A stretch of 64,000 nucleotides of DNA, from NCBI GenBank assembly GCA_003214855.1, contig QCLC01000001.1, positions 124,001 through 188,000 of the forward strand. Reading direction: 5' to 3'. This DNA is from Prochlorococcus sp. AG-412-I05 (GTDB lineage: Bacteria; Cyanobacteriota; Cyanobacteriia; PCC-6307; Cyanobiaceae). Below are positions 1 through 64,000 of this stretch, piece by piece (position 1 is the first letter of the stretch; each line of letters opens with the position of its first letter). Both the position numbers and the translations under genes were made by a program. A model generated the notes under the pieces. It worked only from the letters and a program-made list of their open reading frames with translations. It had not been told where the DNA came from and did not search any database.

Positions 1-264
1 ATAGGCGTATTAGAAACACATTATTGGATTTTTCCATGATTTGGTAGTCAATCAAAAGATGCCAATATTTTAGTCTTCGCATGCTGCTAATCTCGTATCA
101 AATAAGTGATTTGTCTGTAGCAAGTGTTGTAGAGGAGAGACTTTTTTGTCTGTCGAGTCTCTGTTTGCAATTCTCGCTTGTTATGAGCCTGTGTTTTTGA
201 ATGAAGTCTACCTTTCTGAATCCGATCCAAAGCTCTTGTTGAAGATCATTTGAAGTATTGAAAA
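1..264. other. AT-rich intergenic stretch, no gene seen
   Basis: No convincing reading frame is visible on either strand. A short inverted repeat (AGAGAC at 136-141 against GTCTCT at 157-162) lies downstream of the minus-strand permease and could be part of a weak transcription end, but it has no clear T-tract. Any gene to the left is outside the window. Confidence 0.5.
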
Positions 265-1866
265 CTAAGTGAGTGGCTCTTTGCTTAAAGGTGGCTTTTT
301 TTGTTCCCCTTGATCGAGCCCTGGGACCAATGCCAGCGAAGCGATTAATCCCAGAGCGATGATAATCAGTGCTGGCAATATGGATTCCGCCATACGTTCA
401 TCTGCGGCGTATTGGTACAGCCGTACAGAAAGGGTGTCGAAATCAAAGGGTCTCAGAACAAATGTGAGAGGTAGTTCTTTAACCGTGTCGACAAAAACCA
501 AAAGTGCTCCTACCGCTAGGGGACCTTTCAGCAAAGGCAGATGAATGCGGCGAAGCACCTCCTGCCATTGACAGCCCAGTCCAGTAGCGGCTTCATCCAG
601 GCTTGGGGAGAGGCGCTCGAAGGCAGCGTCGAGTCCTCCTTTTGCAACTGCCAAGAAGCGATCGCTATAGCCCCACAGCAGCAGCAGAATCCATGCGAGG
701 TTCCATGGAGCACCGTTGAATGGCATCAGCGCAATGGCCATTACAGCTCCTGGAATGGCATAACCAATCCCTGCCATAAATGAGAGGTTGCCCATCCAGC
801 GAGTTGATGACCAACGCTTGGCGATTGCAAGGATCAGACCTGCTACCACGGCCAGGCTTGCTGCTGCCAGCCCCAGTCCAAGACTGCGTTCTGTCAGTGG
901 GATTAGATCAGGATCTATCCCTTGTTCGAGTTGATCGAGATTGAGGATGGCCCACAGCAGGGGCACACCCAAAGTGATCGTGGGAGGAATGAGGGCTAGG
1001 CACTGAGCACACAGGGCTCGTACACCGTGCAGCTGCCAGGCTGGAGAATCGCCACCAGCGACACCCTCTGTCCAGCGGCGGCTGCGTCGCCTCAGTCTGC
1101 GTTCATACCCCACCAGTGACATCACGATGATCAGAGCGATCATTGCTAGTCCAATGGCACCGGCAGGATTGCCTTCCATTTGCCAGGTCTCAACGATGCC
1201 AGCTGACAGGCTTGGGATGGCGAGTAGTGCTACGGCCCCGAGTTCATTGACGACTTCCATCCCCATTAGGGCAATCCCGGCACCAATCGCTGGTAAAGCC
1301 ATGGGCAGAGCAATGCGTCGAAAACTGTTCCACGGTCCAACCCCAAGACTGCGACAGGCTTCCAGTTGGCGGCGTCCGCAGATTGAAAAGCTTTCAGTGC
1401 TGAGGAGAAAAACGTAGGGATAGGTTGTCAGCGCCATGATCAAAATCCCCCAGCCCATGCCATGAATTCGTATGGCATTGCGACTGCCAAGGTCGATCAG
1501 GATGGCCGAGAGGAGGTAGGCGGGTGTGGCGAGGGGCAATAGCTGAGCCACTCGTAGGGCTCGACGTCCTGGGAAGCGGCAGTTTGCTAATAACCAGCCG
1601 TTTGCAGTTCCCAGTAGGCCACCCAATAAGGATGTCCCGATCAGCAGAGTCAAGGTCCCTTGAATCTGTTGTGGGCCATCGACTCCCAGGCTGGCCGATC
1701 CATGGATGAATCCCTGCAGTGCTTCACCGATCAGACCAATTAGAGGCCAGAGAGCAAGTACAGCAAGCAGAATTGCCATGCTGTTGAGAAGCAGGCGATC
1801 TGGTTGCCAATGGCGTTTGCGCAGGCGGTTCGAGCCGTAGTTTGACTGGACGGCGTCTTGGGTCAT
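265..1866 (-). CDS. ABC transporter permease, iron(III) type (FutB/SfuB-like)
   Basis: A 533-residue inner-membrane permease made of two fused permease halves, each with about six hydrophobic segments. Both halves carry the EAA loop that docks onto the ATPase: residues 169-192 (EACRSLG then IALP) and 425-446 (EAATGLG then IHLP). Two-domain permeases of this length are typical of Fe3+ importers (SfuB/FbpB/FutB), which move iron delivered by a periplasmic binding protein; thiamine permeases (ThiP) share the layout and are the main alternative. No binding protein or ATPase gene lies within the window, so substrate is inferred from family only. The ATG at the 3' edge is the first plausible start, and nothing upstream overlaps it. 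Confidence 0.85.
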   Translation of the reverse strand: MTQDAVQSNYGSNRLRKRHWQPDRLLLNSMAILLAVLALWPLIGLIGEALQGFIHGSASLGVDGPQQIQGTLTLLIGTSLLGGLLGTANGWLLANCRFPGRRALRVAQLLPLATPAYLLSAILIDLGSRNAIRIHGMGWGILIMALTTYPYVFLLSTESFSICGRRQLEACRSLGVGPWNSFRRIALPMALPAIGAGIALMGMEVVNELGAVALLAIPSLSAGIVETWQMEGNPAGAIGLAMIALIIVMSLVGYERRLRRRSRRWTEGVAGGDSPAWQLHGVRALCAQCLALIPPTITLGVPLLWAILNLDQLEQGIDPDLIPLTERSLGLGLAAASLAVVAGLILAIAKRWSSTRWMGNLSFMAGIGYAIPGAVMAIALMPFNGAPWNLAWILLLLWGYSDRFLAVAKGGLDAAFERLSPSLDEAATGLGCQWQEVLRRIHLPLLKGPLAVGALLVFVDTVKELPLTFVLRPFDFDTLSVRLYQYAADERMAESILPALIIIALGLIASLALVPGLDQGEQKKPPLSKEPLT

Positions 1867-2109
1867 CAGGCGATCAATCTCAACCGTTAGAGGCCATCAG
1901 GGAGAAGGTTTTGATGTTGAGCAAACGAAGTTGGGTGGCATTGGCAGAGTTCTGCAGCGGTGAAGACTTTTTTCTGCATGACCTCAACTGCGTTCAACAG
2001 CATTGTGAGTCACGACATTCTTTTTGCTCTGCGATGGCTTTGAAAGCTGGCCTGTAGCTTCTTTTTGTGCTCGAGTTCCCTTCCAGCTTGTTGATTGAGA
2101 GGTCGTTTT

Positions 2110-2256
2110 CTAGGGGCGTCGCTCGCGTACCGGAATAGGCACAAGTGAGGGTTCCATCAGTCCGCCGCCGCTGTTGTCGTCATCGGAATCAGCCAATAAC
2201 CAAAAGGCCAGCATCACGAGGGCCAGGGCGGTGATGGCGGTCAGCAGTTCAAGCAT
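2110..2256 (-). CDS. small membrane protein, 48 residues, unknown function
   Basis: A short frame with an ATG preceded by a good ribosome site (GGAGAGG, about five bases upstream). The product starts with one hydrophobic helix (residues 3-22), followed by an acidic patch (DSDDDN), a glycine run and a Pro/Arg tail (PIPVRERRP). The single-pass topology and clean start support a real gene; I do not recognise the family. It sits alone between the iron permease and the CobW gene, both on the same strand. Confidence 0.6.
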   Translation of the reverse strand: MLELLTAITALALVMLAFWLLADSDDDNSGGGLMEPSLVPIPVRERRP

Positions 2257-2528
2257 GGCCCTCTCCGTTGACAGAACAGTTTAGCCAGGTAGATCTCAAT
2301 GAGGAGGTATCAGAAGCTTGATTCTGTTCATACTGAAGTATCAATTCAGCACAGCAAACACAACCAGCGAGTGTGCAGTCGCTTTTATTGCTCAAGAATT
2401 GAGTGTGCTGTTGATCAAGCGGTTGGTCAGGCTCTCCTCCTGGCGCGGGTTGAGCACATGCCATTGATGCAGCTGTTGAGTAGCAAGCAGTGGGCAAAGT
2501 TGTCGATCTGTTTGCCTGTTGGTTGGAG

Positions 2529-3617
2529 TCAGCTGAACCCTTTGCCGGCGTCCTTTGCTACGCAGGCCTGAAGTTGGCGTCGCAGGGTGTCGTGATCGAG
2601 TTGGCGTCCAATCAACACCAGTTGGTTCTTGCGCTCAGCGGGCCAGTCGCTGTCATCAATGGAGAAGCGCTTGCCGGCTAAATGAAAGATGTGGCGGCGT
2701 TCGCTCTCGTTGAACCAGAGAATCCCTTTGGCACGAAAGACTTCTGCAGGAAGTTGATTGTCTAAGAAATTTTGGAACTTCCGCAGCGCAAAAGGGTCAT
2801 CGCTGCTGAAGGATAGGGATGTGAAGCCTTCGATTGCTAGGTGATCAGGGTGGTCATCGTGGTGATGACTGTGATCATCGTGGTGATGACTGTGATCGTC
2901 GTGGTGATGACTGTGATCGTGGCTCTCTGCAAGGTCTGCTGGTTGTACACGATCGGTTTCAAACAGGCCCACGCTTAGTAGCAGAGGTAAGTGCACGTTT
3001 CCTTTGATTGATCGAAGGATGCGGGGATTTTGTTTGAGGTCTGCCAACTTCGATTCAATCTCTTTCAAGCGCTCTTCAGGGACGAGATCTGTTTTGTTGA
3101 GCAGCAGGATGTCGCCATAGATCACCTGGGCTCTGCCGACTTCGCTTTCCAGGAGTTGGTCGTTAAAGTTTTCCGCGTCGATCAAGGTAATGATCGAATC
3201 CAAGCGGGTTTGATCTCGCAGTTCACTGCCAAGAAAGGTCATGGCAACGGGTAGCGGATCTGCCAGGCCTGTGGTCTCTACAACGAGGTAATCGATTGGG
3301 TCTGGACGTTCGAGAATCCGATCAACCGCTTCGAGCAGCTCCCCATTGATCGAGCAGCAGATGCAGCCATTGCTGAGTTCAACCATGTCCTCGCTGGTGC
3401 TGACGATCAACTCGTTGTCGATTCCAATCTCACCGAATTCATTCACCAATACGGCGGTTTTTAGGCTCTTCTGATTGCTGAGGATGTGGTTGAGCAGGGT
3501 GGTTTTGCCGGCGCCTAGGAAGCCAGTGAGGATTGTTACCGGTACGCACCGGTCTTGCTCGAGCGCTTCGCCATGATCAGGTTGAGTGGTTGCTTCGGAT
3601 GCGATTGCGTCGTTCAT
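2529..3617 (-). CDS. CobW/COG0523-family GTPase with His-rich loop (metal chaperone)
   Basis: A G3E-type P-loop GTPase thought to insert or deliver a metal, usually zinc or cobalt. Numbering from the upstream in-frame ATG at 3656: Walker A GFLGAGKTT at 45-53, the metal-binding CxCC motif (CICC) at 98-101, ETTGLADP at 127-134, and the guanine motif NKTD at 187-190. A His/Asp-rich metal-binding loop follows at about 245-271, then the CobW C-terminal domain. I prefer the ATG at 3617 (MNDAIAS), since the 13 residues before it look like leader; the longer start is possible. The loop is built by a 21-base tandem repeat. A cobalt (cobalamin) role is possible, but the family's broader link is to zinc supply. 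Confidence 0.88.
   Translation of the reverse strand: MNDAIASEATTQPDHGEALEQDRCVPVTILTGFLGAGKTTLLNHILSNQKSLKTAVLVNEFGEIGIDNELIVSTSEDMVELSNGCICCSINGELLEAVDRILERPDPIDYLVVETTGLADPLPVAMTFLGSELRDQTRLDSIITLIDAENFNDQLLESEVGRAQVIYGDILLLNKTDLVPEERLKEIESKLADLKQNPRILRSIKGNVHLPLLLSVGLFETDRVQPADLAESHDHSHHHDDHSHHHDDHSHHHDDHPDHLAIEGFTSLSFSSDDPFALRKFQNFLDNQLPAEVFRAKGILWFNESERRHIFHLAGKRFSIDDSDWPAERKNQLVLIGRQLDHDTLRRQLQACVAKDAGKGFS
2854..2916 (-). repeat. three tandem 21-bp units encoding a His/Asp metal loop
   Basis: Three head-to-tail copies (2854-2874, 2875-2895, 2896-2916) of a 21-base unit, differing by one base in the third copy, encode repeated SHHHDDH heptapeptides in the CobW-type GTPase. The length keeps the frame, so copy number may vary between strains by slippage without breaking the gene. 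Confidence 0.85.
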
Positions 3618-3707
3618 GGGCTTGCCGTCAGGGGAGCGGGAGGGTGTTGGAACCACAGCCGCTCGTTGATTCCATGCTGGCAGCAGTTTCGGCTGAGTGA
3701 GTTTTGA

Positions 3708-3998
3708 TTAGCCCGGTTCCAGCAAATTGATTGCTTCGGCGAGCTTCAAATCACGATCGCTCAATCCGTTGACGTCATGGGTCGTCAACTCGATGGTCAC
3801 AGTGGCATAGACGTTGCTCCATTCCGGGTGATGGTTCATGGCTTCAGCTAGCAGTGCCACACGGGTCATAAAACCGAAGGCTTCCACAAAGTTGCGAAAG
3901 CGCCATTGCCGTCGCAGCCGTTGATCCGCGAGGGTCCACCCCGGCAGCTTTTCAGCTACGGAAGAGAGCTGTTCAGCAGTAAGCAGGGTTGCCTTCAT
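3708..3998 (-). CDS. pterin-4-alpha-carbinolamine dehydratase
   Basis: A 96-residue protein of the PCD/DCoH family, which dehydrates 4a-hydroxytetrahydropterin. The core signature is present: EAMNHHPEW around residues 52-60, then [18 protein letters not shown], with the paired histidines and the later His/Asp expected in the active site. Length matches the family (about 95-105). It is a cytosolic soluble enzyme. In cyanobacteria, which lack a clear aromatic hydroxylase here, the true substrate is uncertain; family members have also been tied to molybdopterin and RuBisCO assembly. It lies just upstream of the CobW GTPase on the same strand, 91 bases from the longest start. Confidence 0.9.
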
Positions 3999-4269
3999 GA
4001 GGTTGTGTTTTGAGCTTTGGATTCATTCTTGTCTGTAATGGTTGCTGTGTTGTGTTGCTCTAATGATGCAATGGCTGAAGGGTGATTTGATGTTGTCCCC
4101 TAGGAGTGATTGCGGCAGTTGAATCCAATGCTGTTGTTCGAGTTGGTCGGATACGGCTAAACAATTTTTCTTTGAACTGGCAATGATTGAGCGCTGTGGT
4201 GCGTTGTCGAGAGGTTGTCTTGTCAGAGCATCGATCAACGATGCACATTTGGCAGTGCATTTGTGTGGA

Positions 4270-4638
4270 TTATGTTTGATCTGTTGGCATCGATTGCCCC
4301 TGATCTGGTGACTCCGCTAGATCGTGGAGACGATCAACGAGGAGATCCACGTCGGTCTCAGCACCACCATCTTCAGCCCAGGCATCAGGGTTGTGGCGTT
4401 GCTGCACCAACTGGTTGAGTTTGGAACCATTGCGGCGTGCGAATAAGTTGGCTGTGCTGCTTGGTGCTGCTTCTTTGTGACCAGTAGTTGGCTTGACTGG
4501 CTTGGACTTCAAGAGATCAGGGATGGCGAGATTGAGGGCACCTCGTAGTAGATGCTCGATGGCTTGTTTTTGATCCATTCCGTGCATCGCGGCATAACGA
4601 TCAAGTCGCGTTAACAATTCATCAGGCAGATCATTCAT
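4270..4638 (-). CDS. conserved hypothetical protein, ribbon-helix-helix-like N-terminus
   Basis: A 122-residue soluble protein. Residues 3-35 (LPDELLTRLDRYAAMHGMD then a helix) resemble the ribbon-helix-helix type of DNA-binding fold, the middle is a Lys/Pro/Ser-rich linker, and the C-terminal third is acidic and helical. The start ATG overlaps the stop of the upstream YjbQ-type gene by eight bases, so the two are probably translated from one message. No recognised domain beyond this weak similarity; role unknown. Confidence 0.65.
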   Translation of the reverse strand: MNDLPDELLTRLDRYAAMHGMDQKQAIEHLLRGALNLAIPDLLKSKPVKPTTGHKEAAPSSTANLFARRNGSKLNQLVQQRHNPDAWAEDGGAETDVDLLVDRLHDLAESPDQGQSMPTDQT

Positions 4639-5101
4639 GGCTGTTCATTTCGCCAATCGCGTGGATCGCCACCCGCCTGTGGCTTCCATGCCGGCGATGT
4701 TCCCAGAGATAAATCGCCTGCCAGATGCCTAGTAGCAGCTTGCCTTGATCAATGCTGAGGCTAAGAGTGCTGCAGGTGAGAGCTGTGCGGATATGCGCGG
4801 GCATATCGTCTGGCCCTTCATCGTCATGGAGATAGGAACGCCGCTCGCCTAGGCCGTTGATTGGCCGGAAGCCCTCTTCTGGTACGAGAGCCTTGAGATA
4901 AGCCGAGAGATCTGTGAGTACTCGTGGGTCTGCGTTTTCGTTGATGGTGAGGCTGCAACTGGTGTGCAATGCCGTGAGGTGGAGAACGCCACGCTCAATT
5001 CTCGAGGAGGCAATCCAATGATTGAGTTGGGGAGTGAGGTCTGTGAAGCCCTCTCCTGTCGTGACAATCTCCAGCTGGTGTAACGCTTGCTGAAGAGACA
5101 T
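4631..5101 (-). CDS. YjbQ/UPF0047 family protein
   Basis: A 156-residue member of the YjbQ family, which in some bacteria shows weak thiamine-phosphate synthase activity. Diagnostic stretches are HTSCSLTINENADP near residue 48, the conserved MPAHIRTAL segment, and LGIWQAIYLWEHR near the C-terminus. The frame stays open a further 74 codons upstream, but that part is low in conserved features and about 140-155 residues is the family norm, so I set the start at the ATG at 5101 (MSLQQAL). It overlaps the following hypothetical gene by eight bases. Confidence 0.85.
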   Translation of the reverse strand: MSLQQALHQLEIVTTGEGFTDLTPQLNHWIASSRIERGVLHLTALHTSCSLTINENADPRVLTDLSAYLKALVPEEGFRPINGLGERRSYLHDDEGPDDMPAHIRTALTCSTLSLSIDQGKLLLGIWQAIYLWEHRRHGSHRRVAIHAIGEMNSHE

Positions 5102-5401
5102 CGCTGTTGGGGGGAGTGACTGGCTGCCTAAGTTTGGGCTACACAGTTGAGCTAGCAGCAATGGGGCGTGCTGTTGCGCTGAAAGGGTCTGCTGGCGATC
5201 ATTGCGTTGCTTGCTGCGCTTGCGAGTGGCTGTGCCCCTCTCCATGGGCAGCGGGTGCTGAAGCAGCTGAAAAATATCTGCCCGATGGCTTGTCTTGAAA
5301 CTTTTTGCTGGCAAAGACAACACTCGCCAATGGATGACTTATGCCTTGATGGCCAGCAATGGTGAGGAATTCCCTTGTGGTTGGATGACCTTGACTGATG
5401 A

Positions 5402-5842
5402 ATGATGCAGCAAGGAATGCACTTGGAACAGGAGATGACCGTCAATGTTGAACCTGAGCTCACCCTCTTGTTTGACGGGGCTTGTCCTTTTTGTTGCCGT
5501 GAAGTGAGCTTTTTACGCGCTCATGATCGTCACGGCCGCTTGAATTTTGTTGATATTGATTCCCCTAACTATGACCCTGAGGCCTTTGCGGGCATCAGTT
5601 ATCGGCAGGCGATGGGGCGCATGCATGCGTTGCGTCGCAATGGTGAAGTCGTGCGAGATGTCGCGGTCTTTCGCGAGGCTTATCAATTGGTGGATTGGGG
5701 ATGGCTCTATGCACCCACGGCTTGGCCTGGTGTTGCTCGTGTTGTGGATGGGGTCTACAAGATCTGGGCTCGATTACGCCTGCGGCTCACTGGTCGCGAA
5801 TCCCTTGATCAGCTATGCCGCTGCCGCATCAAGCGGCTTTAG
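5402..5842 (+). CDS. DCC-family thiol-disulfide oxidoreductase-like protein (DUF393)
   Basis: A 146-residue protein with the family hallmark DGACPFC near residues 25-31, giving a CxxC (C28, C31) close to the N-terminus after a beta strand, as in thioredoxin-like folds. Length and pattern match DUF393/DCC proteins, thought to act in thiol redox chemistry; no substrate is known. The first ATG is used, but ATGs at residues 6 and 12 are also possible and would leave the DCC motif nearer the N-terminus. It stands alone upstream of the carboxypeptidase gene. Confidence 0.85.
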   Translation: MMQQGMHLEQEMTVNVEPELTLLFDGACPFCCREVSFLRAHDRHGRLNFVDIDSPNYDPEAFAGISYRQAMGRMHALRRNGEVVRDVAVFREAYQLVDWGWLYAPTAWPGVARVVDGVYKIWARLRLRLTGRESLDQLCRCRIKRL

Positions 5843-5931
5843 TTTTTACCTCTCTTCTGTCTCTCTTTTAAGGGGTAAGTGGGAGTCAAGAGCGACGAAC
5901 TTTTGGCCTTAGGGCACTCGTCTGTTTAAGG

Positions 5932-7485
5932 TTGATGCAGTCATGGATCCAGCCCTTGCCTGCGCTGGCTTGGCAACGACTTGGTGAATATCTGCACGAG
6001 ACCCAGCTTTTGGGTTCGATTCAATCCACCCTTTATTGGGATCAGAACACCAGGATGCCTGCTGCTGGGGCTGCTTGGCGCGGTGAGCAACTCAGCCTTC
6101 TGGCCAAGCAATTGCATGCACGTCAAAGCAGTTCGCAATTTGAGGGGCTGTTGGTGGAGGTTCGCGCTGAATTTGAGCAAGCTCGTTTGGCGGGGGAGTT
6201 GGAGCCAAGCCAGGTTGTTGAGCGAGCTCGCAACCTGGAGCTGCTTGAGCAAGACCTCAGGCGACAGCAGCGCCTAGATCCTGCTTTGGTGGGAGCGCTC
6301 GCGACTGCGAAGGCAAAGGGATATGCGCGATGGCAGCAAGCCAAATCAACGGCTGATTTTTCCTGCTTCGCGTCGGCGTTGCAGCATCTGATCAGTTTGC
6401 GGCAGGAGCAGGCGCAGCAGCTGGCAGAACAACGCAGCTGCTGGGAAAGTTTGGCCCAACCTTTTGAGCCAGATCTGACCTTGGCGCGTTTAAAGGAGCT
6501 GTTTGCTCCATTACGTCAACGACTGCCTGAGTTAGTTGAGAAGGCACGCGCTTGGACTCGTTCTCGTGCTGTTTCATTGGGATGGGATTTGCATGACACC
6601 ACTCAGCAGGATCTTTGTGAGCGCTTGCTGCAGGGATGGGGTCGGGATCTGAGCATCACTTGCGTGGCGCGATCACCTCATCCGTTTTCAACCACCCTTG
6701 GACCTCAGGATTTTCGACTCACGACAAGAGTGGTGCCTGGGCAGCCCTTGTCTTGTTTTTTGGCCACCGCTCATGAATGGGGACACTCCCTTTATGAACA
6801 AGGTCTACCTGCTCAAAGTCATCAATGGTTTGCCTGGCCGTTGGGCCAGGCCACGTCGATGGCGGTGCATGAGAGCCAGTCTCTGTTTTGGGAGAACAGA
6901 ATTGCTCGCAGTAGGGCTTTTTGCGAATGCTGGTGGCCTCATTTTGCATCTGTAGGCGCGCCACTCAGATCTGCTGATGAGCTTTGGCTGGCGATGAATC
7001 CATTAACACCAGGCTTGAATCGCGTGGAAGCCGATGAACTCAGTTATGGCTTGCATATTTTAATTCGAACAGATCTTGAAATTGCGCTGCTTGAAGAAGG
7101 CCTGCCGGTGGAGGATTTGCCTGATCAATGGAACCAGCGCTATAGCAATTTGCTTGGTGTGATTCCCGAAAATGATGGCGAGGGCTGTCTGCAAGATGTG
7201 CATTGGAGTGAAGGTTTATTTGGCTATTTCCCTTCTTATCTGATGGGGCATCTGATCAGTGCGCAGCTATCAGATGCGATGCAGCAGGCGATTGGTCCAC
7301 TTGAGGAACATGTCGCTCATGGAAATGAGCATCAGCTGTTGGCTTGGTTGAGAGAGCATGTTCACCCGATTGGCCGGATGATGAATGCTGAGCAATTGGT
7401 GGAGCATGTAACCGGAAAACCTTTATCAAGCAAGCCTTTCCTTGATTATTTAGAAGACAAGCTCGAGCATTTACGAGAGCTTTGA
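5932..7485 (+). CDS. M32-family metallocarboxypeptidase (carboxypeptidase Taq)
   Basis: A 517-residue zinc carboxypeptidase that removes single residues from peptide C-termini in the cytosol. The zinc site HEWGH is at residues 281-285, followed about 30 residues later by VHESQSLFWEN, which holds the third ligand and catalytic support residues. The M32-specific HPF motif is at 250-252. Length is typical of the family (about 500). The first two codons are both ATG. Gene order on either side (DCC protein, then the accessory pocket) suggests it is a single-gene unit. Confidence 0.93.
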   Translation: MMQSWIQPLPALAWQRLGEYLHETQLLGSIQSTLYWDQNTRMPAAGAAWRGEQLSLLAKQLHARQSSSQFEGLLVEVRAEFEQARLAGELEPSQVVERARNLELLEQDLRRQQRLDPALVGALATAKAKGYARWQQAKSTADFSCFASALQHLISLRQEQAQQLAEQRSCWESLAQPFEPDLTLARLKELFAPLRQRLPELVEKARAWTRSRAVSLGWDLHDTTQQDLCERLLQGWGRDLSITCVARSPHPFSTTLGPQDFRLTTRVVPGQPLSCFLATAHEWGHSLYEQGLPAQSHQWFAWPLGQATSMAVHESQSLFWENRIARSRAFCECWWPHFASVGAPLRSADELWLAMNPLTPGLNRVEADELSYGLHILIRTDLEIALLEEGLPVEDLPDQWNQRYSNLLGVIPENDGEGCLQDVHWSEGLFGYFPSYLMGHLISAQLSDAMQQAIGPLEEHVAHGNEHQLLAWLREHVHPIGRMMNAEQLVEHVTGKPLSSKPFLDYLEDKLEHLREL

Positions 7486-7506
7486 TTGAGAAGGATGTGA
7501 AAACGC

Positions 7507-7773
7507 ATGGTCCGAGCAAAACGCTTACTGCCATCTGGCTGCAGTTTCCACATCACGCTGCGATGCAATAGCAGGCAGTTCTTGATTGCCAAAGCCCTTA
7601 GGCGGGATGTCCTACTGGCAGTACTTAAAAAGGCCAGACAGAAATTTGCCGTGAAGGTTTATGGGGTCTGCCTGATGGCTAACCACCTTCACTTGCTGCT
7701 TAAGCCAGCCGATGCCAAGGATCTGCTTCTTGATTGTCTTGAGGGCCAGCTTAATCGTCTGCAAGAACTTTAA
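7507..7773 (+). pseudogene. truncated Y1/REP-associated (RAYT, IS200-like) transposase remnant
   Basis: An 88-residue N-terminal piece of a HUH-type single-strand transposase. It keeps the start (residues 9-22 resemble the family's GCSFHITLR strand) and the metal-binding HUH site within MANHLHLLLKP near residues 56-66. The catalytic tyrosine helix and the rest of the 180-plus residues are missing after the stop, and I could not find the remainder in another frame directly downstream. It therefore looks dead. It marks the left edge of a pocket of unusual genes (7.5-9.6 kb). Confidence 0.75.
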
Positions 7774-7966
7774 TAGATACTCCTGGTCTAGATTTGGCAC
7801 TATGTTGAAAACGTCTGCTGCCATTGCTAGATTAAATTAATTGCATTGAAGGGTAGGGTATTGGGTAAATGGCATCTTTCTTTGGGTTAGATGTTCTTAC
7901 TAATTATTTTCTTTCTTCTGGGATTTCTCCAGGGCCCGTTATGCTTGATACAGCAGAACGTCGCAA

Positions 7967-8404
7967 ATGAAAGGCATCAACGGCATATTGGCTGCCATTG
8001 GCGTCATGCTTTTGGTGTTTATTGTTATCACCATGGGGATAATCCCTGGGGGCAATGTTATCACTAATCAAGTTGCTGAAAGTCAGCTTGATGCTAGGGG
8101 TGTGGCTAGTGATCAATTGAAGAATAATCAAGTGGCAACTAATCCAACAGCAACTAATCCGCTAGCTATTCAGCGAGTGCCAGATAATTCAGTATCCAAC
8201 CAGCGAGTACCGAATGATCAAGTATCAACAGATGAGACCACTGTTGAACAGCGGGGCTCTAAATGTGCGCCTGGCTGGGTAGAGGCAGGCGATGGTATTT
8301 TATGTGTGCCTGGATTGTTTAAGGTGCTTGATGTTGCTGATACGGTCGGTCCGGGCGAGAAGAATTGTTGGGCTGGAGGGATGGTGCTTAATTGCCGTGA
8401 CTAA
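7967..8404 (+). CDS. membrane-anchored protein with five-residue repeats, unknown function
   Basis: A 145-residue protein with one N-terminal membrane helix (residues 7-26) and no cleavable signal of the classic type. Residues 29-88 fall into twelve consecutive five-residue units with V or L (once T) at the centre: GNVIT, NQVAE, SQLDA, RGVAS, DQLKN, NQVAT, NPTAT, NPLAI, QRVPD, NSVSN, QRVPN, DQVST. The C-terminal 50 residues hold four cysteines (100, 113, 134, 143) that could form two disulfides outside the membrane. Not recognised. It is followed at once by a perfect 13-bp inverted repeat. Pentapeptide-repeat proteins have a similar period but prefer a small residue two before the centre, which is not the case here. 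Confidence 0.65.
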   Translation: MKGINGILAAIGVMLLVFIVITMGIIPGGNVITNQVAESQLDARGVASDQLKNNQVATNPTATNPLAIQRVPDNSVSNQRVPNDQVSTDETTVEQRGSKCAPGWVEAGDGILCVPGLFKVLDVADTVGPGEKNCWAGGMVLNCRD

Positions 8405-8407
8405 AGA

Positions 8408-8444
8408 ATCTTATGCGACTCTATTCATTGTAGTCGCATAAGAT
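8408..8444 (+). terminator. perfect 13-bp inverted repeat, candidate transcription end
   Basis: ATCTTATGCGACT (8408-8420) pairs perfectly with AGTCGCATAAGAT (8432-8444) around an 11-base loop, starting four bases after the stop of the repeat protein. There is no T-tract directly after the stem on the plus strand, so rho-independent termination is not certain; mRNA 3'-end protection is an alternative. Confidence 0.55.
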
Positions 8445-8526
8445 AGTTGGATCTATTTAGGGTTTTAAAAAAGGGATCTCATTTAGGGTTCTTAATTTTG
8501 CTGTTGGTATGATTGCCTTGATTGAT

Positions 8527-8928
8527 TCACAGCATCTGCACTGAAATAGCAATAGATGGTTTTGAGGTTTGGGAAACTAGTTTTGTCAAAGTTGGCGATA
8601 GCTTTCTGTGCTTTTGAGGGTTGACTAAGGCATCAATAAACCAAACACTGTTCTCGCCAACCGCAATCGGCAGAAAGGCACCAATGCCTGCGTGATTGGG
8701 GGTACCTGCTCCTTGATGTGCGCCTTGAAAGCCAATGGTGGGCTTCACAACATCCTTCAGGCTGATGCTCATCACGCCCAGAGCTGCAGGATTGCCGTTT
8801 TCTTTTTGAGCAGCTACTGGTTGGATTGGAGGGCTAGTTAGTGCAAGAGCCGCAGCGCCAGTGAGCGATAAGGAGCGGCGAAGCGAACGCTGCACTGGGA
8901 TTGAGCTGTGAACTGCTGTCAACAGCAT
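8527..8928 (-). pseudogene. N-terminal remnant of a probable outer-membrane beta-barrel (inverse-autotransporter-like) protein
   Basis: A 133-residue frame with an Arg-rich start, an Ala/Leu hydrophobic stretch (residues 22-41) ending in PVAAQ like a signal peptide, then a segment (DVVKPTIGFQGA, GAGTPNHAGIGAFLPIAVG, ENSVWFIDALVN) that resembles, from memory, the first barrel strands of very large picocyanobacterial surface proteins. Those run to many hundreds of residues; here the frame ends shortly after, in sequence that no longer looks like a barrel. I therefore call it a decayed or truncated copy. It could instead be a short secreted protein. Confidence 0.5.
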
Positions 8929-9076
8929 GACGGGAAGATGTGGCTTTTCGAGCTGCCCACATCTGTTTCACCAAAACGATCGGCAGGATCGGCTCCTCTT
9001 TTGCGCAGTTTTGGCTTGTGGGTAATGAGCTCATGAGTTGCTGGTCTTGTGTCAATAGGGAAGTAGATCTTCTCCA

Positions 9077-9535
9077 ATGCAGAGCAAGCCATTCACTCAA
9101 AAAGAAGACACACCCTTGTGGCTGCAAGTGTTCACCGTCAGTAGATGGCCCTGCGCTCTGGTGATCTCGATCGGTGTGCTTTCGGCAACAGCGCTGCAGT
9201 TGCTCAGTCGCCCGATTCCAATTCGCATCGTCGGTGGATTGCAAGTGGATCAAATTGCTTTGCCCACCGTTGACATCAATGCCGAACAGCCACTCTCCGT
9301 GAACGGTGATGTGGCTATTAAGAATGGCGTGACGATTAACTCGAATAAAGCTCTGCCGATCCTCGGCCAAGTGTTGGTAGAAGAGATTAAAGGAAGCGTG
9401 AGCGTGGAGGCAATTCGAACACCGGTGGATGTGGTGAATTCATCTCCATTACAAGTGGAAGGTAGAGTCAAGGTTGATGGCAAGGTTAATGTGGAAGGCA
9501 GTGTCGGTGCTTCTGTTAAGCCTAAAATCTTCTAA
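9077..9535 (+). CDS. membrane-anchored beta-repeat protein, unknown function
   Basis: A 152-residue protein with one membrane helix (about residues 25-44) and an otherwise beta-rich outer part. Near the C-terminus three perfect-period six-residue units follow each other: VEGRVK (127-132), VDGKVN (133-138) and VEGSVG (139-144), and earlier strands (LSVNGDVAIKNGVTI) show a similar alternation of Val and Gly. This pattern suggests a small beta-solenoid or strand stack on the outer side of the inner membrane. I do not recognise the family. It is divergent from the barrel remnant and precedes the ppa leader. Confidence 0.6.
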   Translation: MQSKPFTQKEDTPLWLQVFTVSRWPCALVISIGVLSATALQLLSRPIPIRIVGGLQVDQIALPTVDINAEQPLSVNGDVAIKNGVTINSNKALPILGQVLVEEIKGSVSVEAIRTPVDVVNSSPLQVEGRVKVDGKVNVEGSVGASVKPKIF

Positions 9536-9720
9536 CTTGTCTCATGGAAGCAAAGAAGATGATTGGCTAGAGGCTTCTCTTTTAACGAGAAGCTATTGAT
9601 TGATGTTTAGATGGTTAATCATTAATCTTTTTATTTGTTCTTTTAATCAAGTCAACTGCTCTGCCCGCTGTTGGCTTATTACCCTCGTAAAGCTTTCGAT
9701 AGTGTTAAGCATCTTTTGTT

Positions 9721-9803
9721 GAATCAATCACTTTTGATTCCTTGCGGCGATGAGCTTGATCGCGGCGCCCCCGTAGGATGCGCCGCTGGCGACTTCGCTA
9801 CTT
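9721..9803 (+). promoter_or_regulatory. ppa leader with two hairpins
   Basis: Directly upstream of the first pyrophosphatase gene two inverted repeats are seen: GAATCA/TGATTC (9721-9726, 9735-9740) and a strong G+C stem GCGGCGC/GCGCCGC (9762-9768, 9780-9786). The second ends 17 bases before the ATG and could influence ribosome access. The rest of the gap from 9536 holds no gene. Confidence 0.4.
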
Positions 9804-10391
9804 ATGGCCAACATCGATCAGGCTCCAAGCCGCAGCACTCCCAACCTCTTGCATGTGTTGCCTGCGTTTGCCGATGAATCGGAATTGCGGCTTAACACGA
9901 TCGTGGAGCTCAACTCCAACACGATCAATAAATATGAGCTGATCACGGAAACAGGCCACCTCAAGCTTGATCGTGTTGGCTACTCCTCCCTGGCCTATCC
10001 CTTTGCCTACGGCTGCATTCCTCGTACGTGGGACGAAGACGGTGATCCACTGGACATCGAAATCGTCAGTGTCACAGAGCCGCTAGTGCCTGGCTCGATT
10101 GTTGAGGCAAGGATCATTGGCATCATGACCTTTGATGATGGTGGTGAAGTCGACGACAAAGTGATCGCTGTGCTGGCTGATGACAAGCGCATGGACCACA
10201 TCACCAGCTTTGAACAGCTCGGAGAGCAATGGCTGAAGGAGACCCAGTACTACTGGGAGCACTACAAGGACCTCAAAAAGCCTGGTACCTGCAGGGTGAA
10301 CGGCTTCTTAGGGGTGCAAAAAGCTGTTGAGATTATCAAGGCCTGCGAAGCCCGTTATCTCGCTGAGATCGATCCAAAACTGGTTGATTGA
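9804..10391 (+). CDS. ppa: inorganic pyrophosphatase, family I
   Basis: A 195-residue soluble pyrophosphatase that splits PPi to two phosphates and pulls biosynthetic reactions forward. The metal-binding active-site signature DEDGDPLDI is intact at residues 77-85, with NKYEL (42-46), LDRVGY (55-60) and HYKDLKKPG further on. It has about 20 extra N-terminal residues compared with the classic bacterial enzyme. A second, altered family member lies at 26.6 kb; this copy has the full set of active-site residues and is the likely working enzyme. Start: ATG at MANIDQ. Confidence 0.95.
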   Translation: MANIDQAPSRSTPNLLHVLPAFADESELRLNTIVELNSNTINKYELITETGHLKLDRVGYSSLAYPFAYGCIPRTWDEDGDPLDIEIVSVTEPLVPGSIVEARIIGIMTFDDGGEVDDKVIAVLADDKRMDHITSFEQLGEQWLKETQYYWEHYKDLKKPGTCRVNGFLGVQKAVEIIKACEARYLAEIDPKLVD

Positions 10392-10459
10392 TCCTTGCGG
10401 CACTGGTCGTTGGCAGCGAATGAACATGGCCTGAACGGTTTTGTTGCTCGCTGTTTATC

Positions 10460-11062
10460 TTGAGACTGATCAGTCTTTGCTGGCCCGAGTCAAGCCTGTT
10501 GCGCCATCCGTTTTCGCTGTTGCCTGTCTCATTGATCCTGGCGGGAGCTGTTGCGTTGCCAGGCATGGTTCAAGCATCTGCTGAGATCCCAGCAGAAAAC
10601 TCTGAAGCACCTGCATCGCCTCAAGTCTCAGCGGATAACACTGAAGTGTCTGTATCGCCTGAGATCAGTACGAAAGTTGTCTTGCTGCTTGGTCGCCGTG
10701 AAATCAGTGTGATCCGCGATGGCGAGAAGCTTGGCCCCTGGCCGGTTGCTATTGGTGATCCTCGTACGCCTACTCCTACAGGTGTCTTCAAGGTGGAGAA
10801 CAAAGTGATCAATCCGCAATATCAGAGCACCAAATCAGGGCGAGTGAATCCTGAGATTGGGGTTGCTAGCCCCCTTGGCGATCGCTGGATTGGTTTTCTG
10901 CAAAGTGGTCAGAACCAATTCGGCATTCATGGCACCCCATGGCCCTACTTGGTCTATGCAAAAGCTGCAGTCACCAATGGCTGTGTGCGCATGCTTCATG
11001 CGCATGTACGTCAGTTGTTTGACGTCGTCGAGGTGGGAACAACTGTGGAAATCCTGCGCTGA
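10460..11062 (+). CDS. secreted L,D-transpeptidase (YkuD domain)
   Basis: A 200-residue exported protein: hydrophobic signal region (about residues 17-41, ending MVQASA), a short Ser/Pro/Glu-rich linker with a near-repeat (PQVSADNTEVSVSPEIS), then a YkuD catalytic domain from about residue 72. The catalytic block is HGT at 157-159 and TNGCVRM at 172-178 with Cys175 as nucleophile; the usual S-x-G-C-x-R is present as T-N-G-C-V-R. Such enzymes make 3-3 cross-links in peptidoglycan or attach proteins to it in the periplasm. The start is a TTG; no in-frame ATG occurs before the signal sequence. Confidence 0.88.
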   Translation: MRLISLCWPESSLLRHPFSLLPVSLILAGAVALPGMVQASAEIPAENSEAPASPQVSADNTEVSVSPEISTKVVLLLGRREISVIRDGEKLGPWPVAIGDPRTPTPTGVFKVENKVINPQYQSTKSGRVNPEIGVASPLGDRWIGFLQSGQNQFGIHGTPWPYLVYAKAAVTNGCVRMLHAHVRQLFDVVEVGTTVEILR

Positions 11063-11103
11063 TCCTTGTCAGCGCAGCCAACAGACTGACGAGTGCTTGA
11101 TGA

Positions 11104-11140
11104 CCTGACTCCTCTCAATCTCTGATTGAGAGGAGTCAGG
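11104..11140. terminator. 16-bp perfect inverted repeat between convergent genes
   Basis: CCTGACTCCTCTCAAT (11104-11119) and its perfect complement (11125-11140) enclose a 5-base loop, between the L,D-transpeptidase and hemC ends; the right arm covers the hemC stop codon. It has the position of a shared bidirectional terminator but lacks a T-tract on either strand. Confidence 0.6.
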
Positions 11141-12089
11141 CTTCTGGCCTGACAGCAGCGAAGATCTCCGCAAGGATCTCTTCGGCGCCTTGAGATTTCA
11201 GGGTTTCAGCGAGTTCCTTGCCGATGGCTTCGCAGCGATCAATTGGGCCGCGCTGCTGATCACGGATCAACCGTTTGCCATCCAAGCTGGCAACCATACC
11301 CGTGAGCAGTAATTCATTGGCTTCGATGCGGCTATTGACACCGATGGGGACCTGGCAGCCCCCTTCTAGTTCTCTCAGTAAGGCCCGCTCAGCAAGGCAG
11401 CGCTGCGCTGTTGGTTTGTGTTCAAGTGCCTTGATGACCTCTAGGACTTCGGGATGACCCTCCACGCATTCAATGCCTAGGGCTCCCTGACCAACGGCAT
11501 GAAGGGAGATCTCGCTGGGAATCAACTGATGAATGCGATCTCCAAAGCCAAGCCTTGTTAGCCCTGCTGCTGCAAGGATCAGGCAGTCATAGTTGCCGGC
11601 ATCCAGCTTCTCAAGGCGGGTGATCACATTGCCGCGCACATCCTTAAACAGCAGATGGGGGTAGTGATGCCGTAATTGGGCGAGACGCCGTAGCGAGCTT
11701 GTGCCAACGATGGACCCTTCAGGCAGGGTGTTGAGTTGATGCTCGGCATTCTTGCTATTCACCACCAGAGCGTCGGCTGGGTCTTCTCGCTCAGTCACGC
11801 ATCCAAGCATTAGCCCTTCGGGAAGATTGGTGGGTAGATCTTTGAGGGAATGCACAGCGATATCGGCACGGCCTACCAGCATCTGAGCTTCAAGCTCTTT
11901 GGTGAAAAGGCCCTTGTCGCCGATCTTGGCAAGGGCGACATCGAGAATTTTGTCTCCCTGGGTTGCCATCGCTTCTACCGAGATGGAAAGGCCAGGGTGT
12001 GCTTGCTCCAGTTCCGCTTGCACCCAATTGGTTTGCACCATGGCCAGCTGGCTTCGGCGTGAGGCGATGCGCAGTTGGGTGAGGACCAT
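11136..12089 (-). CDS. hemC: hydroxymethylbilane synthase (porphobilinogen deaminase)
   Basis: A 317-residue cytosolic enzyme that polymerises four porphobilinogens into hydroxymethylbilane on the way to heme, chlorophyll and corrinoids. Visible family marks: [13 protein letters not shown] at the N-terminus, the VHSLKDLP segment (79-86), GTSSLRR (129-135), and [10 protein letters not shown] with the dipyrromethane-carrying Cys245. Length is normal. The gene lies downstream of rpoD on the same strand across a 558-base gap with a terminator, so it likely has its own promoter. Confidence 0.97.
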
Positions 12090-12603
12090 GTGTTCAGAAC
12101 TCCAGCCCTCCAGATTAAGCAGTCGACCCCACGATCTTCGCGATGGGCTGATAATCCGTTAATGCTCTGAGGGAAGAGAGGTTTTTCGGCTGTCTGCCCA
12201 ATCAATAGGTCTTGTTCATTTCCTTTCCCAAGACCAGCAATAGATGTAAGAGCTTCCGCTTGGAAAGCAAAGATCACTTCCAAGCCATTGAAAAAGGGAT
12301 CAGAGATATATTTAGCTTGTCTCCGGATTGCATGCTAAAAAATAAAATTTTTTCCTAGCGAGTGGCTTGATTGAATTGAATGCGGAGGTGCTAACTTGAT
12401 GACTAGGTTTTTACTTTTACAAGAAGAATGGAGACATTTTATGTCTAATATGAATGGTCATAGTGGTTAAGTATTTGGAGTGCCTTTGATCAGATTGAGA
12501 CTTGTCGCTTTTTTCATGGTCTTCACCTAAATAGCTTTGCTGGTCTATTGGTATTAGGAATTAAAGATATCAGTGTTTGAAAGGTCTTGATCGCCTGCAT
12601 TAA
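12090..12603. other. AT-rich gap between rpoD and hemC, no confident gene
   Basis: This 514-base stretch holds the presumed hemC promoter at its left end and sequence downstream of the rpoD terminator at its right. The only candidate reading frame is a 23-codon plus-strand frame (12399-12470) with a good ribosome site, listed separately as a weak observation. No tRNA or structured RNA was recognised. Confidence 0.5.
12399..12470 (+). CDS. possible 23-residue small protein
   Basis: An ATG preceded nine bases upstream by GGAGGT opens a 23-codon frame with a hydrophobic start (MTRFLLLQEEW) and a polar end. The strong Shine-Dalgarno in a gene-free region is the only support; length is too short to judge coding character. 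Confidence 0.2.
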   Translation: MTRFLLLQEEWRHFMSNMNGHSG

Positions 12604-12628
12604 GAAAGGGGGCTTAAGCCCCCTTTTT
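12604..12628 (-). terminator. rpoD terminator
   Basis: AAAGGGGGCTTAAGCCCCCTTT forms a perfect G+C-rich stem flanked by A- and T-runs on the two sides, about 20 bases beyond the rpoD stop. It fits a rho-independent terminator for rpoD and may work in both directions. Confidence 0.85.
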
Positions 12629-12647
12629 GGATTGACTTTAAAATTGA

Positions 12648-13982
12648 TTACTTGATGTATTCCTTTAAGACACCATTGCGATTGGGGTGGCGAAGTTTGC
12701 GCAGGGCTTTGGCTTCAATCTGACGGATGCGCTCTCGTGTGACCTCAAAGATCTGTCCAATTTCCTCGAGGGTTTTCATGCGGCCATCGTCAAGGCCATA
12801 GCGCAGACGCAGAACATCACGTTCGCGGGGGCTGAGGGTTGCGAGAACACCTTCTAGATCTTCTCGCAAGAGATTTTTGGCGACATCTTGCTCTGGATTC
12901 TCAGTATCAGATTCGATGAAATCACCAAGTCTGGAGTCTTCCTCTTTGCCAATCGGAGTCTCGAGGGAGATGGGCAGTTGAGCACTTTTTGCGATAAATC
13001 GAAGTTTTTCGATTGTCATCTCCATGCTTTCGGCAATTTCCTCTTCTGTTGGTTTACGGCCAAACTCTTGGCTCAGCACTTTGGTTGTTTTTTTGATGCG
13101 TGAGATTGTTTCGTAGAGGTGAACAGGAAGACGGATTGTGCGGCTCTGATCCGCAATTGCTCGGGTGATGGCTTGACGGATCCACCAGGTGGCATAGGTG
13201 GAGAATTTGTACCCTTTCTCGTGGTCGAATTTTTCGGCAGCACGAATTAATCCCAGGCTGCCTTCTTGGATGAGATCCTGGAAGGACAGGCCTCGATTCA
13301 TGTATTTTTTGGCGATCGAAACCACCAGCCGCAGGTTGGATTGCACCATCTTTTCCTTGGCTCGGCGCCCCAGCATCAGGCGACGGCGGAATTTGATGTT
13401 GGGCATTTCAACAAGGGCAGCCCATTCCTTGTTGTTGGGGTAGTGACCGTGATCACTATTGAACTGCTCTGCCAGTTCCTCTAGATGTAGGAGGTCAGCA
13501 ATTTTGCGGGCTAGTTCAATCTCCTCGTCCGGACGCAGCAGGCGGATACGGCCGATCTCCTGGAGATAAACCCTGATGGAATCTTCGGTGTAGACGCCTT
13601 TAGGACCGATCTTGATATTGGCTAGAGCTCTGGCCTTAGCGTTTGCTTCGCTGGTTGCTTTAGCAGCAGCTTGGTTGCTTTCAGTTTCAGCGCTGGCCTT
13701 AGGGGCGCTTGTCGCTGCTGCCGCAAGAAGTTTGTCAGCTGTTAAATCAAGGTTTTTGCTGACAGTAGGGGTAGGGGTGGCTTTTGCTTTTTTTGCTTTG
13801 GGGCTGGACGCTTTTGCAGCAGAGTTGGCCGGCTTGGCAGCAGTCTTTGCCTTAGGTGCTGTTGCCTTGACTTTCTTGGCTTTGGCTTTAACCGTGCCTT
13901 TGGCCACTTTGGGTTTGGCAGTCTTTGCAGAGGCTTTTGGTTTGGCCTTTGCAGCTGCTGCTTGGGTGGCTGCAGGACTCAT
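12648..13982 (-). CDS. rpoD: primary RNA polymerase sigma factor (RpoD/SigA)
   Basis: A 444-residue group 1 sigma-70 factor directing general transcription. Region 1.2 starts near residue 133 ([12 protein letters not shown]), region 2 covers about 213-290 with [20 protein letters not shown] and the -10-reading [10 protein letters not shown], region 3 lies near 290-370, and region 4 ends with [17 protein letters not shown]. Residues 1-120 are an Ala/Lys/Pro-rich low-complexity leader, resembling histone H1 tails, in place of a classic region 1.1; picocyanobacterial SigA proteins are known for such leaders. The A+K bias makes the opposite strand falsely open. Downstream is a strong terminator. 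Confidence 0.97.
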
Positions 13983-14369
13983 GGCAGGTGAGGGGAATGA
14001 AAGAGGAAAGTGGGAATGAGGGAGCAGAACCCAGGCTTATGCAAAACCATGCAAAACTGGCCACTGCAGCACCGACGGCTCACAGCATCAGATCAGAACC
14101 TCATAAACAAGTGATCATCTGAGCTAGAAGTAGCCTGACGATCCTGTTATGCAGGTTGAGACTTGGGATGCTCTGATTTGGAGCGAAAGGAACAGGGAAT
14201 GTTTTTGTGGACCAAAGCAGGGCTGTCAGGGGCTTTCTCAGACCGACCGAACTTTTATAGAGGGTTCCCTATAGAGGCTCGAATTTCGTGTCTTCCCACT
14301 GGACGGAACTCTGCTTGGTTCCGACGACAGCCTTTGGACTGTCCAACATTGACATTCTAAAAAAAACTT
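13983..14369. other. divergent promoter region of rpoD and priA
   Basis: A 387-base gap between divergently oriented rpoD and priA; it should carry both promoters. I see no credible gene or RNA here. A short near-palindrome (TATAGAGGGTTCCCTATA) at about 14257-14274 is noted as a possible regulator site without further support. Confidence 0.45.
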
Positions 14370-16676
14370 GTGACGCCTGCAAGTCCTGATCCGGCTGAAC
14401 TGCCCCACTGCCCTTCCGAACGCTGCGCAGAGGTGGATGTCTGGGTGGAGGCAGGTCGTGAAGGGCGGTGTTTCACCTATCTGGACAGCAGACGGTTAGG
14501 GGTGGATTTAGGGGATCTCGTCGTCGTTCGCCTGCGGGGACGAAGGATGCACGGCCTCGTGATGGATCGGCGGATCTCGTCTCCTGTTGATCGTGGGCAG
14601 GACTCTGGAAGTAAAGCGCCGCCGCGTCACTTAGAGGCCATTGAGGCTCTTGTGCAGTCTGCGGCGGTAGATCCTCTCTGGTTTGGCTGGATTGAAGCGA
14701 TGGCTGTTCATTGCCATATCAGTTCATTTCGCATGCTGAAAGCAGCTTTGCCGCCTGGTTGGCTCGGCCAGCGGCAGTCTCATCAGGCGGAGCCCCGTCG
14801 ACTCTGGTGGATTCAACTCGAATCTTCTGAGATCAATCCCCAGAATCTTCCTCAGCGTCAGGCTGATTTGCAGGCGGCCTTGGCTGCAGGGGGCGGTGGT
14901 GCATGGCAGAGGGATCTTCAGGCTGCTGGCTTCGGGTCTGGTCTTGTCAATGGCCTCATCAAGCGAGGTCTCATTCGTAGGGAAAAGCGTCAACCTACTG
15001 ATGCATCCAACGGGCTTTCCTACTCAGATGCTTGTGATCAGGATTTGGAGGTCCCTCAGTCTCTGACAGTTGAACAGCAGGAGGTTGTGGAGGCTTTCCA
15101 ATCCCAGCCCCTTGGAACTGGGATGCTGCTTTGGGGGGTGACAGGGTCGGGCAAGACAGAGGTTTACTTGCAGCTTGCGGCAAGAGAACTGCAAGCCGGT
15201 CGTCATTGCTTGATTCTCACGCCGGAGATTGGTTTGATCCCTCAGTTGGTCGATCGTTTCCGTCGCCGTTTCGGAACCAAGGTTCTGGAATATCACAGTG
15301 GCTGTTCCGATCGTGAACGGGTAAGCACCTGGCGGCAGGGGCTTACTGCTGCAAAGCCATTGGTGGTGGTTGGTACTCGTTCAGCAGTCTTTTTGCCATT
15401 GGCACCATTGGGTTTGATCGTGCTTGATGAGGAACACGACAGTTCTTACAAGCAGGAGTCACCCATGCCTTGCTACCACGCCCGTGACATGGCCATGGAT
15501 AGGGCCAGGCGAACTGGCGCCAGGGTGGTGCTGGGAAGCGCTACGCCTTCGCTTGTCAGCTGGAAGAATCTCGCCCCTCAAGGCCAGCTTGCCTTGGCTC
15601 GACTGACCCGTCGAATTTCCGATCAGCCCTTACCGCCGGTGCATGTGGTTGATATGCGACAGGAATTGGCTGATGGTCATCGTCGCTTGGTCAGCCGTCC
15701 ATTGATGGAACGTCTTTCGGCATTGCCTGAGGCTGGTGAACAGGCGGTGGTGTTGGTGCCACGACGTGGCTACAGCAGTTTTTTGAGTTGTCGTAGCTGT
15801 GGAGAGGTCGTGCAATGCCCTAACTGCGATGTGGCGCTTACGGTGCATCGCAGTCGTCAAGGGCACCAGTGGTTGCGTTGCCATTGGTGTGACCATCGCG
15901 CTGAGGTTGAGTCCAGTTGCCATAAATGTGGATCGAAGGCTTTCAAACCCTTCGGTGCAGGCACGCAGCGCGTGATGGAGCATCTCGTTGAGGAGCTCCA
16001 GGGTCTGAAGTTGTTGCGTTTTGATCGTGACAGCACCGCTGGGCGTGATGGGCATCGCCGTTTACTGGAGCAATTTGCAGCAGGGGAGGCAGATGTGCTG
16101 GTTGGCACCCAGATGTTGGCCAAGGGTATGGATTTGCCTCGGGTCACTCTTGCGGCTGTGTTGGCTGCAGATGGTTTGCTTCATCGCCCTGATTTACAAG
16201 CTGGAGAGCAGAGCCTGCAGCTATTGATGCAATTGGCTGGTCGTGCAGGACGTGGCGAGCGGCCAGGTCATGTTCTTGTTCAGACCTATTGCCCTGATCA
16301 TCCTGTGATTCACCATTTGGTGGATGGTCGCTATGGGGAGTTTCTGAAAGAAGAGGCCTGTCTTCGTCATGAGGCTGGTTTGGTGCCTTATAGCCGGGCC
16401 TGTTTATTGCGCTTGTCCGGTGATTCAGCTGCCGTGACAGCCACAGCTGCTGCGGTCCTCGCTGAACAGATCAAACCCCTTTGTGATGCTCAGGGTTGGT
16501 GTCTTGTAGGACCAGCACCAGCTCCGATTGCACGGGTCGCGGGTCGAAGTCGTTGGCAATTGCTATTGCATGGTCCGGAGGAGAGTCCTTTGCCGCTGCC
16601 TTCAGGATCGACTCTTTGGAATGGATTGCCCCGTGGGGTTGCCTTAGCGGTGGACCCAGATCCCATTCAGCTTTGA
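14370..16676 (+). CDS. priA: primosomal protein N' / replication restart helicase PriA
   Basis: A 768-residue superfamily 2 3'-5' helicase that reloads the replicative helicase at stalled forks. Walker A GVTGSGKT is at 256-263, the DEEH Walker B at 352-355, GSATPS near 388-393, and a zinc-binding insertion has eight cysteines in four pairs (473/476, 482/485, 503/506, 516/519). Late helicase motifs (LVGTQMLAKGMD, QLAGRAGRGERPG) follow. The N-terminal about 230 residues are the DNA 3'-end-binding and winged-helix region. The start is a GTG just after an A-run; length matches the family. Confidence 0.96.
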   Translation: MTPASPDPAELPHCPSERCAEVDVWVEAGREGRCFTYLDSRRLGVDLGDLVVVRLRGRRMHGLVMDRRISSPVDRGQDSGSKAPPRHLEAIEALVQSAAVDPLWFGWIEAMAVHCHISSFRMLKAALPPGWLGQRQSHQAEPRRLWWIQLESSEINPQNLPQRQADLQAALAAGGGGAWQRDLQAAGFGSGLVNGLIKRGLIRREKRQPTDASNGLSYSDACDQDLEVPQSLTVEQQEVVEAFQSQPLGTGMLLWGVTGSGKTEVYLQLAARELQAGRHCLILTPEIGLIPQLVDRFRRRFGTKVLEYHSGCSDRERVSTWRQGLTAAKPLVVVGTRSAVFLPLAPLGLIVLDEEHDSSYKQESPMPCYHARDMAMDRARRTGARVVLGSATPSLVSWKNLAPQGQLALARLTRRISDQPLPPVHVVDMRQELADGHRRLVSRPLMERLSALPEAGEQAVVLVPRRGYSSFLSCRSCGEVVQCPNCDVALTVHRSRQGHQWLRCHWCDHRAEVESSCHKCGSKAFKPFGAGTQRVMEHLVEELQGLKLLRFDRDSTAGRDGHRRLLEQFAAGEADVLVGTQMLAKGMDLPRVTLAAVLAADGLLHRPDLQAGEQSLQLLMQLAGRAGRGERPGHVLVQTYCPDHPVIHHLVDGRYGEFLKEEACLRHEAGLVPYSRACLLRLSGDSAAVTATAAAVLAEQIKPLCDAQGWCLVGPAPAPIARVAGRSRWQLLLHGPEESPLPLPSGSTLWNGLPRGVALAVDPDPIQL

Positions 16677-16690
16677 TTAGGCCATCATCT

Positions 16691-16981
16691 TCAATGGTTG
16701 ATGTTGTTGGAGGTCCGTTCGAGGGGCATTTTGAGCATGCCGAAGCCGAGTATGCGCTGAACGTTTTGCAGGATCAGGCTGGTCTTCAACAGCTCCATGA
16801 GCCAAGGGTTGCCAAGCTCGAGTCGGTTGGAGCGTTTGCGATCAAGGTCTAGCTGCTGAGGGTCGCCTTGCTGTAGAGGCCAACTCAGATGCCCGTCAGG
16901 GTTGTTGGTGAGTCTTTGGCTGGTTACTGGGTTCACTCGTTTGGGCTTAAGAGGCTCATCTCGGTGGTATGGCCAAGCCAC
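16691..16981 (-). CDS. uncertain short protein or gene remnant
   Basis: A 96-codon frame just after the 166-residue protein gene on the same strand, overlapping it by 26 bases. The product is basic with a Leu-rich helix (about residues 60-82) and a segment HLSWPLQQGD that could be the worn end of a longer membrane protein. No family recognised. The opposite strand is also open for part of this length, so coding status is doubtful. Confidence 0.35.
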   Translation of the reverse strand: MAWPYHRDEPLKPKRVNPVTSQRLTNNPDGHLSWPLQQGDPQQLDLDRKRSNRLELGNPWLMELLKTSLILQNVQRILGFGMLKMPLERTSNNINH

Positions 16982-17456
16982 TGAGAAGCATGGTTAACCC
17001 GATGAGAACGAGCAAGACCAAGATTAAGAAGCCCAGATTGGGGGCTTTTGTTGGTCCGGTGGCTGGCGGTGGCGGCGGCGCTGGCCGCGCTGGCCGCAGT
17101 GAAGGTCGACGGGCTGAGACAGGGCGTGCAGCCGATGTGGCTGTCATGTTTAAGTTCGGCAAGCGTATCGACCAGTTGGCAGGCCGTTGCAAGCTTGGTG
17201 CTTCCAACACGATCAGTAGCTGTTTCGCGTTCTGGCGAAGTTCGAGGTCTTTGCAGCGGGTGAGAAGACGACAGGTTGCGAGAGCCTTGCGCTCGTCACC
17301 TTGCCCCATCCAAGCAGTAACCATCAGCATTCTGATCCTGGCCCCCTCCGCATGGGGCAGTGGATGGCTTGCTGCCAAAGGCTCTAATAGAGCAAGGCTT
17401 TGGCCATAGTCTCCGCGGGCGAGGGCGGCTTCAGCCTCGGCCAGATTCGCGTGCAT
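16956..17456 (-). CDS. TPR-like protein with C-terminal membrane anchor
   Basis: A 166-residue protein. Residues 1-75 form Ala/Leu-rich helices (LAEAEAALARGDYGQSLALLEPLA) resembling one and a half tetratricopeptide units, residues 100-135 are Pro/Ala/Arg-rich linker, and residues 143-162 form a single hydrophobic helix near the C-terminus, giving a tail-anchored topology with the TPR part in the cytosol. It begins three bases after the argB stop, so it is probably in the DUF2854-argB unit. A scaffold role is likely for the fold; nothing specific is known. Confidence 0.7.
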   Translation of the reverse strand: MHANLAEAEAALARGDYGQSLALLEPLAASHPLPHAEGARIRMLMVTAWMGQGDERKALATCRLLTRCKDLELRQNAKQLLIVLEAPSLQRPANWSIRLPNLNMTATSAARPVSARRPSLRPARPAPPPPPATGPTKAPNLGFLILVLLVLIGLTMLLSGLAIPPR

Positions 17457-17459
17457 CGC

Positions 17460-18386
17460 TCAGCTGCGACCGACCACCATGGTGCCGATGCCGGCGTCGG
17501 TGAACACCTCGAGAAGCAGGGCGTGGGGAACACGTCCATCAATGATATGGGCAGCGCCGACTCCTTGAGCTAGAGCTCTGATGCAGCATTCGGTTTTTGG
17601 GGTCATGCCGCCATTCACCACCCCTTCAGCGATGAGCTGGCGTGCTTCGGAGAGACGCAACTGATGAACAAGGGAACTTGGATCATCCCGATCTTGCAAG
17701 ATGCCTGGCGTGTCGGTCAGCAGGATTAGTTTCTCTGCTTCAAGAGCAGCGGCGATCTCACCGGCGACCGTGTCTGCATTGATGTTGTGGGAGCACCCCT
17801 CAGCAGTGGCGGCCACGCTTGAGATCACTGGTACATAACCCTTTGCGAGAATTGGTTCAAGTACATCGGTGTTGACTCGGGCTACATCTCCGACGAGTCC
17901 ATGGCTGCCGTCGCCCCAGGGTCGGGCTTCAACCAGACTCCCGTCACTGCCACTAAGGCCAACAGCCTTGGCCCCCAGTTGGTTGAGGCCATTAACGATT
18001 TGCTTGTTAACGCGTCCAACTAAAACCATTTCCACCACGTCCATGGTGTCTGCATCGGTAACGCGAAGTCCGTCGCGGAATTGTGCTGGAATCTCAAGCC
18101 TTTCCAGCCATTGGTTGATCTCTGGTCCGCCACCATGAACCACAACGGGCTCTACTCCCACACTGACGAGTAGGGCCAGGTCGCGAAAAACAGCTTCCTG
18201 CAAATTGGCGTGGGCCATGGCGGCACCGCCGTACTTGATGACAATGCGACGTCCGCTAAAACGTTGGATGTAAGGGAGGGCTTCGCTAAGTACAGAAACC
18301 CTGAGGGAGTCATCCTCTGTAAGCCTTCTCGCGGAGTTGGTTTGGCAGGGCTCAACCAGCGCTGCAGCAGATTTAGCTGACTCCAT
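17460..18386 (-). CDS. argB: acetylglutamate kinase
   Basis: A 308-residue amino-acid kinase that phosphorylates N-acetylglutamate, the second and controlling step of arginine synthesis. Glycine-rich nucleotide site KYGGAAM near residue 51, the substrate site [10 protein letters not shown] (about 82-91), and [16 protein letters not shown] near 258 are all present. In cyanobacteria this enzyme is the usual target of PII (GlnB), and the C-terminal region here keeps the arginine-sensitive type layout ([21 protein letters not shown]). It overlaps the end of the DUF2854 gene by 14 bases, suggesting co-transcription. Confidence 0.97.
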
Positions 18387-18945
18387 CTTGACCTGTCAGT
18401 TCATCATCCTTGTTGACTGGCAGCAGGATGAGATCCAGGACCCCCGCGCTTGGAGATTTCAGTTCGGCGTGAAGGCCTTTGGCAAAGAAGCGGCCCAATC
18501 GCTCCTGGCGTTCCTGCCAGAGATCGAGTGGCACAGCACCCAGATTGAATCTCAAACGCACGCCGTAACCCGCTGCAGTTTCTAGTTCTTCAATCTCTTG
18601 GAGCTGAGGGGGGTTGTCTTTATCCCAGAGTTTGAGCGCTTCTAAGGACGTCTCAAGATGGGCTTTCTGTCCATAACGCCAGCGGGTTACATCCCAGACG
18701 AGTTTGCCCAGTTCCGGTGCTCCCTTCTCCCTGGCCTGACGCAGAACTGCGGCTGGAGTGACGCGTTTAGCAGGGGGGAGTTCAGAGGATTTCAGTGCTA
18801 GTCCTCCTATGAGGATGGGCACTCCATAGAAGATGGTTGGCAGGCTGAGGTTGGCATCGCCATTTGTGTAGGCCACCGCACCAACAACTGCAAGTACACC
18901 ACCTGCCACGGTCACGAGGCTGCCTGGAGAGAACAGATCATTCAT
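18373..18945 (-). CDS. DUF2854 membrane protein
   Basis: A 190-residue protein of the DUF2854 family found in cyanobacteria and plastids. Two hydrophobic helices occupy residues 8-27 and 35-52, followed by a soluble domain of about 135 residues with [17 protein letters not shown] and a conserved segment before the C-terminus. Function is unknown; distribution suggests a link to photosynthetic membranes. It is the first gene of a run with argB, with which it overlaps by 14 bases. Confidence 0.8.
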
Positions 18946-18997
18946 GGCGTTTATTCTGACGCTTTAGCCTCCAGGCTGAGGGTAAGGATCCGTTGCA

Positions 18998-19198
18998 ATG
19001 GCTTCAGCTCATCCCTCTGATAGCGACTTGTCTGAGTTGATCACTCAGTTGGATGCTGATCGCGCTTGGTTGCTGGAGCAGATTGATCGTGGCCGTTGGG
19101 TTGAGTTGCGCCTTGATTTGGCTGCTCTGGAGAGGGAATTGGGCCAGCTGTTGACTCGAGCTGCCGAGGGCCTTGAAGACGAGAACAGCTTCGGGTAA
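18998..19198 (+). CDS. small helical protein, unknown function
   Basis: A 66-residue acidic, all-helical protein (DLSELITQLDADRAWLLEQID, LDLAALERELGQLLTRA) likely to form a coiled helical hairpin in the cytosol. ATG start, ending just nine bases before the convergent ssb stop. The regular heptad-like leucines and clean start support it as real; no family recognised. Confidence 0.6.
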   Translation: MASAHPSDSDLSELITQLDADRAWLLEQIDRGRWVELRLDLAALERELGQLLTRAAEGLEDENSFG

Positions 19199-19207
19199 TG
19201 AATGCGT

Positions 19208-19690
19208 TCAGAAGGGAATGTCATCGGTGTCTGGCACCAGTGGGGCACTATTCCAGCTGGCAGCTTCTGGTTCTGCAGTTGTTACCGGTTTGGGTGCTGG
19301 CGTCTCGGCTATCGGTATCGGTCGTGAGGTCTGGTTGGTTGTATTGCTAGTAAGTCGTTCTGGGTTACTAGTAGTTTGACCAGTTTGGCCGGAGAGGGAA
19401 TGAAGACGCGCGAGAGTGAATTCGGCGCGCTTTTCCTTGGTGCCATCTTGGCGGGGAACTGTGTTCATTCGTAGTCGACCTTCAATCACAAGTTTTTGCC
19501 CAACTTGGACGCGGTTTTGTAGATCCTGGGCAAGATTGCCCCATCCCACCACCTTGAGCTGACCAGGGGCAGTGTCGACACGAAGTGCATCGAAGCGCAC
19601 CTCCATCTCGGCGATCGGTGTTTGGTTGTCTTGGGTATAACGAATGGTTGGAGCCTGGATCACTTCCACTTCAAGTACGCAGTGGTTCAT
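19208..19690 (-). CDS. ssb: single-stranded DNA-binding protein
   Basis: A 160-residue SSB: an OB-fold of about 105 residues (VVGWGNLAQDLQNRVQVGQKLVIEG within it), a Thr/Pro/Asn-rich linker, and the acidic tip ending DTDDIPF that recruits repair and replication proteins. It lacks the usual Trp-rich first strand of E. coli SSB and matches the cyanobacterial/plastid-type variant that begins MNHCVLEVEV. It is divergent from cobK with 29 bases between starts. Confidence 0.9.
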   Translation of the reverse strand: MNHCVLEVEVIQAPTIRYTQDNQTPIAEMEVRFDALRVDTAPGQLKVVGWGNLAQDLQNRVQVGQKLVIEGRLRMNTVPRQDGTKEKRAEFTLARLHSLSGQTGQTTSNPERLTSNTTNQTSRPIPIAETPAPKPVTTAEPEAASWNSAPLVPDTDDIPF

Positions 19691-19719
19691 GTCCTTCCCT
19701 TGGAGTGAGAGTCATTTTG

Positions 19720-20541
19720 ATGCAAGCTTGCAGGAATGACCAGCAGCATGTCTGGTTGCTATCTGGGACTGGTGAAGGGCCTGTTTTGGTGGCCTCTTTG
19801 GTGGCTCAGGGATGGCGAGTCAGTGTCAGTGTCGTCAGTGCTAGCGCCGCAGGGGCCTACGCAGGTCTGTCCTTGGAAGATCTTTGGACGGGCCCCCTCG
19901 ACGGAGTGGAAGGGATACTCGGGGTGCTTGATCATGCTCGTCATCGCCATCAAGGCTTTGATTGGGTGGTGGATGCGACCCATCCCTTTGCGGTGAAGAT
20001 CAGTACGGATCTGCAGCGTGCCTGTCAGAAATTCGCTCAGCCTTTGTTGCGCTTTGAGCGTCCCATGGAGGGTTATGGAGAAGCATCCTTGATCGCGAGC
20101 TCGGCTGATTTGGCAAGGCAAACATTTCAAGGAAGTCGATTGTTGATGGCTCTTGGAGCAAGGCATCTTGGCCAGGCTGTTAGGGCAGCTCGTCAGGCTG
20201 GAGCTCAAGTGTTTGCCCGTGTGCTGCCTTCGCCGGAAAGTCTTCGACATGCTTTGGCGAGTGGCTTGCCAGAGCACCATCTGGCTGTGGTGCGTCCGCT
20301 GCAGGGGCAATCTCATGGCGAACTGGAGTCAGCCTTGTGCAGGCGCTGGTCGATTACAGCAGTGGTTTGCAGGCAGTCGGGGGGGGTGACGGAGCAGCTC
20401 TGGCACAAGATCTCTCGGCAGCAGGGTCTTGGCCTTTGGTTGATCTCGCGGCCACAGCCCTGCGTTGCAGTAGAAGCCATCGGTAGCGTTGAGAGCCTGC
20501 TCAATCGGCTCTCAACCAATCCAGTAACTCCACTTTGCTGA
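19720..20541 (+). CDS. cobK: precorrin-6A reductase
   Basis: A 273-residue NADPH-dependent enzyme of the CobK/CbiJ family, reducing precorrin-6A in corrin-ring (cobalamin) synthesis. Marks: GTGEGPVLVASLV near the N-terminus, the DWVVDATHPFAVKIS block (about 88-102), LLRFERPM, and LMALGARHLGQ. The frame is open for 45 codons upstream but that part runs into ssb on the other strand; the ATG at 19720 is the expected start. cobO at 42.4 kb serves the same pathway. Confidence 0.88.
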   Translation: MQACRNDQQHVWLLSGTGEGPVLVASLVAQGWRVSVSVVSASAAGAYAGLSLEDLWTGPLDGVEGILGVLDHARHRHQGFDWVVDATHPFAVKISTDLQRACQKFAQPLLRFERPMEGYGEASLIASSADLARQTFQGSRLLMALGARHLGQAVRAARQAGAQVFARVLPSPESLRHALASGLPEHHLAVVRPLQGQSHGELESALCRRWSITAVVCRQSGGVTEQLWHKISRQQGLGLWLISRPQPCVAVEAIGSVESLLNRLSTNPVTPLC

Positions 20542-20561
20542 CGTTCTTCGCAAAGGTTTTC

Positions 20562-20921
20562 ATGGTTGATCGAGGATCCTCATCGACACTGGTTTTGGTG
20601 TTGACAACAGAGGCAAACGCAAACTTGGCCGAGGGATTGGCCAATGAGCTCTTGGCCCGCAGGTTGGCGGCCTGCGTGAGTTTGCAGCAGATTCAATCCC
20701 ACTACTGTTGGCAGGGGAAGCTGGAACGAGCGCAGGAAGTGCAATTGCTGATCAAGACCAGTCATGATCAGCTGGAGGCACTGCATCAGGCGATTAAAGA
20801 GTTACACAGCTATGAGACCCCAGAGTGGATTTACTGGTCAGCCACTGCAAGTGATCCTTACGCTGCTTGGGTAGCAGCAGCTGTGGAACCTGTTGAAGGG
20901 GTGATAGAACCCTTCAATTAG
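20562..20921 (+). CDS. cutA: CutA1-family protein (divalent cation tolerance)
   Basis: A 119-residue protein of the small, very stable trimeric CutA family (ferredoxin-like fold). Family marks: LVLTTEANANLAEGLANELL, CVSLQQIQSHYCWQGKL, KTSHDQLEAL, and HSYETPEW. An upstream TTG exists, but the ATG at 20562 has an AAAGG six bases before it and fits the family's length (about 105-115), so it is preferred. Despite the name, the biochemical role is unsettled. The gene ends with a four-base overlap of the convergent kinase gene. Confidence 0.88.
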   Translation: MVDRGSSSTLVLVLTTEANANLAEGLANELLARRLAACVSLQQIQSHYCWQGKLERAQEVQLLIKTSHDQLEALHQAIKELHSYETPEWIYWSATASDPYAAWVAAAVEPVEGVIEPFN

Positions 20922-21949
20922 TTCAGATGCTTCGCTACTAATTCTGGAAGCGACACCTGTGAGCGCGGACCGAGTTGGGTGATCACCTGGCCGGCGCAGA
21001 TGGATCCAATTTGTCCACAGGTTTCCAAAGGGGTTCCCTGGGTGTAACCGTGTAGGAAGCCACCGGCGTAGAGATCACCTGCACCTGTGGTGTCAACCAC
21101 GTTGCCAAGTTTGTAGGCAGGAATATTCCAGCGTTGATCACCAGCGAGCACGACAGATCCGTGCTCGCTGCGGGTGAGGGCTGCCACCTTGCAGCGGCCT
21201 TTCACTTCTTCCAATGCAGCCTCGAAGCTGACACTTTTGTAAAGAGAGGTGATTTCGCTGTCGTTAGCAAACAGCAGATCAACATGGCCATCCACCAGCG
21301 TCAGGAAGCTGTCGCGATGCCGATCAACGCAGAAGCCATCGGAAAGAGAGAGGGCTACTTGACCTCCTGAATCACGACAGGCTTTTGCAGCAGCGATGAA
21401 GGCTTTTTTGGCTGCCGGACTGTCCCATAGATACCCCTCGAGGTAGAGCACCTTGGCTTGGCGAACCATTGACAGGTCTAAATCTTCAGGGTCCAGCTGC
21501 ACCGAAGCTCCTAGATAGGTACACATGGTGCGTTGCGCATCAGGGGTGACCAGGATCAGACAGCGAGCCGTAGAAGGACCATCACTTGCTGGTGGAGTCT
21601 CGAATCGAGCGCCTACTGAGCGGATGTCGTGGCTAAAAATGCTGCCTAGTTGATCATTTTTGACTCGACCGATGAAGCCTGCCTTCCCGCCGAGCTGAGC
21701 CAGACCTACCAGGGTGTTGGCGGCGGATCCACCTGAAGTCTCTAGACCTGGTCCACTGATGGAGTAAAGCGCTTCTGCTTGGGCTTCATCCACCAAGGCC
21801 ATATTGCCTTTACTCAGGCTGTGTGCATCAAGGAAGGCATCGTCCGCCTGCACCAGCACGTCCACGATGGCATTGCCTATTCCAACCACATCGAGAGGAC
21901 GATCACTGAACCTGGGGATAGCCATGGAGGGATGCATGGGAGAACTCAT
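20918..21949 (-). CDS. PfkB-family carbohydrate/nucleoside kinase
   Basis: A 343-residue ribokinase-type kinase. The N-terminal substrate block VVGIGNAIVDVLVQADD, the GGSAANTLVGLAQLGG motif, and the C-terminal DTTGAGDLYAGGFLHG with its catalytic Asp and anion hole are clear. Similar proteins in cyanobacteria are annotated as adenosine kinase-like or sugar kinase; the sequence alone does not give the substrate. It follows purA by 40 bases on the same strand, which may hint at purine salvage. Confidence 0.9.
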   Translation of the reverse strand: MSSPMHPSMAIPRFSDRPLDVVGIGNAIVDVLVQADDAFLDAHSLSKGNMALVDEAQAEALYSISGPGLETSGGSAANTLVGLAQLGGKAGFIGRVKNDQLGSIFSHDIRSVGARFETPPASDGPSTARCLILVTPDAQRTMCTYLGASVQLDPEDLDLSMVRQAKVLYLEGYLWDSPAAKKAFIAAAKACRDSGGQVALSLSDGFCVDRHRDSFLTLVDGHVDLLFANDSEITSLYKSVSFEAALEEVKGRCKVAALTRSEHGSVVLAGDQRWNIPAYKLGNVVDTTGAGDLYAGGFLHGYTQGTPLETCGQIGSICAGQVITQLGPRSQVSLPELVAKHLN

Positions 21950-21989
21950 AAGTATCGATCCCCGTCCACCATCTGTTTTGAGAAAGGGC

Positions 21990-23309
21990 TTAGGCGCTTA
22001 GGAGAGCCCGTTTGGGACCGTGGATCGGATCTTCTACAACGATTGTTTGATCACGGTTGGCACCTAGGGAGACGATGGCAATCGGCACTTCCATCAGGTC
22101 GGCGAGGAAGCGCAGATAGTCCATCGCTGTGGTTGGTAGGTCTTCAAGACGGCGGCAGTCTGCAGTGGAGCATTGCCAGCCTGGCAGGGTCTCGAAGATT
22201 GGATGACAGCGGGCAAAGTCTTCTGCGCTGCTAGGGAAGTGTTCAATTCGTTCACCATTGAGTTCGTAGGCCACGCACACTCGGATTTCGTCGAGCTCAT
22301 CAAGCACATCGAGTTTGGTAATAGCCAGGCAATCCAGGCCATTCACTGCTACTGCGTAACGACCAATGACTCCATCGAACCAGCCGCAGCGTCTGCGGCG
22401 GCCTGTGGTGGTGCCGAATTCACCTCCCCGGTCACAGAGCTGTTCATTGATGCTTCCTTCCAGCTCTGTTGGGAAAGGACCTTCTCCTACACGAGTGGTG
22501 TAAGCCTTGGCAACACCGATCACTCGATCGATCAGCGTGGGTCCGACTCCAGCTCCGATGCATGCACCGCCTGAGATTGGATTGGAGGAGGTGACATAGG
22601 GATAGGTGCCGTGATCAAGATCTAAAAGGGTCCCTTGAGCTCCTTCAAAAAGAATGTTTTTGCGGCTGCGGGCAGCTTGATGAATGGTTTGAATACAGTC
22701 GACAACGTGTGGAGCAAGCCTTTGCCCATAGCCGAGGTATTCCTCGATGACCTGCTCTGAGTCAAGTGGTGCCACACCATAAATTTGTTCGAGCAGACGA
22801 TTCTTTTCTTGCAGAGGGCCACGCAGCCGCTCTCGTAGTCGTTGGCTATCTAAAAGATCAAGTACGCGAATGCCGTTGCGTTGAGATTTATCGGCATAGG
22901 TGGGACCGATGCCCCGTCCAGTAGTGCCGATACGTTGATCGCCACGTTCTTGCTCCATCGCCTCATCCAAGAGGCGGTGATACGGCATCGTGACGTGGGC
23001 AGTCGACGCCAGTTGAAGACCTGAGATGTCAATGCTGTTCTCAAGCAGCATGTCTAGCTCCTTGAGCATCACTTTGGGATCGATGACTGTGCCAGAGCCG
23101 ATCAGGCAGATTGTTTCTGGGTAAAGGATTCCTGAGGGAATGAGGTGCAGTTTGAGCACCTGGTCATCCACAACAATTGTGTGGCCGGCATTGACGCCAC
23201 CTTGATAGCGGACGACAACATCAGCTGAACGGCTTAGGAGATCGGTGATCTTGCCTTTTCCTTCGTCACCCCACTGCGCACCGATGACGACAACATTGGC
23301 CAAGGACAC
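21990..23309 (-). CDS. purA: adenylosuccinate synthetase
   Basis: A 439-residue GTP-dependent enzyme that joins IMP and aspartate, committing IMP to AMP. The P-loop-like [16 protein letters not shown] is at residues 11-26, NAGHTIVV near 39-46, and the central GIGPTYADK block and [20 protein letters not shown] are intact, as is [15 protein letters not shown]. Length is standard. It is in a run proS-psb27-purA-kinase, all minus strand, with gaps below 90 bases. Confidence 0.97.
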
Positions 23310-23395
23310 TGCGGCCCGAAGCCGCCGTTATTCAGAACGGGGATCTTCCCAGATATCCCTGCCTTAAGTCAAACAGTGATTACCTAGCAGTTGAT

Positions 23396-23836
23396 TTATC
23401 TGCCTCTTAATACAGTTTGTTCTGCCTTGGCAAGTTCTTTAGTGATCCGATTTTGAAGTTCTTCCGGTAGGGGGCGGTTGGAGAAGTTGTTGTAATGACC
23501 AGCTAGGGAATTGAGGGCTGTCTGCATGGTGGTGAAGGACTGCAGGTTATTCACCTTGGAGCGAGGCCGATATCGGGCGATGTAGTTGTAGCTCAGGTCA
23601 CGAGCCTCCTCTTGCGCTGCTGAAAAGCCTTCGTCGTCCGAGGACAGGGCGATTGCGTCTTGCAGGTTGTGAGCCACGTTGACTGTGTCGTCTACATAGT
23701 TTCCGGACAATTGGATCTCGGCTGCATTGGCGCTTCCGTTGGCTGTGAGCATCAGGCAAAGGACAAGGCAGATTGCCAATCCTGCCCGCATCAACTGCTT
23801 GGCCATGTGATGCAAGGCAGTAGTCATCCGGTTCAT
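23396..23836 (-). CDS. psb27: photosystem II assembly protein Psb27
   Basis: A 146-residue precursor of Psb27, which binds CP43 on the lumenal side during PSII assembly and repair. The mature four-helix protein is recognised by NYVDDTVNVAHNLQDAI, ARDLSYNYIARYRP and NSLAGHYNNFSNRPLPEEL. The leader has a hydrophobic core (residues 17-32) and ends SANAAE, a signal peptidase I site. Unlike the Psb27 of Synechocystis, no lipobox is seen: the two leader cysteines (23, 27) are preceded by Ile and Leu, so lipid anchoring seems absent. It is 28 bases after proS. Confidence 0.93.
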   Translation of the reverse strand: MNRMTTALHHMAKQLMRAGLAICLVLCLMLTANGSANAAEIQLSGNYVDDTVNVAHNLQDAIALSSDDEGFSAAQEEARDLSYNYIARYRPRSKVNNLQSFTTMQTALNSLAGHYNNFSNRPLPEELQNRITKELAKAEQTVLRGR

Positions 23837-23864
23837 TCCATTCCCAAGAATTTTAAATGGCTGG

Positions 23865-25664
23865 TCAGACCCTTGTGTTTTGGTTCGCTGCTATCTCGTT
23901 AACCAGTGCGTTAAAGGCCTGTTTTGCAGAAAGTATTTGAACCTTGCGGCTGGATCTTTGAATCAGTTCCACCTGCCCCTTGGCGGCATCTCTGCCAACC
24001 ACGACTCGCCAAGGGATACCGATCAGGTCAGCATCTTTGAATTTCACGCCGGCGCGTTCAGTCCTGTCATCAAGTAGCGCTTCGATATCAGCTGCTTGTA
24101 GTTCGCTGTAAAGCTGTTCGGCCAGCTTTTGCTGAACCTCATCCTGGATGTTGGCTACCACGATGATGACCTCAAATGGGGCTATAGCCAGAGGCCAATT
24201 CATGCCAGCTTGGTCATGGTGTTGTTCCACAGCGGCCTGGGCAAGTCTGGAAATCCCGATGCCGTAACACCCCATCCAGAATGGCTCCTGAGTGCCCTGG
24301 TCATTGGTGAAACAGGCTTCTAGGGCTTCTGAGTACTTGCGACCTAATTGGAAAATGTGTCCTACCTCAATGCCTCTTCTCTCCTCCAGAATCTGGCTGG
24401 AGTCATGGATACAGCGATCGCCAGCCTGCGATTTGCGTAGATCGACGCTTTTGGGTACTTCCCCGAGTTTTGACCAGGTCATGCCAGTTCGATGCTGATT
24501 GTTTTGATTGGCACCGCAGACAAAACAGTTCAGCTCAGTAGCTGTCGGGTCAGCTAGGCGTAGGAAATGTTTTGTCCAGCTTGTGGCTCCGCTTAACAGG
24601 GCATCGTCTAGGTCAGGCCCTATCGCCCCAAAGGGCCAGGCTTCAAGCTTTTGTGCAGTGATTTGATCGGCGCTGATGGGGGCCACATCGAGCACCCCCT
24701 TGTTTAGTTCCCTGCTTAGGGCGTTGATCAGCTTTACCTCATTGAGTTGCTGATCTCCTCGGATGCTTACAAGGACTGGTTGAAGTTCACCATCTTCGAT
24801 GCGGGCCAGCATGACCAGCACCTTCACCACTTGAGACGGAACAAGGCCCTGGGCGGTACACAGTGTCTCGATCGTTCCCTGTTCGGGTGTATCAAGCAAG
24901 GCAACTTTTGAAGCAGGCAGGGGGATGGCCTTTGGTGGATGAGAGACGGCCTTTTCTTGGTTGGCGGCGTAGAGGCCATCACCACTGATCAGGATCAGGT
25001 CTTCGCCAGCATCCGCTGTGACCATAAATTCTTGAGACGAGGCTCCGCCGATGGCTCCGCTGTCGGCTTCCACGGCGACGGTTTCGAGTCCGCAACGGGA
25101 GAAGATTCGTTGATAGGCCTCATCCATGGCTCTGTAGGTCATGGAGAGGTCTGCTTCGCAGGAATGGAAGGAATAGGCGTCCTTCATGATGAATTCGCGG
25201 CCGCGCATCAGGCCAAAACGTGGGCGAATCTCATCGCGGAATTTGCTTTGGATCTGATAGAGCGTTACAGGAAGCTGTCGATATGAGCGCAGCAGGTCTC
25301 CGGCAAGACTTGTGATCACCTCTTCATGGGTGGGGCCGAGTCCGAGTTCTCGTCCTTGGCGGTCTTCAAGGTGGAACATCAGGCCTTCGCCGGCCGTGTA
25401 CCCCTGCCATCGGCCACTACGCCGCCAGAGCTCTGCAGGCTGCAATTGAGGTAACAAGGTCTCCAGAGCACCAGTGGCATCCATTTCCTCCTGCACAATT
25501 GCTGTGATTTTGCGCAGGACCCGCCACATCAGGGGTAGATAGGCATAAATGCCTGAAGTCACACGACGGATATATCCCCCTCTGAGCAGCAATTGATGGG
25601 AGGCGATTTCCGCGTCAGCTGGTACGTCGCGCAACGTCACCAGCATCAGGCGGGAGACGCGCAT
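23865..25664 (-). CDS. proS: prolyl-tRNA synthetase
   Basis: A 599-residue class II synthetase charging tRNA-Pro. The bacterial-type architecture is seen: N-terminal catalytic core with GIYAYLPLMWRVLRKI (motif 1), GLGPTHEEVITSL and FRDEIRPRFGLMRGREF (motif 2), an inserted editing domain (about 220-400), motif 3 (GCYGIGISRLAQAAVEQHHD) and a C-terminal anticodon-binding domain. Start at the ATG (MRVSRLML) at 25664. It is divergent from the HTH-like gene. Confidence 0.97.
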   Translation of the reverse strand: MRVSRLMLVTLRDVPADAEIASHQLLLRGGYIRRVTSGIYAYLPLMWRVLRKITAIVQEEMDATGALETLLPQLQPAELWRRSGRWQGYTAGEGLMFHLEDRQGRELGLGPTHEEVITSLAGDLLRSYRQLPVTLYQIQSKFRDEIRPRFGLMRGREFIMKDAYSFHSCEADLSMTYRAMDEAYQRIFSRCGLETVAVEADSGAIGGASSQEFMVTADAGEDLILISGDGLYAANQEKAVSHPPKAIPLPASKVALLDTPEQGTIETLCTAQGLVPSQVVKVLVMLARIEDGELQPVLVSIRGDQQLNEVKLINALSRELNKGVLDVAPISADQITAQKLEAWPFGAIGPDLDDALLSGATSWTKHFLRLADPTATELNCFVCGANQNNQHRTGMTWSKLGEVPKSVDLRKSQAGDRCIHDSSQILEERRGIEVGHIFQLGRKYSEALEACFTNDQGTQEPFWMGCYGIGISRLAQAAVEQHHDQAGMNWPLAIAPFEVIIVVANIQDEVQQKLAEQLYSELQAADIEALLDDRTERAGVKFKDADLIGIPWRVVVGRDAAKGQVELIQRSSRKVQILSAKQAFNALVNEIAANQNTRV

Positions 25665-25775
25665 GAATCGGACCTCAGTGGATGGGGGAAACTACCATCC
25701 GCGGTCCAAAAAAGCCGATCACGAAACTGTCTTAAGGCGCCGAATCGACCTGTACGAGATGAGTCTCACCTGCTA

Positions 25776-26276
25776 ATGTCGCGCAACATCAAGAAGCGGT
25801 TAGTCGATCTCATGTCTGATGGCTCGGTCAATTCTGATTCTCCTCTACCCAGCCCTTCTTCCGATTTAAGCAAAGATATTAATGCTGTGATGGCTCAATC
25901 TGATGCGCTTGTTGGTATCGATGACGTTCAGAAGTCTTTGAATCGTTCAAGGGCTTCGGTGTATCGCTACACCAATACAGATCCACGCAACCTCAATCCT
26001 TCGTTTAATCCTCGCAAGCTCAATCCTGAGTATCGAAGCGATCAGAAAGATCCCCTTCTTTTTCATCCAAATGAAGTCGCCCGTTTCGCAAAGGATGTTT
26101 TAAGGATCAAAGAGGTCACTGTTGAGGTTCTGAATTCCCCCTCAACAGCAACGCAACAGGTGCTTGCATCAATCCTTGAGGAGCTGCGTGCGATTAGGTC
26201 ACAGCTTGATGGATTGAATGATGCACCGTCAGATTTGGCCGCCCATCGAGAGCGGCAGGATCGTCCTGCTGCATAA
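25776..26276 (+). CDS. HTH-like DNA-binding protein, conserved in picocyanobacteria
   Basis: A 166-residue protein. The middle, GIDDVQKSLNRSRASVYRYTNTDPRNLNPSFNP, looks like a helix-turn-helix of the MerR/excisionase sort with a short wing, followed by residues that may set an operator contact; the C-terminal third is a helix with heptad leucines (VLASILEELRAIRSQLDGL). Similar genes have been labelled resolvase in marine Synechococcus. The frame is open upstream but would overlap proS; the ATG at 25776 (MSRNIKK) is chosen, with MSDGSVN further in possible. A regulator or nucleoid role is inference. Confidence 0.6.
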   Translation: MSRNIKKRLVDLMSDGSVNSDSPLPSPSSDLSKDINAVMAQSDALVGIDDVQKSLNRSRASVYRYTNTDPRNLNPSFNPRKLNPEYRSDQKDPLLFHPNEVARFAKDVLRIKEVTVEVLNSPSTATQQVLASILEELRAIRSQLDGLNDAPSDLAAHRERQDRPAA

Positions 26277-26401
26277 CGTCTCTTTCGGTGACAGAATATT
26301 TTGTAGCGGTTTCCGAGAATGGCTTGTCCAGACCCTGAAATCGCCCCGATGAAGGTGGGTGATGCTATCCCCTACACCGGGTCGTTCTAAACCACCCCTG
26401 C

Positions 26402-26743
26402 ATGGATTCTGACCCAGCCTTAGTTTCAAGCCCCTCTTCTAAGGGTGAGGAGCCGTCCAGATCAAGTCATGATTCTGGTCTCATTGGACCCGATCCTGAA
26501 GATCCTTTCAGTTTGAGTGCGCCTTCGATTGCGTTGCTGGGTTTGACTATTGCCATCGCAACCGTTGGAGTACCCCTCGCGGCAGTTTTGACAGATCGGT
26601 CTGCGGGGAGGGAAAGCATGGTTCCCACAGCCTTGGAGAAAGATGGATCTAAGCTCTCTACTCCCATCTCCTTCACCCGGGTTGGTCAACCTGTTGGTGG
26701 AGATTCCGGCGGGAAGCCGGAACAAGTACGAATATTTCGATGA
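26402..26743 (+). CDS. small single-pass membrane protein overlapping ppa paralogue
   Basis: A 113-residue protein with an acidic Ser/Pro-rich N-terminus ([13 protein letters not shown]), a single hydrophobic helix (about residues 43-63) and a polar tail. The helix and the motif before it read as a genuine protein. The last 34 codons overlap the start of the second pyrophosphatase gene in another frame by 101 bases, unusual for this genome; a shifted or lost stop codon is likely, so the true end may have been earlier in related strains. Confidence 0.6.
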
Positions 26744-27167
26744 GGCTGGTGTGATGGCCCTCGATAGGGTTCTTCATTCCTCGGTTCGCTACCCGTTTGA
26801 TTACGGCTTCATCCCCAACACCCTTGCTGAAGATGGTGCACCTCTTGATGCAATGGTGATCATGGAGGAACCCACATTTGCTGGCTGTCTGATTAGGGCA
26901 CGACCAATCGGGGTGCTTGATATGCATGATTCCGGGGCTTATGATGGCAAGTTGTTGTGTGTTCCCGTTGCTGATCCCCGTCAACGGTCTATCAGCAGCA
27001 TTCGGCAGATTTCAGCCAGTCAACTGGAGGATGTGGCTGAATTCTTCCGCACTTACAAAAATCTTGAGGGGCGAGTTGTTGATATCGGTGGCTGGAGAGA
27101 TTCAGAAGCTGTTGAGCCTCTGTTGGAGACCTGCACCAAAGCTGCGCAGGTTAAGCTGAAAAAGTAA
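26643..27167 (+). CDS. family I inorganic pyrophosphatase paralogue with altered active site
   Basis: A 174-residue protein closely matching the classic cyanobacterial soluble pyrophosphatase in length and order: NKYEY (27-31), [17 protein letters not shown], the D/D/K cluster in [12 protein letters not shown] and [11 protein letters not shown]. In the active-site signature, however, the second Asp is Ala (EDGAPLDA, residues 63-70; Ala66 equals Asp67 of E. coli), a position held to be needed for catalysis. With an intact paralogue at 9.8 kb, this copy may be slow, inactive or have another role, such as a PPi sensor. ATG start at MDLSSLL. Confidence 0.85.
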
Positions 27168-27223
27168 CGATGAACCCTAATCGCTTGAATGAATGAGTTC
27201 ATTCTTTGCTGGTCAGTTAAATC

Positions 27224-27586
27224 ATGCTCAACTCAATAAGGATTTATAGCTATTCGCGATGCGCTACATGTCGGAAGGCCTTGGCTTGGTTGCAGCAGCA
27301 TCAGATTGCGCATGACCTTTTCGACATCGTTGAGACACCTCCTAGTCGAGAGATGCTTCGTGGCGCCAGTAAGCAGTTAGCAAGTCGCAAACTTCTCTTC
27401 AACACAAGTGGCGTAAGTTATCGTGCCCTTGGCGCGGATGCAGTCAAGGCCATGAGCGATGACGAGGCGCTCGATGCACTTGCATCCGATGGCAAGCTGA
27501 TTAAACGTCCTTTCCTGATCACTGAAAATGGCAGTGTATTGGTGGGCTTCAAGCCGGAGGTTTGGGCTGAGGCGTTGCTGCCTTGA
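27224..27586 (+). CDS. Spx/ArsC-family thioredoxin-fold protein
   Basis: A 120-residue ArsC/Spx-type protein. The CxxC (C13, C16 in SRCATCRKAL) and the later RPFLITENGSVLVGF segment fit the Spx/MgsR branch, including the Arg-Pro pair. Members act as redox-sensitive regulators binding RNA polymerase, or as glutaredoxin-linked arsenate reductases; the CxxC pattern favours the regulator-like branch, but no arsenic genes are nearby. Start ATG after a gap of 56 bases from the pyrophosphatase paralogue. Confidence 0.85.
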   Translation: MLNSIRIYSYSRCATCRKALAWLQQHQIAHDLFDIVETPPSREMLRGASKQLASRKLLFNTSGVSYRALGADAVKAMSDDEALDALASDGKLIKRPFLITENGSVLVGFKPEVWAEALLP

Positions 27587-28225
27587 AGATTAAATCCCTA
27601 GGAATAGGAGTATATTGTGGCGAAAGTAAATGTTGTCTTGATGCGATGAATTGTTAGTAGGGCTGCTAAAGAAAAATGAGCCAAAGAGATCGCAAGCGAT
27701 AGAAGTGCGATTCTTGTTATTCGCAATTTTTAAGAGCTAGCAATCAAGACCTTTAACGATTATTCGTATATGCTTTGTCCTTAGGGGTGTTGATGCCATG
27801 GCTACGGCAGGTGTATGACGGGCAATGAGTTATCCCGTTGCGCGAATATAATGGCCTTGTCTGAATACTTATTTGCTTTACCTGCAAGCTGATAGTAGCC
27901 TGTAAAGGATAGGGCTTGTTGTCTATTTATGCTGGTGGGAGGAGATGGTTTGTGTTGGATATTTTCTAGATAAAACAGCAAGTTTTTCAAAGAAGTCCAA
28001 TCAAGTGGATCCGGATCAGGGCCAAACAGTCAAGAGATTAAAGCCGCCGAGGGTTTGTCATGCAATATTAAATGCGGAGGCAATTGTAATCTTTATGGCC
28101 GTTTGTCTTTTCGCTATTTAGTTTTCTTTTGCTTGCGTATTTCAGGCTCTCGCTGCCTTTGAATGTCTTCTAATGGCAGCTTGAATGGTATCCTGGTCCG
28201 TTATTTTATTGCTAGATTCTTGCTT
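27587..28225. other. AT-rich gap without a confident gene
   Basis: A 639-base stretch downstream of two convergent genes. Only weak short frames exist (the longest, 62 codons on the minus strand with TTG start, lacks a ribosome site). A small inverted repeat TGCGA/TCGCA followed by a T-run (about 27706-27731) could end transcription of the Spx/ArsC gene. The lower G+C and length leave room for an untranslated RNA that I cannot identify. Confidence 0.45.
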
Positions 28226-29719
28226 TTAGCTTGTCGTTTCCGCCTCGCTGAAGTTAAGGCCATCGAGCTCACTGATCAATTCATTAACCCCTCCTTGTTC
28301 TCTGAGCCGGCGGAAGCTGGAGCGCTTGAACTCTTCAAGGAAGGCCACCATTAGTTCTTGACTACGTTCGAGAACGGGACCCTGCTCGAGGGTGCGAGCG
28401 AGCTCTTCCCAGAACCGATCAATAGTATCGACTCCTAGTTGCTCTAGCACAATATCCTTGCGGCCAAGTTGGTCCCCGGCATTGCGAGAGAGCTGCAGAA
28501 ATGTATCGATCATTCCTGCTGCGAGTTGCCGGCTTAGTTCAGATTCGGCCTTTTCAATGACCGCAAGCCCTTTGAGTGGAGCGGGCACGATCACGCCATC
28601 CATACTTCGCTGCAAGGCGTGACTAAAGAGTGCCAAAAGTTGGGGGCGCATGCTTGGCCCTACCTCGCTGAGGAGCAGCGGTAGCCAGAGCCGAAGCAAT
28701 TCGGCCAGTTCACGTTCTTCGTTCTTGTCCACTGATTGATGACTACAAAGACTGCGGATTCGTTGCGGCAGATGTGGTGAGCGAATGATTTCTTGCATCG
28801 CATCCACGATGCGTAAGGTGAGAACTTCAAACAGCTCCAGGGCTAATAGGGCTACGACGCCCCTGCTGATGACAGCGCGCAAAGGTTCCAGCTGAATGAG
28901 CCCAGCGCTGGAAAGGCGCTCGGTAACGGGCACTACCCGCAAGAGTCTCCCGAATGGCAGCAGTAGAGGCAGGTCGATCCAGCGTCGAAGCAGAGCCTCT
29001 CGCCAGCTAATGCCAGGGAAGCGATGCTTCAGGCGCATAGCCCTTAGCAGGATGTCGAGGAGAAAGAGAAGTTGGAATGGAGTGTCGAGGCGCCAGGCAT
29101 GGTCCACAGGCTGCCCATTTTCGTTGATCGATCGCCAATAGTTGGTGGCGATCAGGGGAAGAATCTTCTCCGTCCAGAACAGTCTTTCTTGCTGCCAATC
29201 AAGGTTGTTGAGGTATTTGTTTCCCAAGAGATGGGCGGCTGCCTGCTTGGAGGAATCCATCCCAGCCCTTGCACGCAGTAGGTTTTTTAGTTTTTCAAGG
29301 GTGCCGACTTTGCCAGAGCTGACGAACGGATTCTCATCGATCAGTTGAGTCGTGAGCTCGACTTGATTAAGGCGTAGTTGTTGTGCAGCTGGGCTATTGA
29401 TTCCTTGCCTTGCTGCGGTTTGATCGAGTTGGCTGAAACGTTTGATATAAAGCTGGGTATCTCTATGCGGTTTGATGCCTTTAACAACGTCATAGAAAGG
29501 TGTCACGTTCGGCACCCATGGCAACGGCACCATCAACGATGTCGAGGGCAGGAGATAGAGATTGCGGTGTAACCAGAAATTGCGTAGGGGAATGTAGGTA
29601 ACGTCGAAGAGGATCCAACTCAAGTTGGTGGCAGCGATTAGCGCTAAAACCTGATCCCAGCGCTGCCAGAACTTACGCGAGGGGGAGGGTTTCAACCCTT
29701 GCCAGCGGGGACGCACCAT
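28226..29719 (-). CDS. large conserved cyanobacterial membrane protein, unknown function
   Basis: A 497-residue protein. The N-terminal helix (about residues 24-44, VLALIAATNLSWILFDVTYI) anchors it, a soluble region with QLYIKRFSQLDQTAARQGI follows, a hydrophobic helix near residues 209-222 (FQLLFLLDILLRAM) and another near 280-300 lie mid-sequence, and the C-terminal 200 residues are helical and soluble with heptad leucines. Recognisable as a conserved cyanobacterial hypothetical, not assignable to a named family by eye. Divergent from lepB with 81 bases between. Confidence 0.75.
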   Translation of the reverse strand: MVRPRWQGLKPSPSRKFWQRWDQVLALIAATNLSWILFDVTYIPLRNFWLHRNLYLLPSTSLMVPLPWVPNVTPFYDVVKGIKPHRDTQLYIKRFSQLDQTAARQGINSPAAQQLRLNQVELTTQLIDENPFVSSGKVGTLEKLKNLLRARAGMDSSKQAAAHLLGNKYLNNLDWQQERLFWTEKILPLIATNYWRSINENGQPVDHAWRLDTPFQLLFLLDILLRAMRLKHRFPGISWREALLRRWIDLPLLLPFGRLLRVVPVTERLSSAGLIQLEPLRAVISRGVVALLALELFEVLTLRIVDAMQEIIRSPHLPQRIRSLCSHQSVDKNEERELAELLRLWLPLLLSEVGPSMRPQLLALFSHALQRSMDGVIVPAPLKGLAVIEKAESELSRQLAAGMIDTFLQLSRNAGDQLGRKDIVLEQLGVDTIDRFWEELARTLEQGPVLERSQELMVAFLEEFKRSSFRRLREQGGVNELISELDGLNFSEAETTS

Positions 29720-29800
29720 AGGCTGAGGTTGCTTTGATCACGCTAAGGGGCCGGACAGGCTGGCCTTATCGTTAATCATCGAATTCATACCAGGGCTGAG

Positions 29801-30505
29801 TTGTCTGACGCGCAGCAGCAGGACCATCCCACAAACGATAAGGCGTCTGCTCCCCAGGGAGCATCAACCTCTAAACCTCATCCATTTTGGGATTTCTGGG
29901 GACCAGTTTTCTTCACTTTGGGTCTGTATTTCGGCATTCGTCATTATGTCGCTGAAGCGAGATACATTCCCTCTGAATCGATGATCCCAGGGCTGCAAGT
30001 CCAGGATCGTTTACTGGTTGAGAAAGTCAGCCTTCGCAGGCGATCTCCACGTCGTGGTGAGATCGTTGTGTTTAACACGCCCTATTCCTTTAATTCTGCG
30101 TTGAATTTGAAGAGTGGTCAGAGGTCCCTTCCTTGCTTTGTGGTGAACCTTCCTTTTATGAACTGGATGGGACTAACCAATCCCAGCTGTGATGCTTGGA
30201 TTAAGCGTGTTGTCGCAGTGGGTGGAGACCAGGTTTCGATCAATCCCAGAGGAGAAGTGAGCGTGAATGGACAAAGGCTGAAGGAGCCCTATGTAACCCA
30301 GTATTGCTCTGTGAACGAGAGGGGAATGGGACCTTGCAATTCTCTGATCGCGACAGTTCCCAGCGATCATGTCTTGGTGCTGGGAGATAACAGAAGCAAT
30401 AGCACTGATGGACGAATTTGGGGATTTCTACCTGAGAAAGAGATTCTCGGGCGTGCTTTATGGCGTTTTTGGCCTTTTGATCGTTTCGGCTCACTTATTC
30501 CCTGA
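29801..30505 (+). CDS. lepB: signal peptidase I
   Basis: A 234-residue membrane serine protease removing export signals. The catalytic Ser60 lies in PSESMIPGL, the general-base Lys135 in IKRVVAVGGD, and box E (VLGDNRSNSTDGR) near the C-terminus. One membrane helix at residues 33-50 precedes the catalytic domain. The start is TTG; no ATG lies closer upstream of the helix. Its last 11 bases overlap the convergent dihydroorotase-like gene. Confidence 0.93.
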   Translation: MSDAQQQDHPTNDKASAPQGASTSKPHPFWDFWGPVFFTLGLYFGIRHYVAEARYIPSESMIPGLQVQDRLLVEKVSLRRRSPRRGEIVVFNTPYSFNSALNLKSGQRSLPCFVVNLPFMNWMGLTNPSCDAWIKRVVAVGGDQVSINPRGEVSVNGQRLKEPYVTQYCSVNERGMGPCNSLIATVPSDHVLVLGDNRSNSTDGRIWGFLPEKEILGRALWRFWPFDRFGSLIP

Positions 30506-31751
30506 GTCCACATGCCACGACACGGCCTTGCAGTTGGCAGCCCTGCCAGGGTTGATTAGCGGCTTTGGGGGCATGATCACTGTGCCGATCTTGGATCCAG
30601 AGCTGATCAGGGTTGAACATGAGCCAGCGCCTGCTGCCAACGGTCAAGCGTTCTTCGGGCAGATTGAGCATTTTTGACGGTCCAAAACTCAGAGCATGCC
30701 AAAGCTGCTCTACAGACCAACCAGCTTTGACCACAAGTTCTTGCCAAAGCGCAGGCAGCACGAGTTGATGGCCTGCTAGGCCAGGCTCAAGCTGATTTGG
30801 AGGCAGTTGGGTATCTTCCTCATCAAGGGGTATGGCATGGACAGCCACGGCCGTGAGGGTGCCATTGGCAAGGGCCTTGATCAAGGCTGCTCGATCCCGA
30901 GGACTACCAAGAGATGGGATGACCCTCCATCCGAGCTCTGTGGGATCAAGTTTGCTTTGGTCAGTCACCAGATGCCACCAGCACACGCTGGCCATAGGCC
31001 GGGAGGGACAGGACCCCAAGATGGCTACTCCAGGGGCAGTGGCTAGGTTCATCAGTCTTAGGGAACGTTCAGGGTGCTGCCGATGAAGTTCGAGAAGTTG
31101 TCCCAGGGGGAGGGTTTCGCTGGCGAAGGGGTCAGGTGCCCAGCCCGCTCGTAGTGTTTCAACGCCTTCGCGCATCATCCCGCCACCTTGAATTTTTTCA
31201 TCTCTGGGGGCGATTAACACTGGAGCTGATCCCATTTCGCCTAGCACCAGCCCCCGTTGTAGGAGAGCGATCGGCAGGATTAAATCGTCGTTTGCCAGTC
31301 CTACGGCACCGTGTTGCAGTAAATCCGCGTGGGGGGATAGTTCGCTGCCGGCACCATCTCTGCTAAAGCTGCCCCACAAGTGAATGTCGACATCGCTATT
31401 TGGATTTAAAAATCCCTGCAATTTTTCGGGGCGATCACGCCAGGAGGAACTGCGGGGGAGCAGAGCTAGTTGGCCATAACCGGCAGCAGCAGCTGCATGT
31501 CTCAGGCTTGCAAGGGTTTCGCAATGACCACTGATTGGATCTTCAAGGATGGAATGGGGGTCTACAAGACAGGGGGCGAGTAGTTGCTGGCTGGCTGATT
31601 TGGGGGGCAGCCCGAGCTGTTGAGCCTGTTTACGTGCCTTCGCTCCAAAGGCGATCAGATGGCTGTCTCTGATCAGAACAGCATCTTCAACGACAGGTTG
31701 TTCCGACCCGTGCAGGATCCTTATCGGGTCTAGAAGTTGTGCCTCGGGCAT
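30495..31751 (-). CDS. dihydroorotase-like protein lacking the metal HxH motif
   Basis: A 418-residue member of the amidohydrolase superfamily closest to class I dihydroorotases (LAPCLVDPHSI at the start of the barrel, then SGHCETLASLRHAAAAAGY, and a C-terminal YGPS-like segment LSFGPSKMLNL). The universal DxHxH metal motif DPHVH reads DPHSI, so the second histidine is gone, and later metal histidines are also not evident. It is probably catalytically inactive, like PyrX subunits that support ATCase, though a PyrB partner is not seen here. I use the ATG at 31751, four bases after the phosphatase stop. Confidence 0.75.
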   Translation of the reverse strand: MPEAQLLDPIRILHGSEQPVVEDAVLIRDSHLIAFGAKARKQAQQLGLPPKSASQQLLAPCLVDPHSILEDPISGHCETLASLRHAAAAAGYGQLALLPRSSSWRDRPEKLQGFLNPNSDVDIHLWGSFSRDGAGSELSPHADLLQHGAVGLANDDLILPIALLQRGLVLGEMGSAPVLIAPRDEKIQGGGMMREGVETLRAGWAPDPFASETLPLGQLLELHRQHPERSLRLMNLATAPGVAILGSCPSRPMASVCWWHLVTDQSKLDPTELGWRVIPSLGSPRDRAALIKALANGTLTAVAVHAIPLDEEDTQLPPNQLEPGLAGHQLVLPALWQELVVKAGWSVEQLWHALSFGPSKMLNLPEERLTVGSRRWLMFNPDQLWIQDRHSDHAPKAANQPWQGCQLQGRVVACGLRE

Positions 31752-31755
31752 CACG

Positions 31756-33093
31756 TTAGAGCGCCCCAGCAGCTGTGCGATCGAGCACACCACCAAGGTG
31801 AGAGGTGAGGTTGAGAGAGGTCACCACTGCAGGTTGGCCGGGCTCTGAAGCGATGTCGACCACCGTGACACCTCCATTCCCTTGTTTGACTGCCCAGATA
31901 TCAGCCGGGGTCATTCCGAGTAGATGGCAGAGAATCGTTTTGTTGACAGCGTCATGAGCCACCACGAGCGCTGTTTCTTCTGGAGCCAGGCTTTTGGCGA
32001 TCTTGTCCCAACAGGCAACGGAACGTTCCCATACATCCTGGATGGTTTCGCCTTCGGGCATCTGTACCGTCTGCGGAGCTTGTTTCCAGGCATCTAGCAG
32101 TTCAGGCCAGCCGGCTTCAATGTCTGATTCCAGCTTCCCTTCCCAAAGGCCATGGCCGATTTCCACCAGCCCCTGGGTGACTTCGAGTTGGACATCTGGA
32201 TGGTGCTTGAGGATCGCTTCCGCCGTTTGTCTTGGTCGGGTCATCGAACTGCTGTAGGCCTGATCGATCAACACATCGCTTAGGAATGTTCCGGCGGCGG
32301 CGGCTTGTGCGAAGCCATTTTTATTCAGCGGGATGTCGATTTGGCCTTGGAACCGGCCTTGTTGGTTCCAGTCGGTTTCACCATGGCGCACAAGGATCAG
32401 TCTCGGCCCCTTCCCTTTGCTGGGTAGTTGCTGATGCAAGTGAACGGTGCTGTTTAGGCATTCGATTTGTGCTTGATGAGATTGCTCTGAGAGGGGTATC
32501 AGATTGAATACCGAGAGGGAGGCGTTATCGAGGCGCAGTCGTCGTAAGCCTTGGTCTGGCTCACCAAGTAGAACAAGGATTAAGCAGCGCAGGATGCAAT
32601 TGTGCGAAACAACCAGAACTGTTTCGTCACCCTCCAGTGGGTGACGTTGAATGAGTTTCCTTAGGAATTCACGAGCCTGTTCCATCAGCTCGCCAATGGG
32701 TTTATAGGGACTGCCGTCTTCTTGCTTGAGAGTCAATTCCTGTGGTTGTTGCTTCCAGATGCGATAGGCATCTGGGAACGTGCTCTTTACTTCATCGCTG
32801 CAGAGACCACTCCATGGAGCCAGGTCGATTTCCAGTAGCCCATCATCGAAGCAAGGCCTGAGATCACTGCCTTTGCTCGCTAGTAGGTTTGTTGTTGTGG
32901 ATGCGGCCCGCTTCAGAGGGGAGCTGTAAACAGCATTGATTTGGATTTCTTTCAGGGCTTGGCCAGTTTGACGGGCCTGTTCTTGGCCTTCCGAGGTGAG
33001 CGTGGAAAGATCACTGCGACCCTGAATCCGTCGCTCGCGGTTGAAGCTGCTCAGACCATGACGGACGAGGAGAAGACGCAGGGGCACCGGCAA
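31756..33093 (-). CDS. tandem histidine phosphatase (two phosphoglycerate-mutase-like domains)
   Basis: About 445 residues holding two histidine-phosphatase domains, each with the RHG signature (LLLVRHGLSSFN near the start; ILVRHGETDWN at mid-length) and a downstream catalytic-His block (VVSHNCILRC; VVAHDAVNKTILC). Cyanobacterial versions are often annotated phosphoserine phosphatase or phosphoglycerate mutase, so the substrate is uncertain. The frame is open to 33399, but that part overlaps the divergent CPBP gene and no ATG lies near the first domain; I give the TTG at 33093, with GTG at 33087 close by. The start is the weak point. Confidence 0.8.
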   Translation of the reverse strand: MPVPLRLLLVRHGLSSFNRERRIQGRSDLSTLTSEGQEQARQTGQALKEIQINAVYSSPLKRAASTTTNLLASKGSDLRPCFDDGLLEIDLAPWSGLCSDEVKSTFPDAYRIWKQQPQELTLKQEDGSPYKPIGELMEQAREFLRKLIQRHPLEGDETVLVVSHNCILRCLILVLLGEPDQGLRRLRLDNASLSVFNLIPLSEQSHQAQIECLNSTVHLHQQLPSKGKGPRLILVRHGETDWNQQGRFQGQIDIPLNKNGFAQAAAAGTFLSDVLIDQAYSSSMTRPRQTAEAILKHHPDVQLEVTQGLVEIGHGLWEGKLESDIEAGWPELLDAWKQAPQTVQMPEGETIQDVWERSVACWDKIAKSLAPEETALVVAHDAVNKTILCHLLGMTPADIWAVKQGNGGVTVVDIASEPGQPAVVTSLNLTSHLGGVLDRTAAGAL

Positions 33094-33238
33094 AGATGTT
33101 TTGACGCGGCCATCGTATGGGGCCCCCTGCCAGCGCTGTATGGGATGGGCTTCGGCGATGCCCTTGAGGGAGTGTTGAACAGCTGTCAGCACGCTGTGCT
33201 GTGGCCAGCGAGAATCAGCTTCAATTGATGCCTGGTCG

Positions 33239-34630
33239 TTGAGCTTTGATCCCCTGTTCAGCCTGATCAGGCGATACACCCGTGAGCCGCTTTGGAAAGT
33301 CGGACTGGCTTTTGTATCACTGATGTTCGCGGCTTTGATTTGGTTTGTGGGGTTGCAAGACAGCTTCAGCAGGCCGTCAGTGACCCCAACCATCTCCATG
33401 CAGCAACAGGAGATGGCTTTGCTTGCTGATCAGTCCGTCCCTGCAGCCATTAGGCCTCTGCTGGTGGGTGAGGATCCAACATTGGCTTTGCAAGAAGCTC
33501 TCGGTGAGATCCCTCTCAGTCAGATGAATGAACGCCAGAGGCTGTTGCTCGCCGGACTCCAATCTTCAGGGGCAGAACGTCGTGAGCTCCTGGCTGCTTC
33601 AGTGCAGTCACCGTTATTGATTCCTCTACAGCAGGCGCTACTGGCTAGTACGCAAGAAGGGGGCCTGTCACTTGCTGATCGTGAGGCGCTTGGCTCATTA
33701 AGCGGGGACCCTTTGCTTCAGCAGGTTGGTTGCTTTGCTCTTGGCGGGGATCGCGATGACTGCGTGAATCCCCGTGTCGCATCGAGCATGGCTTTGAGGC
33801 TGGTCTTGAGCGTGCTGTTACCGGCGGCGGCTCTACTTGCCGGGACTGGGCTTTTGTTGCGTCATCTTTGGATGTTGTTACGCAAGTCCGTTGCTCCCTG
33901 GCCACCGCTTCAGGCCTTACCACTTTCCTTAACGGACATGGTGCTGCTGATTGCCTGTGGATTCGTGGTCTTGGGTGAGGTGATTGCTCCCGCTTTCGTG
34001 GCTCCGCTGAGTGCCTTGATGTCGAGGGGGATGGACAGCCCCTTGAGCAAAGCGTTGACAGTGGTGATTGGCTACGGCGCTTTGGCACTACCGCCATTGT
34101 TGATTCTCCGTCAGCAGCTGCGCAGTCTGCAGGCAACTGATCGGCCCATTGATGGATGGTTGCAGTGGCGTCTGCAGCCTTGGAGTTCAGCGTTGCTGCA
34201 GGCAGGTCGAGGCTGGTTGATGGTGATGCCGTTGGTTCTACTGACTGGATGGCTGATGGGATTGCTGTTGGGGGATCAAGGCGGAAGTAACCCCTTATTG
34301 GAACTGGTACTGCGCAGCAAGGATCCATTGGCCTTGATGTTGCTAGCCACTACCGCTGTGATTCTGGCGCCTCTCTTTGAGGAGTTGGTTTTTCGTGGTG
34401 CGCTTCTGCCTGTATTGGCGAAATCTTTTGGTCCGCTATGGGGTGTGGTAACAAGCGCCTTCGTGTTTGGTGTGGCTCACCTGAGTGTTGGTGAATTACC
34501 TCCGCTGTTTGTGTTGGGCTTGGGACTCGGTCTATTAAGGCTTAGTTCAGGTCGTCTTTTGCCCTGCGTGCTGATGCATGCGCTTTGGAATGGGGTTACT
34601 TTCATCAATCTTTTGCTGCTTGGCGGATAA
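33239..34630 (+). CDS. CPBP-family intramembrane metalloprotease
   Basis: A 463-residue membrane protein. The C-terminal CPBP (CAAX protease/bacteriocin-processing) domain is clear: EELVFRG (EExxxR) near residue 382, FGVAHL with its His some 35 residues later, and a last His in LMHALWNG. About 270 residues before it hold an N-terminal anchor (about 20-37), a soluble part with EALGEIPLSQ, and further helices. Substrate is unknown; many cyanobacterial relatives sit near envelope genes. TTG start, divergent from the histidine phosphatase. Confidence 0.85.
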   Translation: MSFDPLFSLIRRYTREPLWKVGLAFVSLMFAALIWFVGLQDSFSRPSVTPTISMQQQEMALLADQSVPAAIRPLLVGEDPTLALQEALGEIPLSQMNERQRLLLAGLQSSGAERRELLAASVQSPLLIPLQQALLASTQEGGLSLADREALGSLSGDPLLQQVGCFALGGDRDDCVNPRVASSMALRLVLSVLLPAAALLAGTGLLLRHLWMLLRKSVAPWPPLQALPLSLTDMVLLIACGFVVLGEVIAPAFVAPLSALMSRGMDSPLSKALTVVIGYGALALPPLLILRQQLRSLQATDRPIDGWLQWRLQPWSSALLQAGRGWLMVMPLVLLTGWLMGLLLGDQGGSNPLLELVLRSKDPLALMLLATTAVILAPLFEELVFRGALLPVLAKSFGPLWGVVTSAFVFGVAHLSVGELPPLFVLGLGLGLLRLSSGRLLPCVLMHALWNGVTFINLLLLGG

Positions 34631-34711
34631 CTGAACTCTTCAATCAGCATGTGATTGTCAGCGACTTAGCCTTGCGGAGGCCTATTGAGGGTGGTTCACT
34701 GATTTATTACA

Positions 34712-35191
34712 GTGGCTTATTCGGTGGTTGCCGCACTCCAACAGCGTTCGGTAACTGCTAACCGTGCTGTTGCGCGGGCACGTTCTGCCCGCACACTTGA
34801 GCTGATCCAGGGATCCTTGTCTTCAAGGAAGGTGGCTCGCCAGTCGCCAGTCCTGGCAGGACTGCATCGGGCTGCGGATGGTGCATTGATCGGTGTTTTG
34901 GTTGCTGCGGCATTGATGTCCGCTCTCACGCTGCATTGGCAGCATCGTTGGACCATTGCTTTCAACAGGCTGGAGACCACTCGCTCATTGGCTCATCGTC
35001 TTACGGATTCAACCGCGATGATTGAGCGTCACTTATTGGTTGAAACCAGGTTGCCTCAGTCTATGGTTCCCACAAAGGTTGCCAACCTTCTTTATCTCGA
35101 ACGTTCTGCTGATCCGTCTGTTGGTGTTGTCTCTGGAAAGTCGCAATTGCTTAGCCAATTGATGGGCCAACCCATTAATCACGGCTACTGA
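34712..35191 (+). CDS. FtsL-like bitopic protein, candidate divisome subunit
   Basis: A 159-residue protein with a basic cytosolic head (many Arg/Ala), one membrane helix (about residues 59-75, LIGVLVAAALMSALTLHW) and an outer domain opening with a helix (FNRLETTRSLAHRLTDSTAMIERHLL) and ending in a Pro/Ala segment. Its TGA overlaps the ftsI ATG (TGATG). Size, topology and position directly before ftsI are those of FtsL, whose sequence is poorly conserved and which many cyanobacteria appear to lack by similarity search. Function is inference from context. GTG start. Confidence 0.6.
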   Translation: MAYSVVAALQQRSVTANRAVARARSARTLELIQGSLSSRKVARQSPVLAGLHRAADGALIGVLVAAALMSALTLHWQHRWTIAFNRLETTRSLAHRLTDSTAMIERHLLVETRLPQSMVPTKVANLLYLERSADPSVGVVSGKSQLLSQLMGQPINHGY

Positions 35192-36999
35192 TGCCTGCCT
35201 CAAAGGCTCGTCGCTTACGAAGCTCCAGGAGGCGTGCCCAGGGCGTGATTGCGTTGGAATCAGTTCCTGCTCATCGGATGCGATGGGTGTTTTCCATCCT
35301 CTGCGTTGGGTTGATTGGACTTGTGGGCCGGATGGCTTGGTTGCAGGTTTTGCAAGCACCGGAACTTGAAGCCCGTGCAAGGGCTGTGCAGACCCAGCGA
35401 ACCCAGCCGATTGGGACACGGCGTTCAATTGTGGACCGCAATGGACGACTGGTGGCTCTCGATGAGGAACGCTTTCGACTTTGGGCTCATCCTCGTTATT
35501 TTAATTTCCCCGGGGATGATCCCGGTTTGATTCGCAAGCCACTGGATGTTGCTCGCAAGCTCTCCGGGGTGTTGGCGATGCCTGTTGCCGAATTGGTGCA
35601 GCGATTTGGTGACCGTCCTTCTGGTGTCAAGCTTGCTGAAGGATTGGATCAGGACATCGTCAATGAAATCCGCAACCTTGGTATCAGTGGTTTAGATCTT
35701 GAGGCTTATCCACAGAGGCTCTATCCGCAGGGCTCTCTGTTTGCCAACGTGGTGGGCTTTCTTAATTTGGATCGCGTCCCACAGGCGGGATTGGAGCAAA
35801 GTCGCCACGAGGATTTGTTGCGTCATGAACAGGTGCGCAGCCTGCGCCGAGGAGCGGATGGCACCCCCCTTCCTGACGACCTGGCTCCGGGAGTGTTTTA
35901 TGGCGATCATCTAAGCCTGCAGCTCACTTTGGATGCTCGTTTGCAGGAGCTGGCGGGGCAGGCACTTGTGGCCCAGGTCAAAGAGTGGAAGGCCAAGAAG
36001 GGAGTGGCCATCGTGATTGATGTCACCAATGGAGAGTTGCTGGCGCTGGCGTCCACACCCACATATGACCCGAACAAGTATTGGCAATATTCGCCCTCTC
36101 GCTTTCGCGAGTGGTCCGTTCAGGACCTTTATGAACCTGGTTCTACCTTAAAGCCGATCAACCTTGCCCTTGCTCTTCAGGAAGGTGTGATTCAGCCGGG
36201 GGGAATGGTGAACGACAACGGATCATTGAAGGTCGGTGGATGGCCTATTTCCAACCATGATCGTCAGAGCCATGGGGTGATCGACTACGCCACGGTGCTG
36301 CAAGTTTCTAGCAACGTCGGCATGGTGAAGATCATGCGTCAGCTCAAACCCTCGCTGTACTGGGATTGGTTGCGCCGGCTAGGACTTGATGTCAAGCCCG
36401 ATACCGATTTGCCGGGGGCTATTGCAGGTCAGTTAAAGACGAAGGAGCAATTCGTGGCTCAGCCAATTGAGCCGGCCACGGCGGCATTTGGACAGGGACT
36501 CTCGCTTACGCCACTGAAGCTGGCCCAGTTGCATGCCTTGATTGCCAATGGTGGCCGCCTGGTGAGTCCCCACATCACCAGGGGATTGCGGGCGGGAGAA
36601 GCGTTGGCTCCACGCGCCGCCGCAACAACTGGACATCAACTACTGCGCCCAGATGTCACCAGGATTGTGCGGGACTGGATGGAATCGGTGGTAGAGAAAG
36701 GGAGTGGGAAAGGGGCGAAAACGCCTGGTTATCGCATCGGTGGCAAGACCGGCACTGCTCAGAAAGCACTGAATGGGGTCTATTTGTCAGGAGCAAAGAT
36801 TTGCAGCTTTGTTGCCCATCTGCCGGTTGATAATCCTCGTTATGTGGTGGTGGTCGTGGTGGATGAACCCCAGGGGGGCAATGCTTATGGGTCCACGGTG
36901 GCGGTGCCTGTGGCGAAGCAGATCATTGATGCTTTGCTGGTGCTTGAAAAAATTCCACCTAGCACTGAGCAGACTCATTCTCAGCCGGCCAAAGGCTAA
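35191..36999 (+). CDS. ftsI: peptidoglycan transpeptidase FtsI (PBP3-like)
   Basis: A 602-residue bitopic penicillin-binding protein making septal cross-links. Membrane anchor at residues 33-55, a dimerisation-like domain with the conserved RGSIVDRNG-type box (RRSIVDRNGRLVALD, 77-91), then the transpeptidase domain with STLK (318-321; Ser318 nucleophile), SSN (373-375) and KTG (519-521). The ATG overlaps the stop of the upstream FtsL-like gene by one base, implying co-translation. The C-terminal region ends soon after the domain, as in class B PBPs. Confidence 0.95.
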   Translation: MPASKARRLRSSRRRAQGVIALESVPAHRMRWVFSILCVGLIGLVGRMAWLQVLQAPELEARARAVQTQRTQPIGTRRSIVDRNGRLVALDEERFRLWAHPRYFNFPGDDPGLIRKPLDVARKLSGVLAMPVAELVQRFGDRPSGVKLAEGLDQDIVNEIRNLGISGLDLEAYPQRLYPQGSLFANVVGFLNLDRVPQAGLEQSRHEDLLRHEQVRSLRRGADGTPLPDDLAPGVFYGDHLSLQLTLDARLQELAGQALVAQVKEWKAKKGVAIVIDVTNGELLALASTPTYDPNKYWQYSPSRFREWSVQDLYEPGSTLKPINLALALQEGVIQPGGMVNDNGSLKVGGWPISNHDRQSHGVIDYATVLQVSSNVGMVKIMRQLKPSLYWDWLRRLGLDVKPDTDLPGAIAGQLKTKEQFVAQPIEPATAAFGQGLSLTPLKLAQLHALIANGGRLVSPHITRGLRAGEALAPRAAATTGHQLLRPDVTRIVRDWMESVVEKGSGKGAKTPGYRIGGKTGTAQKALNGVYLSGAKICSFVAHLPVDNPRYVVVVVVDEPQGGNAYGSTVAVPVAKQIIDALLVLEKIPPSTEQTHSQPAKG

Positions 37000-37091
37000 G
37001 TCTTGGCAAAGCTTTGATGGTGAGTTCTGAACCTGGGCTGTCAGCAAAAAAAACACCGCTAACTTAAAGATCTTGCGAGACGTTCTGCTTT

Positions 37092-38264
37092 ATGGCCACA
37101 CTCCTTGAGCAGCTTTCCACCATGACCGTGGTCGTGGCGGATACCGGTGATTTGGACGCCATTAGAAAGTTCACCCCCAGGGATGCCACGACCAACCCTT
37201 CATTGATCCTTGCGGCGGCGCAGATTCCTGCTTATCAGAGTTTGATCGATGAGGCTCTTCATTCCTCCCGTCAGTTATTGGGCAGCTCTGCAGCTGTGGA
37301 GGAGGTGGTCCATGAGGCTCTCGATGAAATTTGTGTAATCTTTGGGAAGGAAATCCTCAAGATTGTTCCTGGCCGTGTTTCCACTGAAGTGGATGCTCGC
37401 CTCAGTTTCAATACTGAAGCCACAATCGATAAGGCTCACAAACTCATTGGCCTTTATAACGATGCGGGCATCACTAATGATCGCGTTTTGATCAAGATAG
37501 CTTCTACTTGGGAGGGTATAAAAGCAGCCGAGGTTTTGGAGAAGGATGGAATTCATTGTAACTTAACTCTGCTATTTGGCTTTTCTCAGGCTGTCGCTTG
37601 TGCAGAAGCAGGAGTCACTTTGATCTCTCCTTTTGTTGGGCGAATCCTTGATTGGTACAAAGCTTCTACTGGTCGGGATTCTTATACAGGTCCAGAAGAT
37701 CCTGGTGTGATCTCGGTGACCAAGATCTTTAATTACTTCAAAACCTATGATTACAAGACTGAGATCATGGGTGCGAGTTTCCGCAATCTTGACGAAATTA
37801 TTGAATTGGCTGGATGTGATTTGTTGACCATCTCACCAAAGCTTTTGGATCAGCTGCGTAGTACAGAGGCTCCGCTGATGCGTAAGTTGGATGCGGTCAA
37901 TCCTGTTGCTGCAGAGTCTCAGGTCCATGTTGATAAGGAGAGTTTTGAGTCAATGATGAGGGCTGATCGCATGGCTTTCGAGAAGTTGGATGAAGGGATT
38001 CGCGGCTTTAGCAAGGCGATTGAAACTCTTGAGGCTCAGTTGGCGCATCGATTAGCTGTTTTGGAGGGAGGAGCTGCCTTCTGCCATGTTGTTCAGGAGA
38101 TTTTCATGCTCAATGATCTCGATGGTGATGGTTGTATCACTAGAGAAGAATGGCTCGGTAGTGATGCGGTATTTGACGCCTTAGATCATGACCATGATGG
38201 CCGACTTCTTCAGGAAGATGTTCGTTCCGGGCTGGGGGCTGCTTTGGCACTGACAACAGCTTGA
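37092..38264 (+). CDS. tal: transaldolase with C-terminal EF-hand pair
   Basis: A 390-residue transaldolase B-type enzyme of the pentose phosphate pathway, moving a dihydroxyacetone unit between sugars. The Schiff-base lysine is K135 in [12 protein letters not shown], with DATTNPSL (31-38) and [17 protein letters not shown] also typical. The last 50 residues add two EF-hand loops: D342 to E353 ([12 protein letters not shown], complete) and D365 to D376 ([12 protein letters not shown], Asp at position 12). Canonical TalB ends near residue 317, so this is a fusion seen in marine cyanobacteria; a calcium effect is unproven. A carbon-metabolism role at night is likely. Confidence 0.94.
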
Positions 38265-38384
38265 AGTCTTGCTTAATAAGTTGATAAGGGGGTGAGTGCT
38301 CATCATCATTACTTACAGCTTTGAAAAATATCTTACTTTGCCTGAGTTGAATATGCAGAGTTTTTTTCTGCCATCTAGAAATGA

Positions 38385-38462
38385 CTAATGCTCTGATCCC
38401 AAGATGGGCATCGTTTGATTAGAGCATTAGAGAGAGATTAGGGTTGGCAATTAAGCCAATCC
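38385..38462 (+). other. two successive hairpins between tal and the SDR gene
   Basis: Stem 1 pairs CTAATGCTCTGATC (38385-38398) with GATTAGAGCATTAG (38417-38430), 14 bp with one G-U. Stem 2 pairs GGGTTGGC (38441-38448) with GCCAATCC (38455-38462), with one G-U. No T-tract follows. Within a 270-base intergenic stretch this could be a terminator pair, an untranslated-leader structure for the SDR gene, or a small RNA. Confidence 0.4.
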
Positions 38463-38534
38463 AACTGGCATGCGTTCAAAGATCCCCTAGGGCTATAAAG
38501 TTCTTTTCTAAATAGGCTTCTGCTTTCTCTGCTC

Positions 38535-39200
38535 TTGGCGACCTATCTGATCACAGGAACGAATCGCGGCATTGGCTATGAATTTTGTCGTCAGCTTCAT
38601 GCTCGTGGTGAGGTAGTTGTGGCGGCATGCCGTAAGCCTTCGCAGCAATTGGAAGGCTTAGGAGTGCGTATTGAGGCCGGGGTCGAGATCACTTCAGATG
38701 GATCGATTGCGCGCTTGAAGCAACGGCTTAGCAGTTTGCCGATCGATGTGCTGATCCACAATGCCGGCATTTTGGAAAGTACGACTTTGAAAAATTTTGA
38801 TCCCGAGAGCGTTCGTCGTCAGTTCGAGGTCAACACCATTGGGCCATTACGTGTCACACATGGTCTTATGGATCATCTACTTCCTGGCGCAAAAGTCATT
38901 TTGATGACTAGCCGAATGGGCTCGATCGATGACAACAGTTCCGGCGGTTCTTATGGTTACAGGATGTCGAAGGTGGCTTTGTGTATGGCAGGAAAGTCAT
39001 TGGCTATCGACCTTAAATCTCAAGGCATTGCCGTGGCGCTCCTTCATCCAGGGCTTGTGCGTACCCGCATGACAAGATTCACTGATCAAGGCATCACTCC
39101 AGAAGAATCGGTTAATGGCTTGTTGGCCCGTATTGACAATCTCAATTTGGAAAACTCAGGCACTTTTTGGCATGCTAATGGGGAGATTCTTCCTTGGTGA
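38535..39200 (+). CDS. short-chain dehydrogenase/reductase
   Basis: A 221-residue classical SDR. The Rossmann motif TGTNRGIG is at residues 7-14, the active-site Ser and YxxxK (SSGGSYGYRMSK) near 137-148, and the NAG block (IHNAGIL) near 76. Substrate is not evident. TTG start (MATYLI) with the dinucleotide motif directly following; family length is about 220-250. It stands alone. Confidence 0.88.
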   Translation: MATYLITGTNRGIGYEFCRQLHARGEVVVAACRKPSQQLEGLGVRIEAGVEITSDGSIARLKQRLSSLPIDVLIHNAGILESTTLKNFDPESVRRQFEVNTIGPLRVTHGLMDHLLPGAKVILMTSRMGSIDDNSSGGSYGYRMSKVALCMAGKSLAIDLKSQGIAVALLHPGLVRTRMTRFTDQGITPEESVNGLLARIDNLNLENSGTFWHANGEILPW

Positions 39201-39647
39201 AAATTAAGTTTGGGAAGAAGTGATTGACGTTGTTTTGGCTTGTAACTTTGCGTTCTTCGTAATCACTTGAGAGCACTTCACTGCTCACGCTGAAATTTAT
39301 TTTGTATTGGAAATGCTTGAAGGCCAGTTATCGAACTTCGTTCGGCAACTCTTTATTCTTTCAGGTGATTAACACTGTAACAGCAGTCGCTTTTGCGGGG
39401 GCTGTAAGTCAAGCAGTTTGAATAATCCATCAAGCGCACAAGCTCGCAACCGAGCCGATCAAGCAACACTTCTATTCAGTAAAGGCAGAGAAATAACTAA
39501 AGCAGCGGAAGATTGTCTTCATTGGATTAATTGGGCTTATATCCAGTCTTGTCGTCTCTATCTTCTGCTTCGTTGATCCTTTGTGGTGCAATCTGTAGTG
39601 ATTAGCTAATGTGATCTGTTCGCTTCATTACCCTTGCGCTTATTTGC
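39201..39647. other. intergenic stretch without a confident gene
   Basis: A 447-base gap between convergent genes. A 52-codon frame with TTG start (39418-39576, product LNNPSSAQ then a Trp/Leu-rich end) is the only candidate and has no ribosome site; in the same frame it joins, across a TAA, to MLEGQLSNFVRQLFIL, hinting at a decayed small gene. No RNA gene recognised. Confidence 0.4.
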
Positions 39648-40778
39648 CTAGGAGCGTTGCAAGAGCAACCGTTTAATGACACGCTGGGCAATGTCGCCAT
39701 ATCCCATCTCTCCAGAAAGGATCTGGGCAATCCGTTGTGGAGCTGTTGGCCTTTTGATCCCAAGCTGATACCCAACCTTGGGGAATCGATAAAACACCTG
39801 GGCAATCCTCTTGCCCCAGGCCATGGAGTCTCCCCAACGTTGTCGCATGGTTTGGCTGTAATCAGCCAGGTTGTTGGTATCACCGTTCAACCAATGATTA
39901 AGGCAGCGGGCTGCTTCGCATCCACTCATCAACGCTGGGCGCAGACCTTCTGCCAGGAACGGATCGCATAGTGATGCCGCATCTCCCACGGCGATGACAC
40001 CATCGCCATGAAGTGCTTGATGGCCGTTCCAGACCCGTAAAGATGCTTCTTGTCGTTTGCCTGCTTGCGGGTCAAATCCCAGGCTCGGTAGCAGTTGTTC
40101 CAGTACTGCATCACTATCGGCGGCATTGCGGCCGATGAACGTACCCACGCCTACATTCACGCCTCCTGCCAAGGGGAAAGCCCAGGCAAAACCATGATGG
40201 ACCAGCCCAAATTCAAATCGGGCTGAACCAGTTTTGAGGTTGCCGCGACCCTCCAGGCGCACAGACATGGTGCTCGCGTGATGCAGTGTTTTTGGTCCCA
40301 ACCCCAAGGCTTCAGGCCAAGCTGACAGGGAGCCATTCGCCAGTACGACCGCTCTTGCTTCAAGTTGTCTGCCGTCATCGGCTGTAACTTGCCAAACTCC
40401 CTCTTGTCTTTGCAGGCTTTTCACCGCAAAAGGCTGGATTAGTTCGGCGCTTGCATCAATCGCATGGCTGGCTAGGAGGGCATCAAGCTTCTCTCGCCGC
40501 ACAATCCAAAACGGGGCGGAACCTTGCAGGTCGGCCACGACGGGATCACTAAGCCGCCAGCTGAACTCAACTCTTTCAATGACTTCATCAACGACCGATT
40601 GCAAATCAAATGGAAACCACTCCTGCACCGCAGCTGCCATGCCACCACCACAGGGTTTGATCGTTTGGTGTGCATTCTGTTCGAGCAGTGTGACGCGTTG
40701 GCCGGCTGCAGCCAGATGGAAAGCTGCCGCAGATCCAGCGGCGCCTGCTCCAATGACCAGCACATCGCGAGTGCTCAA
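39648..40778 (-). CDS. geranylgeranyl reductase-family FAD oxidoreductase
   Basis: A 376-residue flavoprotein. The FAD dinucleotide motif [17 protein letters not shown] begins at residue 10, the KPCGGGM block typical of geranylgeranyl/digeranylgeranyl reductases near 42-47, and the second flavin site [17 protein letters not shown] near 264. It is shorter and distinct from plant-type ChlP (about 400-450 with other motifs), so it is a GGR-family member with open substrate, perhaps isoprenoid or quinone side-chains. Its ATG overlaps the frr stop by four bases, placing it in the pyrH-frr unit. Confidence 0.85.
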
Positions 40779-41323
40779 ACCTTGAGAATGTCGGCTTCTT
40801 TTTCGGCGAGGTATTTTTCGATTTCAGTGATGAATGTGTCGGTGAGTTTTTGTATCCCATCCTGTTCATCATGGCTCTGATCTTTAGAGAGCTCAGCATC
40901 TTTTTCTAGCTTTTTCACTTTGTCAATTGCATCGCGACGGATGTTGCGCAGGGCTACTTTGCCTTCTTCTGCATATTTTGCTGCCAGTTTGCAGAACTCT
41001 TTGCGGCGCTCTTCAGTTAGCGGCGGCACATTGATGCGAATGATCTTGCCGTCATTGTTTGGTGTCAAGCCCAAATCACTCGTGGCAATGGCTTTTTCAA
41101 TCAGGCCCATTGATCCATTGTCAAAGGGCTGTATGGCAATCGTCTGTGAATCAGGGGTGGAGATTGTTGCTAGAGATTTCAGGGGCGTTTCTGTGCCGTA
41201 ATACTCAACGTTGATTCGATCAAGTAGTGACGGGTTGGCGCGTCCAGTACGGATGGTGGCGAAGTTGCGCTGTGTGGCCTCCACTGATTTGTGCATGTTG
41301 TCTTTGAGTTCCTGGTTCGACAT
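40775..41323 (-). CDS. frr: ribosome recycling factor
   Basis: A 182-residue L-shaped factor that with EF-G splits post-termination ribosomes. Conserved: the [11 protein letters not shown] block (27-37), [15 protein letters not shown], and [14 protein letters not shown] near 110 (here [14 protein letters not shown]). Length is standard. It follows pyrH by 50 bases and overlaps the GGR-type gene, matching the well-known pyrH-frr pair. Confidence 0.97.
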
Positions 41324-41373
41324 GGCTTCAGAGAGGCGAAGGCTGGGTGAAGGGATGAGTTGGGATGGCCTGT

Positions 41374-42087
41374 TTAGGTTGCATTGCTGATACGGGAGCC
41401 GATTGCTTCGCCAGCCACTGCTTTGCCGATGTTGCCAGGTTCAAAGAGGTCAAATACAACGATCGGGATATTGTTGTCTTTGCATAGGGCAATGGCAGTG
41501 CTGTCCATCACCGCCAGCTCGCCGCTTAGCACTTGCTGGAAGGTGAGTGAGTTGTAGCGTTTTGCATCAGGGAAGCGTTTGGGATCACGGTCATAAACCC
41601 CATCCACCTTCGTGGCTTTGAACACCACATCAGCGTTGATTTCCGCAGCCCGAAGTGAGGCCGTGGTGTCAGTTGTGAAGAATGGATTACCGCAGCCTCC
41701 ACCAAACACAACCACTCGGCCTTTCTCTAGATGACGAATGGCTCGCCGACGGATGTAAGGCTCCGCCACCTCTTGCATTTCGATTGCAGTTTGGACTCGG
41801 GTTGGTACTCCTGCTCGCTCTAAGCCGTCCTGCAATGTGATGGCATTCATCACTGTGGCCAACATGCCGACGTAGTCGGCCGTGGCCCGATCCATGCCCG
41901 CGGCAGAACCCTTTAGGCCTCGAAAAATGTTGCCACCGCCCACCACGATCGCCAATTGGGTGCCCTTGGCCACCACTTTGGCTACATCCTCTGCGATGGA
42001 TTGAACAATTGCTGGATCGATGCCATAACTCTGATCGCCCATCAGCGCTTCGCCGCTGAGTTTTAGAAGGACTCGCGCGTAGGCCAT
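41374..42087 (-). CDS. pyrH: UMP kinase
   Basis: A 237-residue bacterial UMP kinase of the amino-acid-kinase fold, making UDP for RNA, DNA and wall precursors. Marks: LLKLSGEAL (7-15), [10 protein letters not shown] (about 48-57), the [15 protein letters not shown] segment, and [15 protein letters not shown] near 129-143. Start ATG (MAYARVLL). First gene of pyrH-frr-GGR. Confidence 0.97.
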
Positions 42088-42398
42088 TCATCGTCCAGAT
42101 CCCGAAGAGAGTAGCAAGCCTTCTCCGAATCGTCCTTGAGCTGGATGGTCTGAAGGGTTGTCGATTCTCAGATTCGCTTGGATGAAGTCATCATTCCTGA
42201 TCGATGCGAGAGAACGTGTTTTGTCTCATCGATGTGATGGCCCGTCTGACCTGTTGAGCACGTGAACGCATCAGACAGGATCCTCTTCTTGTTGGAGCGA
42301 GCTCATTGTGCATAGAGCTTTGCTGGTGAACGGTCTGTCGGTTTTTGTTGCTACAGATCAGTATTGGATGTGGATTTAGAGGTGAGATGATTGATTGC
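42088..42398. other. gap between cobO and pyrH, nothing recognised
   Basis: A 311-base region upstream of pyrH and downstream of cobO on the same strand. It should contain the pyrH promoter. No cobalamin riboswitch core, tRNA or credible frame was seen; short open frames lack ribosome sites. Confidence 0.45.
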
Positions 42399-43094
42399 TT
42401 AAAACTCAATGCCTGCTTGCGCTTTGACGCCTTGCTCCTTGAAGGGGTGGTGCACCAAGGTCATTTCTGTGACCAGATCTGCGTGTTCAATGAGCTCCTT
42501 TGGTGCGCCCCGGCCAGTGAGTGCTACGTGGGTTAGGGGTGGCCTTTCCGTGATCCCCCCTAGTACTTCTTCTACCTTGAGATATCCCAGTTTCATCGCC
42601 ACATTGACCTCATCAAGCACTACAAGTTTGTGGTTGTTGCTGTGGAGGTAAATCAGAGCCTGTTGCCAGGCTTTTGATACCAATTGCTGATCTCTTTCCC
42701 GGTCTTGGGTTGTCCAGGTGAAGCCCTCTCCAAACGCATGCCAGCTCAATGCGTCACCAAAAACTTTTAACGCTTTTGCTTCGCCTGGCTGCCAACTCCC
42801 TTTAATGAATTGCACGACTGCAACACGCTCGCCATGGCCAAGGGTGCGTAAGGCTAGCCCTAGCGCTGCTGTGGTTTTGCCTTTGCCATGCCCTGTGAAC
42901 ACAAGGATTAGGCCCTTCTCTTTGTCTCGTTCTTCTACGCGTTGGCGCTGAACGTCTTGTCGGCGCTGCATGCGTTTGCGGTAGCTCTGTTGGTCGGTTT
43001 CGGGGGCTAAATGGCCGCCTATGCCGAGAACTTCTGCGCTGTGATCGAGTTCAGTTGAAGAGGGCGAATGCGGAGCTGGCGGATTGGTCATCAA
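42399..43094 (-). CDS. cobO: cob(I)alamin adenosyltransferase (CobO/BtuR type)
   Basis: A 231-residue ATP:corrinoid adenosyltransferase that adds the upper adenosyl ligand in cobalamin synthesis. The unusual P-loop GHGKGKTT lies at 68-75, with VVQFIKGSWQPGE and VVLDEVNVAM further on. An N-terminal polar extension of about 55 residues precedes the core, longer than enteric BtuR. It is 40 bases after the methyltransferase gene on the same strand. Together with cobK it shows that this organism makes or finishes a corrinoid. Confidence 0.94.
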   Translation of the reverse strand: MMTNPPAPHSPSSTELDHSAEVLGIGGHLAPETDQQSYRKRMQRRQDVQRQRVEERDKEKGLILVFTGHGKGKTTAALGLALRTLGHGERVAVVQFIKGSWQPGEAKALKVFGDALSWHAFGEGFTWTTQDRERDQQLVSKAWQQALIYLHSNNHKLVVLDEVNVAMKLGYLKVEEVLGGITERPPLTHVALTGRGAPKELIEHADLVTEMTLVHHPFKEQGVKAQAGIEF

Positions 43095-43134
43095 AATGTT
43101 GGCAAGGTCTTGAGCTTGCTTTGAGTTGGGCTGC

Positions 43135-43764
43135 TTATGGAAGGCGGGCTGTGATTCGTTGTAGTGCTCGGCCTGCTAATAGTTCTTGCTCAATAGTGCT
43201 GTAACCCATCTCGCGAAGTTGCTTGGGCAAGTCTGCTTGGAGCATTTTGAGAGCGGTTTCAGTTTCGAACAAGGCACAAAACAACTGTTGGGGCAGTTTG
43301 AGGCAGGGGCCTGCTGGATGGAGGTCTATCAGCACTAGCCAACCCCCCGGTTGCAATAGGCGCATGCAGGCTTTGAGCACTTGTCGTCGTTCTTCTGAGC
43401 TGAATTCGTGCAAGGCCAGGCTGATTTGGATGGCCGCAAATTGGTTGGTGTTCAGCGGTGGCTTTTCTGCCATGCCCTCGATGCATTGCAGTTGGGGGGT
43501 TCGTTCAGCTGCCAGTGCCAGTGCCTTTGGTGATAGATCTAAACCTGTTACAGCGAAACCAGCCTCGATCCATGGTGCTGCTGTTTCGCCAGACCCACAG
43601 CAAAGATCCAAAACTGGTGCTCCTTTAGAAATCTTGTCTTGAAGAGCAGTTAGCCCTAAGGTCCTCAACCGCTTTACACCCCCTACGCTGAGGGCCGAAA
43701 TGGTTGTCACTAGGTCATAGAACCAGCGATGCTCGTAGGCAAAGGTTCTTAGTTGTGAGGTCAT
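43135..43764 (-). CDS. class I SAM-dependent methyltransferase
   Basis: A 209-residue Rossmann-fold methyltransferase. Motif I VLDLCCGSGETA is at residues 51-62, with GLDLSPKALALA (motif II) and QISLALHEFS later. Residues 8-24 (FAYEHRWFYDLVTTISA) resemble the start of UbiE/MenG-like enzymes, but the family call cannot be taken further. Its start overlaps the recombinase stop by four bases, so it is translationally coupled to it. Confidence 0.85.
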   Translation of the reverse strand: MTSQLRTFAYEHRWFYDLVTTISALSVGGVKRLRTLGLTALQDKISKGAPVLDLCCGSGETAAPWIEAGFAVTGLDLSPKALALAAERTPQLQCIEGMAEKPPLNTNQFAAIQISLALHEFSSEERRQVLKACMRLLQPGGWLVLIDLHPAGPCLKLPQQLFCALFETETALKMLQADLPKQLREMGYSTIEQELLAGRALQRITARLP

Positions 43765-44924
43765 GGGCTGAGCTTTCGAGCTAGGGCTGCATCTACCGCT
43801 TGTTGTTGGTCGCGTCGGGTGATCCAGTGGTGATAGGTGCGGGTATGAATAGCCACTGAATGGCCCATCATTCTTGCTGCAACGGTGTCTGGAAGGCCGA
43901 TGTGGATTGTGCGTACCGCCCAGGCATGCCGTAGGTTGTAGGGGGTGAGGGGCAGTTGATAGCGTCGGAATTGTTCCGACACTCTTCTCCCCACCTGTTG
44001 GAGTGTTGTGTGACGCAGATCGACATTCACCGGCGGTAGGGCCTGGGCATTGTTTGCTAGTTGTTCAAGTTCAAAATGCTCGACCCAGTCTGGATGAAAC
44101 GGCCAAACCTGATGTTCGCCGGTTTTTGTGTTTGGTAGGACCCGCAGCACCTGATCTTCCCCCTTCGCTAAAGCAGCAAGGTCGCAGAAGAACACCTCGT
44201 GATTGCGCAGGCCGTAAGTGGCCATCAGTCCATAGGCAAGTCGCCATCCTGGGTTGGGGATGCGCTCCACCGCCTCGATGATCTGCTTGTCGCTGGGTAG
44301 TTGACGAAAGCGCGCCTGATGTAGTCCATATCCATCCGCTTCTGCTCGCCAGTCTTCCGGCAGTGCCATTTCCAGGTGGCGTGCCAATGCAGCTAGGGCC
44401 GTGGCGCATTGCTGTCGGCTTCGGCTGCCATCTGCATAACTGGCCAGAGTGTCTCTTAAAAGGTCTGAATCAAAACAGCTCTGCTTGTTAACAGCTAGGG
44501 CTTTGAGTCGTCGTAAGTAAGGAAGGTAAGCGGACGTCCATGTGCTGCGGCTACCGGCCGGTGACCGTCGGCGATAGGGATCAGTAAAGAATGCTTCTTC
44601 AAAGCTGACCAAAGCTTCTCTGAGCCCAGTTGCTATCTGTTCAGGTTGCTTCTGTGTCGATTTGGTTGTCCACTGGGACCAGTCGAATTGTTTGCGTTGC
44701 AGTTGGTAGTGCACCAGTTGCACAATTCGCTCAGCCTCTTTCAATCCTTTTTGTTCGGCCAAAAGCTGCAAACTGATTCGTTGAGTTTTGATCAATCCAG
44801 TTCCATTCCGGCAGGGCAGTGCTCCGCGTAAATTGAGCCACTGCCCTCGCTGTTCAATTCTCAGGTTGATGCCGCTGTCAGCCAGGGCACGGTTGATGTT
44901 GATTAGCTCGTTGCTCAGCTCCAT
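43761..44924 (-). CDS. tyrosine recombinase (phage-integrase family), core-located
   Basis: A 387-residue tyrosine recombinase. The C-terminal catalytic domain holds box I Arg240 (YGLRNHEV), a candidate lysine in NTKTGEHQ (267), box II YNLRH (329-333; Arg332 kept, the first His replaced by Tyr), MGH (353-355) and the nucleophile Tyr364 in RTYHHW. The N-terminal half is a helical arm plus SAM-like domain. No att repeat, tRNA or phage cargo adjoins it; instead it overlaps a methyltransferase gene and is divergent from hemH. This suggests a fixed cellular role or an old, settled integrase. Confidence 0.88.
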   Translation of the reverse strand: MELSNELININRALADSGINLRIEQRGQWLNLRGALPCRNGTGLIKTQRISLQLLAEQKGLKEAERIVQLVHYQLQRKQFDWSQWTTKSTQKQPEQIATGLREALVSFEEAFFTDPYRRRSPAGSRSTWTSAYLPYLRRLKALAVNKQSCFDSDLLRDTLASYADGSRSRQQCATALAALARHLEMALPEDWRAEADGYGLHQARFRQLPSDKQIIEAVERIPNPGWRLAYGLMATYGLRNHEVFFCDLAALAKGEDQVLRVLPNTKTGEHQVWPFHPDWVEHFELEQLANNAQALPPVNVDLRHTTLQQVGRRVSEQFRRYQLPLTPYNLRHAWAVRTIHIGLPDTVAARMMGHSVAIHTRTYHHWITRRDQQQAVDAALARKLSP

Positions 44925-44998
44925 GGCCCTGTAGGGATGGTGCCACCTTGGCGTTGATGGCAGCTACCCTCAAGTCCCTCTAAAGAACTCTCTTCTAT

Positions 44999-46174
44999 AT
45001 GGCCCGGGTCGGTGTCCTCTTGATGAACCTAGGGGGCCCTGAACGTATCCAGGATGTAGGGCCTTTTCTCTTTAATATTTTTGCCGATCCGGAGATCATT
45101 CGGCTGCCAAACCCCGCTCTTCAGAGGCCTTTGGCCTGGTTGATCAGCACGTTGCGCAGCAGTAAATCCGAGCAGGCCTACCGCTCAATAGGGGGCGGTT
45201 CACCTCTGCGGCGGATCACTGAACAACAGGCTCGGGAGTTGCAGAGCTTGCTTCGGCAACGCGGTATCGATGCCACGAGCTATGTGGCGATGCGTTATTG
45301 GCATCCCTTCACAGAATCCGCTGTCGCCGATATCAAAGCTGATGGGATTGATCAGGTGGTGGTGCTTCCCCTCTACCCTCATTTTTCGATTAGTACCAGT
45401 GGCTCGAGTTTTCGAGAGTTGCAGCGCTTGCGACAGACTGATGAATCTTTCCGCAAGCTGCCAATACGTTGTATCCGCAGCTGGTACGACCACCCTGGAT
45501 ATGTCCGTGCCATGGCGGAGTTGATCGCTGAGCAGGTTCGGCTGAGTGATGTGCCTGAAGAAGCTCAAGTGTTTTTTAGTGCTCATGGAGTGCCCAAGAG
45601 CTATGTCGAACAAGCAGGTGATCCATATCAGAAGGAGATCGAGGCTTGTACAACCTTGATCATGGCTGAGCTGGAAAACCTTCTTGGCTATGGCAATCCT
45701 CATTCCCTTGCCTATCAAAGCCGAGTGGGTCCAGAAGAATGGATTCAGCCCTATACCGATGAAGTTATTGAGCAGCTTGGTGAGGCTGGTACACGAGATT
45801 TAGTGGTTGTGCCGATCAGCTTTGTGAGCGAACACATCGAAACTCTCGCCGAGCTTGATATCGAATACCGCGAGCTGGCGACCGAAGCAGGGATTGTTCA
45901 TTTCAGGCGGGTGCCTGCTCTTGATACTTACCCCACATTCATTGAGGGCCTGGCCGATCTGGTGGGATCCAGTCTTGAGGGGCCAGAGATCAATCTCGAT
46001 GAGGCTGCGAAGCTGGCCGGTCGAGTGAAGTTCTATCCCCAGGAGAGATGGCAATGGGGCTTGAATACCAGTTCTGAGGCATGGAATGGACGCATAGCCA
46101 TGCTTGGTTTTGCGGCTTTTTTGTTGGAGCTGATCAGTGGCCATGGCCCTTTGCACACGATCGGTCTGCTCTGA
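44999..46174 (+). CDS. hemH: ferrochelatase with C-terminal chlorophyll-binding-like domain
   Basis: A 391-residue enzyme inserting Fe2+ into protoporphyrin IX. The catalytic core is seen in [39 protein letters not shown] and [10 protein letters not shown], with the active-site His in SAHG. After about residue 325 a linker leads to a membrane helix with [13 protein letters not shown] near 355-367, the ExxNGRxAMxGF signature of high-light-inducible/CAB proteins. This extension is usual in cyanobacterial and plastid ferrochelatases and is thought to link the enzyme to chlorophyll supply. Divergent from the recombinase by 74 bases. Confidence 0.97.
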
Positions 46175-46382
46175 GTGCTGGCTCGTTAAGGGTGGTCTCA
46201 CTCTTCTTGTTGGTTCGCATGTGGGATGACTGTTCTCAACGGAGTCCATTTGTATTGGGGCATTCGTCCTCAGGCAGCAGGCTCAATGAAGGATTGATTT
46301 TGCTGGTGATGGTGAAGAACCAATAGGCAATCTGTACGGCAGGCCCTTAATCTTTAGGAGCAGACCATGCTTTGCCACTGCC

Positions 46383-48164
46383 GTGACCTTGACTTCTTCA
46401 ACCACGGTTCTCGGTGGTTCATCACAACAAGAGCAAAAGCGGATGACGGGCGCTGATGCCCTGATGGATGCTCTTCGCCGCAACGGTGTGGAGATCATCT
46501 TTGGTTATCCAGGTGGTGCAATCCTTCCCATTTACGACGCCGTTCATAAGGCGGAGCAGCAGGGATGGTTGAAGCACATCCTTGTTCGCCATGAGCAGGG
46601 GGGTGCCCATGCGGCGGATGGCTATGCAAGGGCTACAGGTCGTGTTGGAGTTTGCTTTGGTACCTCTGGGCCAGGCGCAACCAATTTGGTTACTGGTATC
46701 GCCACGGCTCAGATGGATTCAGTTCCAATGGTGGTGATCACAGGACAGGTCCCTCGACCATGCATTGGTACAGATGCTTTTCAGGAAACTGATATTTTCG
46801 GGATCACTTTGCCTATCGTGAAACACTCCTGGGTTGTTCGCGATCCGGGTGATTTGGCTTCGGTTGTTGCTCAAGCATTTTTTATTGCAGCTTCTGGGAG
46901 ACCTGGTCCGGTGTTGATTGATATCCCTAAGGATGTGGGCCAGGAGGAATTCGACTATCAGCCAGTTGAACCTGGATCCGTCGTGCCTGCAGGATTTCAC
47001 CGATTGCCGGCTCCAGAACTTTCCTCGATTGAGGCGGCTCTCGATTTAATTGATGATGCTCAGAGGCCTCTCCTTTACGTTGGAGGAGGAGTTATTTCTG
47101 CCGGAGCTCACGAGAGCCTTAAGGGATTTGCAGAACGTCATCAGATACCTGTTACTACCACATTGATGGGTAAGGGGGCGTTTGATGAGCGACATCCTTT
47201 GGCTTTGGGGATGTTGGGAATGCATGGCACTGCCTATGCCAACTTTGCAGTCACTGAATGTGATTTGTTGATCGCTGTTGGCGCACGTTTCGATGACCGG
47301 GTTACAGGCAAGCTTGATACTTTTGCACCCCGCGCAAGAGTGATTCATTTTGAAATTGATCCAGCAGAAGTAGCTAAGAACCGACGTCCTGATGTTGCGG
47401 TATTGGGTGATGTTGGTGTCAGCTTGGTGAAGTTGTTGGACTTGAGTAAGCAAAAGCCTGTTGAGTTGAGGACTTCAGCGTGGCTAACTCGTATTGAGAG
47501 TTGGAAGAACCTTTACCCCTTGATGACTCCGCCTGAGGAGGGGCCAATTTATCCGCAGGAGGTGCTCTTGGCGATCAGGGACTTGGCTCCTGAGGCCTAC
47601 ATAACAACTGATGTTGGCCAGCATCAGATGTGGGCGGCTCAATATTTACGGAATGGGCCTCGTCAGTGGATCAGTAGCGCGGGATTGGGAACGATGGGTT
47701 TCGGGATGCCAGCTGCTATTGGTGTTCAAATTGCTTTGCCAGATGAACAGGTTGTTTGTATCGCTGGTGATTCCAGCATCCTGATGAATATTCAGGAGTT
47801 GGGAACACTGATTGAGTACAACATCCCAGCCAAGATTGTGATTGTGAACAACCACTGGCAAGGCATGGTTCGTCAGTGGCAGCAAAGCTTCTACGAAGAT
47901 CGTTATTCAGCCACTGACATGCTTCCGGGCATGCCTGATTTCGTGGCATTGGCGAAGGCCTTCAGGATTGGCGGGGCGTTGATCACTGAGCGAAAGGATC
48001 TCAGGTCAAGCTTGAAGCAGGCCCTTGCGTCTCCAGGTCCGATGCTCATCGACGTGCATGTGCGACGTGATGAAAATTGCTATCCGATGGTTCCTCCTGG
48101 CAAGAGCAATGCTCAAATGGTGGGTTTGCCTAACCACCCTGAACTTTCTGGGGTTTCTCTCTGA
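46383..48164 (+). CDS. ilvB: acetolactate synthase, large (catalytic) subunit
   Basis: A 593-residue thiamine-diphosphate enzyme, first step of branched-chain amino acid synthesis. The TPP glutamate lies in [19 protein letters not shown]; the FAD-binding middle and the C-terminal TPP/Mg motif [12 protein letters not shown] with [13 protein letters not shown] are all present. GTG start gives MTLTSST, the usual picocyanobacterial N-terminus; an ATG 20 codons in ([11 protein letters not shown]) is an alternative. The stop overlaps the next gene's ATG. No ilvN gene is in the window. Confidence 0.96.
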
Positions 48165-48526
48165 TGCAACGACTGCAGTTTGTTCTACTAAGCATTCTGC
48201 TTGTTTTGTTCATCGCACCATTGCCTGTCATAGCGGCGGAAGTGCTGCGTGTGAGTAGCTCCTCGTTGCTCCTCGTTGGTGACCACAACCGAACCTATAC
48301 GGTTCGTCTTGCTTGTTTGCAGGTGGATCCATCTGATGAGGCGGAGGCGATGGCTTGGTTGAAGTCAGAGTTACCCAGGCGCCGGCGGGTCAATCTGCGC
48401 CCAGAAGGTTCTAGCGATGGGATGCTTTTGGCGCGGGTGACCTCCATCGGCAGCGATGTAGATCTCAGTGCAGGGCTAGCGACTGCTGGTTTAGGTCGTT
48501 TAACTTGCGATTCGCCTCAGGTTTGA
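48164..48526 (+). CDS. secreted SNase-like protein, probably degenerate
   Basis: A 120-residue protein with a signal peptide (residues 1-25, ending VIAA) and a compact domain whose strand order and motifs (YTVRLACLQVDP, ELPRRRRVNLRP, DGMLLARVTSIGSDVDLSAGLATAGLGRL) follow the staphylococcal nuclease fold. The catalytic Arg/Glu/Asp set is not evident (the usual RxxGxDxPE reads RLACLQVDPSD), so nuclease activity is doubtful. The ATG overlaps the ilvB stop. Likely envelope-located with unknown role. Confidence 0.6.
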   Translation: MQRLQFVLLSILLVLFIAPLPVIAAEVLRVSSSSLLLVGDHNRTYTVRLACLQVDPSDEAEAMAWLKSELPRRRRVNLRPEGSSDGMLLARVTSIGSDVDLSAGLATAGLGRLTCDSPQV

Positions 48527-48636
48527 GATAGCAGTGGCTCTGCAGGATCAAATTGTTTCTCTAGAAAGATCTTGTGATAAAGCCAGAGGTGTCTGATCCA
48601 TCAGCCCTACTCTGATGACGTTGGGTCTTCAGGATC

Positions 48637-49902
48637 ATGGCCCCCTCCCAAGCGGCCCCTTTAAGTGGTTCGTCTTTGGCTGCAAATTCCATTGCAAGTG
48701 GGTCTTGGAGGCAAAGGTTCTTTAAGGCTCCCTGGCGGAGCTGGTTGATGATTTTTGCCAGTCTCCTTGGCTGTCAGGCGGTTTCGGCAAGTGGGTTGCT
48801 GTCTCCATCTGTGGTGGTTCTGTTGCCAAAGGGCTCTGCTGTAGAAGGTGCCAATGAGATCTTCCTCAAGGGCTTCCAGTTGGGAGAGGAGAAGGTAAGA
48901 GGTTGCGGTCTTTCGCTGGCGTCTGTGAAGTTGCGTCTTTTTAATCTGGATGATGATCCTGCTGTGGCTGTATCAGGTAACCCGCGGTTGAAGTTGGTTG
49001 TGGCGCCTCCTGCTGCGGATCTTCGTGCTTTTTCTGCTCTGGCGTCTAAGCGCAATCTCAGTGTGGTGCTGCCTTATCAGCGGGGCGCTTCGTTACGAAG
49101 TCTCGGTGAGCTGGATGCGCGTTCACACCTGTGGTTCTTGGTGGCACCTGTTCGAGATGATCATCAGGCCATGGCCCAGCGAGTGATGGAGCAGGGTTGG
49201 CGCCGCGTGATGGTGGTGCGAGATCCATCTGAGCTTGGTGTTGCTGCAGCGAAATCTTTTATTGAAGCCTTTGAAATCCTTGGAGGGAGGGTGGAGAGCT
49301 ACGAGCCCGAGTTGGTGCAGAGCGTGAGTCCTGACGATGGCGAACGACTTAAGCGTTTGCAGCAGGACCTGGTCTGGCTAGGACCTGATGCTCTTGTCTT
49401 GGCGTCTCGCCCATCAGGTCCTCTTGCGCAGGCTTTGAAAAAGGCTCAGATGGATGGATTGCTTGGGCGGGGACCACAACATCCAGCCTGGGTATGGCTT
49501 GCATCATCGGATTTGGCGAGTGATATCGGTCCAGAAGCCTGGGAGCAGCTCTTGTTGAAGCAATCCTCACGGGGGCCTGGTTGGCAGAAATTTTCTGAAT
49601 CGTTTGAGCAGCATTGGGGGCAGGCGCCCGATTTGTTGGCCGCTGCTGGTTTTGATACTGCTCGAATAATTGCGCTGTCAACGATGTCTGCTTCTCTAGC
49701 TTCTGCAGAGGGAAGCGCTGATCCTCTTGGATGGGTTGATGCAGAAAGTGAACCCCAGCCTCTTTGCAAAGCTTTGCGCTTGCGGCTCGAAGGCAAACAA
49801 GTGCGTTTGGAGGGCGCCGCTAGCAGTTTTGCTTTGCGAGCAGGACAGACACCTTCTGGGACAACAGTTTTTACTCGAGTTTCTGCTTTGGGGCCTGACT
49901 GA
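48637..49902 (+). CDS. lipoprotein with periplasmic-binding-protein-I-like fold (LpoA/LivJ-like)
   Basis: A 421-residue protein with a lipobox FASLLGC (Cys46) after a hydrophobic leader preceded by about 35 polar residues. The rest shows the alternating alpha/beta order of type I periplasmic binding proteins: LSPSVVVLLPKGSAVEGANEIFLKGFQLG at the start, then VVLPYQRGASL, VMVVRDPSELG, ALVLASRPSGPLAQALKKA and LLAAAGFDTARII. Similar proteins serve as amino-acid receptors or as PBP activators (LpoA). No transporter genes adjoin, which slightly favours a non-transport role. Confidence 0.75.
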   Translation: MAPSQAAPLSGSSLAANSIASGSWRQRFFKAPWRSWLMIFASLLGCQAVSASGLLSPSVVVLLPKGSAVEGANEIFLKGFQLGEEKVRGCGLSLASVKLRLFNLDDDPAVAVSGNPRLKLVVAPPAADLRAFSALASKRNLSVVLPYQRGASLRSLGELDARSHLWFLVAPVRDDHQAMAQRVMEQGWRRVMVVRDPSELGVAAAKSFIEAFEILGGRVESYEPELVQSVSPDDGERLKRLQQDLVWLGPDALVLASRPSGPLAQALKKAQMDGLLGRGPQHPAWVWLASSDLASDIGPEAWEQLLLKQSSRGPGWQKFSESFEQHWGQAPDLLAAAGFDTARIIALSTMSASLASAEGSADPLGWVDAESEPQPLCKALRLRLEGKQVRLEGAASSFALRAGQTPSGTTVFTRVSALGPD

Positions 49903-49975
49903 GGCAGAACTCGAATCTGCTGGGATTGAATCAGGATTGGATGGAGCTGATGCGCTTTACGTGTGAGGTGATGAC

Positions 49976-51652
49976 GTGTTGCGGTTGAGTGAGTTGAAGC
50001 TTCCCCTTGATCATTCGCCAGAGGCGATCGAAGCAGTCATCCTTAAGCGGTTGCGTATTCCACCTTCCCAGCTCATCAATCACAGGCTGGTGAAACGAAG
50101 TATTGACGCTCGACGTCATGAGCGGATCCAGTTCATCTACAGCGCGGATGTGAAGGTTAGAGGGGAAGCTGCTCTGTTGAAACGCCACGCAGGCAATCAA
50201 AAGATTCGTAAGGCTCCAGACACCCGCTATTACCCAGTTGCGCAGGCGCCAACAGATTTCCCTCAAGTAGAAACGCAGCGGCCGGTTGTGGTGGGTGCAG
50301 GCCCTTGTGGTTACTTTGCAGCTCTCCTTCTGGCACAGATGGGTTTCAAGCCTTTGCTGTTGGAGCGCGGTCAGTCGATCAAAAAGCGCACGCTAGAAAC
50401 CTTTGCTTTCTGGAGGGGACAGCGGCCTTTCAATCCTGATTCCAATGCCCAATTCGGTGAAGGTGGGGCGGGGACTTTCTCAGACGGAAAGCTTTATAGC
50501 CAGGTGAGTGACCCTGAGCACTATGGGCGCAAGGTGCTTGAAGAATTGGTAGCCAGTGGAGCCAATCCAGAGATCCTTACGGTGCACCGACCTCACATTG
50601 GCACCTACAAATTGGCCACGGTGGTGCGTGGAATGCGCGCAAGAATTGAGGAGCTTGGCGGTGAGATTCGATTTGAGACTCGAGTTGATGAATTGCTGCT
50701 GCGGCGAGATTTAGATCATTCACGCACTGGCAAGCCTTTGCAGGTGGTAGGGCTGAAGCTTGCCGATGGCAGCACAATTAGCAGTCGGCATGTGTTATTT
50801 GCCCTGGGTCATTCAGCACGGGACAGCTTCGCCATGTTGGAAAGGGTTGGCGTGAAGCTTGAGGCCAAGCCCTTTTCTGTAGGACTCCGCATCGAACACC
50901 CCCAGCCTCTGATCGATCGCGCGCGCTGGGGTCCAATGGTGGGTCATCCACAACTCGGCCATGCGGAATACAAGCTGGTGCATCACGCTCGTAATGGCCG
51001 CTCTGTCTATAGCTTTTGCATGTGTCCGGGGGGAGTTGTGGTGGGTGCTACATCGCAAGCAGATTGCGTGGTTACCAATGGCATGAGTCAACACACGCGC
51101 AATGAACGCAATGCCAACAGTGCCTTGGTTGTGAATTTGGAGCATCAGGATTTGTGCAGTTATGAGCGTTGGCCAGGAGATCCTCTGGCAGGAGTGGCCT
51201 TGCAGCGGGAGTTGGAACAAAGGGCTTTTCAGCTTGGAGGTGGTGGATATTGTGCCCCTGCTCAGCGCCAGGAGGATTTCCTGGCGGGCAGGCCTACAAC
51301 TTGCCTCGGTGAGGTGATTCCCTCTTATCTGCCAGGGATCACGTTGGTTGACCTCAATCAGATGTTGCCGGCTCCGTTGATTGAGGCTTTAAGAGAGGCC
51401 TTGCCGGCCTTCGCTAGGTGTTTACCAGGCTATGAGCATCCTGATGCTGTACTCACTGGGGTTGAGACCCGTACCTCATCGCCTCTGCGTATTCCCAGGG
51501 ATAACTCCTTTGAGTCGCTTAACACCACTGGGCTGATTCCGGCTGGAGAAGGGGCTGGTTATGCCGGAGGCATCCTTTCGGCTGGCATCGATGGGATTAG
51601 GGCTGCAGAAGCCCTGGCGAAACAGCTTGTGGTTGCTCAGTCTTCAGCTTGA
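49976..51652 (+). CDS. FAD-dependent oxidoreductase of the COG2509 type
   Basis: A 558-residue flavoprotein. An N-terminal lobe of about 90 residues (LSELKLPLDHSPEAIEAVILKRL then HRLVKRSIDARR) precedes the FAD motif VVVGAGPCGYFAALLLAQMG (about 102-121). Further conserved blocks are NAQFGEGGAGTFSDGKL near 162 and GEGAGYAGGILSAGIDGIRAAEAL at the end. It matches uncharacterised FAD-dependent dehydrogenases found across bacteria and plastids; no substrate is known. GTG start; the stop overlaps the convergent PgeF gene by 16 bases. Confidence 0.85.
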   Translation: MLRLSELKLPLDHSPEAIEAVILKRLRIPPSQLINHRLVKRSIDARRHERIQFIYSADVKVRGEAALLKRHAGNQKIRKAPDTRYYPVAQAPTDFPQVETQRPVVVGAGPCGYFAALLLAQMGFKPLLLERGQSIKKRTLETFAFWRGQRPFNPDSNAQFGEGGAGTFSDGKLYSQVSDPEHYGRKVLEELVASGANPEILTVHRPHIGTYKLATVVRGMRARIEELGGEIRFETRVDELLLRRDLDHSRTGKPLQVVGLKLADGSTISSRHVLFALGHSARDSFAMLERVGVKLEAKPFSVGLRIEHPQPLIDRARWGPMVGHPQLGHAEYKLVHHARNGRSVYSFCMCPGGVVVGATSQADCVVTNGMSQHTRNERNANSALVVNLEHQDLCSYERWPGDPLAGVALQRELEQRAFQLGGGGYCAPAQRQEDFLAGRPTTCLGEVIPSYLPGITLVDLNQMLPAPLIEALREALPAFARCLPGYEHPDAVLTGVETRTSSPLRIPRDNSFESLNTTGLIPAGEGAGYAGGILSAGIDGIRAAEALAKQLVVAQSSA

Positions 51653-52491
51653 GCAACGATTCCACTCCACTGAACAGCTTTGACGTGGTCCCTGCGCCAT
51701 GAGTAAAAGAGGCTGGGCTCTGCCACTGTGCATAGTGGGCAACTGCTGATCTGCTCGCTGCTTAACCCAGCTCGTTTGAGTTGTTCAGCAGCAGCCAAGC
51801 GAATGTCGAGACGCAGTCGCTGTGGCTCTTGGTCTGCATCGAGAATGCCTCCTTCTTTTAGTGCGGAGAGCCGTTGCTCCAGCTGGATTGGTGGGTTGTT
51901 GGGATCTGCTTCGAGGCTCTTGGCCACAGTTTCTGCAACATCAACTTGAATCTGATAGTTGGAACCGCTGACAGCTGGTCCTAGAGCAACAAGCAGAGTC
52001 TCGATTTTTGCTCCTCGAGATTCCAACTTTGCTAGAGCTTCCTTCAGGATTTTGGCCGCTACGCCTCGCCAGCCCACATGACATGCGGCTGCATGCCCCG
52101 TGGACTGGTCGGCAATCAGTATTGGAGTGCAGTCGGCAGTGCAGACCCAGAGACTTTGTCCACCCCTGTCGCTGACGAGGCCATCAGCCTCCGGCCAGGG
52201 TGGGCGGTTGGCTTGTGAGGCTTGGAGCACCCTGCCACCATGAACTTGTTGGGGTCTATGAACGCTAATGCCTGCGCTTAGGTAACCAGCTAGTTGATCG
52301 GGCCCTCGATCTTGCCAGCGTCGCGTGAAGAATCCATGTTCGAAACCAGCCTTTTGTAGAAGGTCGGCCTGCAGGTAGTAGCCCCCATAGCAACCGACCC
52401 AGGTCCATCCTTTGAGTTGGTTGAACAGGGTATCTGGAGCAGCAAGCGGGTCTTGGTTGTCAGTTTCCGCTGCCGGCCCCAGCGATGTCAT
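51637..52491 (-). CDS. PgeF/YfiH-family polyphenol oxidase-like protein
   Basis: A 284-residue member of the YfiH (DUF152, laccase-domain) family. The zinc-binding trio is visible: His in PQQVHGGRVL, Cys in CTADCTPIL and His in ACHVGWRGVA. Proteins of this family act on purine nucleosides or remove wrongly built peptidoglycan precursors (PgeF in E. coli); older labels call them laccases. It overlaps Tab2 upstream by four bases and ends against the flavoprotein gene. Confidence 0.9.
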   Translation of the reverse strand: MTSLGPAAETDNQDPLAAPDTLFNQLKGWTWVGCYGGYYLQADLLQKAGFEHGFFTRRWQDRGPDQLAGYLSAGISVHRPQQVHGGRVLQASQANRPPWPEADGLVSDRGGQSLWVCTADCTPILIADQSTGHAAACHVGWRGVAAKILKEALAKLESRGAKIETLLVALGPAVSGSNYQIQVDVAETVAKSLEADPNNPPIQLEQRLSALKEGGILDADQEPQRLRLDIRLAAAEQLKRAGLSSEQISSCPLCTVAEPSLFYSWRRDHVKAVQWSGIVAQAED

Positions 52492-53387
52492 GGTTGCGGC
52501 AGGTCACGCAGCATCCAGAAACCAGCAAATCGTTTTTCCTCTGGGGAGGTCTGCACAGAGATGAATTGCAGTCCGCCGGCTTGCTCTCTTGCTTCTAGGA
52601 GGCTCTGTTGAACTGCCGTGGCTGTTTTGTCATCCAAATCCGTCACCAGCCAGCGATCGTCTTGACCTGCTTCAAGCATCAGCTGCGTGCCATCGACGGC
52701 CAAGCAAACTGGTTCCAGGCCTCCAAGCCAGCCTGCTAGAGCCAAAGCACGGGTTTGACTGAACATCCGTACACCTGGCACGGGGATGTTGTCGTTGTCG
52801 TTTGCTCCAACTGGTAGTAGGCCACCGAAGCCGATTGGCCACTCTTGGGCTTCGCGTAGCAAACCCAAGGGTAGGGAGGCCCAGCTCCAGGCGTCTCCCC
52901 TTACGGCCTCAGGTAGAGGCACTGGGGGTGTTGGAATCGGAGTTGGGGGAGGAGCCAGCGGACCAGCCATGTAGCCCTCCTCAAGTGGGTAGACGTCCCG
53001 TTCTCGCTCGGCGAGCCAGTCGAGTAGGGCATAGGTTCGGCGGCTTGGAATGACTTCGATACCAAGCTCTGCGGCAGCCCGTTGCACCATGGTGCGCATC
53101 GATATACGCCAACAGCGAAGCCTGAGAGGGGCCTCCCAGCCTTGTTCCTGAGAGTCTTTCAGGGCCTCTCTCAGGGCATCGGTCAGCCACAGTGAATTGA
53201 CTTCTCCTGCAGGGCAGCGTTTTACCCAGCGGAATGGTGCAGTTCCTGACGGGTCCTGGGAGCTGCTGATTAACAACTCCCAACGTTTTTTGCCGTCAGA
53301 TTCAAGGATTGGTCGTGAGTAGAAGTCGAGCTCCCAGTCAGTCTTAGGGTGTTGGTCTGTGATGTTGGGCGTATTGGCAGCAATCAT
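52488..53387 (-). CDS. Tab2/Atab2-family RNA-binding protein
   Basis: A 299-residue protein of the Tab2 family, conserved in cyanobacteria and plastids. It opens with WELDFYSRPILESDGKKRWELL and keeps the family blocks FSQTRALALAGWLGGLEP and DDRWLVTDLDDKTA. In Chlamydomonas and Arabidopsis the orthologue binds psaB mRNA and supports translation of photosystem I subunits. It shares four-base overlaps with the S1-domain gene before it and the YfiH-type gene after it, suggesting a translation-linked unit. Confidence 0.92.
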   Translation of the reverse strand: MIAANTPNITDQHPKTDWELDFYSRPILESDGKKRWELLISSSQDPSGTAPFRWVKRCPAGEVNSLWLTDALREALKDSQEQGWEAPLRLRCWRISMRTMVQRAAAELGIEVIPSRRTYALLDWLAERERDVYPLEEGYMAGPLAPPPTPIPTPPVPLPEAVRGDAWSWASLPLGLLREAQEWPIGFGGLLPVGANDNDNIPVPGVRMFSQTRALALAGWLGGLEPVCLAVDGTQLMLEAGQDDRWLVTDLDDKTATAVQQSLLEAREQAGGLQFISVQTSPEEKRFAGFWMLRDLPQP

Positions 53388-54649
53388 CCTGCTGACTGTT
53401 CCTGCTGCCTAAGGACGTTACGAGCTTTGTTGGCTCGATCCGTCGCTTCAGCCATAACCTTATCTTTTTCGATTAGGAGTTCGCCTGGTTGTCCTTCCAG
53501 TAGGGCTGTGTTCAGGGCAATGCGTCCGCGGCCAGGGTCCATTTCGGTGATCAAGGCTTTGACTCGATCGCCTTGGTTGAATACCTCCCGCAGGGATCTA
53601 AGACTGCCACCGGTGATCATGGATTGGTGAAGGAGGCCACTCACACCGCCTAGGTCTATGAAGAAACCGTAGGGCTTCACTGCTACGACTTGACCTTCCA
53701 CGAGCTGTCCTACTTCAAGTTCAGAGAAGCGGGCGGCGGTAGCGGCCCGCTTCTCTGAAAGCACCAGCTTGCGGGTTTCTGGATTGACTTCCAGGAATGC
53801 CACACCAAGGGTTTTTCCGACAAGCGCTTCGTGATTCTCTCCATTTTGGAGCTGAGAGCGGGGGATAAATCCTCTCAGGCCTTCAAGGTCGCAGGTCACT
53901 CCACCACGGTTGAATCCATTGACCTTGACCTGGGCGACCTTGCCTTCCTTCTCCATCTGCTGCACCTTGCTCCAGCTCTTACGCAGCTCTAGAGCTCGAC
54001 AGCTGATGGTGACCATCCCATCGGCATTTTGCTCTCGAGTGACGAGTACTTCGACCTCTAAACCCTTTGGGAAGCGCTCTTTGAGGTTGGTAATCACGCC
54101 AAGGCCGCATTCATTTTTGGGCATAAAGCCTGGTGCTTTCCCGCCGATGTCGACGTAAACACCATCACTTTCCAAAGCGATGACCTTGCCTGTAGCCACT
54201 TCCCCTGTGGTTCCAATTGGTTCGTTTTCATCTAGAGCAGCCAAGAAGGCGTCTTCATCGAAGTCGAAATCGTCGACACTGCGCGCTGGGTTGGATTGCC
54301 CTTCTTCGTTGCGATGATCGATACCCTTGGGGGCTGAAGCGCTTCGGCGTGACTGATCGGCCGGACCAAGTAGATCGGCCATCGTCATGTTTTGCAGCTC
54401 GCCGAGATCAAAACGACTCTCATCTGAGGCTGCATCAGCTGAGACGGATCGATTGGGGGCGTTGCTGAGCTGGCCTGATCCTGCAGTTGCTTCGTTGCCA
54501 GGTGAAGTTGTTTCGGTGGCTTCTCGCAGTAGCTTTTCTTGTTCCCTACGCCTGCTGATGTGCATGACCTGCAGGGGCTTGCGAGGGGCTTCCGCTGCGG
54601 GTTTAGGGGGCTTTGGTTTATTGGGCTGCGGACTGCCTGATCCGGCCAT
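53384..54649 (-). CDS. S1-domain RNA-binding protein (ribosomal protein S1 paralogue)
   Basis: A 421-residue protein with a Pro/Lys/Ser-rich, disordered N-terminal third and three S1 domains: one beginning EVATGKVIALESDGVYVDIGGK, one around VAQVKVNGFNRGGVTCDLEG, one with LVEGQVVAVKPYGFFIDLGGVSGLL. Cyanobacteria have two S1-type genes; this one is distinct from the canonical shorter S1 by its long leader. The frame is open to 54838, but that part overlaps the divergent gene; the ATG at 54649 is chosen. First of S1-Tab2-YfiH. Confidence 0.88.
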   Translation of the reverse strand: MAGSGSPQPNKPKPPKPAAEAPRKPLQVMHISRRREQEKLLREATETTSPGNEATAGSGQLSNAPNRSVSADAASDESRFDLGELQNMTMADLLGPADQSRRSASAPKGIDHRNEEGQSNPARSVDDFDFDEDAFLAALDENEPIGTTGEVATGKVIALESDGVYVDIGGKAPGFMPKNECGLGVITNLKERFPKGLEVEVLVTREQNADGMVTISCRALELRKSWSKVQQMEKEGKVAQVKVNGFNRGGVTCDLEGLRGFIPRSQLQNGENHEALVGKTLGVAFLEVNPETRKLVLSEKRAATAARFSELEVGQLVEGQVVAVKPYGFFIDLGGVSGLLHQSMITGGSLRSLREVFNQGDRVKALITEMDPGRGRIALNTALLEGQPGELLIEKDKVMAEATDRANKARNVLRQQEQSAG

Positions 54650-54718
54650 GGGGGCCTTGGGGTCGTCGATCAAGCATTCTGACAGGCAGGGTGGGGTTCT
54701 GTTCGCAGATTGGGGCTG

Positions 54719-55540
54719 ATGTCTATTTCTTGCAGGCGGTTTGACCATCTCAGCTGGCCAGAGGCTGCTGAGGCGGTTGGTCTGGAGGGATCCACCTTGG
54801 TTTGGCCATTCGGGGCCTGTGAACAGCATGGTCCGCATTTGCCTCTGATAACGGACGCTTTTTTCGCAGAGCGGATGTTGGTTGAGGTCCTTGAACGCTT
54901 GCCTGCTGACCTGCCGATCTGGATGTTGCCAGCCCAGTCATTGGGATTTTCTCCGGAACATGAGGCATTCCCGGGAACTCTTTCCCTTTCAGCGAACCTG
55001 ATGTTTCAGCTGGTCATCGAAGTTGGTCAGCAATTGGCGACCATGGGAGTTCGTCGTTTGCTGCTTTTCAATGCACATGGAGGCCAGATTGGTTTATTGC
55101 ATGTGGCGGCTCGGCAGCTTCGTGCTCAATGCCCTGCGATGGCTGTATTGCCCTGTTTTCTCTGGAGTGGTGTGGGGGCATTAAAGGATTTGCTCCCTGA
55201 AAGTGAGCGTGAGGTAGGGCTGCATGCTGGTCTTGCTGAGACCAGCCTGATGCTGTCCATGGCGCCAGAGTTGGTAGGGCTTGAGCGCCCTGTTGATGGT
55301 GACCACTACACCCCTGGCCTATCCACCACTCCGCCGATGGGTTGGAGCCTTGAGGGGCATGCTCCATGTGCTTGGCTTACGGACGATTTCAGTGAGTCTG
55401 GGGTGATCGGTGATAGTCGAGAGGCTAATGCTGCGCTAGGGAAAAAATTGGAGCAGGCTTTGGTTGATCACTGGGTTAATTTGCTGATCAGCCTGATGGG
55501 AAGCCAATGGCCTCCGGTGAGAGAAACAGCAGGCTTGTGA
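54719..55540 (+). CDS. creatininase/MftE-like amidohydrolase
   Basis: A 273-residue protein of the creatininase superfamily. Metal ligands are visible in order: Glu/His in CEQHGPHLPL, Asp in ITDAF, His in NAHGG and Glu in LHAGLAETS. The family cleaves ring amides or processes peptides (MftE) and riboflavin/F420 precursors; the substrate here is unknown. The ATG at 54719 is preceded by GGGG; a TTG nine bases upstream is less likely. It is 74 bases upstream of ado, in the same direction. Confidence 0.88.
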   Translation: MSISCRRFDHLSWPEAAEAVGLEGSTLVWPFGACEQHGPHLPLITDAFFAERMLVEVLERLPADLPIWMLPAQSLGFSPEHEAFPGTLSLSANLMFQLVIEVGQQLATMGVRRLLLFNAHGGQIGLLHVAARQLRAQCPAMAVLPCFLWSGVGALKDLLPESEREVGLHAGLAETSLMLSMAPELVGLERPVDGDHYTPGLSTTPPMGWSLEGHAPCAWLTDDFSESGVIGDSREANAALGKKLEQALVDHWVNLLISLMGSQWPPVRETAGL

Positions 55541-55614
55541 TTTAAAGGGCGGCTTGAGTCAATTTTCCCGAGGAGAGGGTTAAAGTCTCTCGACTGACGA
55601 CTTTTAAAAGATCC

Positions 55615-56346
55615 ATGCCTACGCTAGAGATGCCTGTGGCAGCTGTTCTTGACAGCAATGTTGGATCTTCAGAAGCCCTGCCAGACTTCACTTCAGATAG
55701 GTATAAGGATGCATACAGCAGAATCAACGCAATAGTCATTGAGGGCGAACAGGAAGCCCATGACAATTACATCGCGATTGGCACGCTGCTTCCCGATCAT
55801 GTCGAAGAGCTCAAGCGGCTTGCCAAGATGGAGATGAGGCACAAGAAGGGCTTTACAGCTTGCGGCAAGAACCTTGGCGTTGAGGCTGACATGGACTTCG
55901 CAAGGGAGTTTTTTGCTCCTTTGCGTGACAACTTCCAGAACGCTTTAGAGGAAGGGAAAACACCTACATGCTTGCTGATCCAGGCGCTCTTGATTGAAGC
56001 CTTTGCTATTTCGGCTTATCACACCTATATCCCTGTTTCTGACCCCTTTGCTCGCAAGATTACTGAAGGTGTTGTGAAGGACGAGTACACACACCTCAAT
56101 TATGGCGAGGCTTGGCTCAAGGCCAATTTGGAGAGTTGCCGTGAGGAGTTGCTTGAGGCCAATCGCGAGAACCTGCCTTTGATTCGCCGGATGCTTGATC
56201 AGGTGGCAGGTGATGCTGCTGTGCTGCAGATGGACAAGGAAGACCTGATTGAGGATTTCTTAATCGCCTACCAGGAATCTCTCACAGAGATTGGCTTTAA
56301 CACTCGCGAAATTACCCGTATGGCTGCGGCAGCCCTTGTGAGCTGA
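55615..56346 (+). CDS. ado: aldehyde deformylating oxygenase (alkane synthesis)
   Basis: A 243-residue ferritin-like di-iron enzyme converting fatty aldehydes to C(n-1) alkanes and formate. The six ligands are present: Glu45 (EGEQEAHD), Glu73 and His76 (MEMRHKK), Glu128 (LLIEAFA), Glu157 and His160 (KDEYTHLN). From memory the sequence differs at only a few positions (for example near residues 15 and 109-113) from the well-studied Prochlorococcus MIT9313 protein. It pairs with aar, 168 bases downstream. Product is likely pentadecane/heptadecane in thylakoid membranes. Confidence 0.97.
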
Positions 56347-56514
56347 ACTGCTGCCTATGGGCCTGGTCCTTCCTTTCCCCGTGTATCCATTTGTGAGCAG
56401 CTTGGTTGAAGGTCAAACAATGGACCCTAAAGGCCACCATTCATGGGATTATGGTTGCTTGCTCCTCTTCAGGGCTTATAGGGTGGGCTCAGCTTTGCCG
56501 TACGTCAGAACTAC

Positions 56515-57552
56515 ATGTTTGGTCTGATCGGTCATTCCACCAGTTTTGAAGATGCCAGGAAGACGGCACTTCAGATTGGCTATGACCATCTAGATGGAGA
56601 CCTAGATGTTTGGTGCAGTGCACCTCCGCAGTTTTTGGAACAGATTGAGGTAGAAAGCCTTACAGGAAAGAAAATAGAAGGCGCTTATATCGATTCATGT
56701 TTTGTGCCAGAAATGTTGAGTCGGTTCAAAACTGCCCGTCGCAAAGTTCTCAATGCCATGGAAATGGCCCAGAAGAGAGGCATTCAGATCAGTGCCCTAG
56801 GCGGATTTACCTCAATTATTTTTGAGAACTTCAATCTTCTTAAGCATCAACATGTACGAAACACCACGCTTGAATGGGAGCGATTCACAACCGGCAACAC
56901 TCATACGGCTTGGGTTATTTGCCGTCAGCTTGAGAACAATGCCCCACTTTTGGGCATTGATTTAAGCAAGGCGCGTGTCGCGGTTGTTGGTGCCACTGGC
57001 GATATAGGTAGTGCTGTTTGCCGTTGGCTTTCCTCTCGAACTGGTGTCGCTGAACTTCTTTTGGTGGCTAGACAGCAACAACCTCTTATAGATCTTCAAA
57101 CTGAATTGGCTGGCGGCAGAATACTGAGTCTTGAAGAGGCCTTGCCTGAAGCTGATGTTGTGGTTTGGGTTGCCAGCATGCCTAGAACCCTGGCAATCGA
57201 TATGGAGAGTTTGCGCAAGCCTTGCTTGATGATTGATGGGGGCTATCCGAAGAACCTAGATGCAAAGTTTGCTGGTAGTGGGGTGCATGTGCTCAAAGGA
57301 GGGATCGTTGAGTTCTGCAATGACATCAGCTGGGATGTTGGTTGGATTGCAGAGATGGATAAGCCTGCGAGGCAAATGTTTGCCTGTTTTGCGGAAGCAA
57401 TGCTGTTGGAGTTTGAGAATTGCCACACAAACTTCAGTTGGGGGCGTAACCAGATCACCCTTGAGAAAATGGATTTCATCGGCATGGCATCCTTGCGCCA
57501 TGGCTTTTCAAGCCTCAATCTCAATCACCAACTTCAGGCTGCAGCGGCCTGA
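56515..57552 (+). CDS. aar: long-chain acyl-ACP reductase
   Basis: A 345-residue reductase making fatty aldehydes from acyl-ACP with NADPH for ado. The nucleotide fold begins [14 protein letters not shown] (156-169), and the catalytic Cys291 lies in [10 protein letters not shown]. Length and order match the cyanobacterial AAR family; the N-terminal third ([11 protein letters not shown], then the acyl-binding region with [14 protein letters not shown]) is also typical. Followed 26 bases later by accA, a usual arrangement that links hydrocarbon and fatty acid synthesis. Confidence 0.97.
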
Positions 57553-57578
57553 ACCTTGTTTCCGGATCTTCTCTTGTT

Positions 57579-58568
57579 ATGGCTCGTCGTTATCTGTTTG
57601 AGTTCGAAAAGCCATTGGTAGAACTTGAGCAGCAGATTGAGCAGATCCGAGAGCTAGCACGCGATTCCGAAGTCGATGTCAGTCAGCAGTTGCTCCAGTT
57701 AGAAACTTTGGCGGCACGTAGACGGGAGGAAATTTTTCAAGCTCTGACACCGGCCGAGAAAATTCAGGTGGCTCGCCATCCTCACCGGCCGAGCACCTTG
57801 GATTTTATCCAAATGTTTTGCGACGACTGGGTTGAGTTGCATGGTGACCGTCGTGGTAGCGACGACCAGGCGTTGGTTGGTGGTGTGGGCCGTATTGGTA
57901 AGCGCTCTGTGCTGCTGATCGGACATCAAAAGGGCAGGGATACAAAAGAAAATGTGGCGAGAAACTTTGGGATGGCTACGCCTGGTGGTTACCGCAAGGC
58001 TCTTCGTCTGATGGATCATGCCGATCGTTTTCGTTTACCCATCCTTACTTTCATCGATACGCCAGGTGCCTATGCAGGCTTGCTTGCCGAGGAGCAGGGG
58101 CAAGGTGAAGCCATTGCAGTCAACTTGCGTGAAATGTTCCGTTTGCGCGTGCCTGTGATTGCCACGGTGATTGGTGAAGGAGGCTCGGGTGGCGCTCTTG
58201 GAATTGGCGTAGCTGATCGTTTGCTCATGTTTGAGCACAGCGTCTACACCGTGGCCAGTCCGGAAGCCTGTGCTTCGATTCTTTGGAGAGATGCCGCCAA
58301 AGCTCCTGAGGCAGCTGCTGCTTTGAAGATCACTGGTCCAGACCTCCTTAACTTAGGAGTGGTGGATGAAGTGCTTCCAGAACCAGCTGGAGGCAACAAC
58401 TGGGCCCCTCTTCAGGCGGGAGAGGTGCTCAGAGAGGCTATCGAGCGGCACCTCGATGAGCTTCTTGGTTTAAAGGTTAATCAGCTTCGCGAAGCGCGGT
58501 ATCGAAAATTCCGGGCGATGGGTCGTGTTCTCGATCCAAGCTCGTCGGAAACTGGCTTGCCTGCCTAG
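57579..58568 (+). CDS. accA: acetyl-CoA carboxylase, carboxyltransferase alpha subunit
   Basis: A 329-residue subunit of the carboxyltransferase that makes malonyl-CoA, the entry to fatty acid synthesis. Visible: [15 protein letters not shown] at the start, [23 protein letters not shown], and [25 protein letters not shown] with the oxyanion glycines, then [12 protein letters not shown]. Length is typical. It follows aar by 26 bases and precedes the SDR gene by 24. Confidence 0.97.
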
Positions 58569-58592
58569 GGTGATTGGGGTTGCATTCGCTCC

Positions 58593-59300
58593 TTGCCTAC
58601 TGCCCTGATTACTGGAGCATCCCGCGGTATCGGAGAAGCAGCTGCGCGGTTGTTTGCCAATTCCGGTTGGGATTTGATGTTGGTAGCCCGCAGCCAAGAT
58701 GCACTTCAGACACTGTCTCGAGAGCTAGAAAATACAGGCCAGAATGTTCTTTTTAAATCAATCGATTTGGCTGATCCAGAAGCCATCGCTCCTGGTATCG
58801 AGGATTTGCTTGGTCGGGGCCATTGCCCATCGGTGTTGATCAACAATGCTGGGGCGGCTTGGACAGGGGATCTTCTATCCATGTCTTTGAAGCGTTGGCA
58901 ATGGTTGCTTCAGATGAATCTCACTAGCCTCTTCCAGTTGTGTTCTGTTGTGGTGCCTGCGATGCGTACAAGCGGTGGATTGGTGATCAATGTGAGCAGT
59001 CATGCCTCTCGCAATGCTTTCCCACAGTGGGGTGCATACTGCACCACCAAAGCAGCATTGGCTACTTTTACTAGTTGCTTGGCGGCGGAGGAGCGCAATC
59101 ATGGGATACGTGCTTGCACCCTCACTCTTGGAGCGGTCAATACCCCTCTTTGGGATACTGAAACCGTGCAAAGCAGCTTCGACCGTGATGCCATGCTGTC
59201 TGTTGAGCAGGCAGCCGCCGCCCTTCTACACTTGGCTCAGCAGCCACCATCACAGGTGATTGAAGATCTAACTCTGATGCCAGCCACTGGCGCCTTTTGA
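58593..59300 (+). CDS. short-chain dehydrogenase/reductase in the aar-accA cluster
   Basis: A 235-residue SDR with the TGASRGIG motif at residues 7-14, INNAGAAW near 84-91, the catalytic Ser in NVSSHAS, and YCTTKAAL for the YxxxK. Substrate unknown. TTG start. The SDR sits between accA and folE with 24 bases and a near overlap on the two sides, an arrangement kept across marine picocyanobacteria as I recall; a role in lipid or pterin chemistry is possible from context. Confidence 0.88.
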   Translation: MPTALITGASRGIGEAAARLFANSGWDLMLVARSQDALQTLSRELENTGQNVLFKSIDLADPEAIAPGIEDLLGRGHCPSVLINNAGAAWTGDLLSMSLKRWQWLLQMNLTSLFQLCSVVVPAMRTSGGLVINVSSHASRNAFPQWGAYCTTKAALATFTSCLAAEERNHGIRACTLTLGAVNTPLWDTETVQSSFDRDAMLSVEQAAAALLHLAQQPPSQVIEDLTLMPATGAF

Positions 59301-59311
59301 ACAAGCCTTTA

Positions 59312-60079
59312 ATGACTTCCATCATCCCAGCATCATCTAAAGACCTAGGTCAGCATCGCAATGGCTTGCCTGGGAATGGTCAGCCAAAAAATGAAAACAA
59401 GATCTCTGAACGTATACGTTCCCGCTTAGTTGCAGAAGATGTTTCCTTCCTCGCCAACGACAATATTGCAGAACATATTCAACCTGGAGAGTTGAAGGAA
59501 CTTGAAGTAGAAGTTGCCGATCGCGTGCGAGAACTGCTCCAAAGCTTAGTGATTGATATTGATAATGACCACAACACACAAGAGACTGCCGAGCGGGTTG
59601 CTCGCATGTATTTAAATGAAGTATTTAAAGGTCGATTCTATAAGCAACCAGATGTTACTAGCTTTCCAAATACAAAAGATTTAGATGAAATTTATACTGT
59701 TGGCCCCATAACTGTTCGTTCTGCTTGCTCTCATCATTTGGTTCCTATTCTTGGTAACTGTTGGATTGGCATTAAGCCTGGCAGTCGTGTAATTGGGCTC
59801 TCAAAATTTGCAAGAGTTGCCGATTGGGTATTTTCAAGACCTCATATTCAGGAAGAGGCTGTGATGATTCTTGCTGATGAAATAGAGCGTTTATGTGAGC
59901 CTAAGGGTTTAGGGATAATAGTAAAAGCACAGCATTATTGTATGAAATGGCGAGGAGTGAAAGAGCCAAGTACCAGCATGGTCAATTCTGTTGTCAGAGG
60001 AGTTTTTCGTCATGATCCTAGCCTTAAGCAGGAATTTTTCGAGCTTGTTCGCCAGCAGGAGTCCACGCTAGTAACTTAA
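59312..60079 (+). CDS. folE: GTP cyclohydrolase I
   Basis: A 255-residue enzyme opening GTP to dihydroneopterin triphosphate, the first step of folate and pterin synthesis. The zinc site is seen in VRSACSHHLVPI (Cys, His) and QHYCMKWRGVKEP (second Cys), and ETAERVARMYLNEV precedes it. An in-frame TTG (59297) just upstream would give five more residues; the ATG at 59312 is the safer start. The first 70 residues are polar and variable. Codon use in the second half is more AT-rich than its neighbours. Confidence 0.95.
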   Translation: MTSIIPASSKDLGQHRNGLPGNGQPKNENKISERIRSRLVAEDVSFLANDNIAEHIQPGELKELEVEVADRVRELLQSLVIDIDNDHNTQETAERVARMYLNEVFKGRFYKQPDVTSFPNTKDLDEIYTVGPITVRSACSHHLVPILGNCWIGIKPGSRVIGLSKFARVADWVFSRPHIQEEAVMILADEIERLCEPKGLGIIVKAQHYCMKWRGVKEPSTSMVNSVVRGVFRHDPSLKQEFFELVRQQESTLVT

Positions 60080-60221
60080 AAGTTCTTTAAAGGTCTTTTA
60101 GAGGTATAAGGCTTAATGATGGCCATGTCTGATTAACATGTGTGTATCCACTTCGCTTGTTACTGGCCAAGTTGATGACGCTCTGTCAAGCTAATTCTTG
60201 TATTTACCATTTTAGAGGTCA

Positions 60222-60371
60222 ATGCCTTCACCTTTGTTTGCAATGGCTCTTAATCTGAGCCCATTAGCGATTGGAGTGATTGTAGTTGCAACTGTCTTGG
60301 TGTTAGGCGCGAATGTTTTTTTTGGAATTCAACAAAGACAGGAACAGCTCAATGATCAAGCTAAAAAATAG
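60222..60371 (+). CDS. small single-pass membrane protein, 49 residues
   Basis: An ATG with AGAGG five bases upstream opens a frame giving a short start (MPSPLFAMALNLSP), one membrane helix (about residues 16-33, LAIGVIVVATVLVLGANVFF) and a polar tail (GIQQRQEQLNDQAKK). The topology is like small photosystem or NDH subunits, but I do not recognise a specific one. It lies between folE and the trpF end. Confidence 0.6.
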   Translation: MPSPLFAMALNLSPLAIGVIVVATVLVLGANVFFGIQQRQEQLNDQAKK

Positions 60372-60557
60372 TTAGGGGCAATCTTCAGATGGGGTCTTGC
60401 TCGCCTCATTGACCAAAGTTTTAGCTAGGCATGTTTTATTGATGTGATTGAAATTCTTATTGCCTATTCGCTCTTTATCGTAGAAATTCAATTTCAACCC
60501 ATTGAAAAAATCTGCTGCGGTTCAAATTGTTTAAGAGCTTTGATTGCAGCACTGAAT

Positions 60558-61235
60558 TTATTTTTGCTGCTGACGTACCGCTTGCACCAGGGCCTCAACC
60601 AGTTTTAGATCCTTGATCCCTGGCGAAATCTCCAGACGGCTTGAGGCATCCAAGCCCCATGGATTCACCTGGCTTAAAAGTTCTGGAATCCACTCTGCGC
60701 AGACACCTCCCGCTAACCACCAGGGCAGTTCAAAAGAGGCTTGATGCAGCCAGTTCAAGGGAAGGCGATGGCCTGTGCCACCTAGTTGTCCAGGTCTCCA
60801 TGCATCGAGAAGTAGTGCGTCGACCTGGCCTGCATAGGTATGGGCAAGGGAGAGATCCTCATGGCTACGGATGCGCAGGGCTTTCCACCACTGCGTGTTC
60901 GGGTGTTGCCTGCGCAGGTTTGCGCAGTGTTCTGGAGTTTCTTGGCCGTGAAGCTGGATTGCCGATGGTGCACCTTCTCCTTGCAGGGCTTCGGCTAGGT
61001 CGATGTCATCTGGATCAGCGACCACCCAGACCCGTTGGAGTTCTGGCTTGTAGCTGTTCAGTTGAGCGAAAAGGTCTCGTCGTTGCTGTTCTGCAACAAA
61101 GCGGGGCGAGCTTGCAACGCCGATTACGCCAATGGCTTCGACACCCAGCGCTGCAATCGATTTGGCTTGGTCAATCTTGGTAAGACCGCAGATCTTCACT
61201 GCGGTGGATGTTGGAGACCCCATAGGCAAGACCAT
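60558..61235 (-). CDS. trpF: phosphoribosylanthranilate isomerase
   Basis: A 225-residue TIM-barrel enzyme of tryptophan synthesis. The start block VKICGLTKIDQA (13-24), IQLHGQETPEHC near 92-103, LLLDAWRPGQLGGTGH (about 139-154) and LAGGV near the end are typical. Start: the ATG at 61235; a second ATG four codons later is possible. No other trp gene is in the window. Divergent from the site-2 protease. Confidence 0.95.
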   Translation of the reverse strand: MVLPMGSPTSTAVKICGLTKIDQAKSIAALGVEAIGVIGVASSPRFVAEQQRRDLFAQLNSYKPELQRVWVVADPDDIDLAEALQGEGAPSAIQLHGQETPEHCANLRRQHPNTQWWKALRIRSHEDLSLAHTYAGQVDALLLDAWRPGQLGGTGHRLPLNWLHQASFELPWWLAGGVCAEWIPELLSQVNPWGLDASSRLEISPGIKDLKLVEALVQAVRQQQK

Positions 61236-61301
61236 TGGCTCGAGACTTTTCTAAGATTGGTTTGCTACTGGCCGCTGATCCGGCTCGATGGAGATGAAAG
61301 G

Positions 61302-62570
61302 GTGGGCGAAGGCTGGGAGCTGATCAAGATTCGGGGAATCCCTTTAAGGGTTCATCCCAGCTGGTTTGTGATCCTGTTGCTTTTTACCTGGATTTCACAA
61401 AATCAGGTGTCCGCTGCAGCTGAATCTTCGCTTCCAGCTTGGATCAGCTGGGGTCTGGGGTTGATGACGGCCCTGCTGTTGTTTTTGTCTGTTCTCCTGC
61501 ATGAGCTAGGCCACTCTTTGGTTGCACTGCGTGAGGGGGTCAAGGTTCGCAGCATCACGCTTTTTTTCCTGGGAGGTGTTGCCAGCGTTGAGAGGGAGTG
61601 CTCTACACCGATGGCCTCTTTAAGGGTTGCTGCAGCCGGACCATTGGTGAGCTTGGTCTTGGCTGTTTGCTTGCTGACGGGAGGGGTGTATGCAGCTGAT
61701 CACGTCAATCCGCTGCTTGCCAATCTCGTTGGGCAGTTGGGTGGGCTCAATTTGTTGCTCGCCCTTTTTAATTTGCTGCCTGGGCTACCTCTTGATGGAG
61801 GCTTGATCCTTAAGGCTTTGGTCTGGCAGTGGACTGGCAGTCAGAGGAAGGGTGTCCAGGTCGCGACAGCAACTGGCCGTGCCCTTTCTCTCTCGGCAAT
61901 GCTGTTGGGGGGGTGGTTGCTCTTCTTTAAAGGTGGTGGGATAGGTGGGCTTTGGCTGTTGATGCTCGGTTGGTTTGGTTTCGGTGCATCTCGCTCTCAA
62001 ACCCAGCTACTTGCCTTGCAGAAGGTCTTGCGTGAACTCAACGTAGGCCAGGCGGCTGGGCGCAACTTCCGTGTGCTTGAAGATGACCAGTCGTTGCGCA
62101 GGCTTAGTCAGTTGCGTTTGTCTGGCAGCGAGGAGCAGTCTCCTCAGGAGTGGGTTTTGGTTTGTCGCTCTGGTCGATGGGTTGGTTACATGACGGACCA
62201 ACCCTTAAAAGAATTGCCTGTGCAGCAATGGGATAGGCAATGCCTGGCGGATCACATGAAACCGATATCTGAGTTGCCTTCCATTGATGAGAAAGCCCCT
62301 TTATGGCAGGCGGTGTTGCTGCTAGAAAAGGCTGAGGAGGGCAGGCTTCTTGTCTTTAATGTTGCTGGTCTTCCTTGCGGAACATTAGATCGAATTGATC
62401 TCTCCGAAGCTGTGCTTAAGCGTCTTGGGGTAAGGCTTCCTGCTCAGTTTCTCGAAGCTGCTCGCCGTCAGAACACCTATCCCCTGGGTATGGCACTGCC
62501 TAAAGTTGTGGAGTCGATGGTCTCTGGCGGATTGGTTGAGCAGCCTGAGGCATCTAGCACTACTTCATAG
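61302..62570 (+). CDS. site-2-type intramembrane metalloprotease (M50) with CBS-like domain
   Basis: A 422-residue membrane protease that cleaves membrane-bound substrates, for example anti-sigma factors. The zinc site HELGH is at residues 67-71 and the third ligand in LPLDGG (Asp165), with SITLFFLGGVA and AAGPLVSLVLA in between. The C-terminal 190 residues form a paired CBS-like module (RVLEDDQSLRRL; MKPISELPSIDE). The frame is open for 89 codons upstream but overlaps trpF; the GTG at 61302, with GGAG about 11 bases before it, is chosen. Its last 94 bases overlap the convergent lipoate-ligase-like gene. Confidence 0.88.
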   Translation: MGEGWELIKIRGIPLRVHPSWFVILLLFTWISQNQVSAAAESSLPAWISWGLGLMTALLLFLSVLLHELGHSLVALREGVKVRSITLFFLGGVASVERECSTPMASLRVAAAGPLVSLVLAVCLLTGGVYAADHVNPLLANLVGQLGGLNLLLALFNLLPGLPLDGGLILKALVWQWTGSQRKGVQVATATGRALSLSAMLLGGWLLFFKGGGIGGLWLLMLGWFGFGASRSQTQLLALQKVLRELNVGQAAGRNFRVLEDDQSLRRLSQLRLSGSEEQSPQEWVLVCRSGRWVGYMTDQPLKELPVQQWDRQCLADHMKPISELPSIDEKAPLWQAVLLLEKAEEGRLLVFNVAGLPCGTLDRIDLSEAVLKRLGVRLPAQFLEAARRQNTYPLGMALPKVVESMVSGGLVEQPEASSTTS

Positions 62571-63319
62571 TTCGGAGCTTTACTGGCAACTGATCTCCAT
62601 TCATCGTTAGTGATAGGGCTCTCTTGCCAGTTCACCTCTGGCCAACAGGAGCGAAACGTTGTTTGCAGGAGATGGCTCAGCTCTTGCCTGGAGATTGATG
62701 CTGGTGCGTCGCTAGGTGGTTCGCAATCGAAGACCTCTCGCCAGAGTCTTTGAGGGGGATTCAGGATGATCTCGCCATGTTGAAGGAGATGACCCTGACG
62801 CCAGAGTTGGGCACTGCCGATGCGTTTGTGACCCTGAGAGTCCACGAGGTCAGCCGCTGTGGCTGTGGCGAAGCAGTTACTCTCGCTGGCCCCCCTGGCT
62901 GGGTGATCTCCAAATTGCAAAGGTAATTCGAGCTCTTTAAAGCCCCGTATGAGCCATTGACAAGCTTGTTTATAGGCTTGTTGTCTCTGGCGGGGAGGAG
63001 AGGGCCAGATCAATGCATAAGTGAGCCCTCCTGCATGCAGGACTGCACTACCGCCACTGGGTCGCCGAACCAGCTGTAGATCTCCTCGTTTGGCCAGGGC
63101 ATTCCAGTGCTCGGGCCAGTGATGTTGGTTGCGACCAAGGGAGAGCCATGGACCGTTCCATTGATAGAAGCGCAGAGTTGGCACTGGTTTCGCATCTGCT
63201 TCGTAAGACTCGAGCAGCACCTCATCGAGGGCCATCTGTTCTGGGCCAGACAATCGCAAAGGGGAGATCAAGCGGCCGCGAGCTGGCGAGATAGTTAGGC
63301 AGGATGCAGCTGTCGGCAT
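62477..63319 (-). CDS. lipoate-protein ligase A-like protein
   Basis: A 280-residue member of the biotin/lipoate ligase fold. Conserved blocks are QMALDEVLLE, LRFYQWNGPWLSLGRNQ, VRRPSGGSAVLH (the RRxxGGG-like ligand loop), and KRIGSAQLWRQG with the lysine that contacts the adenylate. The ATG at 63319 is chosen, the frame running further upstream without features. Whether it attaches lipoate or octanoate is not certain. The C-terminal 31 codons lie over the end of the protease gene. Confidence 0.85.
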   Translation of the reverse strand: MPTAASCLTISPARGRLISPLRLSGPEQMALDEVLLESYEADAKPVPTLRFYQWNGPWLSLGRNQHHWPEHWNALAKRGDLQLVRRPSGGSAVLHAGGLTYALIWPSPPRQRQQAYKQACQWLIRGFKELELPLQFGDHPARGASESNCFATATAADLVDSQGHKRIGSAQLWRQGHLLQHGEIILNPPQRLWREVFDCEPPSDAPASISRQELSHLLQTTFRSCWPEVNWQESPITNDEWRSVASKAPNYEVVLDASGCSTNPPETIDSTTLGSAIPRG

Positions 63320-63328
63320 AGAGCAGTG

Positions 63329-64000
63329 ATGGTGTTGTGGGATTGGCTGGTGTTTGTGCCTTTGGGGCTGTTGGCTGGTGGTCTGGCTGGTCTCCTGGGC
63401 ATTGGCGGCGGTCTGATCTTTGCGCCCCTCCTGCTGTGGATGGGGCTTAGCCCTCACCAGGCTTTGGCAACCAGTACTTTTGCCATTGTTCCCACTGCGT
63501 TGAGTGGCACCCTGACCCACCTCTTCGCTGGAGGATTTCAGCTTCGGGCTGGATTGAGCATCGGAGTGGCCGCATTTTTGTCTTCACTGCTGTTCAGCAA
63601 GATTGGTTTAGATGTTTCTGGCTGGCTTTTGCTGACGTTTCAGGTCGGGCTCTATCTCGTGGTGGCTGCCACGATTCGTTCAGAGCCTCATCAAGCAGGT
63701 CAGCAGCTCAAATCCACGCTTTTTTTGCCGGGTCTTGTAGTCGTTGGTGGTGTCGCAGGATTCTCAGCAGGCTTGCTTGGTTTGGGGGGTGGTTTGCTGA
63801 TGGTGCCTTTGATGGTGAATGGTTTGGCTGTTCCTATTCACTTGGCGATCCGTTTAAGCACCCTTGCCGTGACCTGTTCAGCGACTGCGGCCTCTTTACA
63901 GTTTCTTAGCGAGGGTCGGGGCTCTGCAGGGATTGGGCTTTTGCTCGGTGGCGTGGCGGCTCTGGCAGCTCATTGGTCAGCGTCTCGGCTTGCAAGGGTT
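63329..64000 (+). CDS. TauE/SafE-family membrane transporter, cut by window end
   Basis: An open frame from an ATG (MVLWDWLVFVPLGLLAGG) running off the window edge, with at least 224 residues. It is highly hydrophobic with the family repeat: LLGIGGGLIFAPLLLWMG near the start and LLGLGGGLLMVPLMV about 130 residues later, the GIGGG/GLGGG pattern of TauE/SafE exporters of sulfite or organic anions. The divergent ligase starts just nine bases away, so both promoters lie within genes or are shared. The C-terminus is missing. Confidence 0.88.
   Translation, partial: MVLWDWLVFVPLGLLAGGLAGLLGIGGGLIFAPLLLWMGLSPHQALATSTFAIVPTALSGTLTHLFAGGFQLRAGLSIGVAAFLSSLLFSKIGLDVSGWLLLTFQVGLYLVVAATIRSEPHQAGQQLKSTLFLPGLVVVGGVAGFSAGLLGLGGGLLMVPLMVNGLAVPIHLAIRLSTLAVTCSATAASLQFLSEGRGSAGIGLLLGGVAALAAHWSASRLARV

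Follow-up and report, generated by a model that had tools for sequence, protein, structure and literature searches.

A small membrane protein encoded directly upstream of ftsI in Prochlorococcus sp. AG-412-I05 is probably the cyanobacterial orthologue of the cell division protein FtsL, an identity assigned through a chain of profiles together with gene order and from which we infer its function. FtsL acts with FtsB and FtsQ in holding and activating FtsW-FtsI. According to two papers, cyanobacteria lack both FtsL and FtsB (PMC4748335; PMC7766704), and the candidate thereby makes a long-standing gap testable; it is very likely a divergent FtsL, and its interest lies in filling this gap stated in the literature. 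A sequence-only reading had proposed the identity from position and topology, and it is now supported by the order rsmH-candidate-ftsI, by profile-profile links and by genome-wide searches. A published table for Prochlorothrix lists ftsL, ftsB, ftsA and ZipA, given there without loci (PMC5069947). Another study assigns ftsL by position in many phyla, merging groups on that basis, and describes the cyanobacterial dcw genes except mraZ and ftsA as generally present but dispersed (PMC8871954); its data may already assign some cyanobacterial ftsL genes. The candidate gene was named in no paper found in a literature search made without most subscription journals and all preprints.

The candidate gene and its overlap with ftsI

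The window, meaning the whole stretch of 64,000 nucleotides that was analysed (contig QCLC01000001.1, positions 124,001 to 188,000), contains the following features of the candidate and its neighbour:

34712..35191, + strand: candidate ftsL ORF, 159 aa with a GTG start; likelier start at GTG 34724 (155 aa), from relatives
34871..34933, + strand: predicted transmembrane segment, about residues 54-74 (hydropathy; within AlphaFold2 helix 46-111)
34934..35044, + strand: predicted continuous helix past the membrane, about residues 75-111 (AlphaFold2)
35063..35101, + strand: MVPTKVANLLYLE stretch, residues 118-130 (hhalign and alignments)
35183..35188, + strand: C-terminal Gly-Tyr (52/52 picocyanobacterial loci)
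35189..35193, + strand: TGATG stop/start overlap with ftsI, 1-base overlap
35191..36999, + strand: ftsI (602 aa, class B PBP), adjacent gene whose product is the presumed partner (ORF and Pfam)

The stop/start overlap that had been read from the sequence is present at 35189-35193: the candidate TGA spans 35189-35191, and its A (35191) is the first base of the ftsI ATG. The FtsI ORF (35191-36999) matches PF00905 (5.6e-70) and PF03717 (7.3e-7) in Pfam. Comparison was extended to 52 picocyanobacterial loci, 39 retrieved through the protein itself and 13 through ftsI, together yielding 46 distinct proteins. As for conservation of the overlap across picocyanobacteria, the 1-base overlap recurs at 36 of the 52 loci, near-duplicates among them, when the distance is taken to whichever in-frame ftsI start codon lies nearest.

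An ORF for the 159-residue protein proposed earlier does exist at 34712-35191, but relatives favour 155 residues from 34724. In a 95%-identical relative (L011), TAG is the codon directly before the aligned GTG 34724, and the mechanical ORFs of L006, L007 and L009 also start at the position aligned with 34724, which makes GTG 34724 the likelier true start. The nearest named record found for the protein is from Prochlorococcus sp. MIT 0701 (93% identical). The ORF is, as judged from substitution ratios, under purifying selection (dN/dS about 0.16-0.23; six pairs, four distinct); this and the detection of homologues in 137 of the 151 genomes of the family argue that it is not a chance ORF.

Predicted topology and C-terminus

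The bitopic architecture previously read from the sequence, comprising a basic head, a single helix and a helical outer part, is borne out by hydropathy, charge and AlphaFold2, as a prediction. Residues 1-53 contain nine K/R against one D/E, and the lone hydrophobic segment begins at residue 54. The AlphaFold2 model, based on ten aligned sequences, has a single unbroken helix from residue 46 to 111, with pLDDT block means of 84-93 for residues 51-100, and is weak elsewhere, the model as a whole having a mean pLDDT of 64 and a pTM of 0.29. The candidate is thereby predicted to share the FtsL trait of a bitopic, N-in protein with one transmembrane segment followed by a long periplasmic helix, a likeness to FtsL as represented by E. 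coli b0083, TIGR02209 and NF053549 (FtsL_Actino). Unlike FtsL, the candidate family has a variable basic head and, in most members from outside picocyanobacteria, a Pro-rich tail. Heptads were detected at p<0.05 in 3/46 picocyanobacterial, 10/49 other cyanobacterial and 1/15 outside-class reference proteins, a test that is weak even on the reference.

Towards the C-terminus, the MVPTKVANLLYLE stretch profile-aligns in hhalign with a GLVPxxPxxxIFL stretch of other cyanobacteria. An ORF ending in Gly-Tyr precedes ftsI in all 52 picocyanobacterial loci. The ends are 39 GY and 10 AY in the 49 proteins from the rest of the class Cyanobacteriia, and 10 GF, 2 GY, 2 AY and 1 AW in the 15 proteins encoded in the same slot outside the class; the motif is unbiased in the picocyanobacterial set only, since the other sets were filtered for a [GA][YFW] end. 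E. coli FtsL differs in ending QK. Speculatively, the C-terminal Gly-Tyr may be a contact point.

Gene order and origin

In two class loci (L141 in G205 and L143 in G256), the gene sits between rsmH (mraW) and ftsI, which is the canonical position of ftsL; the upstream gene was identified as rsmH by PF01795 (2e-95 and 4.9e-100). We take the two genomes to come from Gloeobacter violaceus and from an Anthocerotibacter-like species, both presumably early-branching. L141 shows a 4-base overlap of rsmH with the gene and a 1-base overlap of the gene with ftsI. The rsmH-ftsL-ftsI order is also that of E. coli, where rsmH and ftsL share 4 bases just as rsmH and the gene do in L141. Outside the class, in genomes presumed to be non-photosynthetic, a bitopic ORF of 132-205 aa occurs before ftsI in 15 of 18 loci, and the ORF preceding this slot gene is rsmH (PF01795) in all six loci tested. 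No candidate ORF was found before ftsI in L155, L156 and L159, which belong to family f41 outside the class. The gene thus has the position that typifies ftsL, directly before ftsI and ancestrally between rsmH and ftsI, an order common to L141, L143, the outside-class relatives and E. coli. The window itself differs in that rsmH is not adjacent to the candidate, its upstream neighbour being a CPBP-type gene.

Profile links to FtsL

Sets for hhalign were assembled from ORFs near ftsI of at least 90 aa and less than 310 aa, ending in [GA][YFW] and with a peak hydropathy of at least 1.2. This filter kept 52/52 picocyanobacterial loci, 49/67 other class loci and 15/18 loci outside the class; six loci (L040-L045) were excluded as duplicates. 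The picocyanobacterial set was linked to that of other cyanobacteria with 96.7% probability (E 4.7e-10), and the latter to the outside-class slot proteins with 95.9% (E 5.9e-9). Direct comparison of the picocyanobacterial and outside-class sets gave 19%, and comparison of the picocyanobacterial set with the other two merged gave 97.2% (reversed 2.5%); reversed controls reached 8.1% at most.

The outside-class slot proteins themselves resemble FtsL models, with matches to NCBIfam FtsL_Actino (NF053549) in 11/15 (best 5.1e-7), to TIGR02209 in 5/15 (best 1e-5), to FtsL_COG5462 in 5/15 (best 1.4e-5) and to PF04999 in 1/15 (0.042). In this NCBIfam matching, the score listed is that of the first member, the L146 slot protein, with 27.4 bits where the cut-off is 55; the cut-off of an FtsL model was not treated as defining, given the behaviour of PF04999 in 14 control genomes. 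B. subtilis has FtsL. PF04999 is insensitive, being over its cut-off in one of the 14 controls, ringing in two and silent in B. subtilis; it was over cut-off in none of 146 genomes of the phylum. Eight of its ten best loci hold a DivIC-like ORF, and two (L107, L112) do not. Among the 49 other cyanobacterial members, six match FtsL_Actino (best 0.0014) and five TIGR02209 (best 3.7e-4), but GspM is matched as often as FtsL_Actino, by six (best 0.0016). In Pfam, FtsL_2 in a single member at 0.16 was the sole FtsL model among the matches listed for the 49, which cover 25 of 37 families. The window protein, unlike FtsL proteins, is matched by no FtsL model and gave no match in Pfam or NCBIfam at E ≤ 1, and searches with 40 picocyanobacterial members turned up no FtsL model either. 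E. coli FtsL produced no alignment with the cyanobacterial sets in hhalign (0.41, 0.62 and 3.75%) and scored 28% against a DivIC set. A Foldseek search with the low-confidence model (mean pLDDT 64) returned no FtsL, and searches of solved structures with two profiles, one giving ten weak matches and the other none, brought up no FtsL.

Because the hhalign sets were partly chosen by topology, a whole-genome search was also run with a profile (A1) of the 15 outside-class slot proteins, to which none of the 195 class genomes searched had supplied rows; the search scores only candidates from a loose first pass. At E ≤ 0.1, it gave 23 matches in 21 of the 195 genomes. These were compared with the loci matched by a second profile (A2), made from the 49 family members from outside picocyanobacteria and used at a threshold of E ≤ 0.01. 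Among the 12 strongest of the 23 (E ≤ 0.0142), 11 coincide with the A2 locus in the genome concerned (G217, G322, G355, G336, G259, G328, G313, G301, G362, G221 and G203); the match in G218 (0.001) falls off it, as do all 11 weaker matches (E 0.0193-0.0888).

Homology to FtsL is supported in this way by a chain of profiles, the comparison with E. coli FtsL being negative. That characterised FtsL proteins give no direct sequence match is compatible with a bitopic, FtsI-associated protein of cyanobacteria having replaced FtsL without common descent. Such a replacement is improbable, however, as the outside-class relatives share the order of rsmH, a slot gene and ftsI and have a slot protein similar to FtsL models, and as profile matches join the cyanobacterial family to these slot proteins.

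FtsB/DivIC and FtsQ

FtsB/DivIC (PF04977) is a division protein that is likewise small, bitopic and helical. DivIC resembles FtsL, and the outside-class slot set matches a DivIC set at 95% in hhalign, with 5/15 of its proteins matching Pfam DivIC (best 3.8e-5); on these grounds the candidate might correspond to the partner of FtsL, FtsB/DivIC, or to FtsL and FtsB merged in one protein, instead of being FtsL itself. Little probability attaches to this, however, since neither cyanobacterial set matches DivIC (0.23% and 1.8%), a DivIC-family protein is encoded away from the rsmH-ftsI slot in G372, G378 and G380, and that slot holds ftsL in E. coli. Moreover, a DivIC profile built from outside-class relatives yielded, at E ≤ 0.1, seven matches scattered over unrelated places in five of the 195 class genomes and never on the candidate family; nor did the window protein match DivIC. 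Assignment of the candidate to FtsL is accordingly preferred.

Among 146 genomes of the phylum, 67 carry a DivIC that exceeds the Pfam cut-off, and in the rows listed each of these lies outside the class; in class Cyanobacteriia, FtsB is therefore either absent or out of reach of the profiles used. An FtsQ-type POTRA domain was found in 192 of 195 class genomes. CyDiv (Anabaena All2320) resembles the candidate as a proposed cyanobacterial division protein of FtsB/DivIC type, but it has its transmembrane segment near the C-terminus and its N-terminus outside, i.e. the opposite topology, and is described for filamentous forms (PMC4748335). Synechocystis Sll0447, according to a further paper, carries a DivIC domain and was studied in motility (PMC9880817).

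Distribution in cyanobacteria

Within the family of the window, the 137 of 151 genomes with a relative detected by a search with the window protein represent 39 of 40 genera. The 14 genomes lacking a match belong to g8 (seven), g14 (three), g31 (two), g10 (one) and g13 (one), and in the g8/g14 loci L093, L094, L103 and L104 a divergent ORF precedes ftsI. Across the class, A2 matches 182 of 195 genomes; 43 of the 195 supplied profile rows, so the 139 matched among the other 152 give the fairer figure. Matches are single per genome, except in G343 with two, and the sole match in the genome of the window is the candidate ORF (E 6.7e-8). The 13 misses comprise 12 in the family of the window (g14, g10, g38 and g28; genomes of 1.6-1.9 Mb) and G303.

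Reading upstream of ftsI in 67 further class loci placed the gene there in 53. The strict filter passed 49 of these, and four were added (L074, ending AY; L080, NY; L082, SY; and L134, GY), the gene being present there though the filter missed it. A hand tally of the 37 class families covered puts it before ftsI in 29. The other 14 loci lack the gene in front of the ftsI that was identified; 13 of these carry it elsewhere (by A2 in G198, G200, G206, G207, G210, G214, G268, G275, G336 and G350, and also in G197, G212 and G244). In G336 and G344, it precedes another class B PBP (PF00905 and PF03717). No copy was found by genome search in G447, and its ftsI locus is also without it. Although copies away from ftsI adjoin other genes, as judged by ORF beginnings, it is scarcely credible that the candidate is a membrane protein unrelated to division that merely lies beside ftsI, given how often it recurs there among loci and families and its 1-base overlap in 36 of the 52 picocyanobacterial loci. 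By eye, the copies in L167 and L173, both away from ftsI, adjoin ORFs with DnaJ-like first residues.

Proposed role

As an FtsL, the candidate would place its basic head in the cytoplasm, and its membrane helix would run on as a long periplasmic helix alongside the stalk of FtsI and the membrane helices of FtsW/FtsI. Acting with FtsQ, and also with FtsB should cyanobacteria possess it, the protein would switch the FtsW-FtsI synthase at the septum into the active state, while translational coupling to ftsI could keep the candidate and FtsI in step. It is this role, encompassing contacts, activation and essentiality, that we infer for the protein. A more tentative and rather unlikely extension is that photosynthetic cyanobacteria activate FtsWI by FtsQ and FtsL without FtsB, with FtsL alone, by way of an extended tail and its almost invariant terminal Gly-Tyr, making the contact with FtsQ for which FtsB serves elsewhere.

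With a candidate present in nearly all genomes searched and an origin traceable to the rsmH-ftsL-ftsI order, a gene can be named for tests in model strains. In Synechococcus elongatus, ftsI and ftsW mutants are reported to form filaments (PMC7381316). The gene bears on how septal wall synthesis gets switched on in cyanobacteria, the phylum from which plastids arose, and a candidate FtsL turns the missing cyanobacterial FtsB into a sharp question.

Surroundings of the locus

The candidate is preceded by a gene for a CPBP/Rce1-like intramembrane protease (PF02517) at 33239-34630. A match to the CPBP gene was obtained in 52/52 picocyanobacterial loci, plus L052 and L053, and it was read directly as preceding the candidate in all nine loci with 4 kb flanks. 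Near the gene start, a conserved RGTGKTTSACT-like element lies at 34690-34700, with one exact match in the window, and is possibly a regulatory site. Its core TT[CG]ACT, sought from 110 bases before to 30 after the mechanical start, occurs in 40 of 46 distinct picocyanobacterial loci against 3.9 expected from base shuffles, and in 6 of 49 other cyanobacteria. Downstream, a transaldolase-like ORF (37092-38264) has a C-terminus that resembles, by eye, EF-hand calcium-binding repeats, and a match to this ORF follows ftsI in all nine loci with 4 kb flanks.
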